Below are positions 1 to 64,000 of a DNA stretch of 64,000 bases, piece by piece. The notes under the pieces were generated by a model, which was given only the letters and a program-made list of their open reading frames with translations, did not search any database and was not told the DNA's origin. Within the stretch, counting starts at the first letter, position 1. Each line of letters begins with the position of its first letter. Source of the stretch: Chloranthus sessilifolius (taxonomy: Eukaryota > Streptophyta > Magnoliopsida > Chloranthales > Chloranthaceae); the NCBI GenBank assembly GCA_021018995.1, contig CM037590.1:43898287-43962286 (forward strand), written 5' to 3'. Both the position numbers and the translations under genes were made by a program.

Positions 1-3000
1 AAATCAGAATTTCCGTGGAGAATGACATGATATATAAAATTCAAATTCATTTAATATTGATCCCTATAAACTTCAAATTCATTTAATCTTTATACCTGTT
101 GAGCGATTAACGCATTATAACAGGTATTCACATTTGATAAAAAATAGTGTTATGTGGACCCAATCAGTAACCCTGAAAGATTCAATTTATCTTATGCCAA
201 TTCAAATATTTGTACATATGTAAAGGTTTGATCAAAGACATGGGTTGAGTCGGCCCAAAATTTTGGTGAAGGATATATGCCTAACCTGATCCAATGCAAC
301 TCAATCAGACCTGATTCAAAATCCCCTAAACTCCCTCTAATCCTTTACATTATATTTATAAAATATTAAGTCTACCTGACCCGATTCAATCCCAAAGGTC
401 AAGTTAGATGCTGCAAGCCTAACCCAACACTACGTGCCCCACCGGGTTAAAAATATCACATAGAAACCTAACTAATCAGCTTAGCGTTAGAGAGAGGTAT
501 TGGGTCGACCCCCAACTTATTGACAATTAGGGATACAAGTTCGGTGTACCAAACTGGTACCAATTTTTTTAGGTATTTGGTTTGGTATGCCCTAGACTGA
601 AATCGAATTTTGATTCGGTTTTTTTTTTTTAAACTATAGTTTTACTTTTTTAATATATTTTCTCAATTTTTTCAATTTTTCTTCGATTTTTTTTTTAGGT
701 ATTCCCATCCTCCCCTCCGTTTTCAGTTTTTAAAGCTCGCATCTCTATTAACAACCCTAGTTCCATCAGCCTTGTAGAGAGAGAGAGATGCACAACTAGG
801 GCTGTCAACAAGTCAGCTCGACTCGATACCCAATGCACCTGACCCATTCTTTAACCAATTTAGGCACCTAAATTAACTTGACCGGTCCGGTCATACATGA
901 AGCATCTGACCTGACCTCAGATTGGATCGAATCGGAGTGAGTCAACCTGACTTGTCTTGACCCTTGACCCGTCAGAAAGCAACATTTTGGCCCGATCCGA
1001 CCCGACCAATTGGCACCCCTACATTTAGAAAAGAAAACACGTGCGAAGACTTTTAAGTCGTTGGAATCTAAACAACCCGGGTTTCTTTCCATCCAACCAT
1101 AAGGAATTTGTAACCAGCTCTACTGCTGCCTACCATTCCTTCCATGTTTACATTGATCAGGACCGTTCATCATTTTCCAAAAAGTATTTCCAATCTATAA
1201 TCTCAACCATCCAATCATCATGAGCCTTTTCGTATCATCCTGACCATCCAAAAGTAGTAAAACTAATCAAGCTGTCCAACTAAATGAAGGGCTCGTATTG
1301 GAAGCACCTACTGAATCCAATGATGCTAAACACATAAGACTAATCCCTTGAATTCAAAAGATTCCAATTCGTTATTAACGGGAAAAATCTAATAGAATCT
1401 TATAACAGGTGGCAGTGATCTGAGCATTGAATTTCTCGAAATTCCCAATATTTTCTCTATAAATTCAATTCTATTGGGATTCCTTCGCTGCAACTCCACA
1501 CTTTCGTAGCCATTTTTGTTATTTTATATTGTTTGAAAGAACCCCTTTTCTTGGACTCTAGTCACTCTACAGTTTTTTTTTACTTATAAATTATATAAGC
1601 CCACATGGGTTTCCTCTAAATTTTAGCACAAAAAATCAAAAGACTGCTTTTGGTGTTCTGATTTGCAGGTACTTGGACGGTTGGACCTCTCTCTCTCTAG
1701 CAAAACGAAAAAAATATTTGTATTTGTGTTTTTGGCTTAGAATTTTCTTCTACAACTCTTAACCTCCACAAATTACTCACTAACAATCTACCTCTGTGTA
1801 GTATATAGTTGGTGGTAGTGATCTTTGCTATTACTGATTTTATGGTATGCAGATGCTTTCTAAATTAGCTTTTTTCGTTCTTTTTTATGCTTTCTCTTTG
1901 GGTCTTTGAATTTTTCTTACTTGTTCATCTCCACTACTCTCTTACACACAAAAAATATAATAAAAATCAAAACTCGAGAGCCGTCTTTAAAAAAATTGAA
2001 TCTCTTGCAAGGTCTCTATAGATGGTGATAGGGTTGTGGGCCTTGTGGCATTTAAGGCCCAATTGGTTTTCTACTTAGTTAGGTAGAAACAAGTCAAAGA
2101 TTCCTAAGAATTAGTATTGTGTAAGAGTTTTTTTTTAGGGGTGGGGGGTGTTTTTTCAGCAAATTGTTGTCATAGCAAAAATATGGACAAAAAAGAAAGC
2201 CAGACTTTCAAAGATTCCTGTATCTTTTGGAGGATTGTAAAGTTGGTGATAGTGCTCTCTGACTTTTATGCCAGATCCTCTTAATTTTTGCCTAACCAAG
2301 TTAAACCTTTTTTCTGATTGGCTGGTGCTTTATTCTTTCTTCTTCTTTTTTTTCATTAAATTTATAAATTTTAAAGAGAGTCAATGTTTGTTGTTTAATA
2401 GCTTCTGATTCACAGGTGTTTAAATTTAATATATCTCGAGTATCTTCTTCAGTTTTCTGTTTTTTTTTTTTTTTTTCATGTTGATCTGTGAGAACTGAAA
2501 CTTATAGATCAGTGGTAGATTTCTATCACTATTTCTTGTATTTTTTTATTTTTTTTTTATCATTTTCCTATTGATTACAGTGGTAATGGGGCAAAGCAGG
2601 AAAAGTCAGATTTTATTTTTTGAATGACTTATTTGGAAAATTCTTCAAATTTTCTTTCTTCATCTCTTGTCTCATTTTGTGTTTTTAATTTTAGTGTTTT
2701 TTTTACTTCTCAAGGGAGGTGGGTCTGCTGAATTTACATATAAAATACGAAACTATGTTAAGTGGCATCTTTTCCCACATGTTCCTAGGTTTTCTTCCTT
2801 CATTCTTCTTATTTACTTATTTTTTGAAGTTTTTTTTATCAAATTTTTATCATAGTGAAATGGAATTTTTAAGGCAAATAGACATTACAACTCTTTGGCA
2901 GTAAACTCAGAATTTTCCTTTTGAATTACCTTGTATGGGCATATTTCTTAGATTTCTTTCTTGTTCTGCTGATGTTTCCTATTTAGGTCCATTAGATCTC

Positions 3001-3146
3001 ATGTGCCTCCAGGGCAAGCAGGTCTGCTAGATTGTGATAAATACCCCCAAATCGTATGTGCTAATTGCTTCTTTTTCACATATTTTCTCAGCTTCTCTTC
3101 CTATATTCTTCTTTCAATTAAGAGGATCAATCCATTTGAATTGAAG
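1..3146. other. Upstream region of the ureide permease gene
   Basis: No coding sequence is recognisable. It holds poly-T tracts, a GA-rich stretch near 778-790, a repeat rich in GACC/GGTC words (about 800-1020; related text recurs near 11.2, 12.4, 33.8, 47.4 and 50.0 kb), and a segment at 535-760 resembling 48.4-48.7 kb (FGGTTT-type and TTTAGGTATTT words). The permease promoter and 5' UTR must lie here or just upstream; a leader intron is possible, but no TATA box or transcription start could be fixed. Confidence 0.5.
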
Positions 3147-3383
3147 ATGTATATAGTAGAAGATAAGGGAGGCGCCATTGCTTTGATGTTTGCTGCTCTC
3201 TCCTTCTTGGGTACTTGGCCCGCAATTCTTACTCTTTTAGAGCGAAGAGGTCGGCTTCCTCAGCACACTTATCTTGATTATTCCATCACAAATCTTTTGG
3301 CTGCTGTGATCATTGCTTTAGTCTTTGGTCAGCTAGGAGATCCCAAACCTGGCATGCCGAATTTCTTCACTCAGCTTTGTCAG
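3147..3383 (+). CDS. UPS: UPS coding exon 1 (residues 1-79)
   Basis: Starts MYIVEDKGGAIAL and ends FFTQLCQ before a GTGACT donor, phase 0. Contains membrane segments 1 and 2 and the conserved ERRGRLPQHTYLDY loop. Confidence 0.94.
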
Positions 3384-6300
3384 GTGACTTCTCATTTCTT
3401 GATATTATCATTGATTTTATCATTTTCCTGTTATAAAAACCGATTTGAATCTAAGTTAAACAAGTGTCTAGTAAGGCACTCTAGAAAGCAAAATGGATTA
3501 TGGAGGTTGAACCCCCTCTAGGCTTGTATGAGAGTCCACCCAAATATGTCCCTTTACAATACTAAAAGAAACTCCCAGTTTTACTAATAAAAACTTCGAA
3601 GCATCCTAAACCAATCCTAAGCCTAATTTCTTCTTCTTCTTGTTTAACTTGCATGTTTTCCTGTCAAGTTTAGCAGATTATGGTAAAAATTGGATGATGA
3701 ATAAGCTGATTTGGAATTATTTTGGAAAAATATACCAAAGCATGGGATTAAAATATGGTAATTGGCTTTACGATTTCTATTACTTTGGCTTGAAACAGAT
3801 GGAATTTATTGATTTGTACCAGACTCAGTGTATATATAAGAGTTGGATAGTTCAAATTATGGAGGCAGTCTGGCCTAAAACTTAAGCACATTAAAGGTAT
3901 TGTTCAGCATTTAGCTATTCAACAAGGACTACATGGAAGCTCAAGCTCTTCAGATCATATTAGGAACTCACTGTGGCATAATTTTCACATACTTCAGTTT
4001 ATAATAGTAACAACTCAACTGTTTAAAAAAAAAAATGTTTGATGTGTAATTCTCACCCTCATTACATGTGATAGTTTTTTTTTAAAAGGGGGTATTTTCA
4101 GTTATAACAGTAACAACTCAATTGTTTTTATAAAAATAATCTTTGATGTGTAACTCGCATCCTCATTACCTGTGATAGTAAACAAAGGAGTATTTTCAGT
4201 TTCCTCTGCCTATAAGCTTCCATAAAAAAAAAAAAATTGAATGTAATTTTTGTCATGTTGTTGATATAATTTTATATCATAGTTGCACCCATATTCAATT
4301 TAAGATTAAAATATTGGGTGTTGGAGTGCATGTTGTACAACCCCAAAACCAATGTGAGTGGGCTGCTACGTATCTATACCAAATCACAAACAATGCTGAT
4401 GCACATCAGATGCACAGAGTGGGTGACACTGTGTTTTCACGGAAAATATTTAGACAACGGAAAAAATGAATGAAATAATCAAAATACAAGGGAAAAACTT
4501 GATTTTCTGGTATTTCAGCCCTAGTTTAAACCCTAATATTAAGCCATAAAGGGTGGTGACAAATGGTATTTTGGTAGAGTTCGCCCAAGAGTGGTGACAA
4601 ATTGTATTGAATAATAACTGTTGTGCCAGATTGATCTTTTAGACCTTTAATAATAACTGTTGTGCCAGATTGATCTTTTAGACCTTTATTTTAATTTAAT
4701 GTTACAAGACAAGCCAAGTTTCTTTTTAATCGGGGTCTGGCATGGGTAATCATTTTAAGATTGGAACTGGAATCATGGCCATGGCAGAAATTTTGGGATA
4801 TCTCAGTAATATAGCTGGATTTTAAGAGCATCTCCAACAGGTATCCCAAAAGTGGTATCCCATTTTTGCTTATATGGCAAAAATGGGATACCAAATTTGG
4901 GATACATGTGAACCCCAACAATGTATCCCATTTTTTTTTTTTTGAAAAAATTTCTTATTCTACTCAACAAAATAATGTTATTAGAAAAAAGAAGAAATTT
5001 GGTAAATAGAATAAAATATTAATTTTATTCAAATTTTGGGATACCAACAGTGGTATCCCAAATTTGGGATACCAAATCGGTATTCCATATCCACCTAGAT
5101 TTAGGATACCTGTTGGAGCATCTCCTTTTTTCATGTTTATCCCAAAAGTAGCCGTTTGGCTCTCCACGTCATCAAACGCTACTTTTGGGATAGCTGTTGA
5201 ATATGCTCTAAGTGCTTGGTGAATGGTTAGAGCTTAACATGAAGTACCACTTTGACTGAAAATATTGTACCTCCAAATAATTTGTTTTTGAGACCCAGTT
5301 CCATTTTATACACTAGGGTGTATAATTAATCGAGTTTCTTCAACTGAAATACTTATATGAATTCACTTTTCATTATCCTCTGCAGAAACTGTGTTAAATC
5401 AGGCTAATTTCTGACAATCAAGACTTTGTTTTTCTTTTTAACATGTGCTGCCATTTTCTATACACCACCATAAAATTTTCCCTTTGACATATATGAGTGA
5501 CTAAACAAAAAATGATGAGCCTCCTATAAAGTTATAGCTTCAAGAATGACTCAAGAACAAAAGATAAACCTTCATGAATGACTGAAGAACAAAAGATAAT
5601 CAAAATTTTTAGTTTTATTCTTTTGTTTTTGATGAATAATTTTTAGTTTCTTTCTTATAGGAATTGTTGTGCTGCAGATCTTAGTGGGGTTTTCCTGGTC
5701 ACCTTTTACTATAATTTTTAGGGTCCTTGATTTTTTTTTCCTTAGACCGCTTTCAAGTTTTCCGTCATTTTACTAAAGGCCGCCTCCTTCACAGTCGAGC
5801 ATGTTTCTTGAAGTAACAAAAAAGCTTATATCTTACTGAATGCACCATACAATGTAAGTAAAAGTGTAAAACTAACAGTAAGCTGTGTCCATGTAAATAA
5901 AGATATAGCACCTTTTTAGCCTGAAGGCTCTCTCTGGGCGGATTTTCTTCCATGCAAGAATGATTGTTAATTTGTTATCGCATGAGGTGACAATTCCTTT
6001 TTCTTCTTTTGATAGTTAATCTGGGCTTGACCCTGCGACCTTGAGTTGACAATTTCTATACAACCACATGCTTAAGTTCATAAAATATTAGACCATAGTA
6101 TTTATTCTCCACTATACATCTGTATATGTATATACCGATCAATCATGCATGGATATGAATGAGAGCTATCATTTAATCTTACAAGTTGGTAATATGTACC
6201 CGACCAAGTATCAACGGCGGCACTCGGTCGGTCTCCTTTTGTCCAAACTGTCAAGCCTCAGGGAGCCAGACAGCTATTTACAAGCACACAAATCAGTGGA

Positions 6301-7885
6301 AGTACTTTTGACCTTTCACTGATTTGTCCCTAAAAAATATCCGTGCATTTACTAAGGTTAGCAGTTTTAGATTGACCTGACTATTGCCGCTGGAACTCGG
6401 TTGGGGTACCTTATAACAATTCTTAATAATCTTATAGTTGAATACTTGATGCAGAACAATTGGCCCTCTGTTTTATTTGCAATGGCTGGTGGGATAGTTC
6501 TCAGCATTGGGAATCTATCAACTCAATATGCTTGGGCTTACGTTGGTCTATCAGTAACAGAAGTAATCACTTGCAGCATAACGGTTGTTATAGGTGACCA
6601 CTAACAGATGTATATTTTTTTTGTTTCAGAGTAATCTCAATTTATTTTACAAGAAGGAAAAATTTACATGTCTTAGATTTCATGCCTAAAGTTTTCAAAC
6701 TTAACTTGGAAATTTACTTTTGGTGGCATCGGTGCAATATATAAAATTAGCTCCTGTTTAAAGAAAGTAGGTATTTTTCCTTCATTTTTCTTCTATTTTT
6801 TTCGTTGTGGTGTGATTGGTCAGAAAAACGGAGACTCTAGACAAAATGTTGAGGGCGCTGGCCCTTTTTAACCAATTACAATATGCCTGGGTCATTTTTA
6901 TAGGAATGATCCATTTGATAGAAGGAACTACTGAACTCAAATCACTTGCTAATAGTAACATCGGAGACATCTTGATTTCTCATTCAGGGGATCTTTAAGA
7001 GGGAAATATATCAAATCGGATATGCATTTGGAAATAAACATCCAGATATTGCATTTCAAAAAATAATTCCAAATAGGGTATATTATACAATAAGTTTAAA
7101 CAAAATATTATCTTGAAACGTAACAGATGAAGTTTTGCCGAAAAGGGAACCTCATGGGTGCAACTTTTACCGCAAAGTGTCCCAGGTCCCCTTTACAGAA
7201 AATTTTATTGATAACTTATAGGTTATATTCGCGATCTACTAATATTATCGAAAAGATATCTGTGTACTTATTTCCAAATTTATACATATTTGGTAAATAT
7301 CACCCTTTAGAATTACCATTGCTTAGCTTCCAATTTGCCCCTAACCATTACATGAAAAGAGTATTTCTGGTTCTATCTGTGCTTCAAACAACATTGTCAT
7401 CTTATACTACCATATGTCAATCAATAACCTAGAGAGAGAGAGAGAGAGAATAAATAAATAGGCAAGAAGTAAGAATTCATTTTCATTTCTCAGATGCACT
7501 GCCTCACTTTTCCACGGGCAATCATTCTTTACTCGTATATTGCTAATTTTTATGTATATTACCATCTAATTTGGATTTAATTTTAACTAGGAGCACATTT
7601 TCCTTGTCCTAAATGTGACAGGAACAACCATGAACTACTTCTTAGATGACCGCATCAATAGAGCTGATATTCTTTTCCCTGGAGTTGGATGCTTTCTGGT
7701 TGCAGTTTGTCTTGGATCTGCTGTTCACTCCTCCAATGCAGCCGATAATGAAGAAAAGCTAAGCGGTTTAAGTGTTTACAAGGAAAAGACATGGTATCGT
7801 TTCATTTTGCACATTGGAAATTTGGAATGACGGGAACCATAATTAATGACGCTTTTAATTCACCTGAAATATTTGATCAACCCCC

Positions 7886-7949
<64 letters not shown>

Positions 7950-10439
7950 CTCGGAGATTGACAAAATATCTCTAAGGGGCTGTTTGGATACAGGGAATAC
8001 ATGGTAAAACGCTTTACCATGGATTCATCTGTTTGGGTGTTTTTATGAGTGGTAAATGTATTACCAATATTTACCACAAAACACCAAAACATATTACGAC
8101 CTACCCCCTCGAGAATAGGGGAGAAACGTAGTGTTCCTGCATATTTCTGCAAGTTAGAAATACATGGTAAAAAATCAACGACTTTACCACGTTTTACCGG
8201 GTTCTATCCAAACAGACCCTAACCATCAACTGATGCAAAAAAATTTGATTTTTGTCAGGGCAATAGAAAATTCAGGGGTTCAAAAAGATATTCAAGGCAA
8301 AGGTATTCTTCCTTCACAGAAACAACAATATACCCTTGGCCTTTAACTCAAAATGTACCCATTATTATTCCTATATTACTATCCTTATAGATGTAACAAA
8401 GAATTTGGAGGAAGGAAATTCTCATATTACCCCCAAGAGAGAAAAACCAAAAGCTGGAAGTGCAGACTTCCTCATAGAGCTTGAAAAAACAAGATCCATA
8501 AAGGTCAGTAATTTCTTTTAATTATTCATAATCCTATAAAGTTGTCAATGTAATTGAGATGCATGTATTTGTGTGTCTAAATTCATACAAGCTGATATTA
8601 GGTTCCCCCCCGAGTGCCAGAGTCACAGTAATCAGTGAAAATTCATTTCTGACCTTTCATTGATTTAGCACTCAAAATTATCAGTGAAATAACCAAGGTT
8701 TTCGGATTGGGATTGACGCGAGTGCCATCACAAGTACTTGGGTTGGGTACCTTATACCATGTCAATATACTCAATACATACATACACACATTCATGTAAG
8801 CATGTGCATGTGTACATTTATGCATGTATACAGGAGCATTCAAGTCAGAACTGTTGTTATCTATACATGGTTGTATCCACTTAACAAATATAATTTCTAT
8901 CTATAGATTATAAACGATAATTATATTATTTACATTTTACTTCATTATTATTTCAAATCCTCAGCATAAATATGGTTCATTGATCTTTCTTTTAATTTAC
9001 AATACTAAAGATACTGTAGTGATGATCGTGTAACACACAGGTGTGGGGATCAAGCACTTTGAAGGGATTATCCATAGTGTTCTTTGCAGGCATTTGCTTC
9101 TCTCTCTTCTCGCCGGCATTCAACTTAGCCACAAATGACCAGTGGCATGTGTTAAAAGATGGGGTGCCTCATCTGGTTGTCTACACTGCATTTTTCTACT
9201 TCTCTGTCTCTTGTTTTGTCCTTGCCATCATTCTAAATGTTTACTTCCTATACTGCCCCATACTTGGGTTACCACGATCATCTTTTACGGCCTATCTAAA
9301 GGATTGGAATGGGAGACAGTGGGCACTTCTTGCCGGGTTCTTGTGTGGGTTTGGGAATGGTTTTCAGTTCATGGGTGGTCAAGCGGCTGGATATGCAGCA
9401 GCTGATGCTGTTCAGGTTAGTATAGATCAATATATAGGATCCCCATATATGGACATATCGATTTTTATTATCCAAACACTTTCCATATCTGTTTCCAACA
9501 CTTAAAAACCATAAACTGCATCTACATGCCATACTCAATTACTAGCCTTGCCAAAGATGTTCATAATTGTAGGTTCTTTTACCTCAGTTTGATATTTTGT
9601 ATATAATGTTGAATATTCTCATAGTGAACATTTAAGCAGATTTAAAATACACTTGAAAATCAACTGTATAAGTTGAACTATCATACCTAAGTACCCTAAT
9701 TCATAGACACCAAGTCACAGTTAAAAAAAAATTCAGCAAGAAAAAAATCATACAAATCTGGTAAGATAAAATAAAAAAATTAAAGATATGAGCCAATAAA
9801 CCTCATAACTTTTAATTCTTTAAATACCAAATTTTAACTTTAGAAACCATTGCTATTACCCTACTTTTTGGAAATAGGAAGAGTTCTTCCTCTTTAACCC
9901 TGAAAAAAGGAAATATAGTATTGTTTTCATGTCAAGTTTTTTTTTTTTTTTTGAATTTTATGATTTTATCAATGAGTAGTTAAAAATATGTGCTTTAACA
10001 GATTAAATCATGGTTAAAACACAGAGTTGGCGACAAAATCATCCAAGCATTTATTTGTGTTTTAAATGCCATTTTTTCAAAAAGTTTGAAAATTTTTTAT
10101 GACTTATACCTAAATTTTAAGAGGTCAGTAAGTCGAATTACATTTACCAATGTCCTAAACACCCATGCTTTGCATATGGAACATGCATATATGTATCATA
10201 GAAAAATTTGAATTCTGTACTTGCAATATTTTTTTCTCCAGTTACCATACTGAAATTTGTTCTTCTGATGTTGGCTTGGTCAGGCATTGCCACTTGTGAG
10301 CACATTTTGGGGGATATTTTTGTTTGGGGATTACCGAAGATCGTCGAAAAGAACATACATTTTGCTTGTGAGCATGTTGTTGATGTTTGTTGTGGCAGTA
10401 GGGGTGCTCATGGGCTCCTCTGGGCACAGGAAGACATGA
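3147..10439 (+). CDS. UPS: Ureide permease (UPS family), complete, 7 coding exons
   Basis: Coding exons are 3147-3383, 6455-6593, 7622-7793, 8259-8302, 8391-8503, 9041-9415 and 10284-10439. All introns are GT-AG, phases agree, and the sum is 1236 nt: 411 residues plus TGA. Plant UPS proteins are about 390-415 residues. The family carries allantoin, uracil and related oxo-heterocycles across membranes with protons. Diagnostic stretches are the N-terminal KGGAI and ERRGRLPQHTYLDY, STQYAWAYVGLSVTEVIT (about 98-115), LDDRINRA, FLIELEK in the central hydrophilic loop (about 157-243), CFSLFSPAFNLATNDQW, FLCGFGNG.QFMGGQAAGYAAADAVQ and the STFWGIFLFG...YRRSS end. About ten membrane segments are visible, five on each side of the loop. 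ATG 3147 is chosen because it matches the family N-terminus; an in-frame ATG at 3003 would add 48 residues. Membership is certain; substrate is inferred from the family. Confidence 0.95.
4610..4687. repeat. 39-bp direct tandem duplication
   Basis: Two adjacent, apparently identical 39-nt units beginning AATAATAACTGTTGTGCC, at 4610-4648 and 4649-4687. Recent replication slippage or a footprint-type duplication within the intron. Confidence 0.85.
4826..5208. mobile_element. MITE with GAGCATCTCCAACAG-type termini, TAA target duplication
   Basis: The left end reads GAGCATCTCCAACAGGTATC and the right end is its imperfect reverse complement (about 23 of 27 match). It is flanked by TAA on both sides (4823-4825, 5209-5211), as in PIF/Harbinger-type elements. 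The interior is full of GGTATCCC/GGGATACC words that fold on each other, and no transposase is present. Confidence 0.75.
6190..6415. repeat. Dispersed repeat A, copy 1
   Basis: Shares GGCACTCGG, AATCAGTG...CTTTCACTGATTTG and a GGGTACC end with 8597-8757 and 12647-13005. All three lie in or next to the UPS gene, two in its introns. Type not recognised; non-autonomous. Confidence 0.55.
6455..6593 (+). CDS. UPS: UPS coding exon 2 (residues 80-126)
   Basis: Follows a GCAG acceptor. Reads NNWPSVLFAMAGGIVLS and on to ITVVIG, ending after the first base of a Gly codon (phase 1) at a GTGACC donor. Confidence 0.93.
7622..7793 (+). CDS. UPS: UPS coding exon 3 (residues 126-183)
   Basis: Acceptor TGACAG. 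Completes the Gly codon, then TTMNYFLDDRINRAD and the fifth membrane segment, entering the central loop. Ends phase 2 (TG) at GTATCG; the C-rich/TC microsatellite and a MITE lie in the following intron. Confidence 0.92.
7881..7946. repeat. C16 tract fused to (TC)25 microsatellite
   Basis: Sixteen C followed by about 25 TC dinucleotides in UPS intron 3, 88 nt after the exon 3 donor. Pure pyrimidine on the sense strand. Confidence 0.95.
7976..8219. mobile_element. Tourist-like MITE in UPS intron 3
   Basis: 244 bp with terminal inverted repeats GGGGCTGTTTGGATA and TATCCAAACAGACCC (13 of 15 pair), flanked by TAA on both sides (7973-7975, 8220-8222). Together with the neighbouring microsatellite it fills most of the 465-nt intron and ends 39 nt before exon 4. 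Confidence 0.8.
8259..8302 (+). CDS. UPS: UPS coding exon 4, 44-nt small exon (residues 183-198)
   Basis: Acceptor TTTGTCAG, donor GTATTC. It completes a Trp codon and encodes a short polar piece of the variable central loop. It is assigned by phase: exon 3 ends in phase 2 and exon 5 needs phase 1, and skipping this exon makes an immediate TGA at the junction. Low sequence conservation makes the exact edges less certain than for the other exons. Confidence 0.75.
8391..8503 (+). CDS. UPS: UPS coding exon 5 (residues 198-235)
   Basis: Acceptor CTTATAG, donor GTCAGT, ends phase 0. Encodes the rest of the cytosolic loop, including the family-typical FLIELEKTRSIK. Confidence 0.9.
8597..8757. repeat. 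Dispersed repeat A, copy 2
   Basis: In UPS intron 5. Matches 6190-6415 in the GAGTGCC, ATCAGTGAAA, CTTTCATTGATTTAG and GGGTACCTTATA words. Confidence 0.5.
9041..9415 (+). CDS. UPS: UPS coding exon 6 (residues 236-360)
   Basis: Acceptor ACACACAG, donor GTTAGT, 125 whole codons. Holds membrane segments 6-9 and the most conserved blocks of the family (FAGICFSLFSPAFNLATNDQ; FLCGFGNG; GGQAAGYAAADAVQ). Confidence 0.95.
10284..10439 (+). CDS. UPS: UPS coding exon 7, C-terminus (residues 361-411)
   Basis: Acceptor GGTCAG. Encodes ALPLVSTFWGIFLFG, a YRRSS basic loop, the last membrane segment and a SSGHRKT tail, then TGA at 10437-10439. A possible polyadenylation word AATAAT lies about 90 nt downstream. 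Confidence 0.94.
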   Translation, partial: ALPLVSTFWGIFLFGDYRRSSKRTYILLVSMLLMFVVAVGVLMGSSGHRKT

Positions 10440-11303
10440 TCAATGTAGTAAAACATCTCTACGTTCTTTATCATGTCACTTTTTTCATCATAAGGTAAAT
10501 AATGTTCATTCTTCCTCCCCCATATGTCAAGAATAATCAGTTCAGGTGATTGGGCTTGTTGCCTAATGGAAGGTTGCCAATATTGCAACCTCTAGGTACC
10601 AGGTTCAACCCCGACTTATCTATCAGAGAAAAAAAAAACCAACAGAATAGCCAGTTCACATAATATAATAGATCTTAGGTCATAAGCGAATGTCTTGACG
10701 TTGCACCGACAAAGCATGAAAAGTGTTAACATTGGGAACTACCTCAGGAGGAGTTAGGAACAGTAACAAGCAGAAGCGCTAACCACTTAAATGGAGGAAT
10801 TTATTGTATTTTGTCCTTTGTATCGAAAAGCACCAAATTTGATGACTTATTAAGAGAAAGACGAAGTACGAGCATGCTATTGGAGACGTTGCAACTTATG
10901 ACAGGTAGGCCTTCGTTAACTGTGTCAAACAGATCATGAAGGTTGGTGAAAAGTGTATATTGGTGTGCACCAAATGTATGGATTATAAATCACTTGGATG
11001 GAAAATCAGCTCAACTTTGTTTCAGGGCCAATTACAAGACAACAACAACAGCTTTACTCTTGCTTTGGCAGGCGGGATATTTTAAATCGTCCACTTCCCA
11101 ATTTATTTATTTTTTTGATAACATGGGTATCCTGGCCTCTTAGAGCACCCACCTAATCCCGACAGGTCAAGGGTGCATGCTGATGAAAACCTACCCGGCA
11201 GGTCAAGGGCATGTGCCCCACCTAACCTGACACGACCCTGAACCTGAAAACCCAACCTGACCTTGCCTGATCTAGTTTAAAATCTCCTTAAAATCCCTTA
11301 TTT

Positions 11304-11307
<4 letters not shown>

Positions 11308-11355
<48 letters not shown>
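11308..11355. repeat. (AT)n microsatellite
   Basis: About 24 AT dinucleotides, uninterrupted. Confidence 0.95.
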
Positions 11356-11358
<3 letters not shown>

Positions 11359-12646
11359 GGGTCACGTTGGTTGACCTATCCCATTTTTGCCCCAGCCTGA
11401 CCTTGGATTTGACCGGACGCGATGGGTCAGGTATCGAGTCGATCCCAACCCAGTAAAAAGAGGGGGATAGGATGGGTCAGGTATGAGTCAATCCAACACG
11501 TTGACCGCCCTAATAAGAAATTGCTAAAATAATTTTGTTTGGACCCCAAATGTGCATGGTTTGTACCCCACTAAATCTGTCTACAACCCCCCCTGTCCGG
11601 GGACCAATAGCCCTAATTGGTGCACCATGGTGTGGTTCAAGCTTCATAATCCCAAGAAGAAGTGTAACATTTTGAAAGCAGCTCAAAACAGGTTGCTGCT
11701 AATGCACCAATACTATTGTATTTTGATGGCAAATATTGTATTTTTAAATTTATGTACGTGTCATCATCATCATCATAGACTTATACTCAACTATTTGGAG
11801 TCGGTTTTGCGAGTCTTATTTGTCTACTCTTTTTTTGTCAGGGTTAAGCTTTTTGTCTACTTGTTTGTCTTCATTTCATTCAATCGGCATTAATCTTGTG
11901 TGAGATGTCCTCATGATTCCAACTTTTACTCATTTCCTTGTTTGAATGATTAGTATTACGTCATTCATAAATAACATGTATCATAGAATCCCTTTTTCTA
12001 TGTATATGAGTGACACATCGATGATCAGGGTGCACAAACAAGGACTCAAGGTAAACCTTCAATGCAGCCCAACTCCAACGGGGAACTCATTCGTCCTCCC
12101 TCATGTAATTCTAACACTAGTTGGTGCTTTTTCTCATACATGTCTTGAATAATCTAAATTTATAAGTTTAAGATGCATTTTTTTTTTTAAGCATATGTTC
12201 CATGCGTGGTCCTTGTTTGATTTATCGTGCGAGAGCTAGGCCTCATTACTAACCCATGAAGTAGCCCTCTTGGCTGCTTAGCTTCCTTCCCATACTAGGT
12301 GGGTTTTATTTAAGGTGTTCAATTAATTGGGCAAGCTCGATCGTGCCTGTCATGGATCACATAATGGGCTCAACTAGAGGCCCAATTCATAAATTTGTCC
12401 ACTCAGCTACCCGGACCGGTTAGAGCCACTCCTGTCAGGCGATGGAAAATATTTGAGTATAAGCTCAGTTTGGCCCATTGAGAACCCTAAGTACTCAAGG
12501 AGATGGGCCTCGGCTGGCAGCGCCACCCACCATCAACCAGGTACGGGTTGAGTAGGCATGCTTCACAAACGGGCAAGACTAGCCGTACTAGCTATTCAAG
12601 TTGGAACATAACATATATTTGTAGTATTACTTGACCAAGAGTTGGG

Positions 12647-13005
12647 ATGTGCAAGCCTTGGCACTCGGGTCAATCTCCTAGTCCCAGTTACTTATGAGCA
12701 TAAAATCAGTGAAGGTACAGTTGAACTTTCACTAATTTAGTCAACACATCGATCGATCCAAAATGGCTAGTGGTGGGCTGTTAGTTACCCTGAACTTCTG
12801 ATCCACAGCCTACAAACAGAAATAGTTTTATGGAATGAGGAATAGTTTAATCTACAATTTGATCTTAATTTTTAGGCTCAAAATTGCCATCAGTGCTAAA
12901 ACCCTAGCCCATGATAAACCCGCTGAATTGCTCATTAGGCCTGCCGGCCCATTTGCACCTCAACTTTACAGTGAGTTGGTGTTAGGTACCCAACTCGCAT
13001 ACAAT
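12647..13005. repeat. Dispersed repeat A, copy 3
   Basis: Shows GGCACTCGGG, AAATCAGTGAAG, CTTTCACTAATTTAG and a terminal GGTACCCAACTC, as in the two copies inside UPS introns. Its middle is longer, so it may carry an insertion. Confidence 0.4.
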
Positions 13006-13693
13006 TGCTCTTGGAATTTGGGTCACTTTTAGACACGTTACATGTAGAACCAACTTGTGTTTAATGACGCTCTTGAGATCAACCACGTGTTTCATGTGAA
13101 TTGACGCTCACGATCTCAAGATCTATGCTGCAAAAGAATGAAAAGGCAATCTTCATTGTTTACACCATTTTTCTCATTTTCGGTGAGTAAATGAATGGCT
13201 TCTTTTTTGTCACCACAGATATTCTCTCATACACATTCTCTATTCTTCCAATAGCGGGAGTTTGTTTTGTGTTGCCTGATGTTTTACAACCGGAAAACAA
13301 AAATTTTACTTCACTGCAAGTTTCCCTCGCCTGGGAGAGGGACTTTGCCACTCCTTGCACACAGAAACTAAGGCTACATTCTGCATACCTCTTTGGCAGC
13401 TCCCTGCCAAACCCCCTTCTCCTTGCTAACTCTCTGTAGCAGGATTTACCTGATCTAACTACTCCCACTCAAAACAAGTAAAATCTGCTCTAGCAAGGAG
13501 GAGAAAGGGGACTGCTAAAGCAAGTTGCACGAATTTAAAAAAGAAAAAGGGAACCTGCTAAAGCAGACCCTAAGCCCCTACCTGCACAAGGAAAAATAAG
13601 CCCTTGCACACAACATAAAAAGTTCTCACGTCTGTAAGCTGCCATTTGGATCTGATGCTGCCCAAAAGTTTGGATCAATTAAATGACTTAAAA

Positions 13694-13870
13694 ATTAACC
13701 CGGAGGGGTAGCTCAGTTGGTCAGGCCTTGGGTTTGCTGCCCAATGGTCACCAGTTCGAGTCCCCCAAAGACCACTGGAGTATTACCCGGTCGTTAGCTC
13801 CAGAGGCCCGTGGGATTAGTCGAGGTGGGAGCAAGCTGGCCCGGACACCCACGGACATCCAAAAAAAAAA
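13694..13870 (+). mobile_element. Au-like tRNA-derived SINE with target duplication
   Basis: The head reads GGGGTAGCTCAGTTGG (A box) and CCAGTTCGAGTCCC (B box), as in a tRNA gene. The body ends GGGATTAGTCGAGGTG..GCAAGCTGGCCCGGACACC, the 3' consensus I know from plant Au SINEs, followed by an A-tail. GACTTAAAA flanks it at 13685-13693 and 13871-13879, proving retroposition. The unaltered duplication and good promoter boxes suggest a fairly young insertion. Confidence 0.88.
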
Positions 13871-14944
13871 GACTTAAAAGCACCATGTGATCAAGGCACC
13901 TTTTCAACTTCAAACTTTCACCCAAGCCCAGTTTGCTGCTCCCTTATGATAGAACACCAACGTCAAACTCATACGAGCCACGTAGACCCACCAGCCGGCT
14001 TCACCTAAGTGTAGTTTCAGTTAATCTACAAGGCAAAAATGTTTATTTTTCCCTCCAACCTTGGCAATTATCAATGGCTCAAGATGTTACATGCAACTCA
14101 TCTCCATGGGGAAGTTAAAAGTTGCAGATATTACATTTTCTGAAGTTACAATAAAATCTTAAACACATGCATTCTTACAGATACAAAAGAATAAAAGAAT
14201 TTTATTAATGAATTAGAAATGCAACTGAATGGAGCATGCATTAAATAACAGGACCTGAAGCCAGATTAGCTCTCACCACATCAGATTCAACAGGAAGACT
14301 CTTGAATCGACATAAAAAACTGTGAAACAAGCAATGTGACCAGCTATGCAGACATACTATTATCACCATTTCATGAATGGGTCATATCAAAAAAAATTTA
14401 ACATAAAAAGTTGCATGAATGAATAAATGTGGAGACAGGCTACGCCGGTATATCATAATATAAACATCCCACCCGCATCACCTGCTGGGAGATCAACAAC
14501 ACAGCAGGGTTTGTATGCTGGGCACCCACATTTGAATCAGATGGTGATGATAGATCCACACATATAATGATATAATGCATAAATGAAGTACGTATTTCAT
14601 GATTAATCACAACTTGGCACCTGAAATCACATCAATTGTGTTTGCCAACCATTCAACCAGCAAACAATGCCCTTGAAAGCAATGGCTGGTGTTGTATATG
14701 GTCTCCAATCTGAAATTATCAGAACATAAAATTAGAACAAATAATGATAACAACGATGATAATAAAACAAATATCTGCCATGGGAACCTGGAAGATGTGG
14801 GGAAATTAAAAAACTATCTAATAATATGAGATGAAATTGAGGATATAAAGCAGCTTCTCTAACCTTAATGTCAAATCTCGGGCCGTATAACTGGAAGGCA
14901 GAGTCAATTTGTAACTCCTTTCAGTACACCAGCGTTTTTAGAAA

Positions 14945-15031
14945 CTACGATCCGACAAGACCTTTGTAGCGTGCATAAGAAATGATCAATACAAAGACAG
15001 CAGCACACAATAGGCCTGTGAGGACAACCAC
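14945..15031 (-). CDS. MRS2: MRS2 coding exon 11, C-terminus (residues 381-408)
   Basis: Acceptor GAACAG; second membrane segment [18 protein letters not shown] and tail [10 protein letters not shown], then TAG at 14945-14947. A possible AATAAA lies at 14201-14206 on the minus strand; others may be closer. Confidence 0.94.
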   Translation of the reverse strand: MVVLTGLLCAAVFVLIISYARYKGLVGS

Positions 15032-15322
15032 CTGTTCAATAACAAAAAGGAGCGCATTGACTAGGTGACTAGGTGTTTGGAGAGTAAATTTCTGGTTGAA
15101 TTTTGTCCACAGAAAACATAAACCCACCCATTTAAATATGTATCCGTGGTCCTCATTCCATGAATATGGGATGTTCATGCCAAATATTCCAGCAACCAAA
15201 GAATAGATGGAGAGGCAAACGGTGCCAGAACTAAGGAAGAGCTCTAGCTGCCACAAATTAAAAATGATGACTAAGGAAGAGCTCTAGCTGCCACAAAATA
15301 AAAATAATGAACACACACAATT

Positions 15323-15357
<35 letters not shown>

Positions 15358-17593
15358 GGGAGAGCCTACCTGAATCAGTTGATTTCGATGGTTATCAAGC
15401 TGCGGTTAAAAGAATATGAGAGACATTAACATTTATAAAAGAAAAGCTGGCCCTGTTTGGCAACCCTTTTCCAAGAGGGATAATGGCTCCTGGAGGACAT
15501 TTAAACACCAAAATGGTGTTTAAATGATCTCACACAACTAAAATTAGGCTTTTTATCTCATACAATTCAAGTGTGATTTATCATTATGCCATGTGGGCAC
15601 ATCTGTGATCAATCTAAATTGTCTAAGTGGCAATCTATCATTGGAACATGAATCAGCCCAAAGAAACATGCCTATAAGTGGATATGAACCATCCGATTGA
15701 TGAACTTTAATATCAACAATTAAAACTAAAAACAGTGGTTGATATCATAGTCCACAGATTTGATGGTTTAAATCTCCCTAAAACACCATTTTTGGGCCTG
15801 CTGCAGTTCAATCTATGATCTATCAATTTAACAGTTCGAATCACCCACATCTTAAATCATTGATGGTGCAAGATCATTTAAACACCATTTTGGTATTTAA
15901 ATGACGATTAGGAAAGTTGGGTCCTTTCCGAAAAGCACTTTTTAGAGGAAAAATGTTGGGTGAAAAGCACTTCTCTCCCAAGAACCTGGTCTCTTCTAGC
16001 TGAAAACGGTGTTGTCTTGAGAAGCTGCCTCATGCTGCTTCTGACACCACCATTTTCAGTATGTGAGAGACCTTTTTGAGAAGCAGCATGTGAAAAGTGC
16101 TTTTCAGAAAAGGGTTGCTAAACAGGACACTAGATTTTATCCAAATAACCGCGTACAAGCCAATGATGACACAGGGAATTTTTCGTGTAGAAGCAGCAAC
16201 CTGAATATTAATGTAATCCTCTGTGTCGTCTATATATTCGCGCAACTGGAAAGATATTTTAGGGCATTGTCAATAGACCAGATTAAGTAGCTAACAAAAG
16301 ATATTAAACATAAATTGAACATAAATACCCTCATATTTCTCAGAAAAATGGAGAAAACTATTTTGATTCTCAACTAATCACATCCAATTCAAGAATAATT
16401 AATGAAAATCATATCAATCTGTCATTGGCAGAAGGCAAACCAATAGAAATGAGTTGCCAGGACCCATAGACCTTAGAAATTTATACATAGTTCTCATTTA
16501 ATGTATTCCTAAATCCTAACAGCTATTATTCGGTTGGTAATTACGGTTCCCTGATTTGTTCTAGCATCAGTCCCCACCTACCAACTCCCTCCTATTTGCA
16601 GGCTTGTATGGATGAAATTATGATTTACAACTCTACACAGGCGCACACAAACAAAGGAGAATCGCACAAAAAAAGACTTAGGTTTCATGAAAATGACATC
16701 AGAAAAGAACCATGAAATACAATTCCATTGCATCCATGAAGTCATTATACCTCCCAGGGGAACGTGCACACCCCAAGTTAGTACATGCCGGGTTAGCATG
16801 GGATCTAAATCCCTAGGGTGGCCTCAAAGGGGGGGATTTGAGGCCACCCTAGGGATTTAGATGCCGGGCACCTGGCCAGCTCGCCAAACCCCTTGAGATT
16901 TCGTTGCTTTTCTTTTACTTGCATTTTTTAAGTTTTAAAAGGCCTGACTCTCGTAAGTCAAAAACAAATGCAGGTAATATGCACAGCACTTTTACGCCCA
17001 CCCTTTATGACGAACTGGACAATGAAAAGGTAGACTTTACCTGTAATAGTACAAATTGCATGTAATATTTCCATATTACTATGAACTGAACGTGCCCTAC
17101 CACTATGATGAGTTTTTGTAAGCAGCAAGATACTATAGACCCGAGTATACGAAATTTTGTACATGATTTTAATACCATCAACCAACCCTATAATTGGTTG
17201 GCTACTAGAGTAAAGTTGTACTCAAGTTGGATTAAATGGATGGCTATAGTTGAACTCCAGTCAACCATTCAAAGGATCAATTGATGGTATGATATTTGTG
17301 TACAATGAATATAGCACACTGAATTATACAATGTCTTGGCTCATGTCTTTTTTCCAGGATAATATATCCAGTAATTGTGGAAATAAAAAAAAAACAAGGC
17401 TTCTAAAAGAAAAGAAACCAAGATATGCTAGGTAGGAAACCGTCTTCTTTTATTTAACATTATTAAGTATTAATATATCCCAACTAGATATACATGATTT
17501 CTACCAAAATGACTAGTAACTTATAGAAGGCCTAACTTCACATGCAATTACAGGTATAACTTTAAAATGAGGGTAAAAAATCTGTGGTCACGA

Positions 17594-17629
<36 letters not shown>

Positions 17630-18543
17630 GAGCCGGTTCCGTTCTCCAAGGTCCACATGGAGCTCCACGTAGCACCCAAAGCACTATTTGGGTGCCACAA
17701 GGAGCAAGGGTGTGTTGTTTAGATCACTTTCAAAAAAAAAAAATAGCATAAGTCAAACTTTGACTAGTTTCAATGGTCCAAATTTCATTGCTAAAAAACA
17801 CATGGTGGAGATGAGTTTAGAAAAAAAAAATTCAAAGATGATCTAAGAAATTCACCTGTGCTCCACGTGGCATCCAAACAGTGTTTCGGGTGCCACATGG
17901 GACCTTGGAGGATAGTCTCCATGGTTCAAATTTCCGGACAACACTGATATGTATCGGTTTCGGAAGGCACCGGGTCGATATATTGCAATATATCGACTCA
18001 TTAATGTATCGATCAAATTATCGACCAGACATTGAAATTATCGTTCGAACGATAATTTCAAATTACCATTTGACAATTACAAATTTTATTTTAAAAAAGA
18101 AATGACAAAGTCTTGATTGTCCAATACATTGAATGATGGATCACATGATACGAATGATACATATTGGTTTGGGGGGAGACCGATATGTACTAGGTTTCTA
18201 AGATTTTCACCCATGACAGTCACCGTCCTCCATGGGAGGAAAGAAGCCTCTTCATATATATATATATATGGGAAAAGGGGTGGTACTCACAGGGGTAGCG
18301 CTCGAGTGCTACCCACGTGAGCTAAATCACATGCCACATGGCATGTGATCTCCAAAACAAAACCCATTTAGAAGTGTTCAACCACATGGCACGTGATTTA
18401 AAAAAAGTCATTTTTAGGACCTTTTTTCCCTTCAAATCGTAACTCTAATATAGCAAGACAACTCCCCAACTTTGGTGCATTTAATTTTTAACCTTTGACC
18501 ACATTTTCAACGGTGGACAAGCACCTTTATATATATATATATA

Positions 18544-18587
<44 letters not shown>

Positions 18588-21500
18588 GTACCTGATCGAG
18601 CTTGGGAAAGTTGTTGTGGCAACCAATCTTCGAGTTGGGTGCCACATGACACCCAACTAGCTCATGTAGCGCTCGGGCGCTACCCCTGAGGGTATATATA
18701 TATATATAAAGCGGTAAGGTGCTCCAGCAGTCCAAGTGGAGCTCCACATGACACCTAAAACCTTGTTTTGGTGCCACGTGGAGCAAGGTTATTTTGTTTA
18801 GATCATCTTTAGAAAAAAATTTCAAAAACTCATCCCCATCAAAAATATAAACCATTGAAATCAGCCAATTGTTTGACTTTTACCTTAAAGAACTTTCAAT
18901 TTTTTCTAAAAGTTTATCTGAACAAGCATATGAGCTCCACGTGGCACCAAAACATTTGGGTGCCACATGAAGCTCCACGTGGACTGTTGGGGCACACTCA
19001 CCGCGTTGGGCACGTATTATACGTGTATTTTTCAAAAACAGTCATATTTTTTCACAATTATTGGGGTTTATATGCCACACAGTAACATAATAATCTCTAA
19101 ATAACATATACCATATATTGGGCTTTCGAAGACAAGCGATTTCAAGATAATGAGACCATGCCATTTCTTTAGTTAATCCCATAATAAAAAATAAAAGAAT
19201 ATGTTGAAGTCATTCTAAAAAAGTTAGAAATACAATACAAAGTTTTAAATCTCCGGGTCTTATTGATGTAATCGGTAGAAGGCTCTCGTGATCCACTGAT
19301 CTTTACAGGTACACATTCCCAATGCCCTTCATTGAATCAAAACTAGATGGAAGAAACTAAGGCCCCTCTTCTATCCACCTCGAGATTCATGCACGTAGAG
19401 AGGCTCCAATTGGGGTTGGAATAGGACCATAAGGGAGTATGAATATGTACAACTTACCCTAGGGCTCAAGCATGCCACATATCATCTCTCACCCGTCATT
19501 AACTACGTAAATAATTAACTAAAAATATCATTTTTCAACCCTTTATTTTCATTTAAATCTCTCCATCAATCATTATCTTGTAAGCACCATAGAATATACT
19601 ACTATTACAATGTATAGAAATTGTCAACCTTGCTCTATGGAATCAAAATTTAATCTCTAAAAAGTATCTTGTAGATGACCAGGCTAGGATGTTGATCGTC
19701 AGATTAATTCGATGAGTGATACATATTTAAATAATCATATGGACCCCTTAGTTATCTTCAGGATTAATGTACCCACTACCACTATTCTTAAAGTCGTTGG
19801 GCGGGTTCGGGCGGTCGGGTGGATGTTCGAGCGGAAGTCGCCACGCCCCAACATCCAAGCGGCTCCAAAGCATGTATTAAATTATATACATTTATATTGA
19901 ATTAAAGTATGTACACCACTATATATATATAGTGGTGTACATACTTTAATTCAATATAAATGTATATAATTTAATGTGTATTCAATTTTTGAATCTATAA
20001 AAAAAAAAATATCAGAGTATCAGAATAAGAGTGTCGGGGAGATATCTGGTATTTGCCTCTCTGGTCTCACCGAAGCTATGGCACAAGAGTGCCTGAGAGA
20101 GAGAAATAAAAGATAAGAAAAAAAATGTCTCTTAAAAAGTTGACGCCTCACCCAAACTTTATAACACCCAAGAGGGCGCCCCAAGCCCGGTCCGCTAAAG
20201 TCGGCGTCTAAGGCTATATTGGGACACCTGGGGGCCCGGACCATTGCCCACCGCACTGAGATATTAGTTGGCACAACAACATCAATCATTAGTAAATCAA
20301 AGCACAACACCTCATCCTAAGATGCTCCTTTGAAAATCTCAGGTCAAAAGATCAATGAAATAAAGCTAAGTGCTCTTGCTTACCTGGTTTCTCATTAAAC
20401 TAAACAAGTCTATGCCATCTGGAGACAGTGCAACTCCGTAGGATAGCTATGAGAATGGATGTGTTGTCCTGACTCATCCCCAAGCTATGAACATTTCAGT
20501 TCTACATAGAATTGATAATTACGTCTATCAGAAGAATACGATTTAAATTTTGTTATCAAAGAAACCAAATAAACCTCGTAAGTCCTAATTGCCTACTAAT
20601 GTTCTCTGAGGCCACACTCATTCTAAAGAGACCCAAATCAACTCATGAAGTGAAATGTAGTCAAAAGTATGCACACAATCAATATCATATCAAGGAGAGA
20701 AATCATGAAGATCAGGTTAATGAAAGTCAATCAATGCAATGATTTTTTTTAGGGCAGAAACTCCAACTGTAAAGACTCGATTCAATACCAGGTCAGATAT
20801 TAATTTTAAGTTATTTGTACAATTATAATTTGCATATATTGGGGTTTAGTGAAATTATTAATTAGATAGGTTAAATTTGGTATTGAGACTATTGTTAGGG
20901 ATATGGTAATTTAATTGATAAAAAGGGTCTTTGAGACATAGAAGTGGTTGTGATGGGTATAAGAGTAATTTAATAAATCAGATGGCACATTAGGCAATTG
21001 TATGAATAATAGGGTTATACTAATAATTCAATATTAGGGTCTTTTAGGTAATTCAACAATACCAAGGGCTTATTAGGCATTTAAGTAAAAGTTCATTTAA
21101 ATTAGTATTTTATTATGTTAAAAAGTTAAAAGAGCTTGCTAGAATGGGAGAGATGATACGAGAGTTTGGGAAGAGGGTTTGCGAGAAGGATATATGGGGT
21201 GAGATTGAGGTCCTCGTGTGGGGGTTTGTTGAAAAAAAAAATGACAAAAGCAGAGACAGAGCTAGAGAGTTAGGGATAGAGAGAGAGCCCGAGAGAGAGG
21301 TAGTGAGAGAGAAAGAGACCTAGAGAAAGAGTTGGTGAGGAAGAAGAGGACTTGAGAAAGAAGAACCCTAAATTTGGAATTATGAGGCAAGTACCCTAAT
21401 CTAATATATTTTTGATTGACGCAGAACGGTACCCTAAACTACGTGAATGAGATGATTGATTTGCCAAAATTAAATTGAATTAAATTAAACAATAAACCTT

Positions 21501-24500
21501 GCAAAATATAACGAATACCTCAGGCTTTCGTAGTATTCCATGGGAGAATCACGCATAATTCAGGCAGGGTTCAGTCTGGGCGTTAGATCCGTTAAGTTGC
21601 ATCGTGGATCGTTCCTTGAGATAGGACTCTAGAATTCCAGATTAGGGCGCTCACAATGCAATGATGGAATCCCTGGTTTTTGGTTATTTTAATACGGCTG
21701 TACTTAACAGTCTGATGAGGCTACGGTTGTTGAATCAAGTCGATTCAATGGTTTAGGGAAAACTAAGGTTTAAAATCTCAAAAGATGATGGTCGATTTAG
21801 GGTTGTAAAATCACGCAAGCAAAGACAATAAGATAGATAGGTAGATAGATAGATTTGCAGGCCTCATAGCCTTGGCTTCACACCAAACCCTTCTCGGGAA
21901 GAAGAATCACTCTCCGTATAGGCTCATCTCAAGCACACAAGCAAAAGCTCTTTTCATTAATCATCAACTAACTACATTGTTCACTTAAGGACCTTATATA
22001 GAAATCCTTTCAATAAAAGAAAACCCTAAAACAAATAATAAATAAAAGGCAAATAAACCCCTAAGACAAAATTCGAAACTAAACTTTTAAAACAACTAAA
22101 ACAACCCGACACGATTTCAATCGAACGAAATTGAAAACCGTTCAATCGAAATTGAATTTCGTTCGATCGCAATTTCGATTGATCGAAACTGAAAATCATT
22201 CGATCGGAATTCAATTTCGATCAATCGAAATTGAAAATCGTTCGATCGAAATTCTCATATACTTAAAATATCTCCGTTGACATTTCGATCAATCGATTTT
22301 TTTCTGTGCTCCTTCAATTTTCATAATTTCATCTTTCGCCTATTTCTGAGTTCCATTCCGCTTCTTCCGACGTCGGTACGCACGAAACGGTCCATATCAA
22401 ATGTCTACGATGTCGGCGTCCCCGTCAATTCTCCCGGGCCGAAAAGGCTTCATCACCGATGAAACTGCGTCGTGATAGCGCTCGAATATATCGGGGTCCA
22501 AACATCGCACTTCGTCTTCAGCTAACCATGAATTCTCGGAGTCCGACTTTCCCAACCACTTAATCAAGTACTTTTGAATTCCGCCCCCATGGGTGGATAT
22601 CACCAAATCATCTAATATCCCTTCGATCTCATCTCTGCATTGCTTGCCTGGGGAAGGGAAGGGTAGGGGCTGTAGGGTGGGGCTGGTATTCGGGCTCGGG
22701 GCTGCTTGGAAGGGGTTGTGAGGGGGTGGGGCTGGAGCTAAAGAAGGAACCAAGTTCTCCACATTGAATGTAGAGCTGACCCCTATATCCGGTGGAAGCT
22801 CGAGAACATATGTATTAGGTCCGCTCCTTGCAACAATTCTAAAAGGCCCAGCGCCACAGGCTTGAAGTTTCTTTGCGGCTCCCAATGGGAACCGCTCAGG
22901 CCTAACCCAAACCATAACGTAATCTCCAACCTGAAATTCTTTGAAGCGCCTATGCGCATCCGCAGATATTTTATACTGCTCATTGCTTGCATTAATTCTT
23001 TTTCTAATTTCGGCATGCAATTCATGTATATGTTGTGCAAATGAATCGGCTGACTCGGAGACTCAATGGGATGCAAACATGGGAATTAGATCAATGGGTG
23101 TTCTAGGCCTATCACCAAGGACGACTTCAAAAGGACTCATACCTAGGGATCTATTGATTGAATTATTGTATGCAAACTCGGCTAAAGGCAAAATAGAATC
23201 TCAAGTCCTAGGGTGATCGCCAACAAGACAGCGGAGAAGATTACCTAAGCTCCTATTGGTGGACTCCGTTTGGCCATCTGTTTGAGGATGATAGGCCAAA
23301 GAAAATTGGAGCATGGTACCCATCATGTGCCATAAGGTCTTCCAGAAATAACTGGTAAATTTCACATCGCGATCCGACACAATCGTCTGGAGTAAACCAT
23401 GTAGACGCACAACCTCCCCAAAAAATAATTTGGCTATGTGAGCCACATCAAAGGTTTTAAAACAGGGTATGAAGTGGGCCATCTTGGAAAAGCAGTTCAC
23501 TACCACAAAAATGGAATCGTGCTTCCGTTGAGTCTTTGAAAGTCCAAGCACGAAATCCATAAAGACGTCTTGCCACGAGGTGTGCGGCACGGGTAAAGGG
23601 GTGTACAAGCCGGTATTTTGTTTGATATGCTTTGTAACTTGGCATGTACGATATTGTTTCACGACCCTAGAGACATCCCTCACAAGGCTAGGCCAATAGA
23701 ACCTATCCTCAACAAGCGAACTGGTTCTATCGCGCCCAAAATGTCCGGCAATCCCTCCAGCATGTAACTCCCAGATGAGGAAATCACGCAATGAAGTACG
23801 AAGGATGCACAAACGATTGCCTTTGAACAAATACGCATCCAACAGGGTATATTCGAAGTTAATGTTGTTCGGATTCTCAAGGAAAGCAGTGTATTCTACC
23901 CCGAAATCTGGGCAATCAAGATAATCTTGTTTCAACTGCTCAAATCCGACTACCTCGGTGCTTATAGACTGCAAAGTCGCCACTCGACGACTAAGCGCAT
24001 CAGCAGCCTTGTTTTTTGCACCAGCTTTATGCTTCAAAACAAATGTGAACCCTTGGAGGTACTCGACCCACTTCGCGTGCCTCGAGTTCAACTTTTCTGG
24101 GAAGCAAGGAAACGTAAAGCCTCGTGGTCAGAAAACAACACAAATTCCTGCAGTCTCAGGTAATGTTTCCAATACCACAGAGATCGGACGACCGCATAAA
24201 ACTCATTGTCATATGTGGAGTATTTCTGCTTTACCTCATTGAGTTTCTCACTAAAATAGGCCACAGGGTGACCTTCTTGGCTTAGCACTCCGCCTATGCC
24301 TACACCCGACGCGTCACAGGCTACTTCGAAGACTTTAGAAAAGTCCGGTAGGCGCATGACGGGTGCAGTAACCATTTTCTCTTTTATCTCAGCAAAGGCC
24401 CTCGTCGCGACTTTGCTCCACAGGAACTCCCCTTTTTTCATGCAATCGGTAATGGGAGCCATAATGGTGCTAAAATTCCGGATGAAGCGACGATAAAACG

Positions 24501-27500
24501 TGGCCAAATCGTGGAAGCTACGGACTTCATGAATATTCCGAGGTTCGGGCCACTCCACAATGGCCTTAACCTTCGTAGGGTCTCCAACCATCCCGTCTAC
24601 CGAGACAATGAATCCCAAGAATACAACAGAGTGCTGCATGAAGGTGCACTTCTTGAGATTCGCGTAAAGCCTTTCTCCCCTCAAGGTTTCGCAAACCAAC
24701 CTCAGTTGGATAATGTGTTGCTCCTTGTCTGTACTGTAAATCAGAATGTCATCAAAGTATACGACAAGGAACTTGCCAAAGAATGGCCTCAACACTTGGG
24801 TCATGAGCCTCATAAATGTACTCGGGGCATTGGAAAGTCCAAAAGGCATGACCATCCACTCATAAAGACCGTCTTTAGTCTTGAAGGCGGTTTTCCATTC
24901 ATCGCCAGGGCGAATACGAACCTGATGGTAACCACTTTTAAGGTCTATCTTGGAAAATATAGTGGCTCCAACCATCATGTCTAGCATGTCATCAAGCCGC
25001 GGTATGGGAAACCGATATTTAACAGTGATCTTATTAATCGCACGGCTATCCACACACATGCGCCATGTACCATCTTTCTTAGGCGTGAGTAATGCTGGTA
25101 CGGCACACGGGCTCAAACTCTCTTGTATGAATCCCTTGTGAAGGAGCTCACTGACTTACCGAGTCAACTCGGCATGCTCAACCGGATTCAACCTGTAGTG
25201 GGGCAGGTTCGGTAATGTAGATCCAGGATCTAAGTCAATTGCGTGTTGAATGTCACGCATGGGAGGGAGCTCATTAGGTAAGTCTTCGAGGAAGACATCC
25301 GCAAATTCATTTAGGATGGGCTCTACCTCCTTGGGGTACTCACAGACTGACTCAGAAGTACTCTCAACACTGACAACGACATACACGACGCTCTCATCTA
25401 ACGATGCCCTCTCGAACTCTGAAGGGCTCACAATATTGATGGCCTTGGATTGGCCTCCCTTCTTCTCAACTCTATTGATCGATGGTGCTTTGGGAGCCAA
25501 AGGGTTAAGAGTGATTTTCTTGCCCTTGTAATTGAACGTGCAAGTGTTAGATCGACCAAAAATGGTCACGTTCAAATCATAGAGCCATGGCCTCCCTAAG
25601 ATAATGTGGCCCACATCCATCGCACCACATCGCACCATAAGGTGTCAAAGTATGAACCCAACTATATGGGTACACGACACCTCTGAGATATGGGAATGGA
25701 TGAGTCAACCCATGCGACTTTGTAAGGTCTCGGGTGGGCTTCAGGTGCAAGCCTTAAGCGGGTGACGGTATGTTCTGACACCACATTGGTGCAACTTAAA
25801 CTATCCACGATAACCCTACAACTCTTCGTCCCACATGTGGCAAAGGTGTGGAAGATGTTCTCCCTTCGCCAATCCTCCTTTTCATCTCGTTGAGGTTGTG
25901 CAAAGGCACACCTCACAACTAGAGCACGACACATGTCATCACCTTCCTCGTCACTAGGTGTGGCATTCGGCTCAAAGACTTCTTCCTCATACACTCCTTC
26001 ACTTTCATCTCCAAGAGATTCCTTTGTGAGTCCCTTGTGGGCCATTGGGTAGCAAAGTGACCCAATCCTTGACATTTATAGCATATGGCATGAGACCCAT
26101 TCTTCGAGGATTCTCCGGCTACACCCTTACCTTTGTCAAATCTCACATTGGTAGACGTGGGTTGCGTGGGTTTGGTAGGCGGGTTTCCAGCACTGGATTC
26201 CACTTCGCCGGTTCAGAATTGACTGGAGTGAAAATCGGATCGCCTAGTCGCCGTCATTTTTAAATATCGTTCAAGGTCTTGAATGACGGTGTAACACTCG
26301 GCGAGAGTTTCAACAGGGTGGGAGACTAACTCTTTTTGCAGGTCAAGTCTCAATCCGGTGCGAAATCTAGATAGAGTGACTTGAGGATCTTCGGATACCT
26401 TGGCTCTTATCATGAACTCTTCATATTTGCCAATGTAATCCAATACGAGCATACTACCTTGGCGCAGATTTTGCCATTAGTCAAGGAGACGATGGTAGTA
26501 TGAAGAAGGAACGTACTTCTTTGTAAGTCGCTCCTTCATGTCCTCCCAATGGGTAATGGGAGTACAACTCGCATTCGTTCTGATGCGTTCAACGTTGACC
26601 CAAAACAGTCGGGCTTGGCCTATGAGCTTCATCTTAGCAAGTCTAACGCACCTTTCATCACTCATGCCAAACCACTCAAAGTGCTGGTCTATATCAGATA
26701 ACCAATCGAGGAAGACCCGAGGGTCTAGTCTTCCATCGAAAGTCGGGAACTCAACTCGGACATTTTTGAGAAGTCTCCCTTCCGGGTCGTAGTCATCTCC
26801 ATGATGATCTAACATATTGTTCCGGTTTCGATTATGTTGGTAGCCATTTCGTTCGAATCGAGGACCATTACGCTCACGAGGTGGTTCAAAGTACTCATCA
26901 CCTTCTTCTAACCGATTGACTCGGTCTAACAACCTCTCATTGGATGTTTCGAGAGTCCTTTGGGCTGTCTCTAAGGCAGTCATTCGATCATTGATCGATT
27001 TTAGATCAGCCCTCATGCCGTTAAGAGTTTCGACAATCCCACTCATGTCCATGGTGATACAGTTCACTAATTGACAGGCTCTAGAATGGAATGCAAGATG
27101 AACACTTTGGCCAAAATTGAAATAATATGTGATGAAAATTAAAGTGCAATAAATGCAATATCACACAGTATGCCCTAACCTAGAAATCTAGAATTCTGAT
27201 ACCAAAACTGACGCAGAACGGTACCCTAAACTACGTGAATGCGATGATTAATTTGCCGAAATTAAATTGAATTAAATTAAACAATAAAACTTGCAAAATA
27301 TAACGAATACCTCAAGCTTTCGTAGTATTCCATGGGAGAATCACGCATAATTCTGGCAGGGTTCAGTCCGGGCGTTAGATCCGTTAGGTTGCAGCGTGGA
27401 TCGTTCCTATATATAGGACTCTAGAATTCCATATTAAGGCGCTCACAATGCAATGATGGAATCTCTGGTTTTGGGTTATTTTGATATGGTTATGCTTAAT

Positions 27501-30500
27501 AGTCTTAGGGAAAACTAGGGTTTAGGATCTCAAAAGATGATGGTCGATTTAGGGTTGTAGAATCACGCAAGCTAAGATAATAAGATAGATAGGTAGATAG
27601 ATAGATTTGCAGGCCTTACACCCTTAGCTTCACAGGAAACCCTTCTCGAAAAAAAGAATCACTTTCCGTATAGGCTCATCTCAAGCACACAAGCAAAAGC
27701 TCTTTTCATTAATCATCAACTAACTACATTGTTCACTTAAGGACCTTATATAGGAGTCCTTTCAATTAAAAAAACCCTAAAACAAATAATAAATAAAAGA
27801 CAAATAAACCTCTAAGACAAAATTCGAAACTAAACTTCTAAAACAACCAGACACGATTTCGATCGAACGAAATTGAAAATTGTTCGATCGAAATTGAATT
27901 TCGTTCGATCAAAATTTCGATCGCACTTTCGATCACAATTTCAATCGATCGAAACTGAAAATCGTTCGATCGAAATTCTCATATACTTAAAATATCTCCG
28001 TTGACATTTCGATTGATCGAATTTTAATTTCGATTGATCGAATCGAAATTCAATTTCGATCAATCGATTTTTTTTCTGTGCTCCTTTAGTTTCCATAATT
28101 TCATCTTTCACCTCTTTCGCCTATTTCTGAGTTCCATTCCGCTTCTTCCGATGTCGGTATACACGAAACGGTCCATATCCAATGTTTACAATGTCGGCGT
28201 CTCCGTCATTGATTCAATCTATTTTTTTTTTAGCCAATTACTGCAGCATGTAGATATTTTGTGGTTTTTCTCAAAATTACTGAGAAATTTGATTTTTGGT
28301 TAGTTAAGAACTCAATACACGTTTGAATAAATTTGAGTTTCTTTCTGATCTGATACATTAATGAATTGGAATTTTCTTTTGTTAACCGGTATATGATTTA
28401 ATTGACAAGAATTTGGGGTTTTCCCAAAAACACTATGTTAGAATCTGAATTTTGGATACTAAATTATATGGGTATGTTGTATTCAGCCCTATAAATTCGG
28501 GTTTACAATTATAGAGTATATTTTTAATTTTCGTCACGTTTGCTTGAAATAATCCGAAGATTATATCATATCATATGTATAAACTTCTGCCCTGCAATCT
28601 GAATTTTGCATATATATTTTGTTGAATATGAATATTTGCAAAAGCATCGTATTTAATATTATTACTCGATTCACGTAAATATCAATCTTTGAGTGGATTA
28701 AATATGAAATTTTGATTTTTAACGGGTTATTTGTCTCTTTTCCGAGGGTGAATTCTTTTAGGAATATAAATCCCTGCTTTCTTATATTTATGCATTAAAT
28801 TTGAATACCATAATTTCTGAAAGGCAATGAGATGGTGCCTATGGGTCGTGATGGGACAATTCTAACACCCTGGTCAGGTCGTGAATTCGTTATCTGCTAT
28901 TTGTTTTGTCATCTGATCTCAACTAAAAGATTAGTTGAGGAAAGAACTTGATATTCGTGCTATTAGCTATAAAATTTTCCCTAACAAAGATAAATCTGTT
29001 TTGATAGTTTAAGTGAGAGATTTATTACTTATATGTTTGATTTATGGCATGGGTAATGAGTTTTGCTATAGTACTATTTTATGTGTCACTTTAATACCAA
29101 CCTGACTTCATCTAAAAAGTCTTATTGTAATGTACCTTGATAAACAAAATTTGAAATTTTGTTGTTTGTGGTTTAGTCAATATTTATTAGAATAGGTTAC
29201 TTGTGGAGTATGTGGATTAGCTCTTACAGTGGTTTAACCACCCTGCAGATTAAAGGAAGAGTTGCAAACGGAGTTCTTGGCTAGTGTTGACTGGTGAAAG
29301 TTCGGTGACTGGTATAGGTATTTGTTATATATAGTTTGTTACTAGCGAGTGACTGCTTGTAGTAATGTCGGAATAATTTTGTAAATATAGTTGTCTAAGT
29401 CTGTTGCAAAGAGAAGTTGTGTTAAAAGGTTTCATACATTGTGTTGACCGGTTATATGTAATCAAAGGAAATTTTTCTTCTGTTCCTTTGAAACTGTGAT
29501 TTTTCTTCATGTTTGTATTATGTCCCTTGTTAGAGAAAATTTTCATGTTTGACTAGTCTGGGTCGCGACTCGAAATCTAGGTGTGTGGATTTTGTGTCAT
29601 GGCATCAACACCATAGATTATACGTAGCAAACAACCAATAAAACATGACAAGAGCAACATATTCCAATCTGGGCCAAATGAAGGCCTTCAAAAAACATAA
29701 CTAGACCTAAGCCTTATACATCCGCCTACATAATATTCTCCAAAGGGTTGCTCAAGTGAATCCCTTCATTAACTGTCTTATCCATGCCCACGTTCAGAAG
29801 TGGATTATCGTAGATTTTCTAGCTAAATAGGGAATACGTGGAGGGAATTATTTTTTTTGGAGGTGATATCTCAGTTGGTAATTTTTCTCTTCTTTTGCTT
29901 TTTTGGCCTACTTCTTGCTGACTCTTGTAATTCCTTATTTACTACTAAAATATCATTGCCAATAATTGAAAATTCTCAAGTTGCAAGAACAGAAGAAAAT
30001 AAAATTTAAGTAGCCTAAGAAGGTCTTCTGTGATAATGTATATCCAGCTATAAAATCAGTGATCCTATGGCGAAAGCACCAGAAAGAATTAGCAATACTG
30101 CACCTTTTAAAGAATCCTTATGAAGTAGAAGCAACAACCTCCAAAGAGTGCAACTTATCTTAATATGAGATAGTTCATAGCAACACCACAATAACAAGTC
30201 AATAGCTTACGCAAATCATACCGTGGTCAATTTGTTCAGGGTGCCATCAATTTGCATAAAGTAAGCCTGCAAAATTTGACAAATACACAGCTTAGAGTCT
30301 AAATAAATCAAATGTGATTTATATAAAGTATGGTTTCGATTATAACCTCAAGTAACATTTCAAGCTCTTCAATATCATTCTCATTTCCATGAATAGTTGC
30401 TGCACTTGCCCTGCTTGCTCTAGATATCTTTGAGCCTATAGTTGGAGATGCAGGGAACCAATTGGGGACACCAGAGCCACTAACGGGTGAAGATGCCCCA

Positions 30501-33500
30501 GCCAATTTTCTCGATAAGTAAAGGTCTGCCATATCATCATCATCATCCAGAAGTTGTTCGAGCTCATCCCTTACCTACAAGAAGCAATCCATTTCTTCAT
30601 AAAATGAAGAAAGACGCACTAAGCAGAAAACAGTAGTCAACATTCAAGCAAGCATGAACAATAATCTAACATGCATCTACCATACTCAAAAGATAATCAA
30701 CAAAATTTGATGGATGGTTCCCTTGGAGTCTTCATATAAGACATTTACCAAATTCAGTGTGCTGCACTGCATGTCTATAGTGCTAAACTTCATTTTTCAT
30801 CCATGGTCTCATAACTATCATAAGATTTCAACATTTGATCAAGATTAAAATATGTTATCAACATTAGAAATCACTGAAGATACATAATTAAATATGGGGG
30901 CCATTACTTGCACTCGGAAAAGCCTTTGCACCGAATTTAAAGAAAGACTTTATATTTTAGGGATACGTGACATGTGAAAACGCAATCTGCAGACAAGTGA
31001 CATGTGAAAACGCAATCTGGGCTGTCGGATTTGAAGTTCATGATCTATAGACCTTCAAAGCATAAGATTAGAGAAAAATACAATATTTATGATATGATCT
31101 ATTGGAGTCACGTGTGGAATCAGATAATACCCTTTGACAACATTTAATCACATGATGAAGATTGTATTTCATAACCTCAAGGGGTTAGGTGAGCTGGCCA
31201 AGTACCTGCTTCCAAAAGCAGGAGACCTGAGTTCGCCCTCCCCCCCCCCTTGAGGCCACCCTAGGGATTTATATCCTGTGCTGACCCGGCATGTGCTGAA
31301 TTTGGGGTGCGCATGTGCCCCTCGGATTAGGCGGGTGCTCTAAGAGGCCCAGATACCCAAGTCATAAAAAATATAAATAAATAAATAAAAAGATTGTATT
31401 TCATGCTACTCTTTTGCACTTATCATCTTTAAATCATGGCCTTCAAATCAAACGGCTTAGATGGTGTCTTCACATAACAGAGGTCGCTAAACTTTCAAGT
31501 CTTTCTTTTAAATTTGTTGCAAGGGCCAACTTTCCGAGTGCAAGTAATGGCTCCCATTAAATATTTAGGCCCTGTTTGACAACCCTTTCCTAAAAAGCAC
31601 TTTTCAGGTGCTGTAAAGAGGTGTGTTACATGTTATTTCTCAAATGCTGCTTCTCGAAAAAGTCTTCTCACATGCTGAAAATGATGATGTGAGAGAAGCA
31701 GCATGGGGCATCTTCTCAACACATCATTTTCAGCTAGAGGTGGCCAGCCTTGGGTGAAATGTGTTTTTCACCCAACATTTCTCTTAGAAAAAAAAAAATT
31801 GGGAAAAGGTTGCCAAACAGCCTTTAGACACCAGCAACAAGGCCTATCATGTAATCATTTAACATAGTCCAAAAGGCATACATGAGGTGTATCAAAATAA
31901 GGCCCAATTTATCTAAGAAATATACACAAAGGTAATCAATAATCTTTGGTGGATAGAGTTAAGACTATTAGCATTAAACCCACTGAAGGTCCATTAGTTA
32001 AACAACTAGATGCCAACAACAATTTATCTGGCGTAACCATTTACCTAGTCCCCAAAAAAATATTACAAAAAACAAGCTGCAACTTGACTATGAATTACAT
32101 ACAAATGTAATCCACAATCGTTCTTAGATAGTGTCAAGACTTGGCATCATATCTTTACACAAGATATATTGTTAAGGAGTAATAACTTATAAAATACAGA
32201 TTTTTCAGATTTTAGGATTGATTTTGTTGGATTTTATCTCAATGGTACTCCAATTTTAGTTTTGATTCAAAATTACCAACGACATAATTATATGTTTGCA
32301 CCATGATATAAGCTGATTATATAGATTTCATGAATAACAACTTTATTAAATGAAGCAAAATATAATTCTAGAACAAAACAAAATTATATCATGGGTAAAC
32401 TATCCCCGATCCAGAGACTGCTACTAATGACAACCTCTTTAGCAAGTACGTTTGCATCAGCATTAGCTTCCCTATTAACGTTTAAAGGATGTTTTATGTT
32501 GCTCCAGGAAATCATAGGTTTCAACCAAAATGTGATGTAGATGCCACAGACCTTTCTCTTGATGCAGTCAGAAGTCACAGAGCTGTGGGTCCAATAAAGT
32601 TTCCAAGAGGAAGAATAAAAACATAATTAGGGGGGAAAAAGGAATAACAGAAGAAAGAAATCAAGAAGAAAACAGAGAGATTACAGTGGTTTACTTTTGG
32701 GGATATTTAGAGGTCTCGATTGGGGTGATTCACGCACACTGAAAGTAAGTGTGAATTAGGCTTATTTGTACTTGTTTAGGAAAGTTATTATAATTTGGTT
32801 GTTTATTTATTTATAGAAAGTTGAGTTGGTTTGGGATTCTTTATGTTAGGTCATGTAAAGGCTATTTAAAGCCTTTTATTGAAGAAAACAATGGTTTTTG
32901 GAGAATTTACAAAATTATAGAGAGCCTTTAAGCCCTGGCCAACATCATAGGTCACTCCTGCAAAGGAATTTTGTGGTTATTTCTTTATCCAACCACGTAG
33001 AAGACTCTTCCCAGTCTTCTTGCAGGTTTTCCTGGTTTCGTATCAGAGCCAGACCAGTGTCCTCAAAGTGGCATTGTTTGATTTGCATCATTTGGTACCA
33101 AAGGAAGTTCATGTATCTTAGAGCATAGAATTTGCAGCCTCTGATCAAAACAATTGAAGCAAGGGTGATCAACATGAGGATGAGTTCAGAAAGTGGAGTA
33201 ACACGTGTAGTGCTGCTATATACGGGATACAACGTATGCAGAGATGACAGGACAGACTCTCTATCTGATGTCCGCGGCAATATGGGGATAGTTCAAGACA
33301 TCATCATAACAAACTGAGTATTAAAAAATGAAGGACCAATAGAAGAAAAGCCTCAACCGCCAACCACTATATGGAGTTTTCAGCAGGAGTCGTGGGATTA
33401 TGGACGAATAAGACAAGACGTTCAAGATAAAGGCTCCCAAGAAAGTAAGGGATCGAAATATCACGAAATTTTGAGGTAAGAATTTTTTAAAGGAAGGTGA

Positions 33501-36500
33501 ATGATGTGATCAAGGGTTACAGTCTTATGGGTCCAATAAAGTTTCCCAGAGGAAGAAAGAAAAGAAAAAGGAGATAAGAAATGAAGAAAGAAAAAAGAAA
33601 TCAAGAAAAGGAAAGAGGAATAGTGGTGATCTGCTTTTTAGATTATTTAGAGATCTTGATGGGGTGTGAATGATGCACAACAAAAGTTAGTATATACTAA
33701 TCTTTTATTTTTTAGGAAAGTTATCAGTTATCTATAAGAAGTTGAATTGGTTTTTTTTTTAAATAGCTCAAGAAAAAGCCTGCAACCCAGCCCGGACTAC
33801 CAAGGCTGGGCTTGGGCTGAGGACTTCTAGGCCCAGGTTAGGGCCGGGGTTAAAAACACCCTAACCTGGCCCAGCAGGATCGGGCCGGCACCTAACCTGG
33901 CCCATTGAGAGTCCTACCTGTATCAGGGTGGTACCAGTATTGGTTTCCGGCAATATGGATAAGTATTTGTATCGATCGAGTTTTGACCAAACCTATGTTG
34001 ATCATCAGAGTATCCTCCACCGCTATTCTGACCAACAAATTTAACCTATAACATCTTTGTTACATATGATATGCAAGCCTAATTTCTTCATTTTGTTACA
34101 CATTAAAAAAGGTGGCACAATCCGCAATATTATGAGAAATGTATACCCATGTATTACAGAGAATGGGATTAAGGAAGAAGTTGTGTGCCAGTGACTGACG
34201 TTACCAAACAAAGATACCATTAAGATTGTTATAGCCTAAATAAACATATAATTTCTACACATGTGTAAAACATGCATATGAAGTTACATATTAAAAGAAT
34301 GAACCTAATACAAGATTATTAACAAAAGGAACCACACCTTTTGAACCCGAGCAGTCAATCTAGTCATTGCACTCTTCAATTTACGCACCCGATCCAAGTT
34401 ACGACTGCTAATCTGCACATTATGGTAAGAGTTGACAGGCACACTACTTGACGAGATGAGAAAAATAACTTCTGCAATGGAAAAATCACGACTGAGCAGG
34501 TGTAAACTGCGTATACAAGGATAGCAGACAACAAAATTTCAATTAAAGACATAATTGACTTATAAAACAGTATTCAAACAAAAGACTACCAAGTGAATAA
34601 ATTTAAATTAAAACTGGAAAACATTCAATTTTCAGACTTAATCACAAATATCAAACACTCTATAGTTACAACAACACCAAATATGGAATTCCTGCTTTAG
34701 AAGAGACAAACATGGCTAATAATCTTTAGGAAGTTCCAAACAAAGGAACTGGAAATTCGATGGGGACTAGAAATTCTATTCAACAACTAAATCATTCCAC
34801 AATACTATAGCTGCATAATCTTATACACTCATTCCCCTTGAAAATCACGTAATATCTATGAATTTGGTTTAAATGATAACTTATTCTTACTTCTATTTTC
34901 TGCAATTGCTACCACTTCCTACTACATGTGGTTTCTACGCAATGTGGTCTCAAGCAAGTCTCATATACTTCCAGAAACCTCGGTATGGACTAGACCAGTG
35001 TGGATAAAGACGTCACTAACGAAAAAATATATATATATTATTCAAGGAGCTCATATATGGTAACTAACCAGTTCTAATGAAGAAATGGAATGGGTCATTT
35101 TTTTTATATATGTGGAACCATTTTTCATCAAGTGTGTTGTGTGATTCAAAGATAAAACTACTTTTCCAGAATAAAAAGGTTTTTTCCCTGATAAATGAAA
35201 GAACTATTAGCAAAGAAATGAATTCCACTAACCTTGGAGGTCAGCTCATCCAAAGCTGGGTAAGCAGCAGTCTCCAGTTCTGTGGTGCGTGCATCAAGAT
35301 AACTGCAAATTGCTTCTAAAGCTACTTCCAAGGCCCGGAATTCAAATGGAGATTCTACATTGCAAGGACTCAACATGTCAGGACAGAAAAATCTAGCAAA
35401 CCATCTAGACAAAATGAAGCAGAATTTATTATGGCATCAGAAGATAAACAACAATGAGATTGCGAAGAAGTAAGATTTGCCTTCCTACACAATTGACATA
35501 CCATCTTCTTCACCCACTTCAATATCATTTTGCCCACTCAACTGATCCCTCCCTTCTCCTTGGGCTTGACGGATGGCATTTACAGGTGGCAATCGCCTGC
35601 GGAGTTCCTCCACGATGGGAATAACATTATCCTCCAAGGGATCTCGAAGCAATACCTTCTCCAAAGAATCAAAGCTCACTAAAACCTAAACAGAAACACA
35701 CTTTTTTCTCTACGGAGTCCCAAACCCAGTTATTTGAGATTAAAATCTCAAAATCAGATCCCAGAGCATAGGTCCGTTTGGTAACTTGTATAATGCCTAA
35801 AACACAGGATTATGAGGGATTTTACTGTAAAGTAGCTAGAATAGTCCGTTTGGCAACATGGTGGACCCCAAAAAAACTTTTACGAATACAAGATTTTCAC
35901 CTTTTATGAAATACCAACAAAAAAAAAATCACCGATTTCATGAGAAATACTGAATTGTTGCCAAGACTCTTCTACTAAGCACTTTACAACTCTAAAATAC
36001 TAGAAAACAAACAACATGTAAAACCCCATAAAGTGCATAATACCGGAATTTAGAAGAATTGTGTATTCTGCATTCAAATTGCCAAACGTAATAGTGAGGA
36101 AATAAGCCCTATCAGTTTCCAATGCAGACCGATACGAGAGTTTGTGTGTTCATGCACCAAAACAAACACGTTTCAGAAAGCACTGTTTGAGATTTTAATC
36201 CCTGATAATTATTTGGGATAATATTTATAATTAAAACTAGTTAATATAAAATAGAAAAAAAAAAAAAAAAAAAAAAAGCATAATTTATAAAATAAGTAAA
36301 AGCTGCATTGCAATTTGCATACATACCTCTTCTGCAGTGATTATGGCTTTGATATGCTGTATCAATGAAGAAAGCAGATACAAATAAAAAAGCAGCAGCA
36401 AGCAATAATTGAAATCGAAATTGAAATGGAAAGGGGAATAAAAAAACCTCCAAATTGAGAACGATGGCCCTTTCTCGACCAAGAATGGTGGAAGGATAAG

Positions 36501-36708
36501 ATAAGAGTGGATCGAGGATCCGAAGATCTCTAGCATGTATTTGAACCCGGTGCATGATAGCGTACTTGTCGACATCCAATACCGCGCCGACGCCCGTGCA
36601 ATCCAGCAAAATCCAGCTCCTCGAAACCGCCGTTTTCTTCTTATGAGTGCTCTGGGGATCCGCCGCGACCGCGGCCGTTGTCGGGACGATCATCCCATCT
36701 CTAACCAT
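14945..36708 (-). CDS. MRS2: MRS2/MGT magnesium transporter (CorA type), complete, 11 coding exons
   Basis: Coding exons on the minus strand, in transcript order: 36448-36708, 36327-36356, 35502-35685, 35233-35354, 34338-34412, 30347-30574, 30222-30266, 16201-16245, 15370-15399, 15128-15247, 14945-15031. All introns are GT-AG, phases agree, and the total is 1227 nt: 408 residues plus TAG. MRS2 proteins are homopentameric Mg2+ channels. Visible marks are [20 protein letters not shown] (about 59-78), [32 protein letters not shown], a helical RVRKLKS...[13 protein letters not shown] region, the acidic [16 protein letters not shown] (about 232-247), [23 protein letters not shown], and the signature GMN at 363-365 between membrane segments (about 345-362 and 381-402). 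The [10 protein letters not shown] tail recalls the Arabidopsis MRS2-4/MRS2-6 side of the family. No clear plastid transit peptide, so endomembrane or plasma membrane is likely (inference). The gene is stretched to 22 kb by transposons in introns 5 and 7. Confidence 0.95.
15128..15247 (-). CDS. MRS2: MRS2 coding exon 10 with GMN motif (residues 341-380)
   Basis: Encodes [20 protein letters not shown], then [10 protein letters not shown] and the acidic NEDHGY loop; donor GTGGGT. The GMN tripeptide is the selectivity signature of CorA/MRS2 channels. The acceptor of this exon is tandemly duplicated 40 nt upstream. Confidence 0.95.
15231..15300. repeat. 40-bp tandem duplication spanning a splice acceptor
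   Basis: CTAAGGAAGAGCTCTAGCTG followed by CCACAAA occurs at 15231-15257 and again at 15271-15297. Each copy carries the GTGGCAG acceptor and the first 17 nt of MRS2 exon 10 (minus strand). Confidence 0.92.
15325..15362. repeat. (AG)n microsatellite
   Basis: AG repeats with two interruptions in MRS2 intron 9, just upstream (in transcript order, downstream) of exon 9's donor. Confidence 0.9.
15370..15399 (-). CDS. MRS2: MRS2 coding exon 9, 30 nt (residues 331-340)
   Basis: Encodes [10 protein letters not shown] between AACCGCAG and GTAGGC, the end of the stalk helix just before the first membrane segment. Confidence 0.92.
15449..16130. mobile_element. MITE with CCCTGTTTGGCAACCC ends, carrying a second TIR element
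   Basis: The left end GCCCTGTTTGGCAACCCTTT pairs with the right end AAAAGGGTTGCTAAACAGGA. A second element is inserted at about 15497-15905; its two ends are each self-complementary (ATTTAAACACCAAAATGGTG and a matching end). The composite fills most of MRS2 intron 8 and stops about 70 nt from exon 8. A relative of the outer element is at 31568-31822; relatives of the inner one are near 37.9-38.2 and 46.4-46.8 kb. Confidence 0.65.
16201..16245 (-). CDS. MRS2: MRS2 coding exon 8 (residues 316-330)
   Basis: Encodes [15 protein letters not shown] after a TTTCCAG acceptor, 14 kb away from exon 7. YIDDTED is a family signature, which secures the join across the giant intron. Confidence 0.93.
16735..16920 (-). 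mobile_element. tRNA-derived SINE, family 2, rearranged copy
   Basis: Read on the minus strand it matches 31173-31390: CTCAAGGGG...GAGCTGGCCA at the head and GAGGCCACCCTAGGGATTTA, CCGGCATGT and TTGGGGTG in the body. The B-box segment is missing and is replaced by an inverted copy of the body, forming a 26-bp perfect hairpin (16803-16828 with 16837-16862). Confidence 0.7.
17596..17930. mobile_element. TIR element with CTCCACGTGGCACC-type ends, copy 1
   Basis: Preceded by an (AT)n tract. The left part (CTCCAAGGTCCACATGGAGC) is complementary to the right part (GGGTGCCACATGGGACCTTG). The interior is A-rich and non-coding. A second copy lies at 18704-18995. Confidence 0.6.
18032..18061. repeat. 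30-bp perfect palindrome
   Basis: Centred between 18046 and 18047, core ATTATCGTTCGAACGATAAT. Sits in a GTATCGG-rich repeat related to 39.4-39.65 and 60.78-61.23 kb. Confidence 0.9.
18246..18710. mobile_element. TIR element with GGGGTAGCGCTCG ends between TA tracts
   Basis: Left end CTCACAGGGGTAGCGCTCGA pairs with right end GCGCTCGGGCGCTACCCCTG. Both ends abut (TA)n runs, as expected if TA is the target. An (AC)n tract (18545-18585) lies inside. Confidence 0.6.
18704..18995. mobile_element. TIR element with CTCCACGTGGCACC-type ends, copy 2
   Basis: GTGGAGCTCCACATGACACC on the left and GGGTGCCACATGAAGCTCCA on the right pair imperfectly. Same family as 17596-17930. Confidence 0.6.
19876..19975. 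repeat. Perfect 100-bp palindrome without spacer
   Basis: The 50 nt at 19876-19925 are the exact reverse complement of 19926-19975, centre TATATATATATA. No mismatch and no loop. AT-rich except for GTACACCACT near the centre. Non-coding, in MRS2 intron 7. Confidence 0.97.
21412..21416. repeat. Target site duplication TTGAT, left
   Basis: Identical to 28209-28213 on the other side of the chromovirus. Confidence 0.9.
21417..22427 (-). repeat. Chromovirus 3' LTR (minus orientation)
   Basis: Pairs with 27209-28208. Contains a GATA tetranucleotide run (about 21830-21852) and an array of TCGATCGA / TCGATTGATCGA palindromes (about 22114-22300). Confidence 0.93.
22397..24091 (-). pseudogene. Chromovirus integrase and chromodomain, with in-frame stops
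   Basis: The frame opened at 24091 runs through the end of RNase H ([14 protein letters not shown]), the integrase zinc-binding region ([14 protein letters not shown]...FYWPSL..YRTCQ) and the catalytic core. The acidic residues of DDE are seen in [16 protein letters not shown] and [10 protein letters not shown]. In the second zinc pair the first Cys is Tyr. A stop at about 23201 and another near 23077 break the frame. The chromodomain follows at about 22630-22470 (EIEGILDD...YLIKWLG...NSWLAEDEV), which in such elements binds histone marks and guides integration. The frame ends 31 nt inside the 3' LTR. Confidence 0.9.
22428..22440 (-). other. Putative polypurine tract of the chromovirus
   Basis: Directly next to the 3' LTR the minus strand reads GGCCCGGGAGAAT. 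Only partly purine, overlapping the end of the coding frame, so tentative. Confidence 0.35.
24088..25638 (-). pseudogene. Chromovirus reverse transcriptase and RNase H, broken
   Basis: Frame 25638-25156 gives the protease-RT linker (ending [20 protein letters not shown]), then one stop (about 25154) interrupts a frame that continues to 24088. RT motifs are [27 protein letters not shown] and the catalytic YFDDILIYS; RNase H shows [15 protein letters not shown] and DHEALRFL. A frameshift near 24090 separates RNase H from integrase. Confidence 0.93.
25662..26075 (-). pseudogene. Chromovirus protease region
   Basis: Contains [20 protein letters not shown], aligning with the D[GS]GSCTNV active site of chromovirus aspartic proteases; the usual Gly after the catalytic D-S/G is Leu. 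It is in a different frame from gag and from RT. Confidence 0.75.
25919..27067 (-). pseudogene. Chromovirus gag, with two in-frame stops
   Basis: Opens at 27067, 128 nt after the primer site. Capsid-like part: [19 protein letters not shown], then [14 protein letters not shown] and [15 protein letters not shown] stop near 26477 and another near 26213 interrupt the same frame. The zinc knuckle [14 protein letters not shown] has Trp where the last Cys of CCHC is expected. Confidence 0.88.
27195..27204 (-). other. Primer binding site, initiator Met tRNA type
   Basis: Minus strand TGGTATCAGA four nt inside the 5' LTR, matching the start of the initiator-tRNA-Met complement used by many plant LTR elements. 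Confidence 0.85.
27209..28208 (-). repeat. Chromovirus 5' LTR (minus orientation)
   Basis: 1000 nt, partner of 21417-22427. Carries the second palindrome array (about 27855-28070). Confidence 0.93.
28209..28213. repeat. Target site duplication TTGAT, right
   Basis: Matches 21412-21416 exactly. Confidence 0.9.
30222..30266 (-). CDS. MRS2: MRS2 coding exon 7 (residues 301-315)
   Basis: Encodes [15 protein letters not shown], the usual continuation of the stalk helix. Its GTATGA donor opens the 13,976-nt intron 7. Confidence 0.92.
30347..30574 (-). CDS. MRS2: MRS2 coding exon 6 (residues 225-300)
   Basis: Begins [20 protein letters not shown], continues with a Ser/Ala/Gly-rich variable linker and ends [10 protein letters not shown]; donor GTTATA, phase 0. 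Confidence 0.94.
30896..31555. mobile_element. MITE with 9-bp target duplication (MULE-like), carrying a SINE
   Basis: Left end GGGGGCCATTACTTGCACTC and right end GAGTGCAAGTAATGGCTCCC are inverted repeats. ATTAAATAT flanks both sides (30887-30895, 31556-31564); nine bases is the Mutator-type length. Related copies are at about 42405-42830 and 60112-60522. The SINE at 31173-31390 was inserted later. Confidence 0.8.
31173..31390 (+). mobile_element. tRNA-derived SINE, family 2, with 14-bp target duplication
   Basis: A-box-like TTAGGTGAGCTGGCC, B-box-like CTGAGTTCGCCCTC, a body with GAGGCCACCCTAGGGATTTA, and a TAAATAAATAAA tail. AGATTGTATTTCAT occurs at 31159-31172 and 31391-31404. Rearranged or truncated relatives are at 16735-16920 and about 11105-11160. 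Confidence 0.82.
31568..31822. mobile_element. MITE with GGCCCTGTTTGRCAACC ends
   Basis: Left GGCCCTGTTTGACAACCCTT pairs with right AAAAGGTTGCCAAACAGCC; TTTA flanks both sides, so a TTA-type target as in PIF/Harbinger. It begins within a few nt of the neighbouring MITE's target duplication. Confidence 0.7.
32560..33760 (+). mobile_element. TRIM-like LTR element in MRS2 intron 5
   Basis: Direct repeats start at about 32560 and 33505 (GGGTCCAATAAAGTTTCC, AGGAAGAA, then TTTAGG.AAAGTTAT and GTTGARTTGG in both). A primer-site-like TTCGTATCAGAGCC lies at 33037-33050 after the left repeat, and a purine run AAAGGAAGGTGAA precedes the right one. The internal part is only about 480 nt and non-coding. 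The right repeat is cut off near 33760. Confidence 0.55.
34338..34412 (-). CDS. MRS2: MRS2 coding exon 5 (residues 200-224)
   Basis: Encodes [20 protein letters not shown] and ARVQK, the start of the long stalk helix; GTGTGG donor, phase 0. Followed by the 3.8-kb intron 5. Confidence 0.93.
35233..35354 (-). CDS. MRS2: MRS2 coding exon 4 (residues 159-199)
   Basis: Acceptor AATGTAG; completes a Glu codon, then [16 protein letters not shown] to [10 protein letters not shown], phase 0 at GTTAGT. Part of the soluble cytosolic/matrix-side helical domain. Confidence 0.93.
35502..35685 (-). CDS. MRS2: MRS2 coding exon 3 (residues 98-159)
   Basis: Acceptor TTTAG, begins [16 protein letters not shown], includes [12 protein letters not shown], ends phase 1 at GTATGT after EVGEED. 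Confidence 0.92.
36327..36356 (-). CDS. MRS2: MRS2 coding exon 2, 30 nt (residues 88-97)
   Basis: Encodes [10 protein letters not shown] between GATACAG and GTATGT. The residues match the family exactly where expected, so this tiny exon is firm. Confidence 0.92.
36448..36708 (-). CDS. MRS2: MRS2 coding exon 1 (residues 1-87)
   Basis: ATG at 36706-36708 opens [11 protein letters not shown]. Ends AIVLNLE at a GTTTTT donor, phase 0. Contains the conserved [20 protein letters not shown] block. A second in-frame Met at residue 6 is the only alternative start nearby. Confidence 0.92.
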
Positions 36709-37040
36709 TTCTTCAACCAGAGCAATTTAGATCACATCTCCAAACAAAAAAAGTAACTTTTGCCTTATTCAAGTGCTAGGATAGGTTCAGGGAAAGAGAA
36801 GCGTGAGAGGGTTAGGGTTTGACGTTTTCATGGGAAAGAAACATGGGGGAGAAAGAATGTGACCATTAATCGCACCAGATAATCGGCGTTTCCCCTTTTT
36901 TTTCCAGAGGATTACGGTTTGGGGTATTTTTCTAACAGAGCAATAAATCGCACCAGAGGATTAGGGTTCTTGTAAAGGGAATATCAAAGATGGATGGAAG
37001 AGAAAGAGAGAACGGTAAAATCGCTAGGATAAGAAGGGAA
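36709..37040 (-). promoter_or_regulatory. MRS2 5' UTR and proximal promoter region
   Basis: Immediately upstream of the MRS2 ATG on the minus strand. It holds CT/GA-rich stretches typical of plant leaders, but no TATA box could be assigned with confidence. Extent is inferred from position only. Confidence 0.4.
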
Positions 37041-37046
37041 AATTTC

Positions 37047-37410
37047 AAAATAACCCTCGACTTAAACTCTTTATCAATAGCGAACCTAAACTATTGATAA
37101 TATCAAATAAGCATCAAAAGTATACTTAAGTTCATCATCTAACTCGTTTCGTTAATGACTAAACAGAAAACGCTCAGTTAGCATACAACTCGGCAAAGGT
37201 GCCACATATGCTATTTTGCTGAGTTTTATGCCAATGTGGCAGCTAAGTCCTCGCCACATCGTGCCACATTCAGCGTTTTCCATTCAGTCATTAATAGAAG
37301 GTAATGATAGAAGATTCGTTGATAAACTTAAGCGTACTTTGGGTGCCTATTTGATATTATCAATAGTTTAAGTGCGTTATTGATAACGAGAAAAGTTCAG
37401 GAGTTATTTT
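37047..37410. mobile_element. Foldback MITE upstream of MRS2
   Basis: Ends are inverted repeats of about 65 nt (AAAATAACCCTCGACTTAAA and TTCAGGAGTTATTTT arms; inner AACTATTGATAATATCAAAT pairs with ATTTGATATTATCAATAGTT). The centre contains a second pair of inverted words (AAACGCTCAGT/CAGCGTTTTCC). No coding. Confidence 0.75.
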
Positions 37411-38242
37411 AAAAAAAATTCAGATAAACGGAGAAAGTTCTGGAGTTATTTTGAAATTTTTTCAGATAAAAATGGCCTTGTAAGTAGCAAATCGAGCATA
37501 TTCCCTTTTTAAATTTTGTGAGCATAGTCACCTAATCGGGCTTCGACAATAGTGAGGTTAAAAATCAAAAAAATCTGAGAAATTTGGAAAAATATTCGAC
37601 GGAAAAATCGGTGAGAAAAATTTAGGAATCATTCATGAATTTTTGTGATCATGCGAATTTTTGAAAAATCCGCGAATTATTCAACATTAATTCAGGCGAC
37701 CTTAAATTCACGAATTTTTCAAAAATCCGTCGATTTTTGTGACCATGTTCGTGAGAAGCCTCTTCCTTTGATTTTATTCTTGATCAACTAGCAATCTAAC
37801 TACTTCTCCTATTGCCTCGAGATACATGTGATCAAAGGTTCAACCCAAATTTTTTAGAAACCGAAAGATGAGTTAAACATCAAAATTTTACTCCATCGAG
37901 TGGTTGAAGATGTGAGTGATCTGAATCGTCAAAATAATACATCATAGATTAAATTGCAACATACCCAACCAAAAACGGTGTTTTGGGGAGATTAAAACCA
38001 TCTAATCTGTTGACTATAATATCAACCATTGTTTTTAATTTTAATAGTTGATATTTCATCAATCAAAGGATGAGATACGATGCACTGATGGACTGTCACT
38101 TGAACAATTTAGATCGGTCACAGACATACATCACATTGTATAATGATAAATCACACTTTAATGTTGTGTAATAAAAAAGAAAAAATTTAATGGTGTAAGA
38201 ACATTTAAACACCATTTTTGTGTTTAAATGTTAGTAAAGTGT

Positions 38243-38545
38243 TATTGAAACCGTTTGATTGCTCAGAATCAGACAATGGAGATCTTTTTCACCCCAATCT
38301 TCCACACAATGGATCTTGAGATTATAAGTGTACTATCATATGGTCAATTTTTTATTCCATGCAAAACATATCCCCAAAAAGTAACCCTAAAATCACATAC
38401 TTCATTTTGGGGATCTATGTCAAACATGATTTTAGGGTAACTCTTTGGGGATCTATGCGACCATCTAATGGTAAGATTGGGGTGTAAATCAAGATCTCGA
38501 TATCCATTGTGCGGGAAAGATTGGGGTGTATATTATTTGATTGTG
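38243..38545. mobile_element. Palindromic element, family P, copy 1
   Basis: Left half (GATTGCTCAGAATCAGACAA, CCCAATCTTCCACACAATGG, AAGTAACCCTAAAATCA) is mirrored by the right half (TGATTTTAGGGTAACTCTTT, CCATTGTGCGGGAAAGATTG). Non-coding; related text at 40.4, 41.1, 48.2, 57.9 and 58.5 kb. Confidence 0.65.
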
Positions 38546-39515
38546 ATGATGAATATAAATAATCAATCAATTTTATAATCATCCGAATATTTTACACAAT
38601 TGATCCAAGTCCATGAGCATGCCATCAAACAATCAGTTTTGATTCCACGTGGCACAGATCTTAATAATGTAGCCCTAAAATATATGGCACACATCATACA
38701 TAAACTGTGATTTTAGGGCTACTTTTTTTAGATTTGTGCCAAAGAAGATAAAAAAACTGGTTTAGGGTCTCAGGATTTATTATGTGAAGGATTGGTATGA
38801 TATACAATCTCCAGCATTTGATTCAAAGCAATCAATGATTTCCAAACATAGACAACCATAGTAATTCAATAGGGGCGAATAGAGGTACCCCATATTAAAT
38901 TGTTAAAAGGATGATTTGGCTTACAATAGAGGGGAATGATCAAGTCAGGCCATGCAGAATCGGATTTCCAGTCCTACCCTTGGAAATTGGAGAATCTGAA
39001 CTTTCTTGATTTTTACTTTTTATAGTAAAACGTGCAGTTAAGATTCTCTTATTTCCAAAGGCTGCGAATGGGATAGGACTGAAAATCCGATTCTACTTAG
39101 TAGGACCTAAGCAATGCCCTACAGTAGGACATGACCATTGCCCTACAGTAGAACTCCACATATGAGGTAAAAGTGTGATGTTAAGTTATAAAATCATTAT
39201 TAAAATTAGCCAAAAAAAGAAAACCATTATTAATGGTCATTTGGCCTTAGAAACCTTCTTGATTAACGAAATGCAAATTTGGCGAGAGTAGTAAGCAAAA
39301 TCAAAGAGATTCTAAGTATGTCTCATGCGAGACACAAATTTCCATTTACGGTGAATGGCCAAACACCACATACTTGTAGGAGTATAAGTGGGCAAAATTG
39401 TAGGAGTATAAGCGAGCAATCATGGATCAAAATATCTTCCAATATCAATATGTATCGGACGATATGTATTGGTTTCGGACCCTAACAATACGGTACATTA
39501 AATGTACCTTATCGT

Positions 39516-39516
<1 letters not shown>

Positions 39517-39587
<71 letters not shown>
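39517..39587. repeat. (AT)n microsatellite within GTATCGG repeat
   Basis: About 35 AT units, flanked by GTATCGGACGATA on the left and CGTATCGGGTGATACGTATCG on the right. Confidence 0.93.
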
Positions 39588-39593
<6 letters not shown>

Positions 39594-42404
39594 TATCGGG
39601 TGATACGTATCGATTTTTCGGCATTTTGATCCATGCGGGCAATGGTCAGGTCATCAGCTCCAAATGGTTGAAACAAAATATACTTGTAATTGGATAAAAA
39701 TATGAGTAACGTGAGAACATTTTATCATTAATACCTAAGTTATAGGAAATCATGAGATTTCTTCATTACTTGTTTGGATAAAAATATGGGAAATATAGGA
39801 AAGTAAAATAATATTCTTATATTTTCTCATGAATACCTAAGTTGTAAGAAATCATGGGATCCCTTTGTTTTTCATTGTTTAAATAACCACATTGCTAGCT
39901 AGGAAAACACAGGATTAACCAAATCCACGAAAATAACCAAAAAATTATATATGTATTAAGTTATTTTTACTCTTTACATATTTTAGTGAATTGCTCTAGT
40001 GGTTGACTTAGTGCTTTATGAAGGTTATGTTCAAAGTTCAGTGCAATAAATTTCTTATTTTTTATAATTAATTATACTAGAGCATATACACCATATATGT
40101 GAGTATATAGCTCTACAACATAGTGGAGCCCTTGTGAGACAAATCTCTCCCAAAATAAGTCATAGATGGAGGTGAGCCTAAAAATAGGCTAAAATTGTGG
40201 GATTTAATTAAAAATATCAAAGAAAAAATATTTGTTATGAAAATAAATACCATAAAAAAGATTGTTTGAAGTTTTTTGATAATTTTGGATGGTCAACATA
40301 ATTTTGTATGGATGAGAATCCACTAATATAAATTAGGACCCCTAAAGCCTAGTAACAAAATTTTAGAAAGTTTGGGTGGCCAATTGACCACCCAGGACAT
40401 AACGTGGCTCTGTTTCTAATTTTTGGGAATATGTGCCATATAGAATCAACATCTGACCGTCTGATAGGGGCGCAATGATTTTAAGATCTATGATGAGGAA
40501 GATTAAAAAAAAAATAATCTCCATCGTCTGATTCCAATCAGTCAATGGTTTTCGTCAGTGAAAAAATTGTGTGGTATCACTAATAAACGAGTAAGAAAAG
40601 TCGTACCCTTATCTTTTTCCTCCACTCCTCTTATCTTTTCGAGGTCTCAACAAATTGAATGTCAAGGGGTACCCTCGAACTCTTAAGTCAGAAATGAGCG
40701 TAAAAATTGTATTTTATATTTCGACCATTAAGTCGCTTTCAAACAGCGAAAAACTATGGAAAATATAATCTGAATCTAAGTATTCCTCTCTTTCCCCCAT
40801 ATTATTATTATTATTGTTTGAATAACCACATTGCTAGCCGAAAAAACGCAAGATTAATCAAATCTTGTATTTGGATACATATGTAGGAAATTGTACGAAA
40901 ATCATGTGTTTCAATACATATTCAAGAAAATGTAGGATTAACCAAATCATATATGTTTTGATAAAAAGTTTAAGGTAAGCCCACAATCTAGAGATCTAGC
41001 GCGTCGAAGATTGGGTGAAAAAAAATCTCTATTGTCTGATTTAAAAAAGTCAATAGTTTAGACACATAAAACCCGAGTTTCAAAGAAGGAATCTTGAGTT
41101 GTAAATATTGATGAGAGGATGAGTGAGATGTGATAATGTCAAATATATAAAAGGGTATCCTCATTTACAACCTAAGATTCTTCCTTCTCAACACGGGCTT
41201 CACATGCTTAAATCGTTGACTAGTTTAAATCAGACGATGGATATCATTTTTTGCCCCAATCTTCCTTGCGATAAATCTTAAAATCATGGCGCGCATATCA
41301 GACGGTCAGAAGCTTATTCCAATGGTGGACGGTTCTAAAAGCGAAGGTCAACTCCTTTTCCCATGATCTAGGTTACTTTTGGGGATGTGTGTCATATAGA
41401 ATCACAATCTGACCGTCTAATAGGGGTGTCATAATCTTAAGATTTATCATGAGGACGATTGGAACAAAAAACAATCTCCATCATCTAATTCAAATCAGCC
41501 AATGATTTTCGTTTGCGCAAAAATTGTGTGGTATTATTAATAAACAAGTGAGAAGAGTTGTACATTTTTCTTCTCCACTCCTTTTATCTTTCCAGAGGTC
41601 TCGACAAATTAAAATACCAAAGGGTACCCTCGAACTCTTCACTCGGAAATGAGCGAAAAAATTGTATAGAGAAGAAAAATATACAGCTCTTCTCACCCGT
41701 TTATTAATAATGCCACACAACTGAAATGTCAAGGGGTACCCTCGAACTCTTCATTCGAAAATAAGCGGAAATTTTTTATTTGTATTCCAACCCTTAACTC
41801 GTTTCCAAACAATGAAAAACTCTTCACTCGAAAATAAGCAGAAAAATTGTATTTTGTATTCCAACCCTTAACTCACTTCCAAACAATGGAAAACTATGAA
41901 AGATAAAATCTAAATCTAAGTATTCTTACGTATTCCTCAGTTTTCCCCATATCCAAACAAGCCCGTAGGAGTAAAAGCGGGCGCTGGTCGGGTACTCAGG
42001 CTCAAATGATTGAAACTGATTTTGTGTTCAACTGAATTTGCAGCGATGATAAAAGAGAATCTTGACTTTCACTGTTTGCATTTTTATAGGATGACATGTA
42101 GTCAAGATTATCTTCTATCTAATGGTTATAAAATTAGTTCAACATAAAATCCGGTTCAATCAGTTGAACCTTATCACTGGCTCACTGCCCTATTATTATA
42201 GGACTAAGCACTAAGCGCTAAGCACTAAGAAGCACCCCACATCTAAGGTTATCTTTTTTATTAGAGTTACCAAATTTTGCATATTTTAGAAAATAATTGA
42301 GGAAAGGCCCGGTTCACTAGAGTGGGTTAGATTAGATTGATTTAACAAAAAACAATTAAATAAATAATTATATATAATGACAAATAAATAAAGTATAAAT
42401 AGGC

Positions 42405-42830
42405 AATGGGATCCATTACCTGTACACGATATATTTTTCAAATGATTCCACCGAATTTAAAGAAAGACTTGGTATTTTAGAAACATGTGAGATGTAAAAA
42501 TGTAATATGGGTCGTATGAGTTGAAGCTCATGATCAATAGATCTCTGGGACATAAAATTGGAGCAAAACACAACACTTGTCATACGATCTATTGTAGTCA
42601 GCTGTTGAATTATACAATAGCCTTTGACACCATTTAATCGAATGATCAAAATTATATTTTGTTCTAACTTTTTACAATCAATATCTTTAAATCATGGCCT
42701 TCAAATCAAACGGCTTAGATGGTGTTTTAATATAATAGAGGTCGCCAAACTTGCAAGTTTTTCTTTTAAATTGGTGCAATCCGGTGCAATCACTTGAAAA
42801 GTGTGTGCAAGTAATGGCTCCCATAGAAAA
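42405..42830. mobile_element. MULE-like MITE, copy 2
   Basis: Same family as 30896-31555: CCGAATTTAAAGAAAGACTT, GATCTATTG, AAATCATGGCCTTCAAATCA, GTGCAAGTAATGGCTCCC. Lacks the SINE, which shows the SINE is an insertion. Confidence 0.7.
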
Positions 42831-43060
42831 TAGATATAACATAATTTGAAAATTCAAAAAATTAACTCTAATTAGACAAGGTTTATATTGATCTAGTTAT
42901 TTTATTAGATAATATACTAACTAAATATATTTTTCTCTTGAATTATATATATATATAGATAGAGAGAGAGAGAGAGAACAAAAATGCACCCCAATTATTT
43001 TTTTATTACAAAAAAATCAAAAAATATTTAATTATAAAATGCCAGATTCATACACATTCG

Positions 43061-45448
43061 TGATGTACCAATTTCACCGAAACTCAATGCCATCAAAGAC
43101 GATCATCTTGACCGTGCCCCTTAGCTAAGCACGGAACATTGGCATATCAAGCAAAAATGAAATAATAAATGAAACTATGGAATTTAAATCTATATAAAAG
43201 CATTTCTCAAAAGTCAGTTCTACCCTCATGCCTCTGCATGAATGGAGAACTGATCCGAACCATCGATGATAGCAATCATCACGGATGATTCGCCTCAAAA
43301 GAATAATCTCAATTTATACATGTATATTGTTTAATCAAACAAGGCTTGACATACCAAGCCGTACAAAATCTCCCTAAAAACCCTCAAAGTGGCACAACGG
43401 AGTCCTCTAGAAGAAGTCCTCAGGAGGTGGCTCCAACTCTTCACCGGCCGCAAGGTCCGACTCACCGGGGTCAGCGTCTCCTGAAACCTCGGCAGCTGCT
43501 ACTAGTGGACCTGCGGCGTATAGTCTATAGGGTGAGCTACATCCTAGCTCAATAGAGAACAAAACGCAGTTGAACATATAAATTATTACTCACATATATT
43601 CAATGATATGCCATGCATGATGTGTCTATGCAGTTACTGATGAAAATAGTTAAAAAACATTATATTTTACTGGTAGTTTACTCATGTCTTTATTTATTCA
43701 TGAATGATGCTGAAAAGGCCTAAAGCAAAACTTAAACTTTCAACTTAAGTAATCCCCGAGCAATATAGCATCGAGCCCCGATGAGATACCCATCATTGTT
43801 ATCTATATAGAAACTTTTAACGTATTCCCTGGGAATACAAATAGTACCCAAGCCCCTTTCCCCTGGGGATTGGTGGCGGGGTTTCACTTGTCTCAAATCA
43901 ACACCGGGTGCGCTATCGCGGTACGGATAAGCCTCCGTGACCGCCTACGGTTTGCCACCAGACGATCACGGATATCCTGCCATGTCAGTCGTGGATATCC
44001 CGCCATGTCGGTGGGGTACCCTTTCAAACCTCAAATAATAAAAATATCGATGCCTTACATATAGTTATTCACCGTGTAAATGTGCTATCTTATATCAGTT
44101 AGGCCCTATCAAACATGATTCAATCGTGGATACATCCCTGGGATGTATTCATTCACTTGTATCACACCTGATGCTCTAATCTCTTTATTTCTTCATCCCA
44201 TGGGGATGGCTCATTATGATTACTTTTATTTATATCACACACACACACTTTTCCAAACTCTTAAAGCAATAAAACATTTGAAATTTCAAATCTATATCAC
44301 TACATACATGCTCTTGTAAAATAAGGTACATGTTCAAGGAGTTCCCTACCTCAAGTCTTCGTTTGATCAACGCATCAAGGTCCCACGTGGCTCCTTGTGC
44401 ACTTGCTCACACGTACCACCTATGGTACCACATAATATGTGAAACACATCACTAAGGATGCAATAAATGAGGTTCAAGACCCCCCAAAAATCTCAAAGTC
44501 AAACTCAGAAGTCAACATAAACTGGCCCAGTCGATTAATTGATTTCCAAAATCGATTAATCGAAAGTCAATATCGATTAATCGATTCTCAAATCGATTAA
44601 TCGAGATTTTCATTCGATTAATCGAAACCCAATTTGATTAATCGAAATTCTCTGCTCTATCAAGTCGATTCTCAATTCGAGTAATCGAGTTTCCAAAATC
44701 GATTAATCGATCCCAAATCGATTAATCGAATCTTCATTTCGATTAGTTGATTTCATCAAGCCCATTTCTTTTCTTCACTGGAGTCCACTGTAGGCTTCCA
44801 GTCGATTAATCGAAACTCAATTCGATTAATCGAAATCGAGGTCCTCTGACTTTTCAACTTCCTGGCCAATTTCGATTAATCGAAATTTGCCAGATTCAGC
44901 CCCCTTTTGACTGTTCTTCTCAATCTCTTTCCTTAGTTTTTCCTCCATTTCTCCAAGCTCTTATCCCACATTTTACACCAATTCTAACTACAATTTAACC
45001 CCTTAATCCATGCATTTTAAACTACAAAATCTTACCTTCAATAAATCTCAAATTGATTTCAAATTAATGGTTGGAAAGGCTAGGGTTCCAGCTTTAGCTT
45101 GAACGGATTCTCCGCGTCGAATCGGTTTCTTTAATGCTAGAATCTCCCTTCCAATCACTCACAATAACTCTTGCTCAACCTCTTTACTCCTCTCTCAACA
45201 ACCAAATACAGATTTTAGGGTTATTAAACCCTTTTATCTCTTTCCTCACTTGTGTGTTGAGCACATACACCGCGATAGGTGTATGCGACTTCATATTCAC
45301 ATCACACACCACGCAGTCAGTCAACTATTACATTTCATCCATTCATCACACTCTATGCTAACCATTGGACTCCTAATTGGTCAAACATGTGACCAATCAG
45401 GCACGAATTCCGAGGTCACTGTTTAACGTGATTTTTCGGGGTATTACA
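43061..45448 (-). mobile_element. Probable solo LTR with TCGATTAATCGA array
   Basis: On the minus strand it starts TGTAATACCCCGAAAAATCA, a common Ty3-type LTR start in plants, and ends GGTACATCA. CATTC occurs next to both ends (43055-43059, 45449-45453; the left one is offset by 1 nt). Length about 2.39 kb with no internal genes. A GC-rich stretch lies at 43840-44030. Nine exact CGATTAATCG palindromes lie at 44552-44882. Confidence 0.55.
44527..44890. repeat. Array of TCGATTAATCGA palindromes
   Basis: Nine exact CGATTAATCG and about four one-base variants, spaced from about 20 to 80 nt by unrelated text. Inside the probable solo LTR. Confidence 0.9.
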
Positions 45449-45855
45449 CATTCTCCATGCATGTGTCGGATGCCTAATAAAAAAAAGAATAAAAATTTGT
45501 TGGCAAGAGCAACACTATAATTATTCAGTTAAATTGATCAGTGCCATAAGTGAGTTGATATGTTTGGCGGCCCGTTTCATGTAAGCAGGGGCGTAGTTTA
45601 AGAAGAAAAAATGGTGTTTGATTTTTTTATGATAAAAAATGGCACAGGGCGGTGTTTTATAAATGATTTATGAGTCGAGTAATGCGATATAAGCTCGAGC
45701 TCTTATTCATTGCATGTCATATTCGGTGACTTAAAAAGTCAACTTAATGTAACATGTAGCCAATGATTGTTAGTCATGAAACATAGTTTCATGTCTAGAG
45801 TGAGAAAACTTTAGCCGATAGTGCACTTGACTCGATCATTGGCTATATATATATA

Positions 45856-45882
45856 CTAGTTAAATACGCGTGCTTCGCACGC
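45856..45882 (-). mobile_element. Helitron-like 3' terminus
   Basis: On the minus strand a GCGTGC-GAA-GCACGC hairpin (45868-45882) is followed after 8 nt by CTAG (45856-45859), then T. Helitron ends have a short GC-rich hairpin 10-12 nt or so before CTRR and insert between A and T. The other end was not found. Confidence 0.5.
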
Positions 45883-48800
45883 CTGACACTTAAGTTTGAG
45901 ATTATGATAATTGATGAAGTACATGAATTAAATTTGTCCCATGTATGATGATTATAAAATTTATATTCATGACCTATAGAAATATAGCAATATAAAGCAA
46001 TCTGTAAATGTAGAGGAATTAATGTAGAAATCGATTTTATCGTCAGAGAAAAATCCGATTTTATCGATGGCAGAACTTTAAAAGGCCAATTTCATTGACC
46101 CTGGAGCTTATTCGCCGGAGAAGAAGCCGGCATTTCAGGTTCTACATGATAGCTCACGATTAAAAGAAAGGGCAAGATCGACATTTCATTCTTACATGAT
46201 AGCTCAGACGATCAAAATTTCTTCAAATTTTCAAAACTTAAACCCCTACAAATCCGTGCAATCCTGATTTCTTGAAACTTTCTTAACCAGTATAATAGCC
46301 TAAAACTTTCCTATTTCAATCCTGTTTTGCTAAAGTGTCCCACCTTTTATTCCATGGACTGACCCTCCTAGTCGTCATTTAAACATGAAAATGGTATTAA
46401 ATTAGATGATAGTATTTTATCAATTGTGTAAGTTGTGGGTAATCCATACTGTCAAAGTGATAGATCATAGATTGAAAGGCCACGAGCCAAAAAATCATAT
46501 AAATTAAATGATCTCTGCACTCAACTATCAACCCTTGTGCTTAGTTTTGATGATTGATATAAAAGTTTGCCTATTTGATAGTTCACATCCACTTATGGGC
46601 ATAATTTTTTAACTAAAATATTTTATAATGATGGATTGCCACCTTAACAATTTAGATTGATCATAAATATGCACCACATACCATAATAGTAAACCACACT
46701 TCAATGGTGTGAGATCAAAAGGTCACATTTAATGTTATAAAATCGATTAAACACCATTTAATTTTATAAGTCGGTGAGGAGCCATTGATTGACCCCCTTG
46801 GGCTTTTAATTTTATTGACTTGCAGCTTAGACCGCAATAAAAGCAAAGAAAAATAGAGCTATCATGACGAATTTTTGAAATCCTATTCTAGTTTTCGTCG
46901 ATTTAAGAAGATGAATTTTGAAATCCTCTTCTAGTTTTCGTCATTTTAAAAAGAGCCCATAAGGGTATCAGACATTGAAAGGGTGAGGAGATTTTGATTG
47001 GCAACTTATGTGTCCCACTTGATGTGCAGTCAGTCACATCACACCACATAAGTTGTTAGCAAAATTGTTTATAGTATTTTCCTCTATATAACATTGTCAC
47101 CTGCTAAAATTGGCAATTGATTGACCATCTCATAAACTGGGCTATTCTCTAAAGGGAGGCGCCAATCAGAAGATCCCCACCATTAGTCCAATACACTACA
47201 TTTGTCGGTCATTGTTAAAAACATGCCAATTCATCCATTAGACCATATCCAAGGGAATCGATGGTCTGAAGCAATTAAGGATGAAGCAATTAGGGATTGG
47301 GCGTCAGAGGATTGTTATGCTGGATGATAAGGTTGTCAACGAGCCCGAATGCGCCTGGGCCAAGCCTAACCCGATTTTAAATTTGAGCCGAATTTAAGCC
47401 TCATTGTTAAGATAAAAATTAATCGGGCTGCTATAAGCCTTGCCAAGCCCCATTATTTTAAGGGAAAGGACAGACCTACCCGAATCCGATCCCACCCAAA
47501 TCTACTTCGGATCGGGTTTGGGCTTAAACAAAAAGCACGAACCCAAAAAGTCTTAGACTGAGCCCAGCCCGAACATCTATCAGGACCAGGTATGAGCCTC
47601 ATTTTTGCAGCAAAAAGTAATTGAGCCTACCAACAGCCCGGCCTGGCCAGTTGATAACCCCTTCTTCATGGTTAGGATGGATTGGTTCAAAATTTTGGAT
47701 GCTCACTAAGGAAATCGAAAATGCGTGATCCAACCGGAGGATGGACTCAAGCCGACCTGAAAACCTTATCCGACCTAATGACCAACCTGATCAAAAAACC
47801 CCATTTTGATATTTTTTCCATATAAAATATTGGGTTGGGTATCGGGTCGGGTCGACCCGTTGACAGCTCTCTTGAGTTGGTCTCGTGAAACAATATTTAC
47901 TTTCCAATAAAAGATGCTTCTTTGATCCTCTCCTTTTAGTAGACACTCACCATCTACAATTTCAAACATTTTTAGCTTTCTATTGACTTTAGTTATAGGC
48001 CATTGGATTAGGGATTTATCTCTCTCAATTTTCAAGTAACACGCTACCGTGTGGGACCAATAGCAATACTGACTTAGAATTTATTTGATGGAAAATTATA
48101 AACAGTCGATAATTAAATACTTAATTATCAAAAATAATTAAATACTTAATTTTTAATAGTGCATCTTGAAATTCACCCACTGAATCTCTAAGTTCACCCA
48201 CACTAAAACCTATTGATTGCTTTGAATCAAACGATAGAGATCATTTTTTGTCCCAATCTTTCACATGATAGATCTTAATTATAGTTGTACCATCAGATAG
48301 TCAGTTTTTTATTTCACATGGGACACATCCCTAAAAAGTAAACTTAAAAGCATATTTGAGCCACGTGAAAATAAAAAATCGATCGTCTGATCATATGCAT
48401 GTGATCTCAAGAACTGAAATCAAAACTTATTCGATTCGGTTCAAATTTTTTTTCCTGAAACCGAAACCGATTCAGTTCAGTTCGGTTTATCTAAAATACC
48501 TATTTTTTAGGTATTTTCTTTGGTTTTTTAGATTTTTTTCAATATATTTTGATTTTTTTTAAAAAAAATTCTTGATTTTTTTCGGTTTACTCAACCTACT
48601 CCCTCGGTTTTCGGTTTTAAGCCATCCAAACTGAAACCGAACAGAATTGGGGTTCAGTTCGGTTTGTCTCGGGTTTCGGTGCGATTCAGTCCGATTCGGT
48701 TCCTTTGGTTTTCGGTTCGGTTCAAGACTTGCATCCCTAGCCCCCAAGCATAGCGAATTAAAATTTTATACCATTAGCTCAAATTTTGACAATGAAAAAT

Positions 48801-49732
48801 TATCCTTTAAATTTTTTTTTTATAATGATACACTTGATCAATGAATTTCAATAGATATCAAAATCGATATATACAGAATGGGCCGATATTTAAAACCTTT
48901 TTGGTACATATTTCATAAATTTTTGAGCTTCAATGCAATCGGTTAAATCCAAACGGTCAGATCAATTGACTATAAAGAACAATTTCCAGCTAAAAAAAAT
49001 CCCAATCTCCATCACATATATTTGAAGTACATAATGATATTGATCATCCAATCAATTGACCAACTTCATGTTCGATATTGTCTAAAAATCATAACGCTGA
49101 TCCAATTAATTATTTTGACGGTTTAGATCGAAGTTTAAATATATCAAACAATCAAAGATTATTGGAGAACTACAATACTTGATGATGCTACTAATACCCT
49201 CCATTAACTTATTTGTGAGTTCCAAGGACGGCTGCAAAGTGTGTTTTCACGCAATGCTCTATATTCTGATACTCATTGAGTGAGTGAGTTGCCTCGTTTA
49301 CCATATAAAGGCTTTAAATTAAAAAGCTGGGGTTATCACCTTCAACATTTCAATAAAGCAGGGATACTTAAGGTAATATCAAAATTAGTAATGATTACTA
49401 ATTTTGATAACTTATGAAATAAAAGCATGGTGAACCATAAGGCGGGACTAAAATATTATGATACACAAATTTATCTAATTTAGCAACAAGTTTAAAGAAC
49501 TAATATAAAAATATAGTTGTAAGTATAAAACAATCAATATATACCCTGAAAAATTATGATTTAACTTATTAAGAAAAATTAGAAATTTTATTTGAAATTT
49601 ATTATTTAGTATCAAATTCTTTTAAAATCTTGGATATCATATTCTGGAATGTTGAGAATAATTAAATAAAAGTAAGGATAATTTTGTCATTTTTAAAAAT
49701 TGGCCCGACCAAAATCCTAACCACTCATTTGG

Positions 49733-49737
<5 letters not shown>

Positions 49738-49787
<50 letters not shown>
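49738..49787. repeat. (AT)n microsatellite
   Basis: About 25 AT units. Confidence 0.93.
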
Positions 49788-50342
49788 CCGGCCTAGCTTT
49801 TTTGTGAATGAGTGGTTCGTACAACTATGACAAAAAAAAAATCAAATTTTTTTATCTTTGATTTGACCAAACCAAGCTAAGCTCTTGAACTTGGTCGAGT
49901 CGGGTCAAATTTTTTGCTGCCCGTTAAGAAATTTGAAAATGCCTGATTTGGCTCGACCAGACCCAATAGTGCACTCGACTTGATTCGGCTCGAAAACTTT
50001 ACCCGATCCGATAAGAAATCCCTATTTTATAATGTTTTTAGGTACAAAATATTGGTTCAGGTCGATGCGGCCCAACCCGACAAATACCCGACCCAACCCA
50101 ACAAAACCTATTGGTAGACGATCTGAAAGTTGTTAGATGTCTCATCCCCACCCGATAAGTCAACTTTTCATAATCGAGCCAGTGAAAAATCGGTCGACCC
50201 GGCCAGTTGACAGCCCCACTTACGACCAAGAGTTGATTTCTGAACTGATCAAAGTGCACGTGGCTGCAGTCTGGTTGATCTCCTGTGATTGTTGGCACCT
50301 CCTCATGTTGATGGAGAGAGATTGACCTGCGTACTGCCCTTG

Positions 50343-50389
<47 letters not shown>
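50343..50389. repeat. (AT)n microsatellite
   Basis: About 23 AT units. Confidence 0.93.
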
Positions 50390-50390
<1 letters not shown>

Positions 50391-51398
50391 AATTTTTGTG
50401 CTTCAATGTGCAGCATTATTTGAAGATTTTGTAAATTTTGGTTCAATGCAATCTACACTACACCCGCTTATGCCACATCTTTCAGGATTGAAGAAAGAAG
50501 CAAGTGTTTGAGGTAAAAGGAATTGTGATCCACTGACCCCTGCACCACAGGTGATGCCTGGCAAAGCACCTGTTAGCTGATTGAAGATCATTGGACGGTA
50601 TGTGATGAACTAAGATTCCTCAGTTGCATTATAAAATTGCAATCCATATTCTCATGAAGGCCCCCTACTTTAAGTTTTCAACATCAAGTCAAGTCGCCCA
50701 CTACATGCACAGTTGCACTTTGTACTTAAATGAATTATCGAATGAAAATGACAAAACTAGTCACTGTTTCTTCCAATTTTGGATCTCCACGCTAAAGCTA
50801 TTCACGAGCATAGTGACAAATTTCGTTTTTGTAATTTTTGGGTGGGGGTCATTTCCTTAGATTTCGGATTAAATTCGTTTTGCGTGGCGGTCCTTTCCTG
50901 AGATTTCGGATTAAATTTGATACTTTTCGAAATAAATTCGAGAAAATATTGGGGATTAAAAATATTTAAAAATTTTATTTAATGATTTTTTTTTTAAAGT
51001 TACTATAATATATACTAAATTATTAACATATTTTAAATAAAAAATAAAATTTTTAAACATACAAAAAAAACTACTTAAATTTTGTTGAAAAGTACTGAAA
51101 ATATCGAAAATTTTCCTTTTGGCGAATTTTGCGAAATTTAACTGAAATTCCATGAAATTTGTCACTATGTTTATGAGGTAAATTTGTAGAAGGAAAATTA
51201 TAAAGGATGGACAATTTTTGATAGAGAATTTTGCAAAAAATTTAAATGTAGCACTTGGGCCACACTATGTCTACAGCCAGTTACGTCGTGTTGCCTACAA
51301 AATTGTCTACCAAAAATTGTCCACTAAATAACACAGTCCTTTGTAGAAATGAGAAATATATGCTGCCATTAAAAACACAAATAGAAGTTATGCCGATT

Positions 51399-51443
51399 GA
51401 GTGATAGCTCAGTTGGTATCCTCACTCTTTTGTAAGGGTTGAG
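51399..51443 (+). mobile_element. 5' part of a tRNA-derived SINE, interrupted
   Basis: GTGATAGCTCAGTTGGTATC is a tRNA-type A box. The sequence stops at GGGTTGAG where the copia-like element begins and resumes at 55038 with TTGAAGTCATGAATTCTACA, the B-box side. Confidence 0.65.
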
Positions 51444-51959
51444 TGTTGGAATTTTTTTATGGAAACTAAAATTCTTATTTTGTGTGGCTCACACAAATTA
51501 GGATTTTATAAAATCTTGGATTACAGTTGCTTGAAATAATAAAGGTCAGTATTAGGAATTGAAGAAAACTTTAAAGTTTCCTGATTTACATGTGATTTTT
51601 ATTCCTACTAAAATATTTTGATGGACAGTATTCTAGGCAGGGCATAACTCTATATGTTATATATATATTGGTGGACGTCTCCCGCTCACTACACACAAGC
51701 CTTTTGACATCTTTCCATCAAGAGGGAGTAACAAGAGAGGCGGGTAGAGCCACCTTCTTCTTTTTCTTTTTCTTCTTCCTTGTAGGAAAAGCTTTGGGAT
51801 TGATATAGCGGATTAAAGCTAAAGCGACGGTCACGATCTTCACGATAAAGTATGCATATATATTTTAATTAATGAGATATTGATTTATTGTTTTGATTGA
51901 TCATGCGTCTAGATCCTAGGACAAATTATTTTAGATGGTCGTATCGATAAGTTCCAACA
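51444..51959 (+). repeat. Copia-like element, left LTR
   Basis: 516 nt; TGTTGGAATTTTTTTATGG start, GTTCCAACA end. TATATATATTGG lies in the middle, a plausible TATA region. Confidence 0.88.
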
Positions 51960-54529
51960 AGTGATATCTAGCAAGGATTTGCCGATGATTGATCGAAACA
52001 TTAAAAGGTATTGGTACCTTATGCGTTACTTAAAGCGATAAGGCAGAAGTGCCCTATTTATATGGCCTATGAAGACTGCTTTTGCAACGTTCCGTTTTAA
52101 GCCGTCTTTAATCAGAGAAAAGACCCTCATAATTGTTTTATTTTTTTAATTGCCATAAAACATCTATATGTTTAAAGGGCTTCAAAGAAAAATCACCACA
52201 TGGCACCATCCACATGAAACCAAATGACCCGTTCACTCTTAAAGTAGAGGGGCTAGCTACCCTACACGAAATAGGTTTCTAAGAGGGTCGGAGAGCCCTA
52301 TAGAGCACATACGAATTCTTCTTTATGTCCTTTTGGGGAGTTCTTCATATATGAACATAGGATATTTTTGTCATTTGGTGTGAGGTTAATCAGACCCAAG
52401 CATTAAACTTGTTGAGGGCTTATATTGGGCACTATTATGTGATTTCTTAGAGCCTATGTGGGTAATGCCCAATTAATTTTTTAAGATACTTTATTAAATC
52501 AAATATATTGATTAATTCTTTTATCGGCTTTGATTTAGATTTGAGCAAATTTTATATACTTTTGCATATTATGCTTGTGGATATATATATGGTTTTGAAC
52601 ATTATTGGTATTTGGGTCATCTTTAGGCTCAAATTGGATCTGAGCTTAGGCTAATTCTATAAGGCCGAGTTTAGTACATCTACCCATGAGTTGTGAGCCT
52701 TATAATGGTGTATGCTTTCTTAGTGGATCAAGTCTTGTTTTGGGCTTGATTTTTTGGAAAGAATATATTTGTGATCTAATAATGGTTTGAACCTTATGAT
52801 TGTGGGCTTATAATAGTTTGATTTTTCTTGGTCTTTTAGACCCGTCTCTAGGCTCAAACTGGACCTGAGCTTGAGTAAATTATATAAGGCAAAATCTAGT
52901 CCATTGAAAAGGTATTCTTGGTTTGGGTATATCGGCCCATTTTTTAAAGTCCGATTTTGACTCATTAGTAGTCAATTTCGATCTACTCGTTGAGGCCTAT
53001 GCTTTGAACTTATTATTGGAAATAGTTAATGACTGTATATCACGGAATAAACTTCTTTTGGTGACCTAATAATATGTCTAGTATTATATGGTATTACATG
53101 TGCTTTTGGATCTTTGGTTTGATCCTATGACCTAAGTGTATGTGTGTGCAAGCTCATGGGTCTATGACCTAAATTTTGTCATTACAAATTTATTTAAACA
53201 TTATTCGTAATTCTCTTGACTATTTGCATGCTACACATACACTTTATGGTTTAGGTCTTTCAAGAGACTATAATTGAAGTAGGATTGGATCTGTCCAAAG
53301 GTGATCATTCTATGGAGATTGTTGTTTCTTAAATCTTGAGATTTTATCTCATTAATATCACCTTGTGCACTGCTTTGCATGGAGTTATTGATTATGCTCA
53401 AAGGTGATTAATTAATTTCATGTAAATGGGGTGAGTAGAATAGTCGTAAGTGTGAAGGGGAGAGAATGATGATTTTCTTGCCCAAAGATAGTGAATCATC
53501 AGGATCAAACCGGAAACATAAGTGATTAGGTTTACGCGCATTTTTTGCACCCCGGGGGAGAGGATATGTTGTACACTCAGTTTCTGCCCAAAGGTGATGC
53601 TGGATGTTGCACATTATCTATACCCAAAGAGTGAAATATTTGCACATTATAAAACACTCTAATCAATTCGTACATACCTCTAATACGAATTGTTTTGTCC
53701 TTAGTGGATATTAATGACTTATAGTCATTTTGGAGTCCTTTGTGGAGTCTTTTAAACTTTTGGGTAACATATTTTCATGCCTATATCATTCGTGGATATT
53801 AATGACTTATAATCATTTTGGAGTCCTTTGTGGACATTGGTCTTTTAGACTTTTGGGAGACATGTTATTATGTTTATATCCTTGATAGATTTTATGGTTG
53901 GTGATATAATTTTGTGATGTAATTTTTTTTTTAATATTAAATAGTGAAAATATCAATAGAACTATTTTTGTTTAAAAGAATATATTTGTAAATCACTATG
54001 GAGTGGGGATCTCCGTTTATATTTTATCACAATTTATTATAAAAAATTTCTTTTAAAATTTTCTATTATATTTTGAGCATGATTTATTATTTAATGATTA
54101 TATGATTTTATTATTACATCACAATTGTCACTGTAAGGGATTGGTAAAGTCTTAAACTTTATTTTTTGAGTGGGAGTTATCTCACTTCTAAACTACAGTT
54201 ATTATTTATGTATATATTGGAGCAGGACATTATGGATTTGCACACCTTGATTGTGCATTTAGTTCATATGTTAAATTGATTATCATCTCTCAAATTTATT
54301 GTTAATGTAGTTTTGTGATCATGGAACTGTCGTAGTATCGATTTTAAAAAATGGTATACTATGTGCATTTATGATCCATTCCTATATTTTCATTAAATTC
54401 GGGTGATATTTGGGAATGCCTAAATTATTTCAAACAATGTTTTGTTTTCAGAGTGCACTCATTTTGATTGTCTAATCCAGTGGGAGTCGTTTTTAAAATC
54501 ATAGTCCATGTGTGGACCAAGTGGGAGAT

Positions 54530-55037
54530 TGTTGGAATTTTTTTATGGAAACTAAAATTCTTATTTTGTGTGGCCCACACACACTAGGATTTTATAAAAC
54601 TCTGGATTGCAGTTGCTTAAAATAATAAAGGGCATTATTAGAAATTGAAGGAAACTTCAAGGTTTCCTGATTTACATGTGATTCTTATTCCTATTAGAAT
54701 ACCTTGATGGACGGTATTCTAGGCAGGGCATGACTCTTTATGTTATATATATTGGTGGACGTCCCCCGCTCACTACACACAAGCCTTTTGACATTTTTCC
54801 ATTAAGAGGGTGTAGCAAGAGAGGCGGGTAGAACAACCTTCTTCTTCTTCTTCTTCCTTGTAGGAAAGGCTTCGGGATTGATACATCGGATTAAAGCTAA
54901 AGCGACGATTACGATCTTCGCGATATGGTACGCATATATATTTTAATTAATGGGATATTGATTTATTGTTTTGATTGATCATACGCCTAGATCCTAGGGC
55001 AAATTATTTTAGATGGTCGGATCGATAAGATCCAACA
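54530..55037 (+). repeat. Copia-like element, right LTR
   Basis: 508 nt, aligned with 51444-51959 over its full length with scattered substitutions. Confidence 0.88.
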
Positions 55038-55200
55038 TTGAAGTCATGAATTCTACACTCCACGTTTGCTTCCATCATTATATTAATTGGGTGGGATTTA
55101 CTCTCCTATGTGTTACTCAATCTGAATATTTTGTTGTGTGAGATTTATTCCTCAAGTGCTGCTCTTCAACTACCATACTCTCTACATTATATGTACGACA
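55038..55200 (+). mobile_element. 3' part of the interrupted SINE
   Basis: Starts TTGAAGTCATGAATTCTACA, continuing the tRNA-like head at 51399-51443. The 3' limit is uncertain. Confidence 0.5.
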
Positions 55201-56630
55201 CATCCAAGTTGTCTATGTCATTTAAAAGTTGTTTTTTCCATTCTAAGAATAAAAAAATCTAGATTTCCTAGCATTCAATGGTCTCAAATTTGGTTGGATC
55301 ACATTTAAAATTCAATCAATTGCACCTGACTAAACCCTACTCTATTCTTACCTTAATTTTTTATATTAGCTTTTTTCAAAATACTTTAAATTGTCTATTC
55401 TCATAAGATCTAAATCTTTATATGATAGTTTGTTAGAGCATCTCCGAGGAACTCCCAGGAACTCTTCAAATGCAGAGGTTACACTTGAAGAGTTCTTCAC
55501 TCTTCAAGCACTTCCAAAAACATATTAAATGCTGACTAGGTTTTGAAGAATCTCTGTGACTCTTCAATATTGACAAGCCACTTTTAGCTCTTCAAAATAG
55601 TAAAATAATATTTATTTTAAAGATTTTTTTTATTTCTGCAGCCTATTTGATTTGTAACACAATCGTATTTGAAATATTGACCTATTCGAATCGGACGACA
55701 CATGATCATTTTTCTTTCAACTTTTTATTAATGGATCTTACTAACATGATTAACCTATCAAATGATTAAATTTATTTTTTACATGATATAAATCTCAAAA
55801 AAGTGATATGTTTCTGTACTAGTAATCATTTTTTCTCTAAAATATAATTTAAAATAAAAATTTAAAGAATTGGTTGAAGAGTCCATTGAAGATTGAAGAT
55901 GCATAAAACAATCCAACTTTTCAACTCGCTTTTAGGTGTACATTGACTGTAAATAATGTCATTTCAAAATGTTACAGAAATGACTAGACTATAGAGAGTT
56001 ATTGTACTATCTTTTGAAAAAGAGTCACGTTACTTAGCTACACAATCTTCCAAATTTTTGACTTTAATGGGTTCTATGGTGGGAGCCGTTATTTACGGGT
56101 ACAATGTGCGTCTTTGCGATCATATAACCAAGTCTGTCATCCTAGCAGACCATACGGGCGATTTAATTCGAGTTTAAAATCTTGTTCATGAATGATAATG
56201 AAATAAAAAATAGGAATAAAAAAAGATCAACGAAAAAAGAAAAAACAAACAATGAAATACTTAAAAAAAAAATTGATATTCCAACATATATTTTTGTGGA
56301 ATATGAATTAATCGTGATTACAAGTCATGATTAAAAGACAAATATCACTTTTTTTTCAAAAAATCTCATTTTCTGGAAAAAAAAAATATCATATTTAAAA
56401 GACAAAACACTTTTGAATCACGTTGGTAACATATTTTGAGATTTTTTCTTTAATAGAACATGATTCTTGTATACAGTCTCTATTAGCCCCCCGTTCACAG
56501 AAAGCTCATTGCCGTCATCTTTGTCTTCAACTCATGATGGTGATGGTCTTAGAGTTTGGAACAACGGTAATCAAAGAAACTTCTCTGATAAATTAACTTT
56601 CAAATCTTTGCATCTAAATTGCTATTGTGG
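55201..56630. other. Gene-free stretch
   Basis: AT-rich. A degraded element with a GAGCATCTCCGAGGAACTC start at about 55437 and GAAGATGC near 55910 may be related to the intron-1 MITE. Otherwise nothing seen. Confidence 0.4.
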
Positions 56631-56639
56631 AATGAGCTT

Positions 56640-56905
56640 TTATCCGAGAGTATTGTATCCTGACCAAAATAAGTTTTTTATTGTGGACGGTTTATTGGAA
56701 TAAACTTTTTACTATCTCCAACCTCATTAGGAGAGGCATGCAAATTAATCAAAAGTGTTTCTTCTATGACTACGTAGATGAAGACATTGAGCATCTTTTC
56801 TTTATGAGTGAGAAAATATGGCCTATTTGGGGAAATTTCTATAAAGCTTTCAGTATCTCTTGTTTTCACAAAAACACAATTATCTTTCTCTCAAGCCAGA
56901 ATTAG
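56640..56905 (+). pseudogene. LINE reverse transcriptase C-terminal zinc-binding remnant (zf-RVT)
   Basis: The frame reads TKISFLLWTVYWNKLFTISN, then LIRRGMQINQKC and EDIEHLFF..., the typical order of the zf-RVT domain at the end of plant L1-type LINE ORF2 (W..NKL.T.NL.RRGM...C..C...E...HLF..C). The second and last Cys are lost, the frame ends at 56905, and later fragments lie in other frames. A dead 5'-truncated LINE piece. Confidence 0.7.
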
Positions 56906-57885
56906 TGTGATGCTACGGGTCTTAAGAAATGGATATGGGACCATGTCCACCTTTCCACTTTTTGGAATATATGGATATCTCAAAACAATATCGAATGGAA
57001 TAACTTTCCTTTTAATGAAAAGAGACTCGAGATAGTATCATCACAATTTGTAACTGGGCGATAGTGGATGACAAGGGCGATTCTTCACTTTTTAACACTA
57101 GAAGTTTCAAAGTGGAACAATTGTTATATTTTCTTCATATTTTGTAGGAGGGTTTTTATATTGTACGAGATTTTTGTTTGTAGGAGGGTTTTTTCTCGAC
57201 ATTTTGGTTTCCTCTTGGTGTAGATTTTTTCCATTTCTCTTGGGTTTCTTGCGCCACCCAAATACCTACTCTGATTTTCTCCAAGAAGTCCAATTTTTCA
57301 TATAGCAATGCTTTGGGTGTTATCTATTGTATTACTCAGACTCTCCGAGACACTAATTTAGCTTTTATGTATGATAAAAATAATTTTCAAAAGAAAATTC
57401 TCTATCATTATTCGTTGTTGTATAAATTGTTCTTCTTACCTATTTGAGGCTAACTATAATAGTGATATCATGTAATTTTCATAGTCACCTGTCAACTTAA
57501 TATCAATCAAGTAATCATAACCAGTTAAAATTTTCATTGAGGCTTGAGGTTTATATGGTCGGATAATTGAATTTGACGGAATTTTCATTGTAGAGCAATT
57601 AAATGTACAAAAGTGATAGGGTTAAAATTGCTTAATCAGCTTCTTATTGAGGCTAAATTCCATCTTTACCACTATTATCATGGCCAACCTCATTGATGTT
57701 CAAGGCTTGTAATAGTTTTTTTTGAATTGATCAAAATTTTAGAAAAATTCTCATAATAGATGGTCTTTGAAACTTTTCATTGAACATTCGCTTGATTCGT
57801 TGATACTCCCGAGTTTTCTCAAAATTTTCAAATTTTCCAATCTTTTTTTAAAAAAATTATTACGGTGATACATGCTTTATCGCAT
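56906..57885. other. Gene-free stretch after the LINE remnant
   Basis: Possibly includes the LINE 3' tail up to about 57350 (broken frames with Trp/Gly-rich text). The rest shows nothing recognisable. Confidence 0.35.
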
Positions 57886-58194
57886 GGGTAGCTTTATTAA
57901 TACCCACTGAATCTTGGAGAGCACATACTTCAAAATCATTGATTGCTTTGATTCAGTCGATGGAAAACATTTTTCTCCCCAATCTCTCACACAAGGGATC
58001 TTGAGATCACCGGTATACAACCAGATGATCAGTTTTTTTATAATACGTGGCACATATCGAAAAAATGTGGCCTTAAAATTGCATGATACACAACATTCAA
58101 AAGTGATTTTAGGGCATTTTTTAGGATTTGTACCACGTGGAACTAAAAAGTGGCAATTTGACAGTACACCCATAATCTCAAGAACCCTTGTGTG

Positions 58195-59027
58195 CATGGT
58201 TTGAAATCTCGGAAAACAGAGTTGTCTCGGACACTTTCGAGACCGAGACATCTCCCGTCTCAGCAAGATGGTGTGATATGTTGAGAAAAATGATTTGTTT
58301 TTAATTTAAAAATATTTATCATAATTATATCTAAATTAAAATTGTTTTTAAAAAATATATATTTTTTTTAATATATAAGCATAATAAAATTATTTTAAAC
58401 GTATATAAACACAAAAATCGGTTGGAGAATCCTGAGAATCTAGGTGGTGGTAGGGATCCTTCATTTACAACCTAATGTTCTTCCCTCTCAACCCCGATTT
58501 TACATGCTTAGACTTATGATTGCTTTGAATCAGATGATGGCTCTAATCCTCGACACCAAAGATCTTGAGATTATGATCCTTTCATCATATGATTAGATTT
58601 TGATTTCACATGACACAATTCCTGAAAAAAGTGATCTAAGAACCATGTTTGATATACGCTCATCATGTTATTTTTTTGGATTGTGCAATGTGAAATCAAA
58701 ATCTGACTGTCTGATGATAGGCCCATGATCTCAAGATCTGTCGTGTAGAATATCGGGCTAAAAATGAATCTCTACCATATGATTCAAACAAGTCAATTGT
58801 TTAAGGATATAAAAACCCGGGTTGAGAAGGAAGAATCATAGATTGTAAATACACGAACCTTTTTTCAAAGCAACTCAAATCATAACATATCTCGTCCATC
58901 TCAGACGAGATGCCCGAGATTGTCGAGATCTCTTATCTCGGCAAGATATGGTGTGATTTGAGGTCCCTAACGATTCACACTTGAATCTGGTATCACCTGA
59001 GCCCGAGAAGCAAGATTTCAAACCATG
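58195..59027. mobile_element. hAT-like TIR element with 8-bp target duplication
   Basis: Ends CATGGTTTGAAATCT and AGATTTCAAACCATG are exact inverted repeats. CTTGTGTG is duplicated on both sides (58187-58194, 59028-59035); eight bases fits hAT. Subterminal GAGATNTCTCG/CTCGGCAAGAT words recur at both ends. Carries a family P element of its own at about 58451-58862. Confidence 0.85.
58451..58862. mobile_element. Palindromic family P element, innermost of the nest
   Basis: TTTACAACCTAATGTTCTTC and CTCAACCC on the left mirror GGGTTGAGAAGGAAGAATCA and GATTGTAAAT on the right; a similar unit is at about 41083-41190. Confidence 0.65.
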
Positions 59028-59281
59028 CTTGTGTGGAAGGGTGTGAAAAATGTCTCCACCGTCTGATTTAAAACAATCAATAATTTTTGACATAGCTGCC
59101 GTCCAAGATTTTGTGGGTGTTAATAAAGCTACCCTAATCCTATTTTATATTAATTTATATTAATTATAATTTTTTATGCATGCAGATTAAGTAATACAAT
59201 TATTTTAATATTTAAAGTCATTATTTCTTTTATCAAAAAAAAGTAATCATCATTTCTAATTTTAAATAAATTAATATATAC

Positions 59282-59282
<1 letters not shown>

Positions 59283-59342
<60 letters not shown>
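59283..59342. repeat. (AT)n microsatellite
   Basis: About 30 AT units. Confidence 0.93.
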
Positions 59343-59345
<3 letters not shown>

Positions 59346-59734
59346 TTAGATTTCAAATCTTCCTTGAATTTTTTTGAATTCAACCGAAGTGACATCCCAT
59401 CGGATGATTGCCGAATCCAAACTTTGCCATTATATCTCAAAGTCGTGGTGATTTCAGAAGGATCTCCGAAGATTCAACATGTGCAATATTAAAATCAAGG
59501 GAAATTTATCAGATTGACCCTGTCAGATACACCTTTTTTGCTAGAGACCCTATACTTTCACCTTTAATTAAGTCGATCAGCTCCAAGCCGAGCCAGTTCC
59601 AACTATCACAAAAAGTCTTAAATACCCTTTCTTACACTTTTTATGGTTCTATATAATTTTAAAATTTAAAATTTTGAACTTTTTTATATTTACGTGATGT
59701 GAAGTAGCATCTATGCCCGTCTAATTTAGCATGC

Positions 59735-60018
59735 GATATCGCCTCTTTAAAAAAAAATTGCCTCTTTAAACAGTCAGTATCGTCTCTTTAAACAATTGAT
59801 ATCTCCAATTAGAGTGTACCTTATTTAACAACTACGACACATGAACTATCTCAACCACTTGTAGTTATCTAAACCAATTGTAACCGCTTTGTCTATACAA
59901 TTGGTTTAGATAACTACAATTGGTTGATATAACTGATGTGTGGGGCCATATTTAAAGAGTTATACCGACTATTTAAAGAGGCGATAACGACTGTTTAAAG
60001 AAGTGATATCGCCTCTTT
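59735..60018. mobile_element. Foldback element with GCGATATCGCCTCTTTAAA ends
   Basis: Left GATATCGCCTCTTTAAAAAA pairs with right TTTAAAGAAGTGATATCGCC; inner pairs AACAATTG/CAATTGG and TTTAAACAGTC/GACTGTTTAAA. Non-coding. Confidence 0.6.
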
Positions 60019-60111
60019 TTTTGTGCCAATCTTTGGCACCATCGATTTTTATATTGTGGTCTTCAAATTAGACATCATAGATGCCGCTTCACATCTCGTA
60101 AATATAAAAAG

Positions 60112-60522
60112 GGAGCTATTAGTTGCACACATTTTTCGAGTGATTACATCGAATTTAAAGAAAGACTTGGCATTTTAAGGACATGTGATATATAAAAATG
60201 TAATATGGGCCGTTTGATTTGAAGTTCATGATCAATAGATCTCTGATACATAAAATTGGAGCAAAATACGGTACTTGTCATATGATCTATTCTACTCAAC
60301 TGTTGAATTATATAATAGTCGCTGAATCTATTTAATCAAATGATGAAAATTATGTTTTGTTATAATCTTTTGCGATTGATATCTTTAAATCATAACCTTC
60401 AAATCAAACGGCTTAGATGGTGTTTTCATATAGAAGAGGTCGCCAAACTTGCAAGTGTTTCTTTTATATTTGGCGCAATCCGTTGCAATCACTTGAAAAG
60501 CATGTGCAAGTAATGGCTCACA
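60112..60522. mobile_element. MULE-like MITE, copy 3
   Basis: Same family as 30896-31555 and 42405-42830; right end GTGCAAGTAATGGCTCAC. Flanks ATATAAAAA / ATATTAAAA nearly duplicate nine bases. Confidence 0.7.
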
Positions 60523-60778
60523 TATTAAAAAGTGTAAATTTTTAAAATTGTAAACTATATAGAACCATAAAAAGTGTGAGAAGGGGTATTAAGACTTTTT
60601 GTGCTAGTTGGAAATGGCTCGTCTTGGCGCTGGTCGATTTGGTTAAAGGTGAAAATATCGGGTCTCTGGCGGAAACATTATATGTGACAGGGTCGATTCG
60701 ATAAATTTCCAATGAGGCATTAGCCACGCTGGTACACTCCCTCCAACATGAGGGAGTTGGTCGTGGGTCTGAATCAAG

Positions 60779-61234
60779 GATCAAAATATCGTTAAACCGA
60801 TACGTATCGTCCTAACCTCCAGGACGATACGTATCGGGTATCGGCCGATACATTCAATGTATCGGTTTGATACATTGAATTATATATATATATATATTTT
60901 ATTGTTTACACAATCGATATTGACTATATAGACAATTGTCATCGATTATATAGACAATCAGAAAAAATAATAATTTCCTATTGTTTATACAATTGATGGC
61001 GATTGTCTGCACAGTCGCCATCAATTGTGTAGACAATCAAAAAAAATATATATACATATTATCAGACGATACATTGAAATTATCATCCGATAATTTTAAT
61101 GTATTGTCCGTATCGTCCGATACGAGCGATATATTGCCTGTATTGGACGATAAGTATATTATTTTTAGTGGTACGATACAATGTCTTTGTATCGTACCGC
61201 CCAAGTCCAAAACCGATACGTATCGGACGATACG
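60779..61234. repeat. GTATCGG/CGATACG palindrome-rich repeat
   Basis: Dense CGATACGTATCG words at both ends around a TA run and alternating ACAATCGAT/ATCGATTGT words. Related to 17.93-18.06 and 39.42-39.68 kb. Interrupted at 61235 by an LTR-like sequence. Confidence 0.6.
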
Positions 61235-61970
61235 TGTTATGATCTAAATTTTATGATTCTGATATATCTAAAATATATGTGTGTGCTTAATATCGTATGC
61301 CTTGACTTTTCAAAATGTTTTATCTAAAAATACATGTTATGATTTTTCAAGCTCTTATATTTAATTTCGTCATTAATGAACACAAATTATGTGGTAGCTT
61401 ATTAGTTAAAGACTTCTAAGTTTTTAGATAAGAGGTCTAGGGATCAAACCTTGTTATATGTGTTCTAAACCTCTATTTTAGATTTTGAGATAAAAGCTTA
61501 TACACTCTTCCTTGGTGTGTTAGCTTAACACCACTCTAAATTATAATCTCATTCAGAGTTCTTCTTAAGAATAGAGCCGTTAGAAACTCTAGAGACCTTA
61601 GAGGAGAAATTCTAGATCTATCTTTCTAGAACCTTTCTTTTGGAAGAGCGGCGAGACGTTGGCGTATATTCTCAAGCGGCCTTCGCCTCCTTCTAGAATC
61701 ATCACCATTGTGAAGATCTTAATCTAATCGTGGTGATACGATCGATCTAGGTATGAAAAAATTATGCTTTCCATTGAACTTAAAATATTATTTTTAAAAT
61801 AGATTTTTATATAAATTAGTGATTTTATTTCATATATAATGATGGAATGATTAAATAAATGCATGCTATGATTAATAGATTTTTAATGTTAATGATGTTG
61901 GGTTAAAAAGAAGTCCGTTTAAATTCCACCATGTGATTTGATGTATTTTGAGGCGTGCTCACAGATTGAA

Positions 61971-62700
61971 ATCAATCGATTGAGTCTGAGATAAATAAAA
62001 TGGTTTGAGAATGCACGGATTGAAGTCAATCGATTGATTATGTAAAATCAATCGATTGAGTTTGTATAAGAATGCTTTAATTATCTCCTGACAGAAATCA
62101 ATAGATTGAATTAGAAATCAATAGATTCATTTTGGGAAAATAATAGATTGATTATTTATGTCAATCGATTGATTTAGGAAAGTCAATAGATTGAGTTAGA
62201 AATTAATAGATTGATTTTGGGAATATCAATAGATTGATTCAGGAGAATTAATAGATTGATTCTGAAAAAATTGACCAATTAAATTTAAGCAGATAAATGT
62301 TAAAAAAAAAATAAAAACTCACCGAACGAAATCAATCGATTGAGTCTGAGATAAATAAAATGGTTTGAGAATGCACGAATTGAAGTTAATCGATTGATTA
62401 TGTAAAATCAATCGATTGAGTTTGTACAAGAATGCTTTAATTATCCCCTGACTGAAATCAATAGATTGAATTAGAAATCAATAGATTCATTTTGAGAAAA
62501 TAATAAATTGATTATTTATGTCAATCGATTGATTTAGGAAAGTCAATAGATTGAGTTAGAAATTAATAGATTGATTTTGGGAAAATCAATAGATTGATTC
62601 AGGAGAATTAATAGATCGATTCTGGAAAAATTGACCAATTAAATTTAAGCAGATAAATGTTTAAAAAAAAATAAAAACTCACCGAACGAAATCAATCGAT
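61971..62700. repeat. 360-bp tandem repeat, two units plus start of a third
   Basis: Units begin ATCAATCGATTGAGTCTGAG at 61971 and 62331, with a third start at 62691. The two full units differ at about ten positions (about 97% alike). Each holds over a dozen TCAATCGATTGA or TCAATAGATTGA half- or full palindromes. Confidence 0.93.
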
Positions 62701-63023
62701 CGATTATGGGAATTTAATCGATCGATTCTGAACGGTTAGATTTTACATTCAATTAGTTTCACAAAAAAGTGTTGTTAAATGTTAATATTTATATGCCATA
62801 TTTATACTTATATGCTCGTCAATGCTACATGCTATGATTATATTACACGCACTTCAATGTTTATGAATCATGATTGTGTATACTTCTATATTTTTGTATC
62901 AGGATCAAATACACTTAAATGCCCATATATTATGAACATATTCTTATGCACTTTACATGTTTCATGATGATCTATATAATATATAATCAAAATACATAAA
63001 ATGTCAAGCCATGACCAACGAGC

Positions 63024-63367
63024 ATTAGACCCAACATCTTGTACATGATGGAGTCTAAGAAGGTATTAGACCCAACATTTTATACTTGATGGAGTCTAAC
63101 TAAACACGATTAAGGAGCATTAGACGCAACATCTTAATACATGATGGAGTCTAAGAAGGTATTAGACCCAACATCTTGTGTAAGATGGAGTTTAACTGAA
63201 TAAGAGTATGATGAGCATGATTAAGCCCAACGTCTTGAACGGGACGGAGTTTGACATGTAATAAATGATATGATTCATTAGACCCAACGTCTTGAGCATG
63301 ACGGAGTCTAACTAAACAAGTGATAAGCATGATTAAGACCCAACGTCTTGAGCGGAACGGAGTCTAA
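63024..63367. repeat. Array of seven hairpin units (TTAGAC...GTCTAA)
   Basis: Each unit reads about TTAGACCCAACATCTTG then CATGATGGAGTCTAA. The outer arms TTAGAC/GTCTAA and inner arms CATC/GATG or CGTC/GACG pair. Units are separated by about 5-30 nt of variable AT-rich text. Confidence 0.85.
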
Positions 63368-64000
63368 CGTGTATTAAATGGCAAGAAAGATGAAATTGAA
63401 AGAAATAATGCATTAATGTAATATTGATATATATGTTTATGTTTAGTACATTTCAGCTCCTTGAGATTATACATGCTACATACACACACACATGAAATAT
63501 ATCGAAATATTTATATGGCTATGTCTGATATTTTATGCTTCAATGGATTGCATGTTTAGTCCATACAAATATAAACTTACAGCCCTTGTTGATGTGGGTG
63601 ACCAGATGAGGCAGGTGTCGCCGATGACAATGTATGAGTCTATGGCGATGAGACGGCACGTGGTGCTCAAGAAACAGGACTGAATGGCGATGATGGTGAT
63701 GTGCAATGAAATATGATGATATTTCACCCTTAAAGACCTACATTTAACTACCCGATGAAAGCTATTTAATATGTTTTATATAATTTTAGTGATTTACAGG
63801 TCTGGAGATGTGTTGAGCATAAAATAATCAAAAAGTTCAGAATATAACGTCAAATTCATGCTACCTTGGATCATCCAGAACTTATCCTGACTTGGAGCTT
63901 AATTTTGATCTTTAAAACATCAGATTCACGAAATGGTTAAAACACCAAAGTTGTAGAGCTCGTCGTCTTCTTTCCAACACCGTAGGAATCTCCTCAATCC

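Follow-up and report, generated by a model that had tools for sequence, protein, structure and literature searches.

How does a perfect palindrome of 100 bases, with no loop between its arms, come to lie in an intron of Chloranthus sessilifolius? The initial annotation of the window, the whole stretch of 64,000 nucleotides analysed here, had reported such a palindrome, and it was confirmed in the assembly as 50 + 50 nt at 19876-19975. The arms, at 19876-19925 and 19926-19975, are 50 nt each and 100% complementary, with a spacer of 0 nt. The bases flanking them, T at 19875 and G at 19976, are unpaired. Since the central 12 nt (19920-19931) consist of (TA)6, each arm holds 44 informative nt.

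Rarity of the palindrome and its host gene

Spacer-free palindromes were counted in a sample of 264,000 bases, made up of the window together with twenty 10-kb stretches of contigs C1 and C2. The sample held 363 with arms of at least 9 nt, and 328 of these, with arms of up to 34 nt, were excluded as simple dinucleotide runs. The remaining 35 consisted of 34 with arms of 9-16 nt and the palindrome at 19876-19975, so that the next longest arms outside simple repeats measured 16 nt. AT-rich-repeat palindromes without a spacer are described as common across eukaryotes generally, and the longest perfect inverted repeat reported in human has arms of 140 bp (PMC13155455). Perfect arms of 50 nt are thus rare without being unprecedented. 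The window also holds a perfect 30-bp palindrome at 18032-18061, with 15-nt arms and no spacer, and a palindrome with 12-nt arms nearby at 17974-17997.

The gene around the palindrome, on the minus strand at 14945-36726, encodes an MRS2-type magnesium transporter; the exons were chosen by eye and their ends are unrefined. Its exon-bearing open reading frames, all on the minus strand, lie near 36.7-36.2, 35.7-35.5, 35.4-35.2, 34.5-34.3, 30.6-30.3, 16.3-16.0 and 15.3-14.9 kb, so the palindrome falls within the intron bounded by the exons near ~30.3 and ~16.3 kb. When the exons were joined, residues 47-349 of the 370-residue query matched Mrs2 structures at 2e-10, and this match takes in exon pieces from both sides of the palindrome. 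The earlier assignment to an intron is thus supported, as minus-strand MRS2-like exons flank the palindrome on both sides. A Pfam scan of six protein pieces gave Ureide_permease above the cut-off in one piece, MRS2-like matches below the cut-off in two and no match in three; the genes of the window are plant-like and also include a ureide permease piece. The same intron contains a Ty3/gypsy-like retrotransposon (21417-28208) with direct repeats at 21417-22427 and 27209-28208 that are 82% identical. Reverse-transcriptase- and integrase-like open reading frames, named by eye, lie between these repeats on the minus strand.

A dispersed hAT-like family contains the palindrome

A 200-base query spanning the palindrome found numerous dispersed relatives in the genome, with at least 79 matching places, its own included, when the best 40 of 160 candidates were scored. 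Most of the relatives align only from the centre of the palindrome rightwards. Whole-genome searches covered the 2.17-Gb assembly in 32 contigs. The search for further copies that the initial annotation had proposed found the 32-nt family core, with at most 2 mismatches, at 145 other places (0 for the reversed control), and the exact 38-nt centre of the palindrome at a single place, the locus itself. It had also been stated that no terminal-inverted-repeat family in the window explains the palindrome. Within the window this holds, as nothing beyond short, weak AT-rich matches was found; genome-wide it does not, because the palindrome sits in a dispersed hAT-like element.

Twenty copies were oriented to establish the layout of the family. 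After the terminus CAATGTTCTTAAAG comes a GC-rich 5' half, which ends near CCCCGAAGTAT; a tract of TA/CA/TACA type, differing in length between copies, separates this half from GTGATATACATACTTTATTTCAACATAAATGTATATAATTTAAT and a longer, variable AT-rich 3' part. The 3' terminus TTTAAGAACATTG or a close form was accepted in 7/20 copies, which are 397-764 bp long, and these two-ended copies define the terminal inverted repeat of the family as CAATGTTCTTAAA..TTTAAGAACATTG. Of the other 13, three had weak 3' matches with 4 errors that were left out (L017, L024 and L025), one had a 3' match alone (L015), and nine had no 3' match. The 8-mers flanking the seven two-ended copies, compared by eye, agree at 7/8 positions in L009, L011 and L021, 6/8 in L019 and L027, and 5/8 in L014 and L028.

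The dispersed family was judged by the usual criteria of the hAT superfamily. Short terminal inverted repeats were found in 7/20 copies, and candidate 8-bp target-site duplications flank seven copies with agreement, by eye, of 5/8 to 7/8. By these marks, the only ones from which its name is taken, the family appears to be a hAT-like non-autonomous element (MITE). At one place (G000:C4:42240520-42240592) two family cores in the same orientation lie 41 bases apart, probably through tandem duplication within one MITE copy.

The window's own copy of the MITE occupies 19780-20255 on the plus strand, as delimited by comparison with the family, and begins with CACTATTCTTAAAG where the family has CAATGTTCTTAAAG. 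Its 3' terminus is degraded. Homology reaches 20248-20255 when the copy is compared with two others, no family-type 3' terminus was found for it, and it probably ends with CATTG at 20242-20246 or is truncated near 20255. The candidate left target-site duplication, CCCACTAC at 19772-19779, agrees by eye at 6/8 positions with CCCACCGC at 20247-20254, a weak match that depends on a presumed 3' end.

On both sides of the palindrome the layout of the family is collinear with this copy. The GC-rich 5' half (19780-19875, plus strand) ends with CTCCAAAGCATGT, which in other copies leads into the microsatellite. Here it is followed by the left arm (19876-19919), an inverted copy of the right arm in minus orientation that is absent from 45/45 other copies read. 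Next comes the (TA)6 centre (19920-19931), a probable remnant of the TA-rich microsatellite of the family and the presumed switch point. The right arm (19932-19975, plus strand) is family sequence, the start of the AT-rich 3' half and the putative copy template. The remaining 3' half (19976-20246, plus strand) is collinear with other copies. The "GTACACCACT block" to which the initial annotation drew attention is family sequence read as its reverse complement, the consensus being GTGATATAC and the form here GTGGTGTAC, and the AT centre of the palindrome fits a residue of the element's TA-rich microsatellite.

The left arm as a putative template-switch product

Because the left arm is the part of the palindrome that the family layout does not include, other copies were examined for it. 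After removal of duplicates 45 distinct copies were read (20 + 5 + 20, the last 20 being 501 bases each), a sample biased to near-consensus copies. An inverted arm within 300 bases was found in 0/45 of them, in a search that tolerated up to 6 substitutions per 25 nt. L013 has a weak opposite-strand match with 5 mismatches that lies 328 bases off. Upstream of the right arm, 44/45 copies have by eye a TA/CA/TACA-type tract, and L060 has a remnant of ~10 nt. A genome-wide search for exact 10-nt family arms that face each other across 10-40 nt, a pattern that detects only copies whose 10-nt arms are unchanged, returned this locus and one unrelated palindrome on C9 (1 place for the reversed control).

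The palindrome on C9 is nearly spacer-free, with 25-nt arms and 1 nt between them (L078:142-192; G000:C9:102161741-102161791). A part of it, TAATGAGCCATCCCCAGGGGATG, is found again at a distance of 140 bases, where the outer arm is lacking. It consists of a short self-complementary centre joined to adjacent sequence in reverse and is possibly a second template switch.

Outside the TA centre the two arms of the palindrome in the window agree at 44/44 positions; the left arm is the exact reverse complement of the sequence adjacent to it, as a template switch would leave. The best of 20 other copies compared with the arm reaches 41/44. The right arm differs from the majority of the 14 gap-free copies at four positions, and the left arm has all four of these changes, which taken singly are present in 1, 2, 0 and 5 of the 14 copies. 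On the 20-copy sample the four variants in common, with all other copies at 41/44 or less, point to a local source. Identity of the arms alone is insufficient, because 3 of the 190 pairs among the 20 other copies also score 44 (15 pairs scoring above 44 were disregarded, as six stretches had been extracted over-long). The case for the right arm as the source is therefore carried by the shared private variants. Most likely the left arm was copied locally, in inverted orientation, from the right arm of this MITE copy.

We wondered how such a copy could arise. From the paralogous copies, which lean to the consensus, the layout before the event would have been a GC-rich 5' half, a TA-rich tract and an AT-rich 3' half. 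At the self-complementary (TA)n tract the nascent strand would snap back on itself, or else change over to the other strand, during replication or repair; both copying from itself and copying from the opposite strand are compatible with the sequence, and either may have occurred. The polymerase would then take the neighbouring 44 nt of the 3' half as its template, copy them in reverse and, by way of a very short AT match, rejoin the original template where the tract ends on the left. A perfect palindrome with no loop, having the TA tract at its centre, would result. The expected switch points are a (TA)6 centre and, at the left junction, microhomology of ~2 nt (AT) by eye, and both are present. 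The left switch point is inexact because CATGT, the 5 nt left of the left arm, may belong to the microsatellite or else extend the copied tract slightly.

Perfect reverse-complement repeats are among the described products of template switching (PMC8794818). Great-ape template switches are reported to be enriched in AT-rich and poly(dA:dT) sequence, with copied tracts of median 12 nt and maximum 128 nt (PMC7954356). A tract of 44 nt is long for such an event, yet it fits within this range. Among the matches listed in a literature search, the text available described no spacer-free template-switch palindrome in a plant MITE. With good confidence, and on the evidence of the sequence comparisons, we interpret the palindrome as the product of one template-switch mutation within an older hAT-like MITE. 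It is most likely a clean footprint of a known type of copying error and not a new kind of element.

Other accounts of the second arm were weighed against template switching. It could be an artefact of assembly, polishing or library preparation from a chimeric or folded molecule; the arms are perfectly identical, and palindromes are known to cause difficulty in sequencing (PMC4057610). A folded read, however, is expected to run on into the inverted flank, and here only ~44 nt are inverted. Beyond a single arm the sequence resumes in the element's own 5' half, just where it should, which makes a simple fold-back unlikely, and the junctions coincide with the TA-rich tract, as expected of a biological switch. 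On balance we consider an artefact unlikely. The family is numerous, with 145 core matches within 2 mismatches, and a second copy or part of a 3' half might have inserted in inverted orientation into the TA tract of the first. Such an insert would be 44 nt without an element end, and it would have all four changes of the right arm when the 20 other copies compared reach at most 41/44, which leaves this event highly improbable.

It is just as hard to credit that the palindrome is ancestral to the family, as a foldback element whose other copies lost the left arm by deletion of the centre. Perfect palindromes are indeed liable to breakage and loss (PMC7999016), but the left arm is kept in 0/45 copies at the sensitivity used, and old arms should diverge, not share changes, unless homogenised by conversion. 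Both the inverted second insertion and the ancestral foldback are disfavoured by the shared variants and by the 0/45 copies. Finally, the palindrome could be an intronic siRNA precursor or miRNA-like precursor held perfect by selection. Folded as RNA it has a predicted energy of -63.6 kcal/mol (shuffle mean -17.3, z -16), with a predicted 48-bp stem on the sense strand of the MRS2-type gene. Against selection, an Rfam scan of the window returned nothing at gathering score, and exact sharing with the arm is at least 21 nt in only 2/45 copies and 20 nt in 14/45, in a sample that leans to near-consensus copies. A selected hairpin is accordingly the account to which we give the least credence.

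The arms also bear on age, with 0 differences in 44 aligned bases since the event. Plant DNA changes at ~7e-9 substitutions per site and year. Because 0/44 differences are seen at this assumed rate, a loose bound of about five million years can be set on the age of the event, and a looser one if the arms convert each other. Of the three possibilities that the initial annotation had offered, namely that the palindrome is very young, selected or a fold-back artefact, youth is supported, short of proof, by identical arms with private changes, and a simple fold-back fits poorly.

Possible consequences and comparison with known systems

The palindrome probably has no function and is neutral intron sequence; taken alone, it most likely represents a neutral mutation of an ordinary kind. 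Targeting of the MITE family by siRNA was considered as a role and found weak, as only 2/45 copies share 21 nt or more exactly. It is a very long shot that the perfect 48-bp MITE stem in the sense transcript of the MRS2 intron may yield, on dicing, small RNAs that target the MITE family, a capacity that would have been born in one template-switch step. If true, the locus would be a miniature counterpart of Mu killer, a gene-borne hairpin trigger arising at a TA tract.

The wider interest of the locus lies in how legible it is. As a template-switch footprint in a plant genome the palindrome would be unusually clean and long, with no loop, and the layout before the event can be read from numerous sister copies (45 read, 145 places matched). 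Perfect hairpins have been proposed as raw material for new small-RNA genes. Judging by this locus, such hairpins may be born in one step where a MITE has an internal (TA)n tract.

The family resembles hAT-superfamily MITEs in that it is short (397-764 bp), has terminal inverted repeats and has flanking 8-mers that agree at 7/8 positions in three of seven copies. The copy in the window differs from them in its internal inverted duplication and degraded 3' end. Palindromic AT-rich repeats (PATRRs), which are human translocation breakpoints, share with it a near-perfect palindrome and an AT-rich centre. PATRRs are several hundred bp long, whereas the palindrome here has 100 bases. Mu killer of maize is likewise an inverted duplication of DNA-transposon sequence, and like it the palindrome could be transcribed from a gene. 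The hairpin RNA of Mu killer, of ~4 kb, is proposed to silence MuDR (PMC3440606); the stem here is under 50 bp.

There is also a close likeness in form to template-switch mutations (TSMs) in the four-point model of Loytynoja and Goldman, in which a short perfect reverse complement arises beside its source at an AT-rich site and yields a new perfect stem (PMC8794818, PMC7954356). The copied tract here is 44 nt against a reported median of 12, within the great-ape maximum of 128. Unlike those events, the palindrome is loop-free with a self-complementary TA centre, and its ancestral state comes from paralogous copies, not from a species tree.
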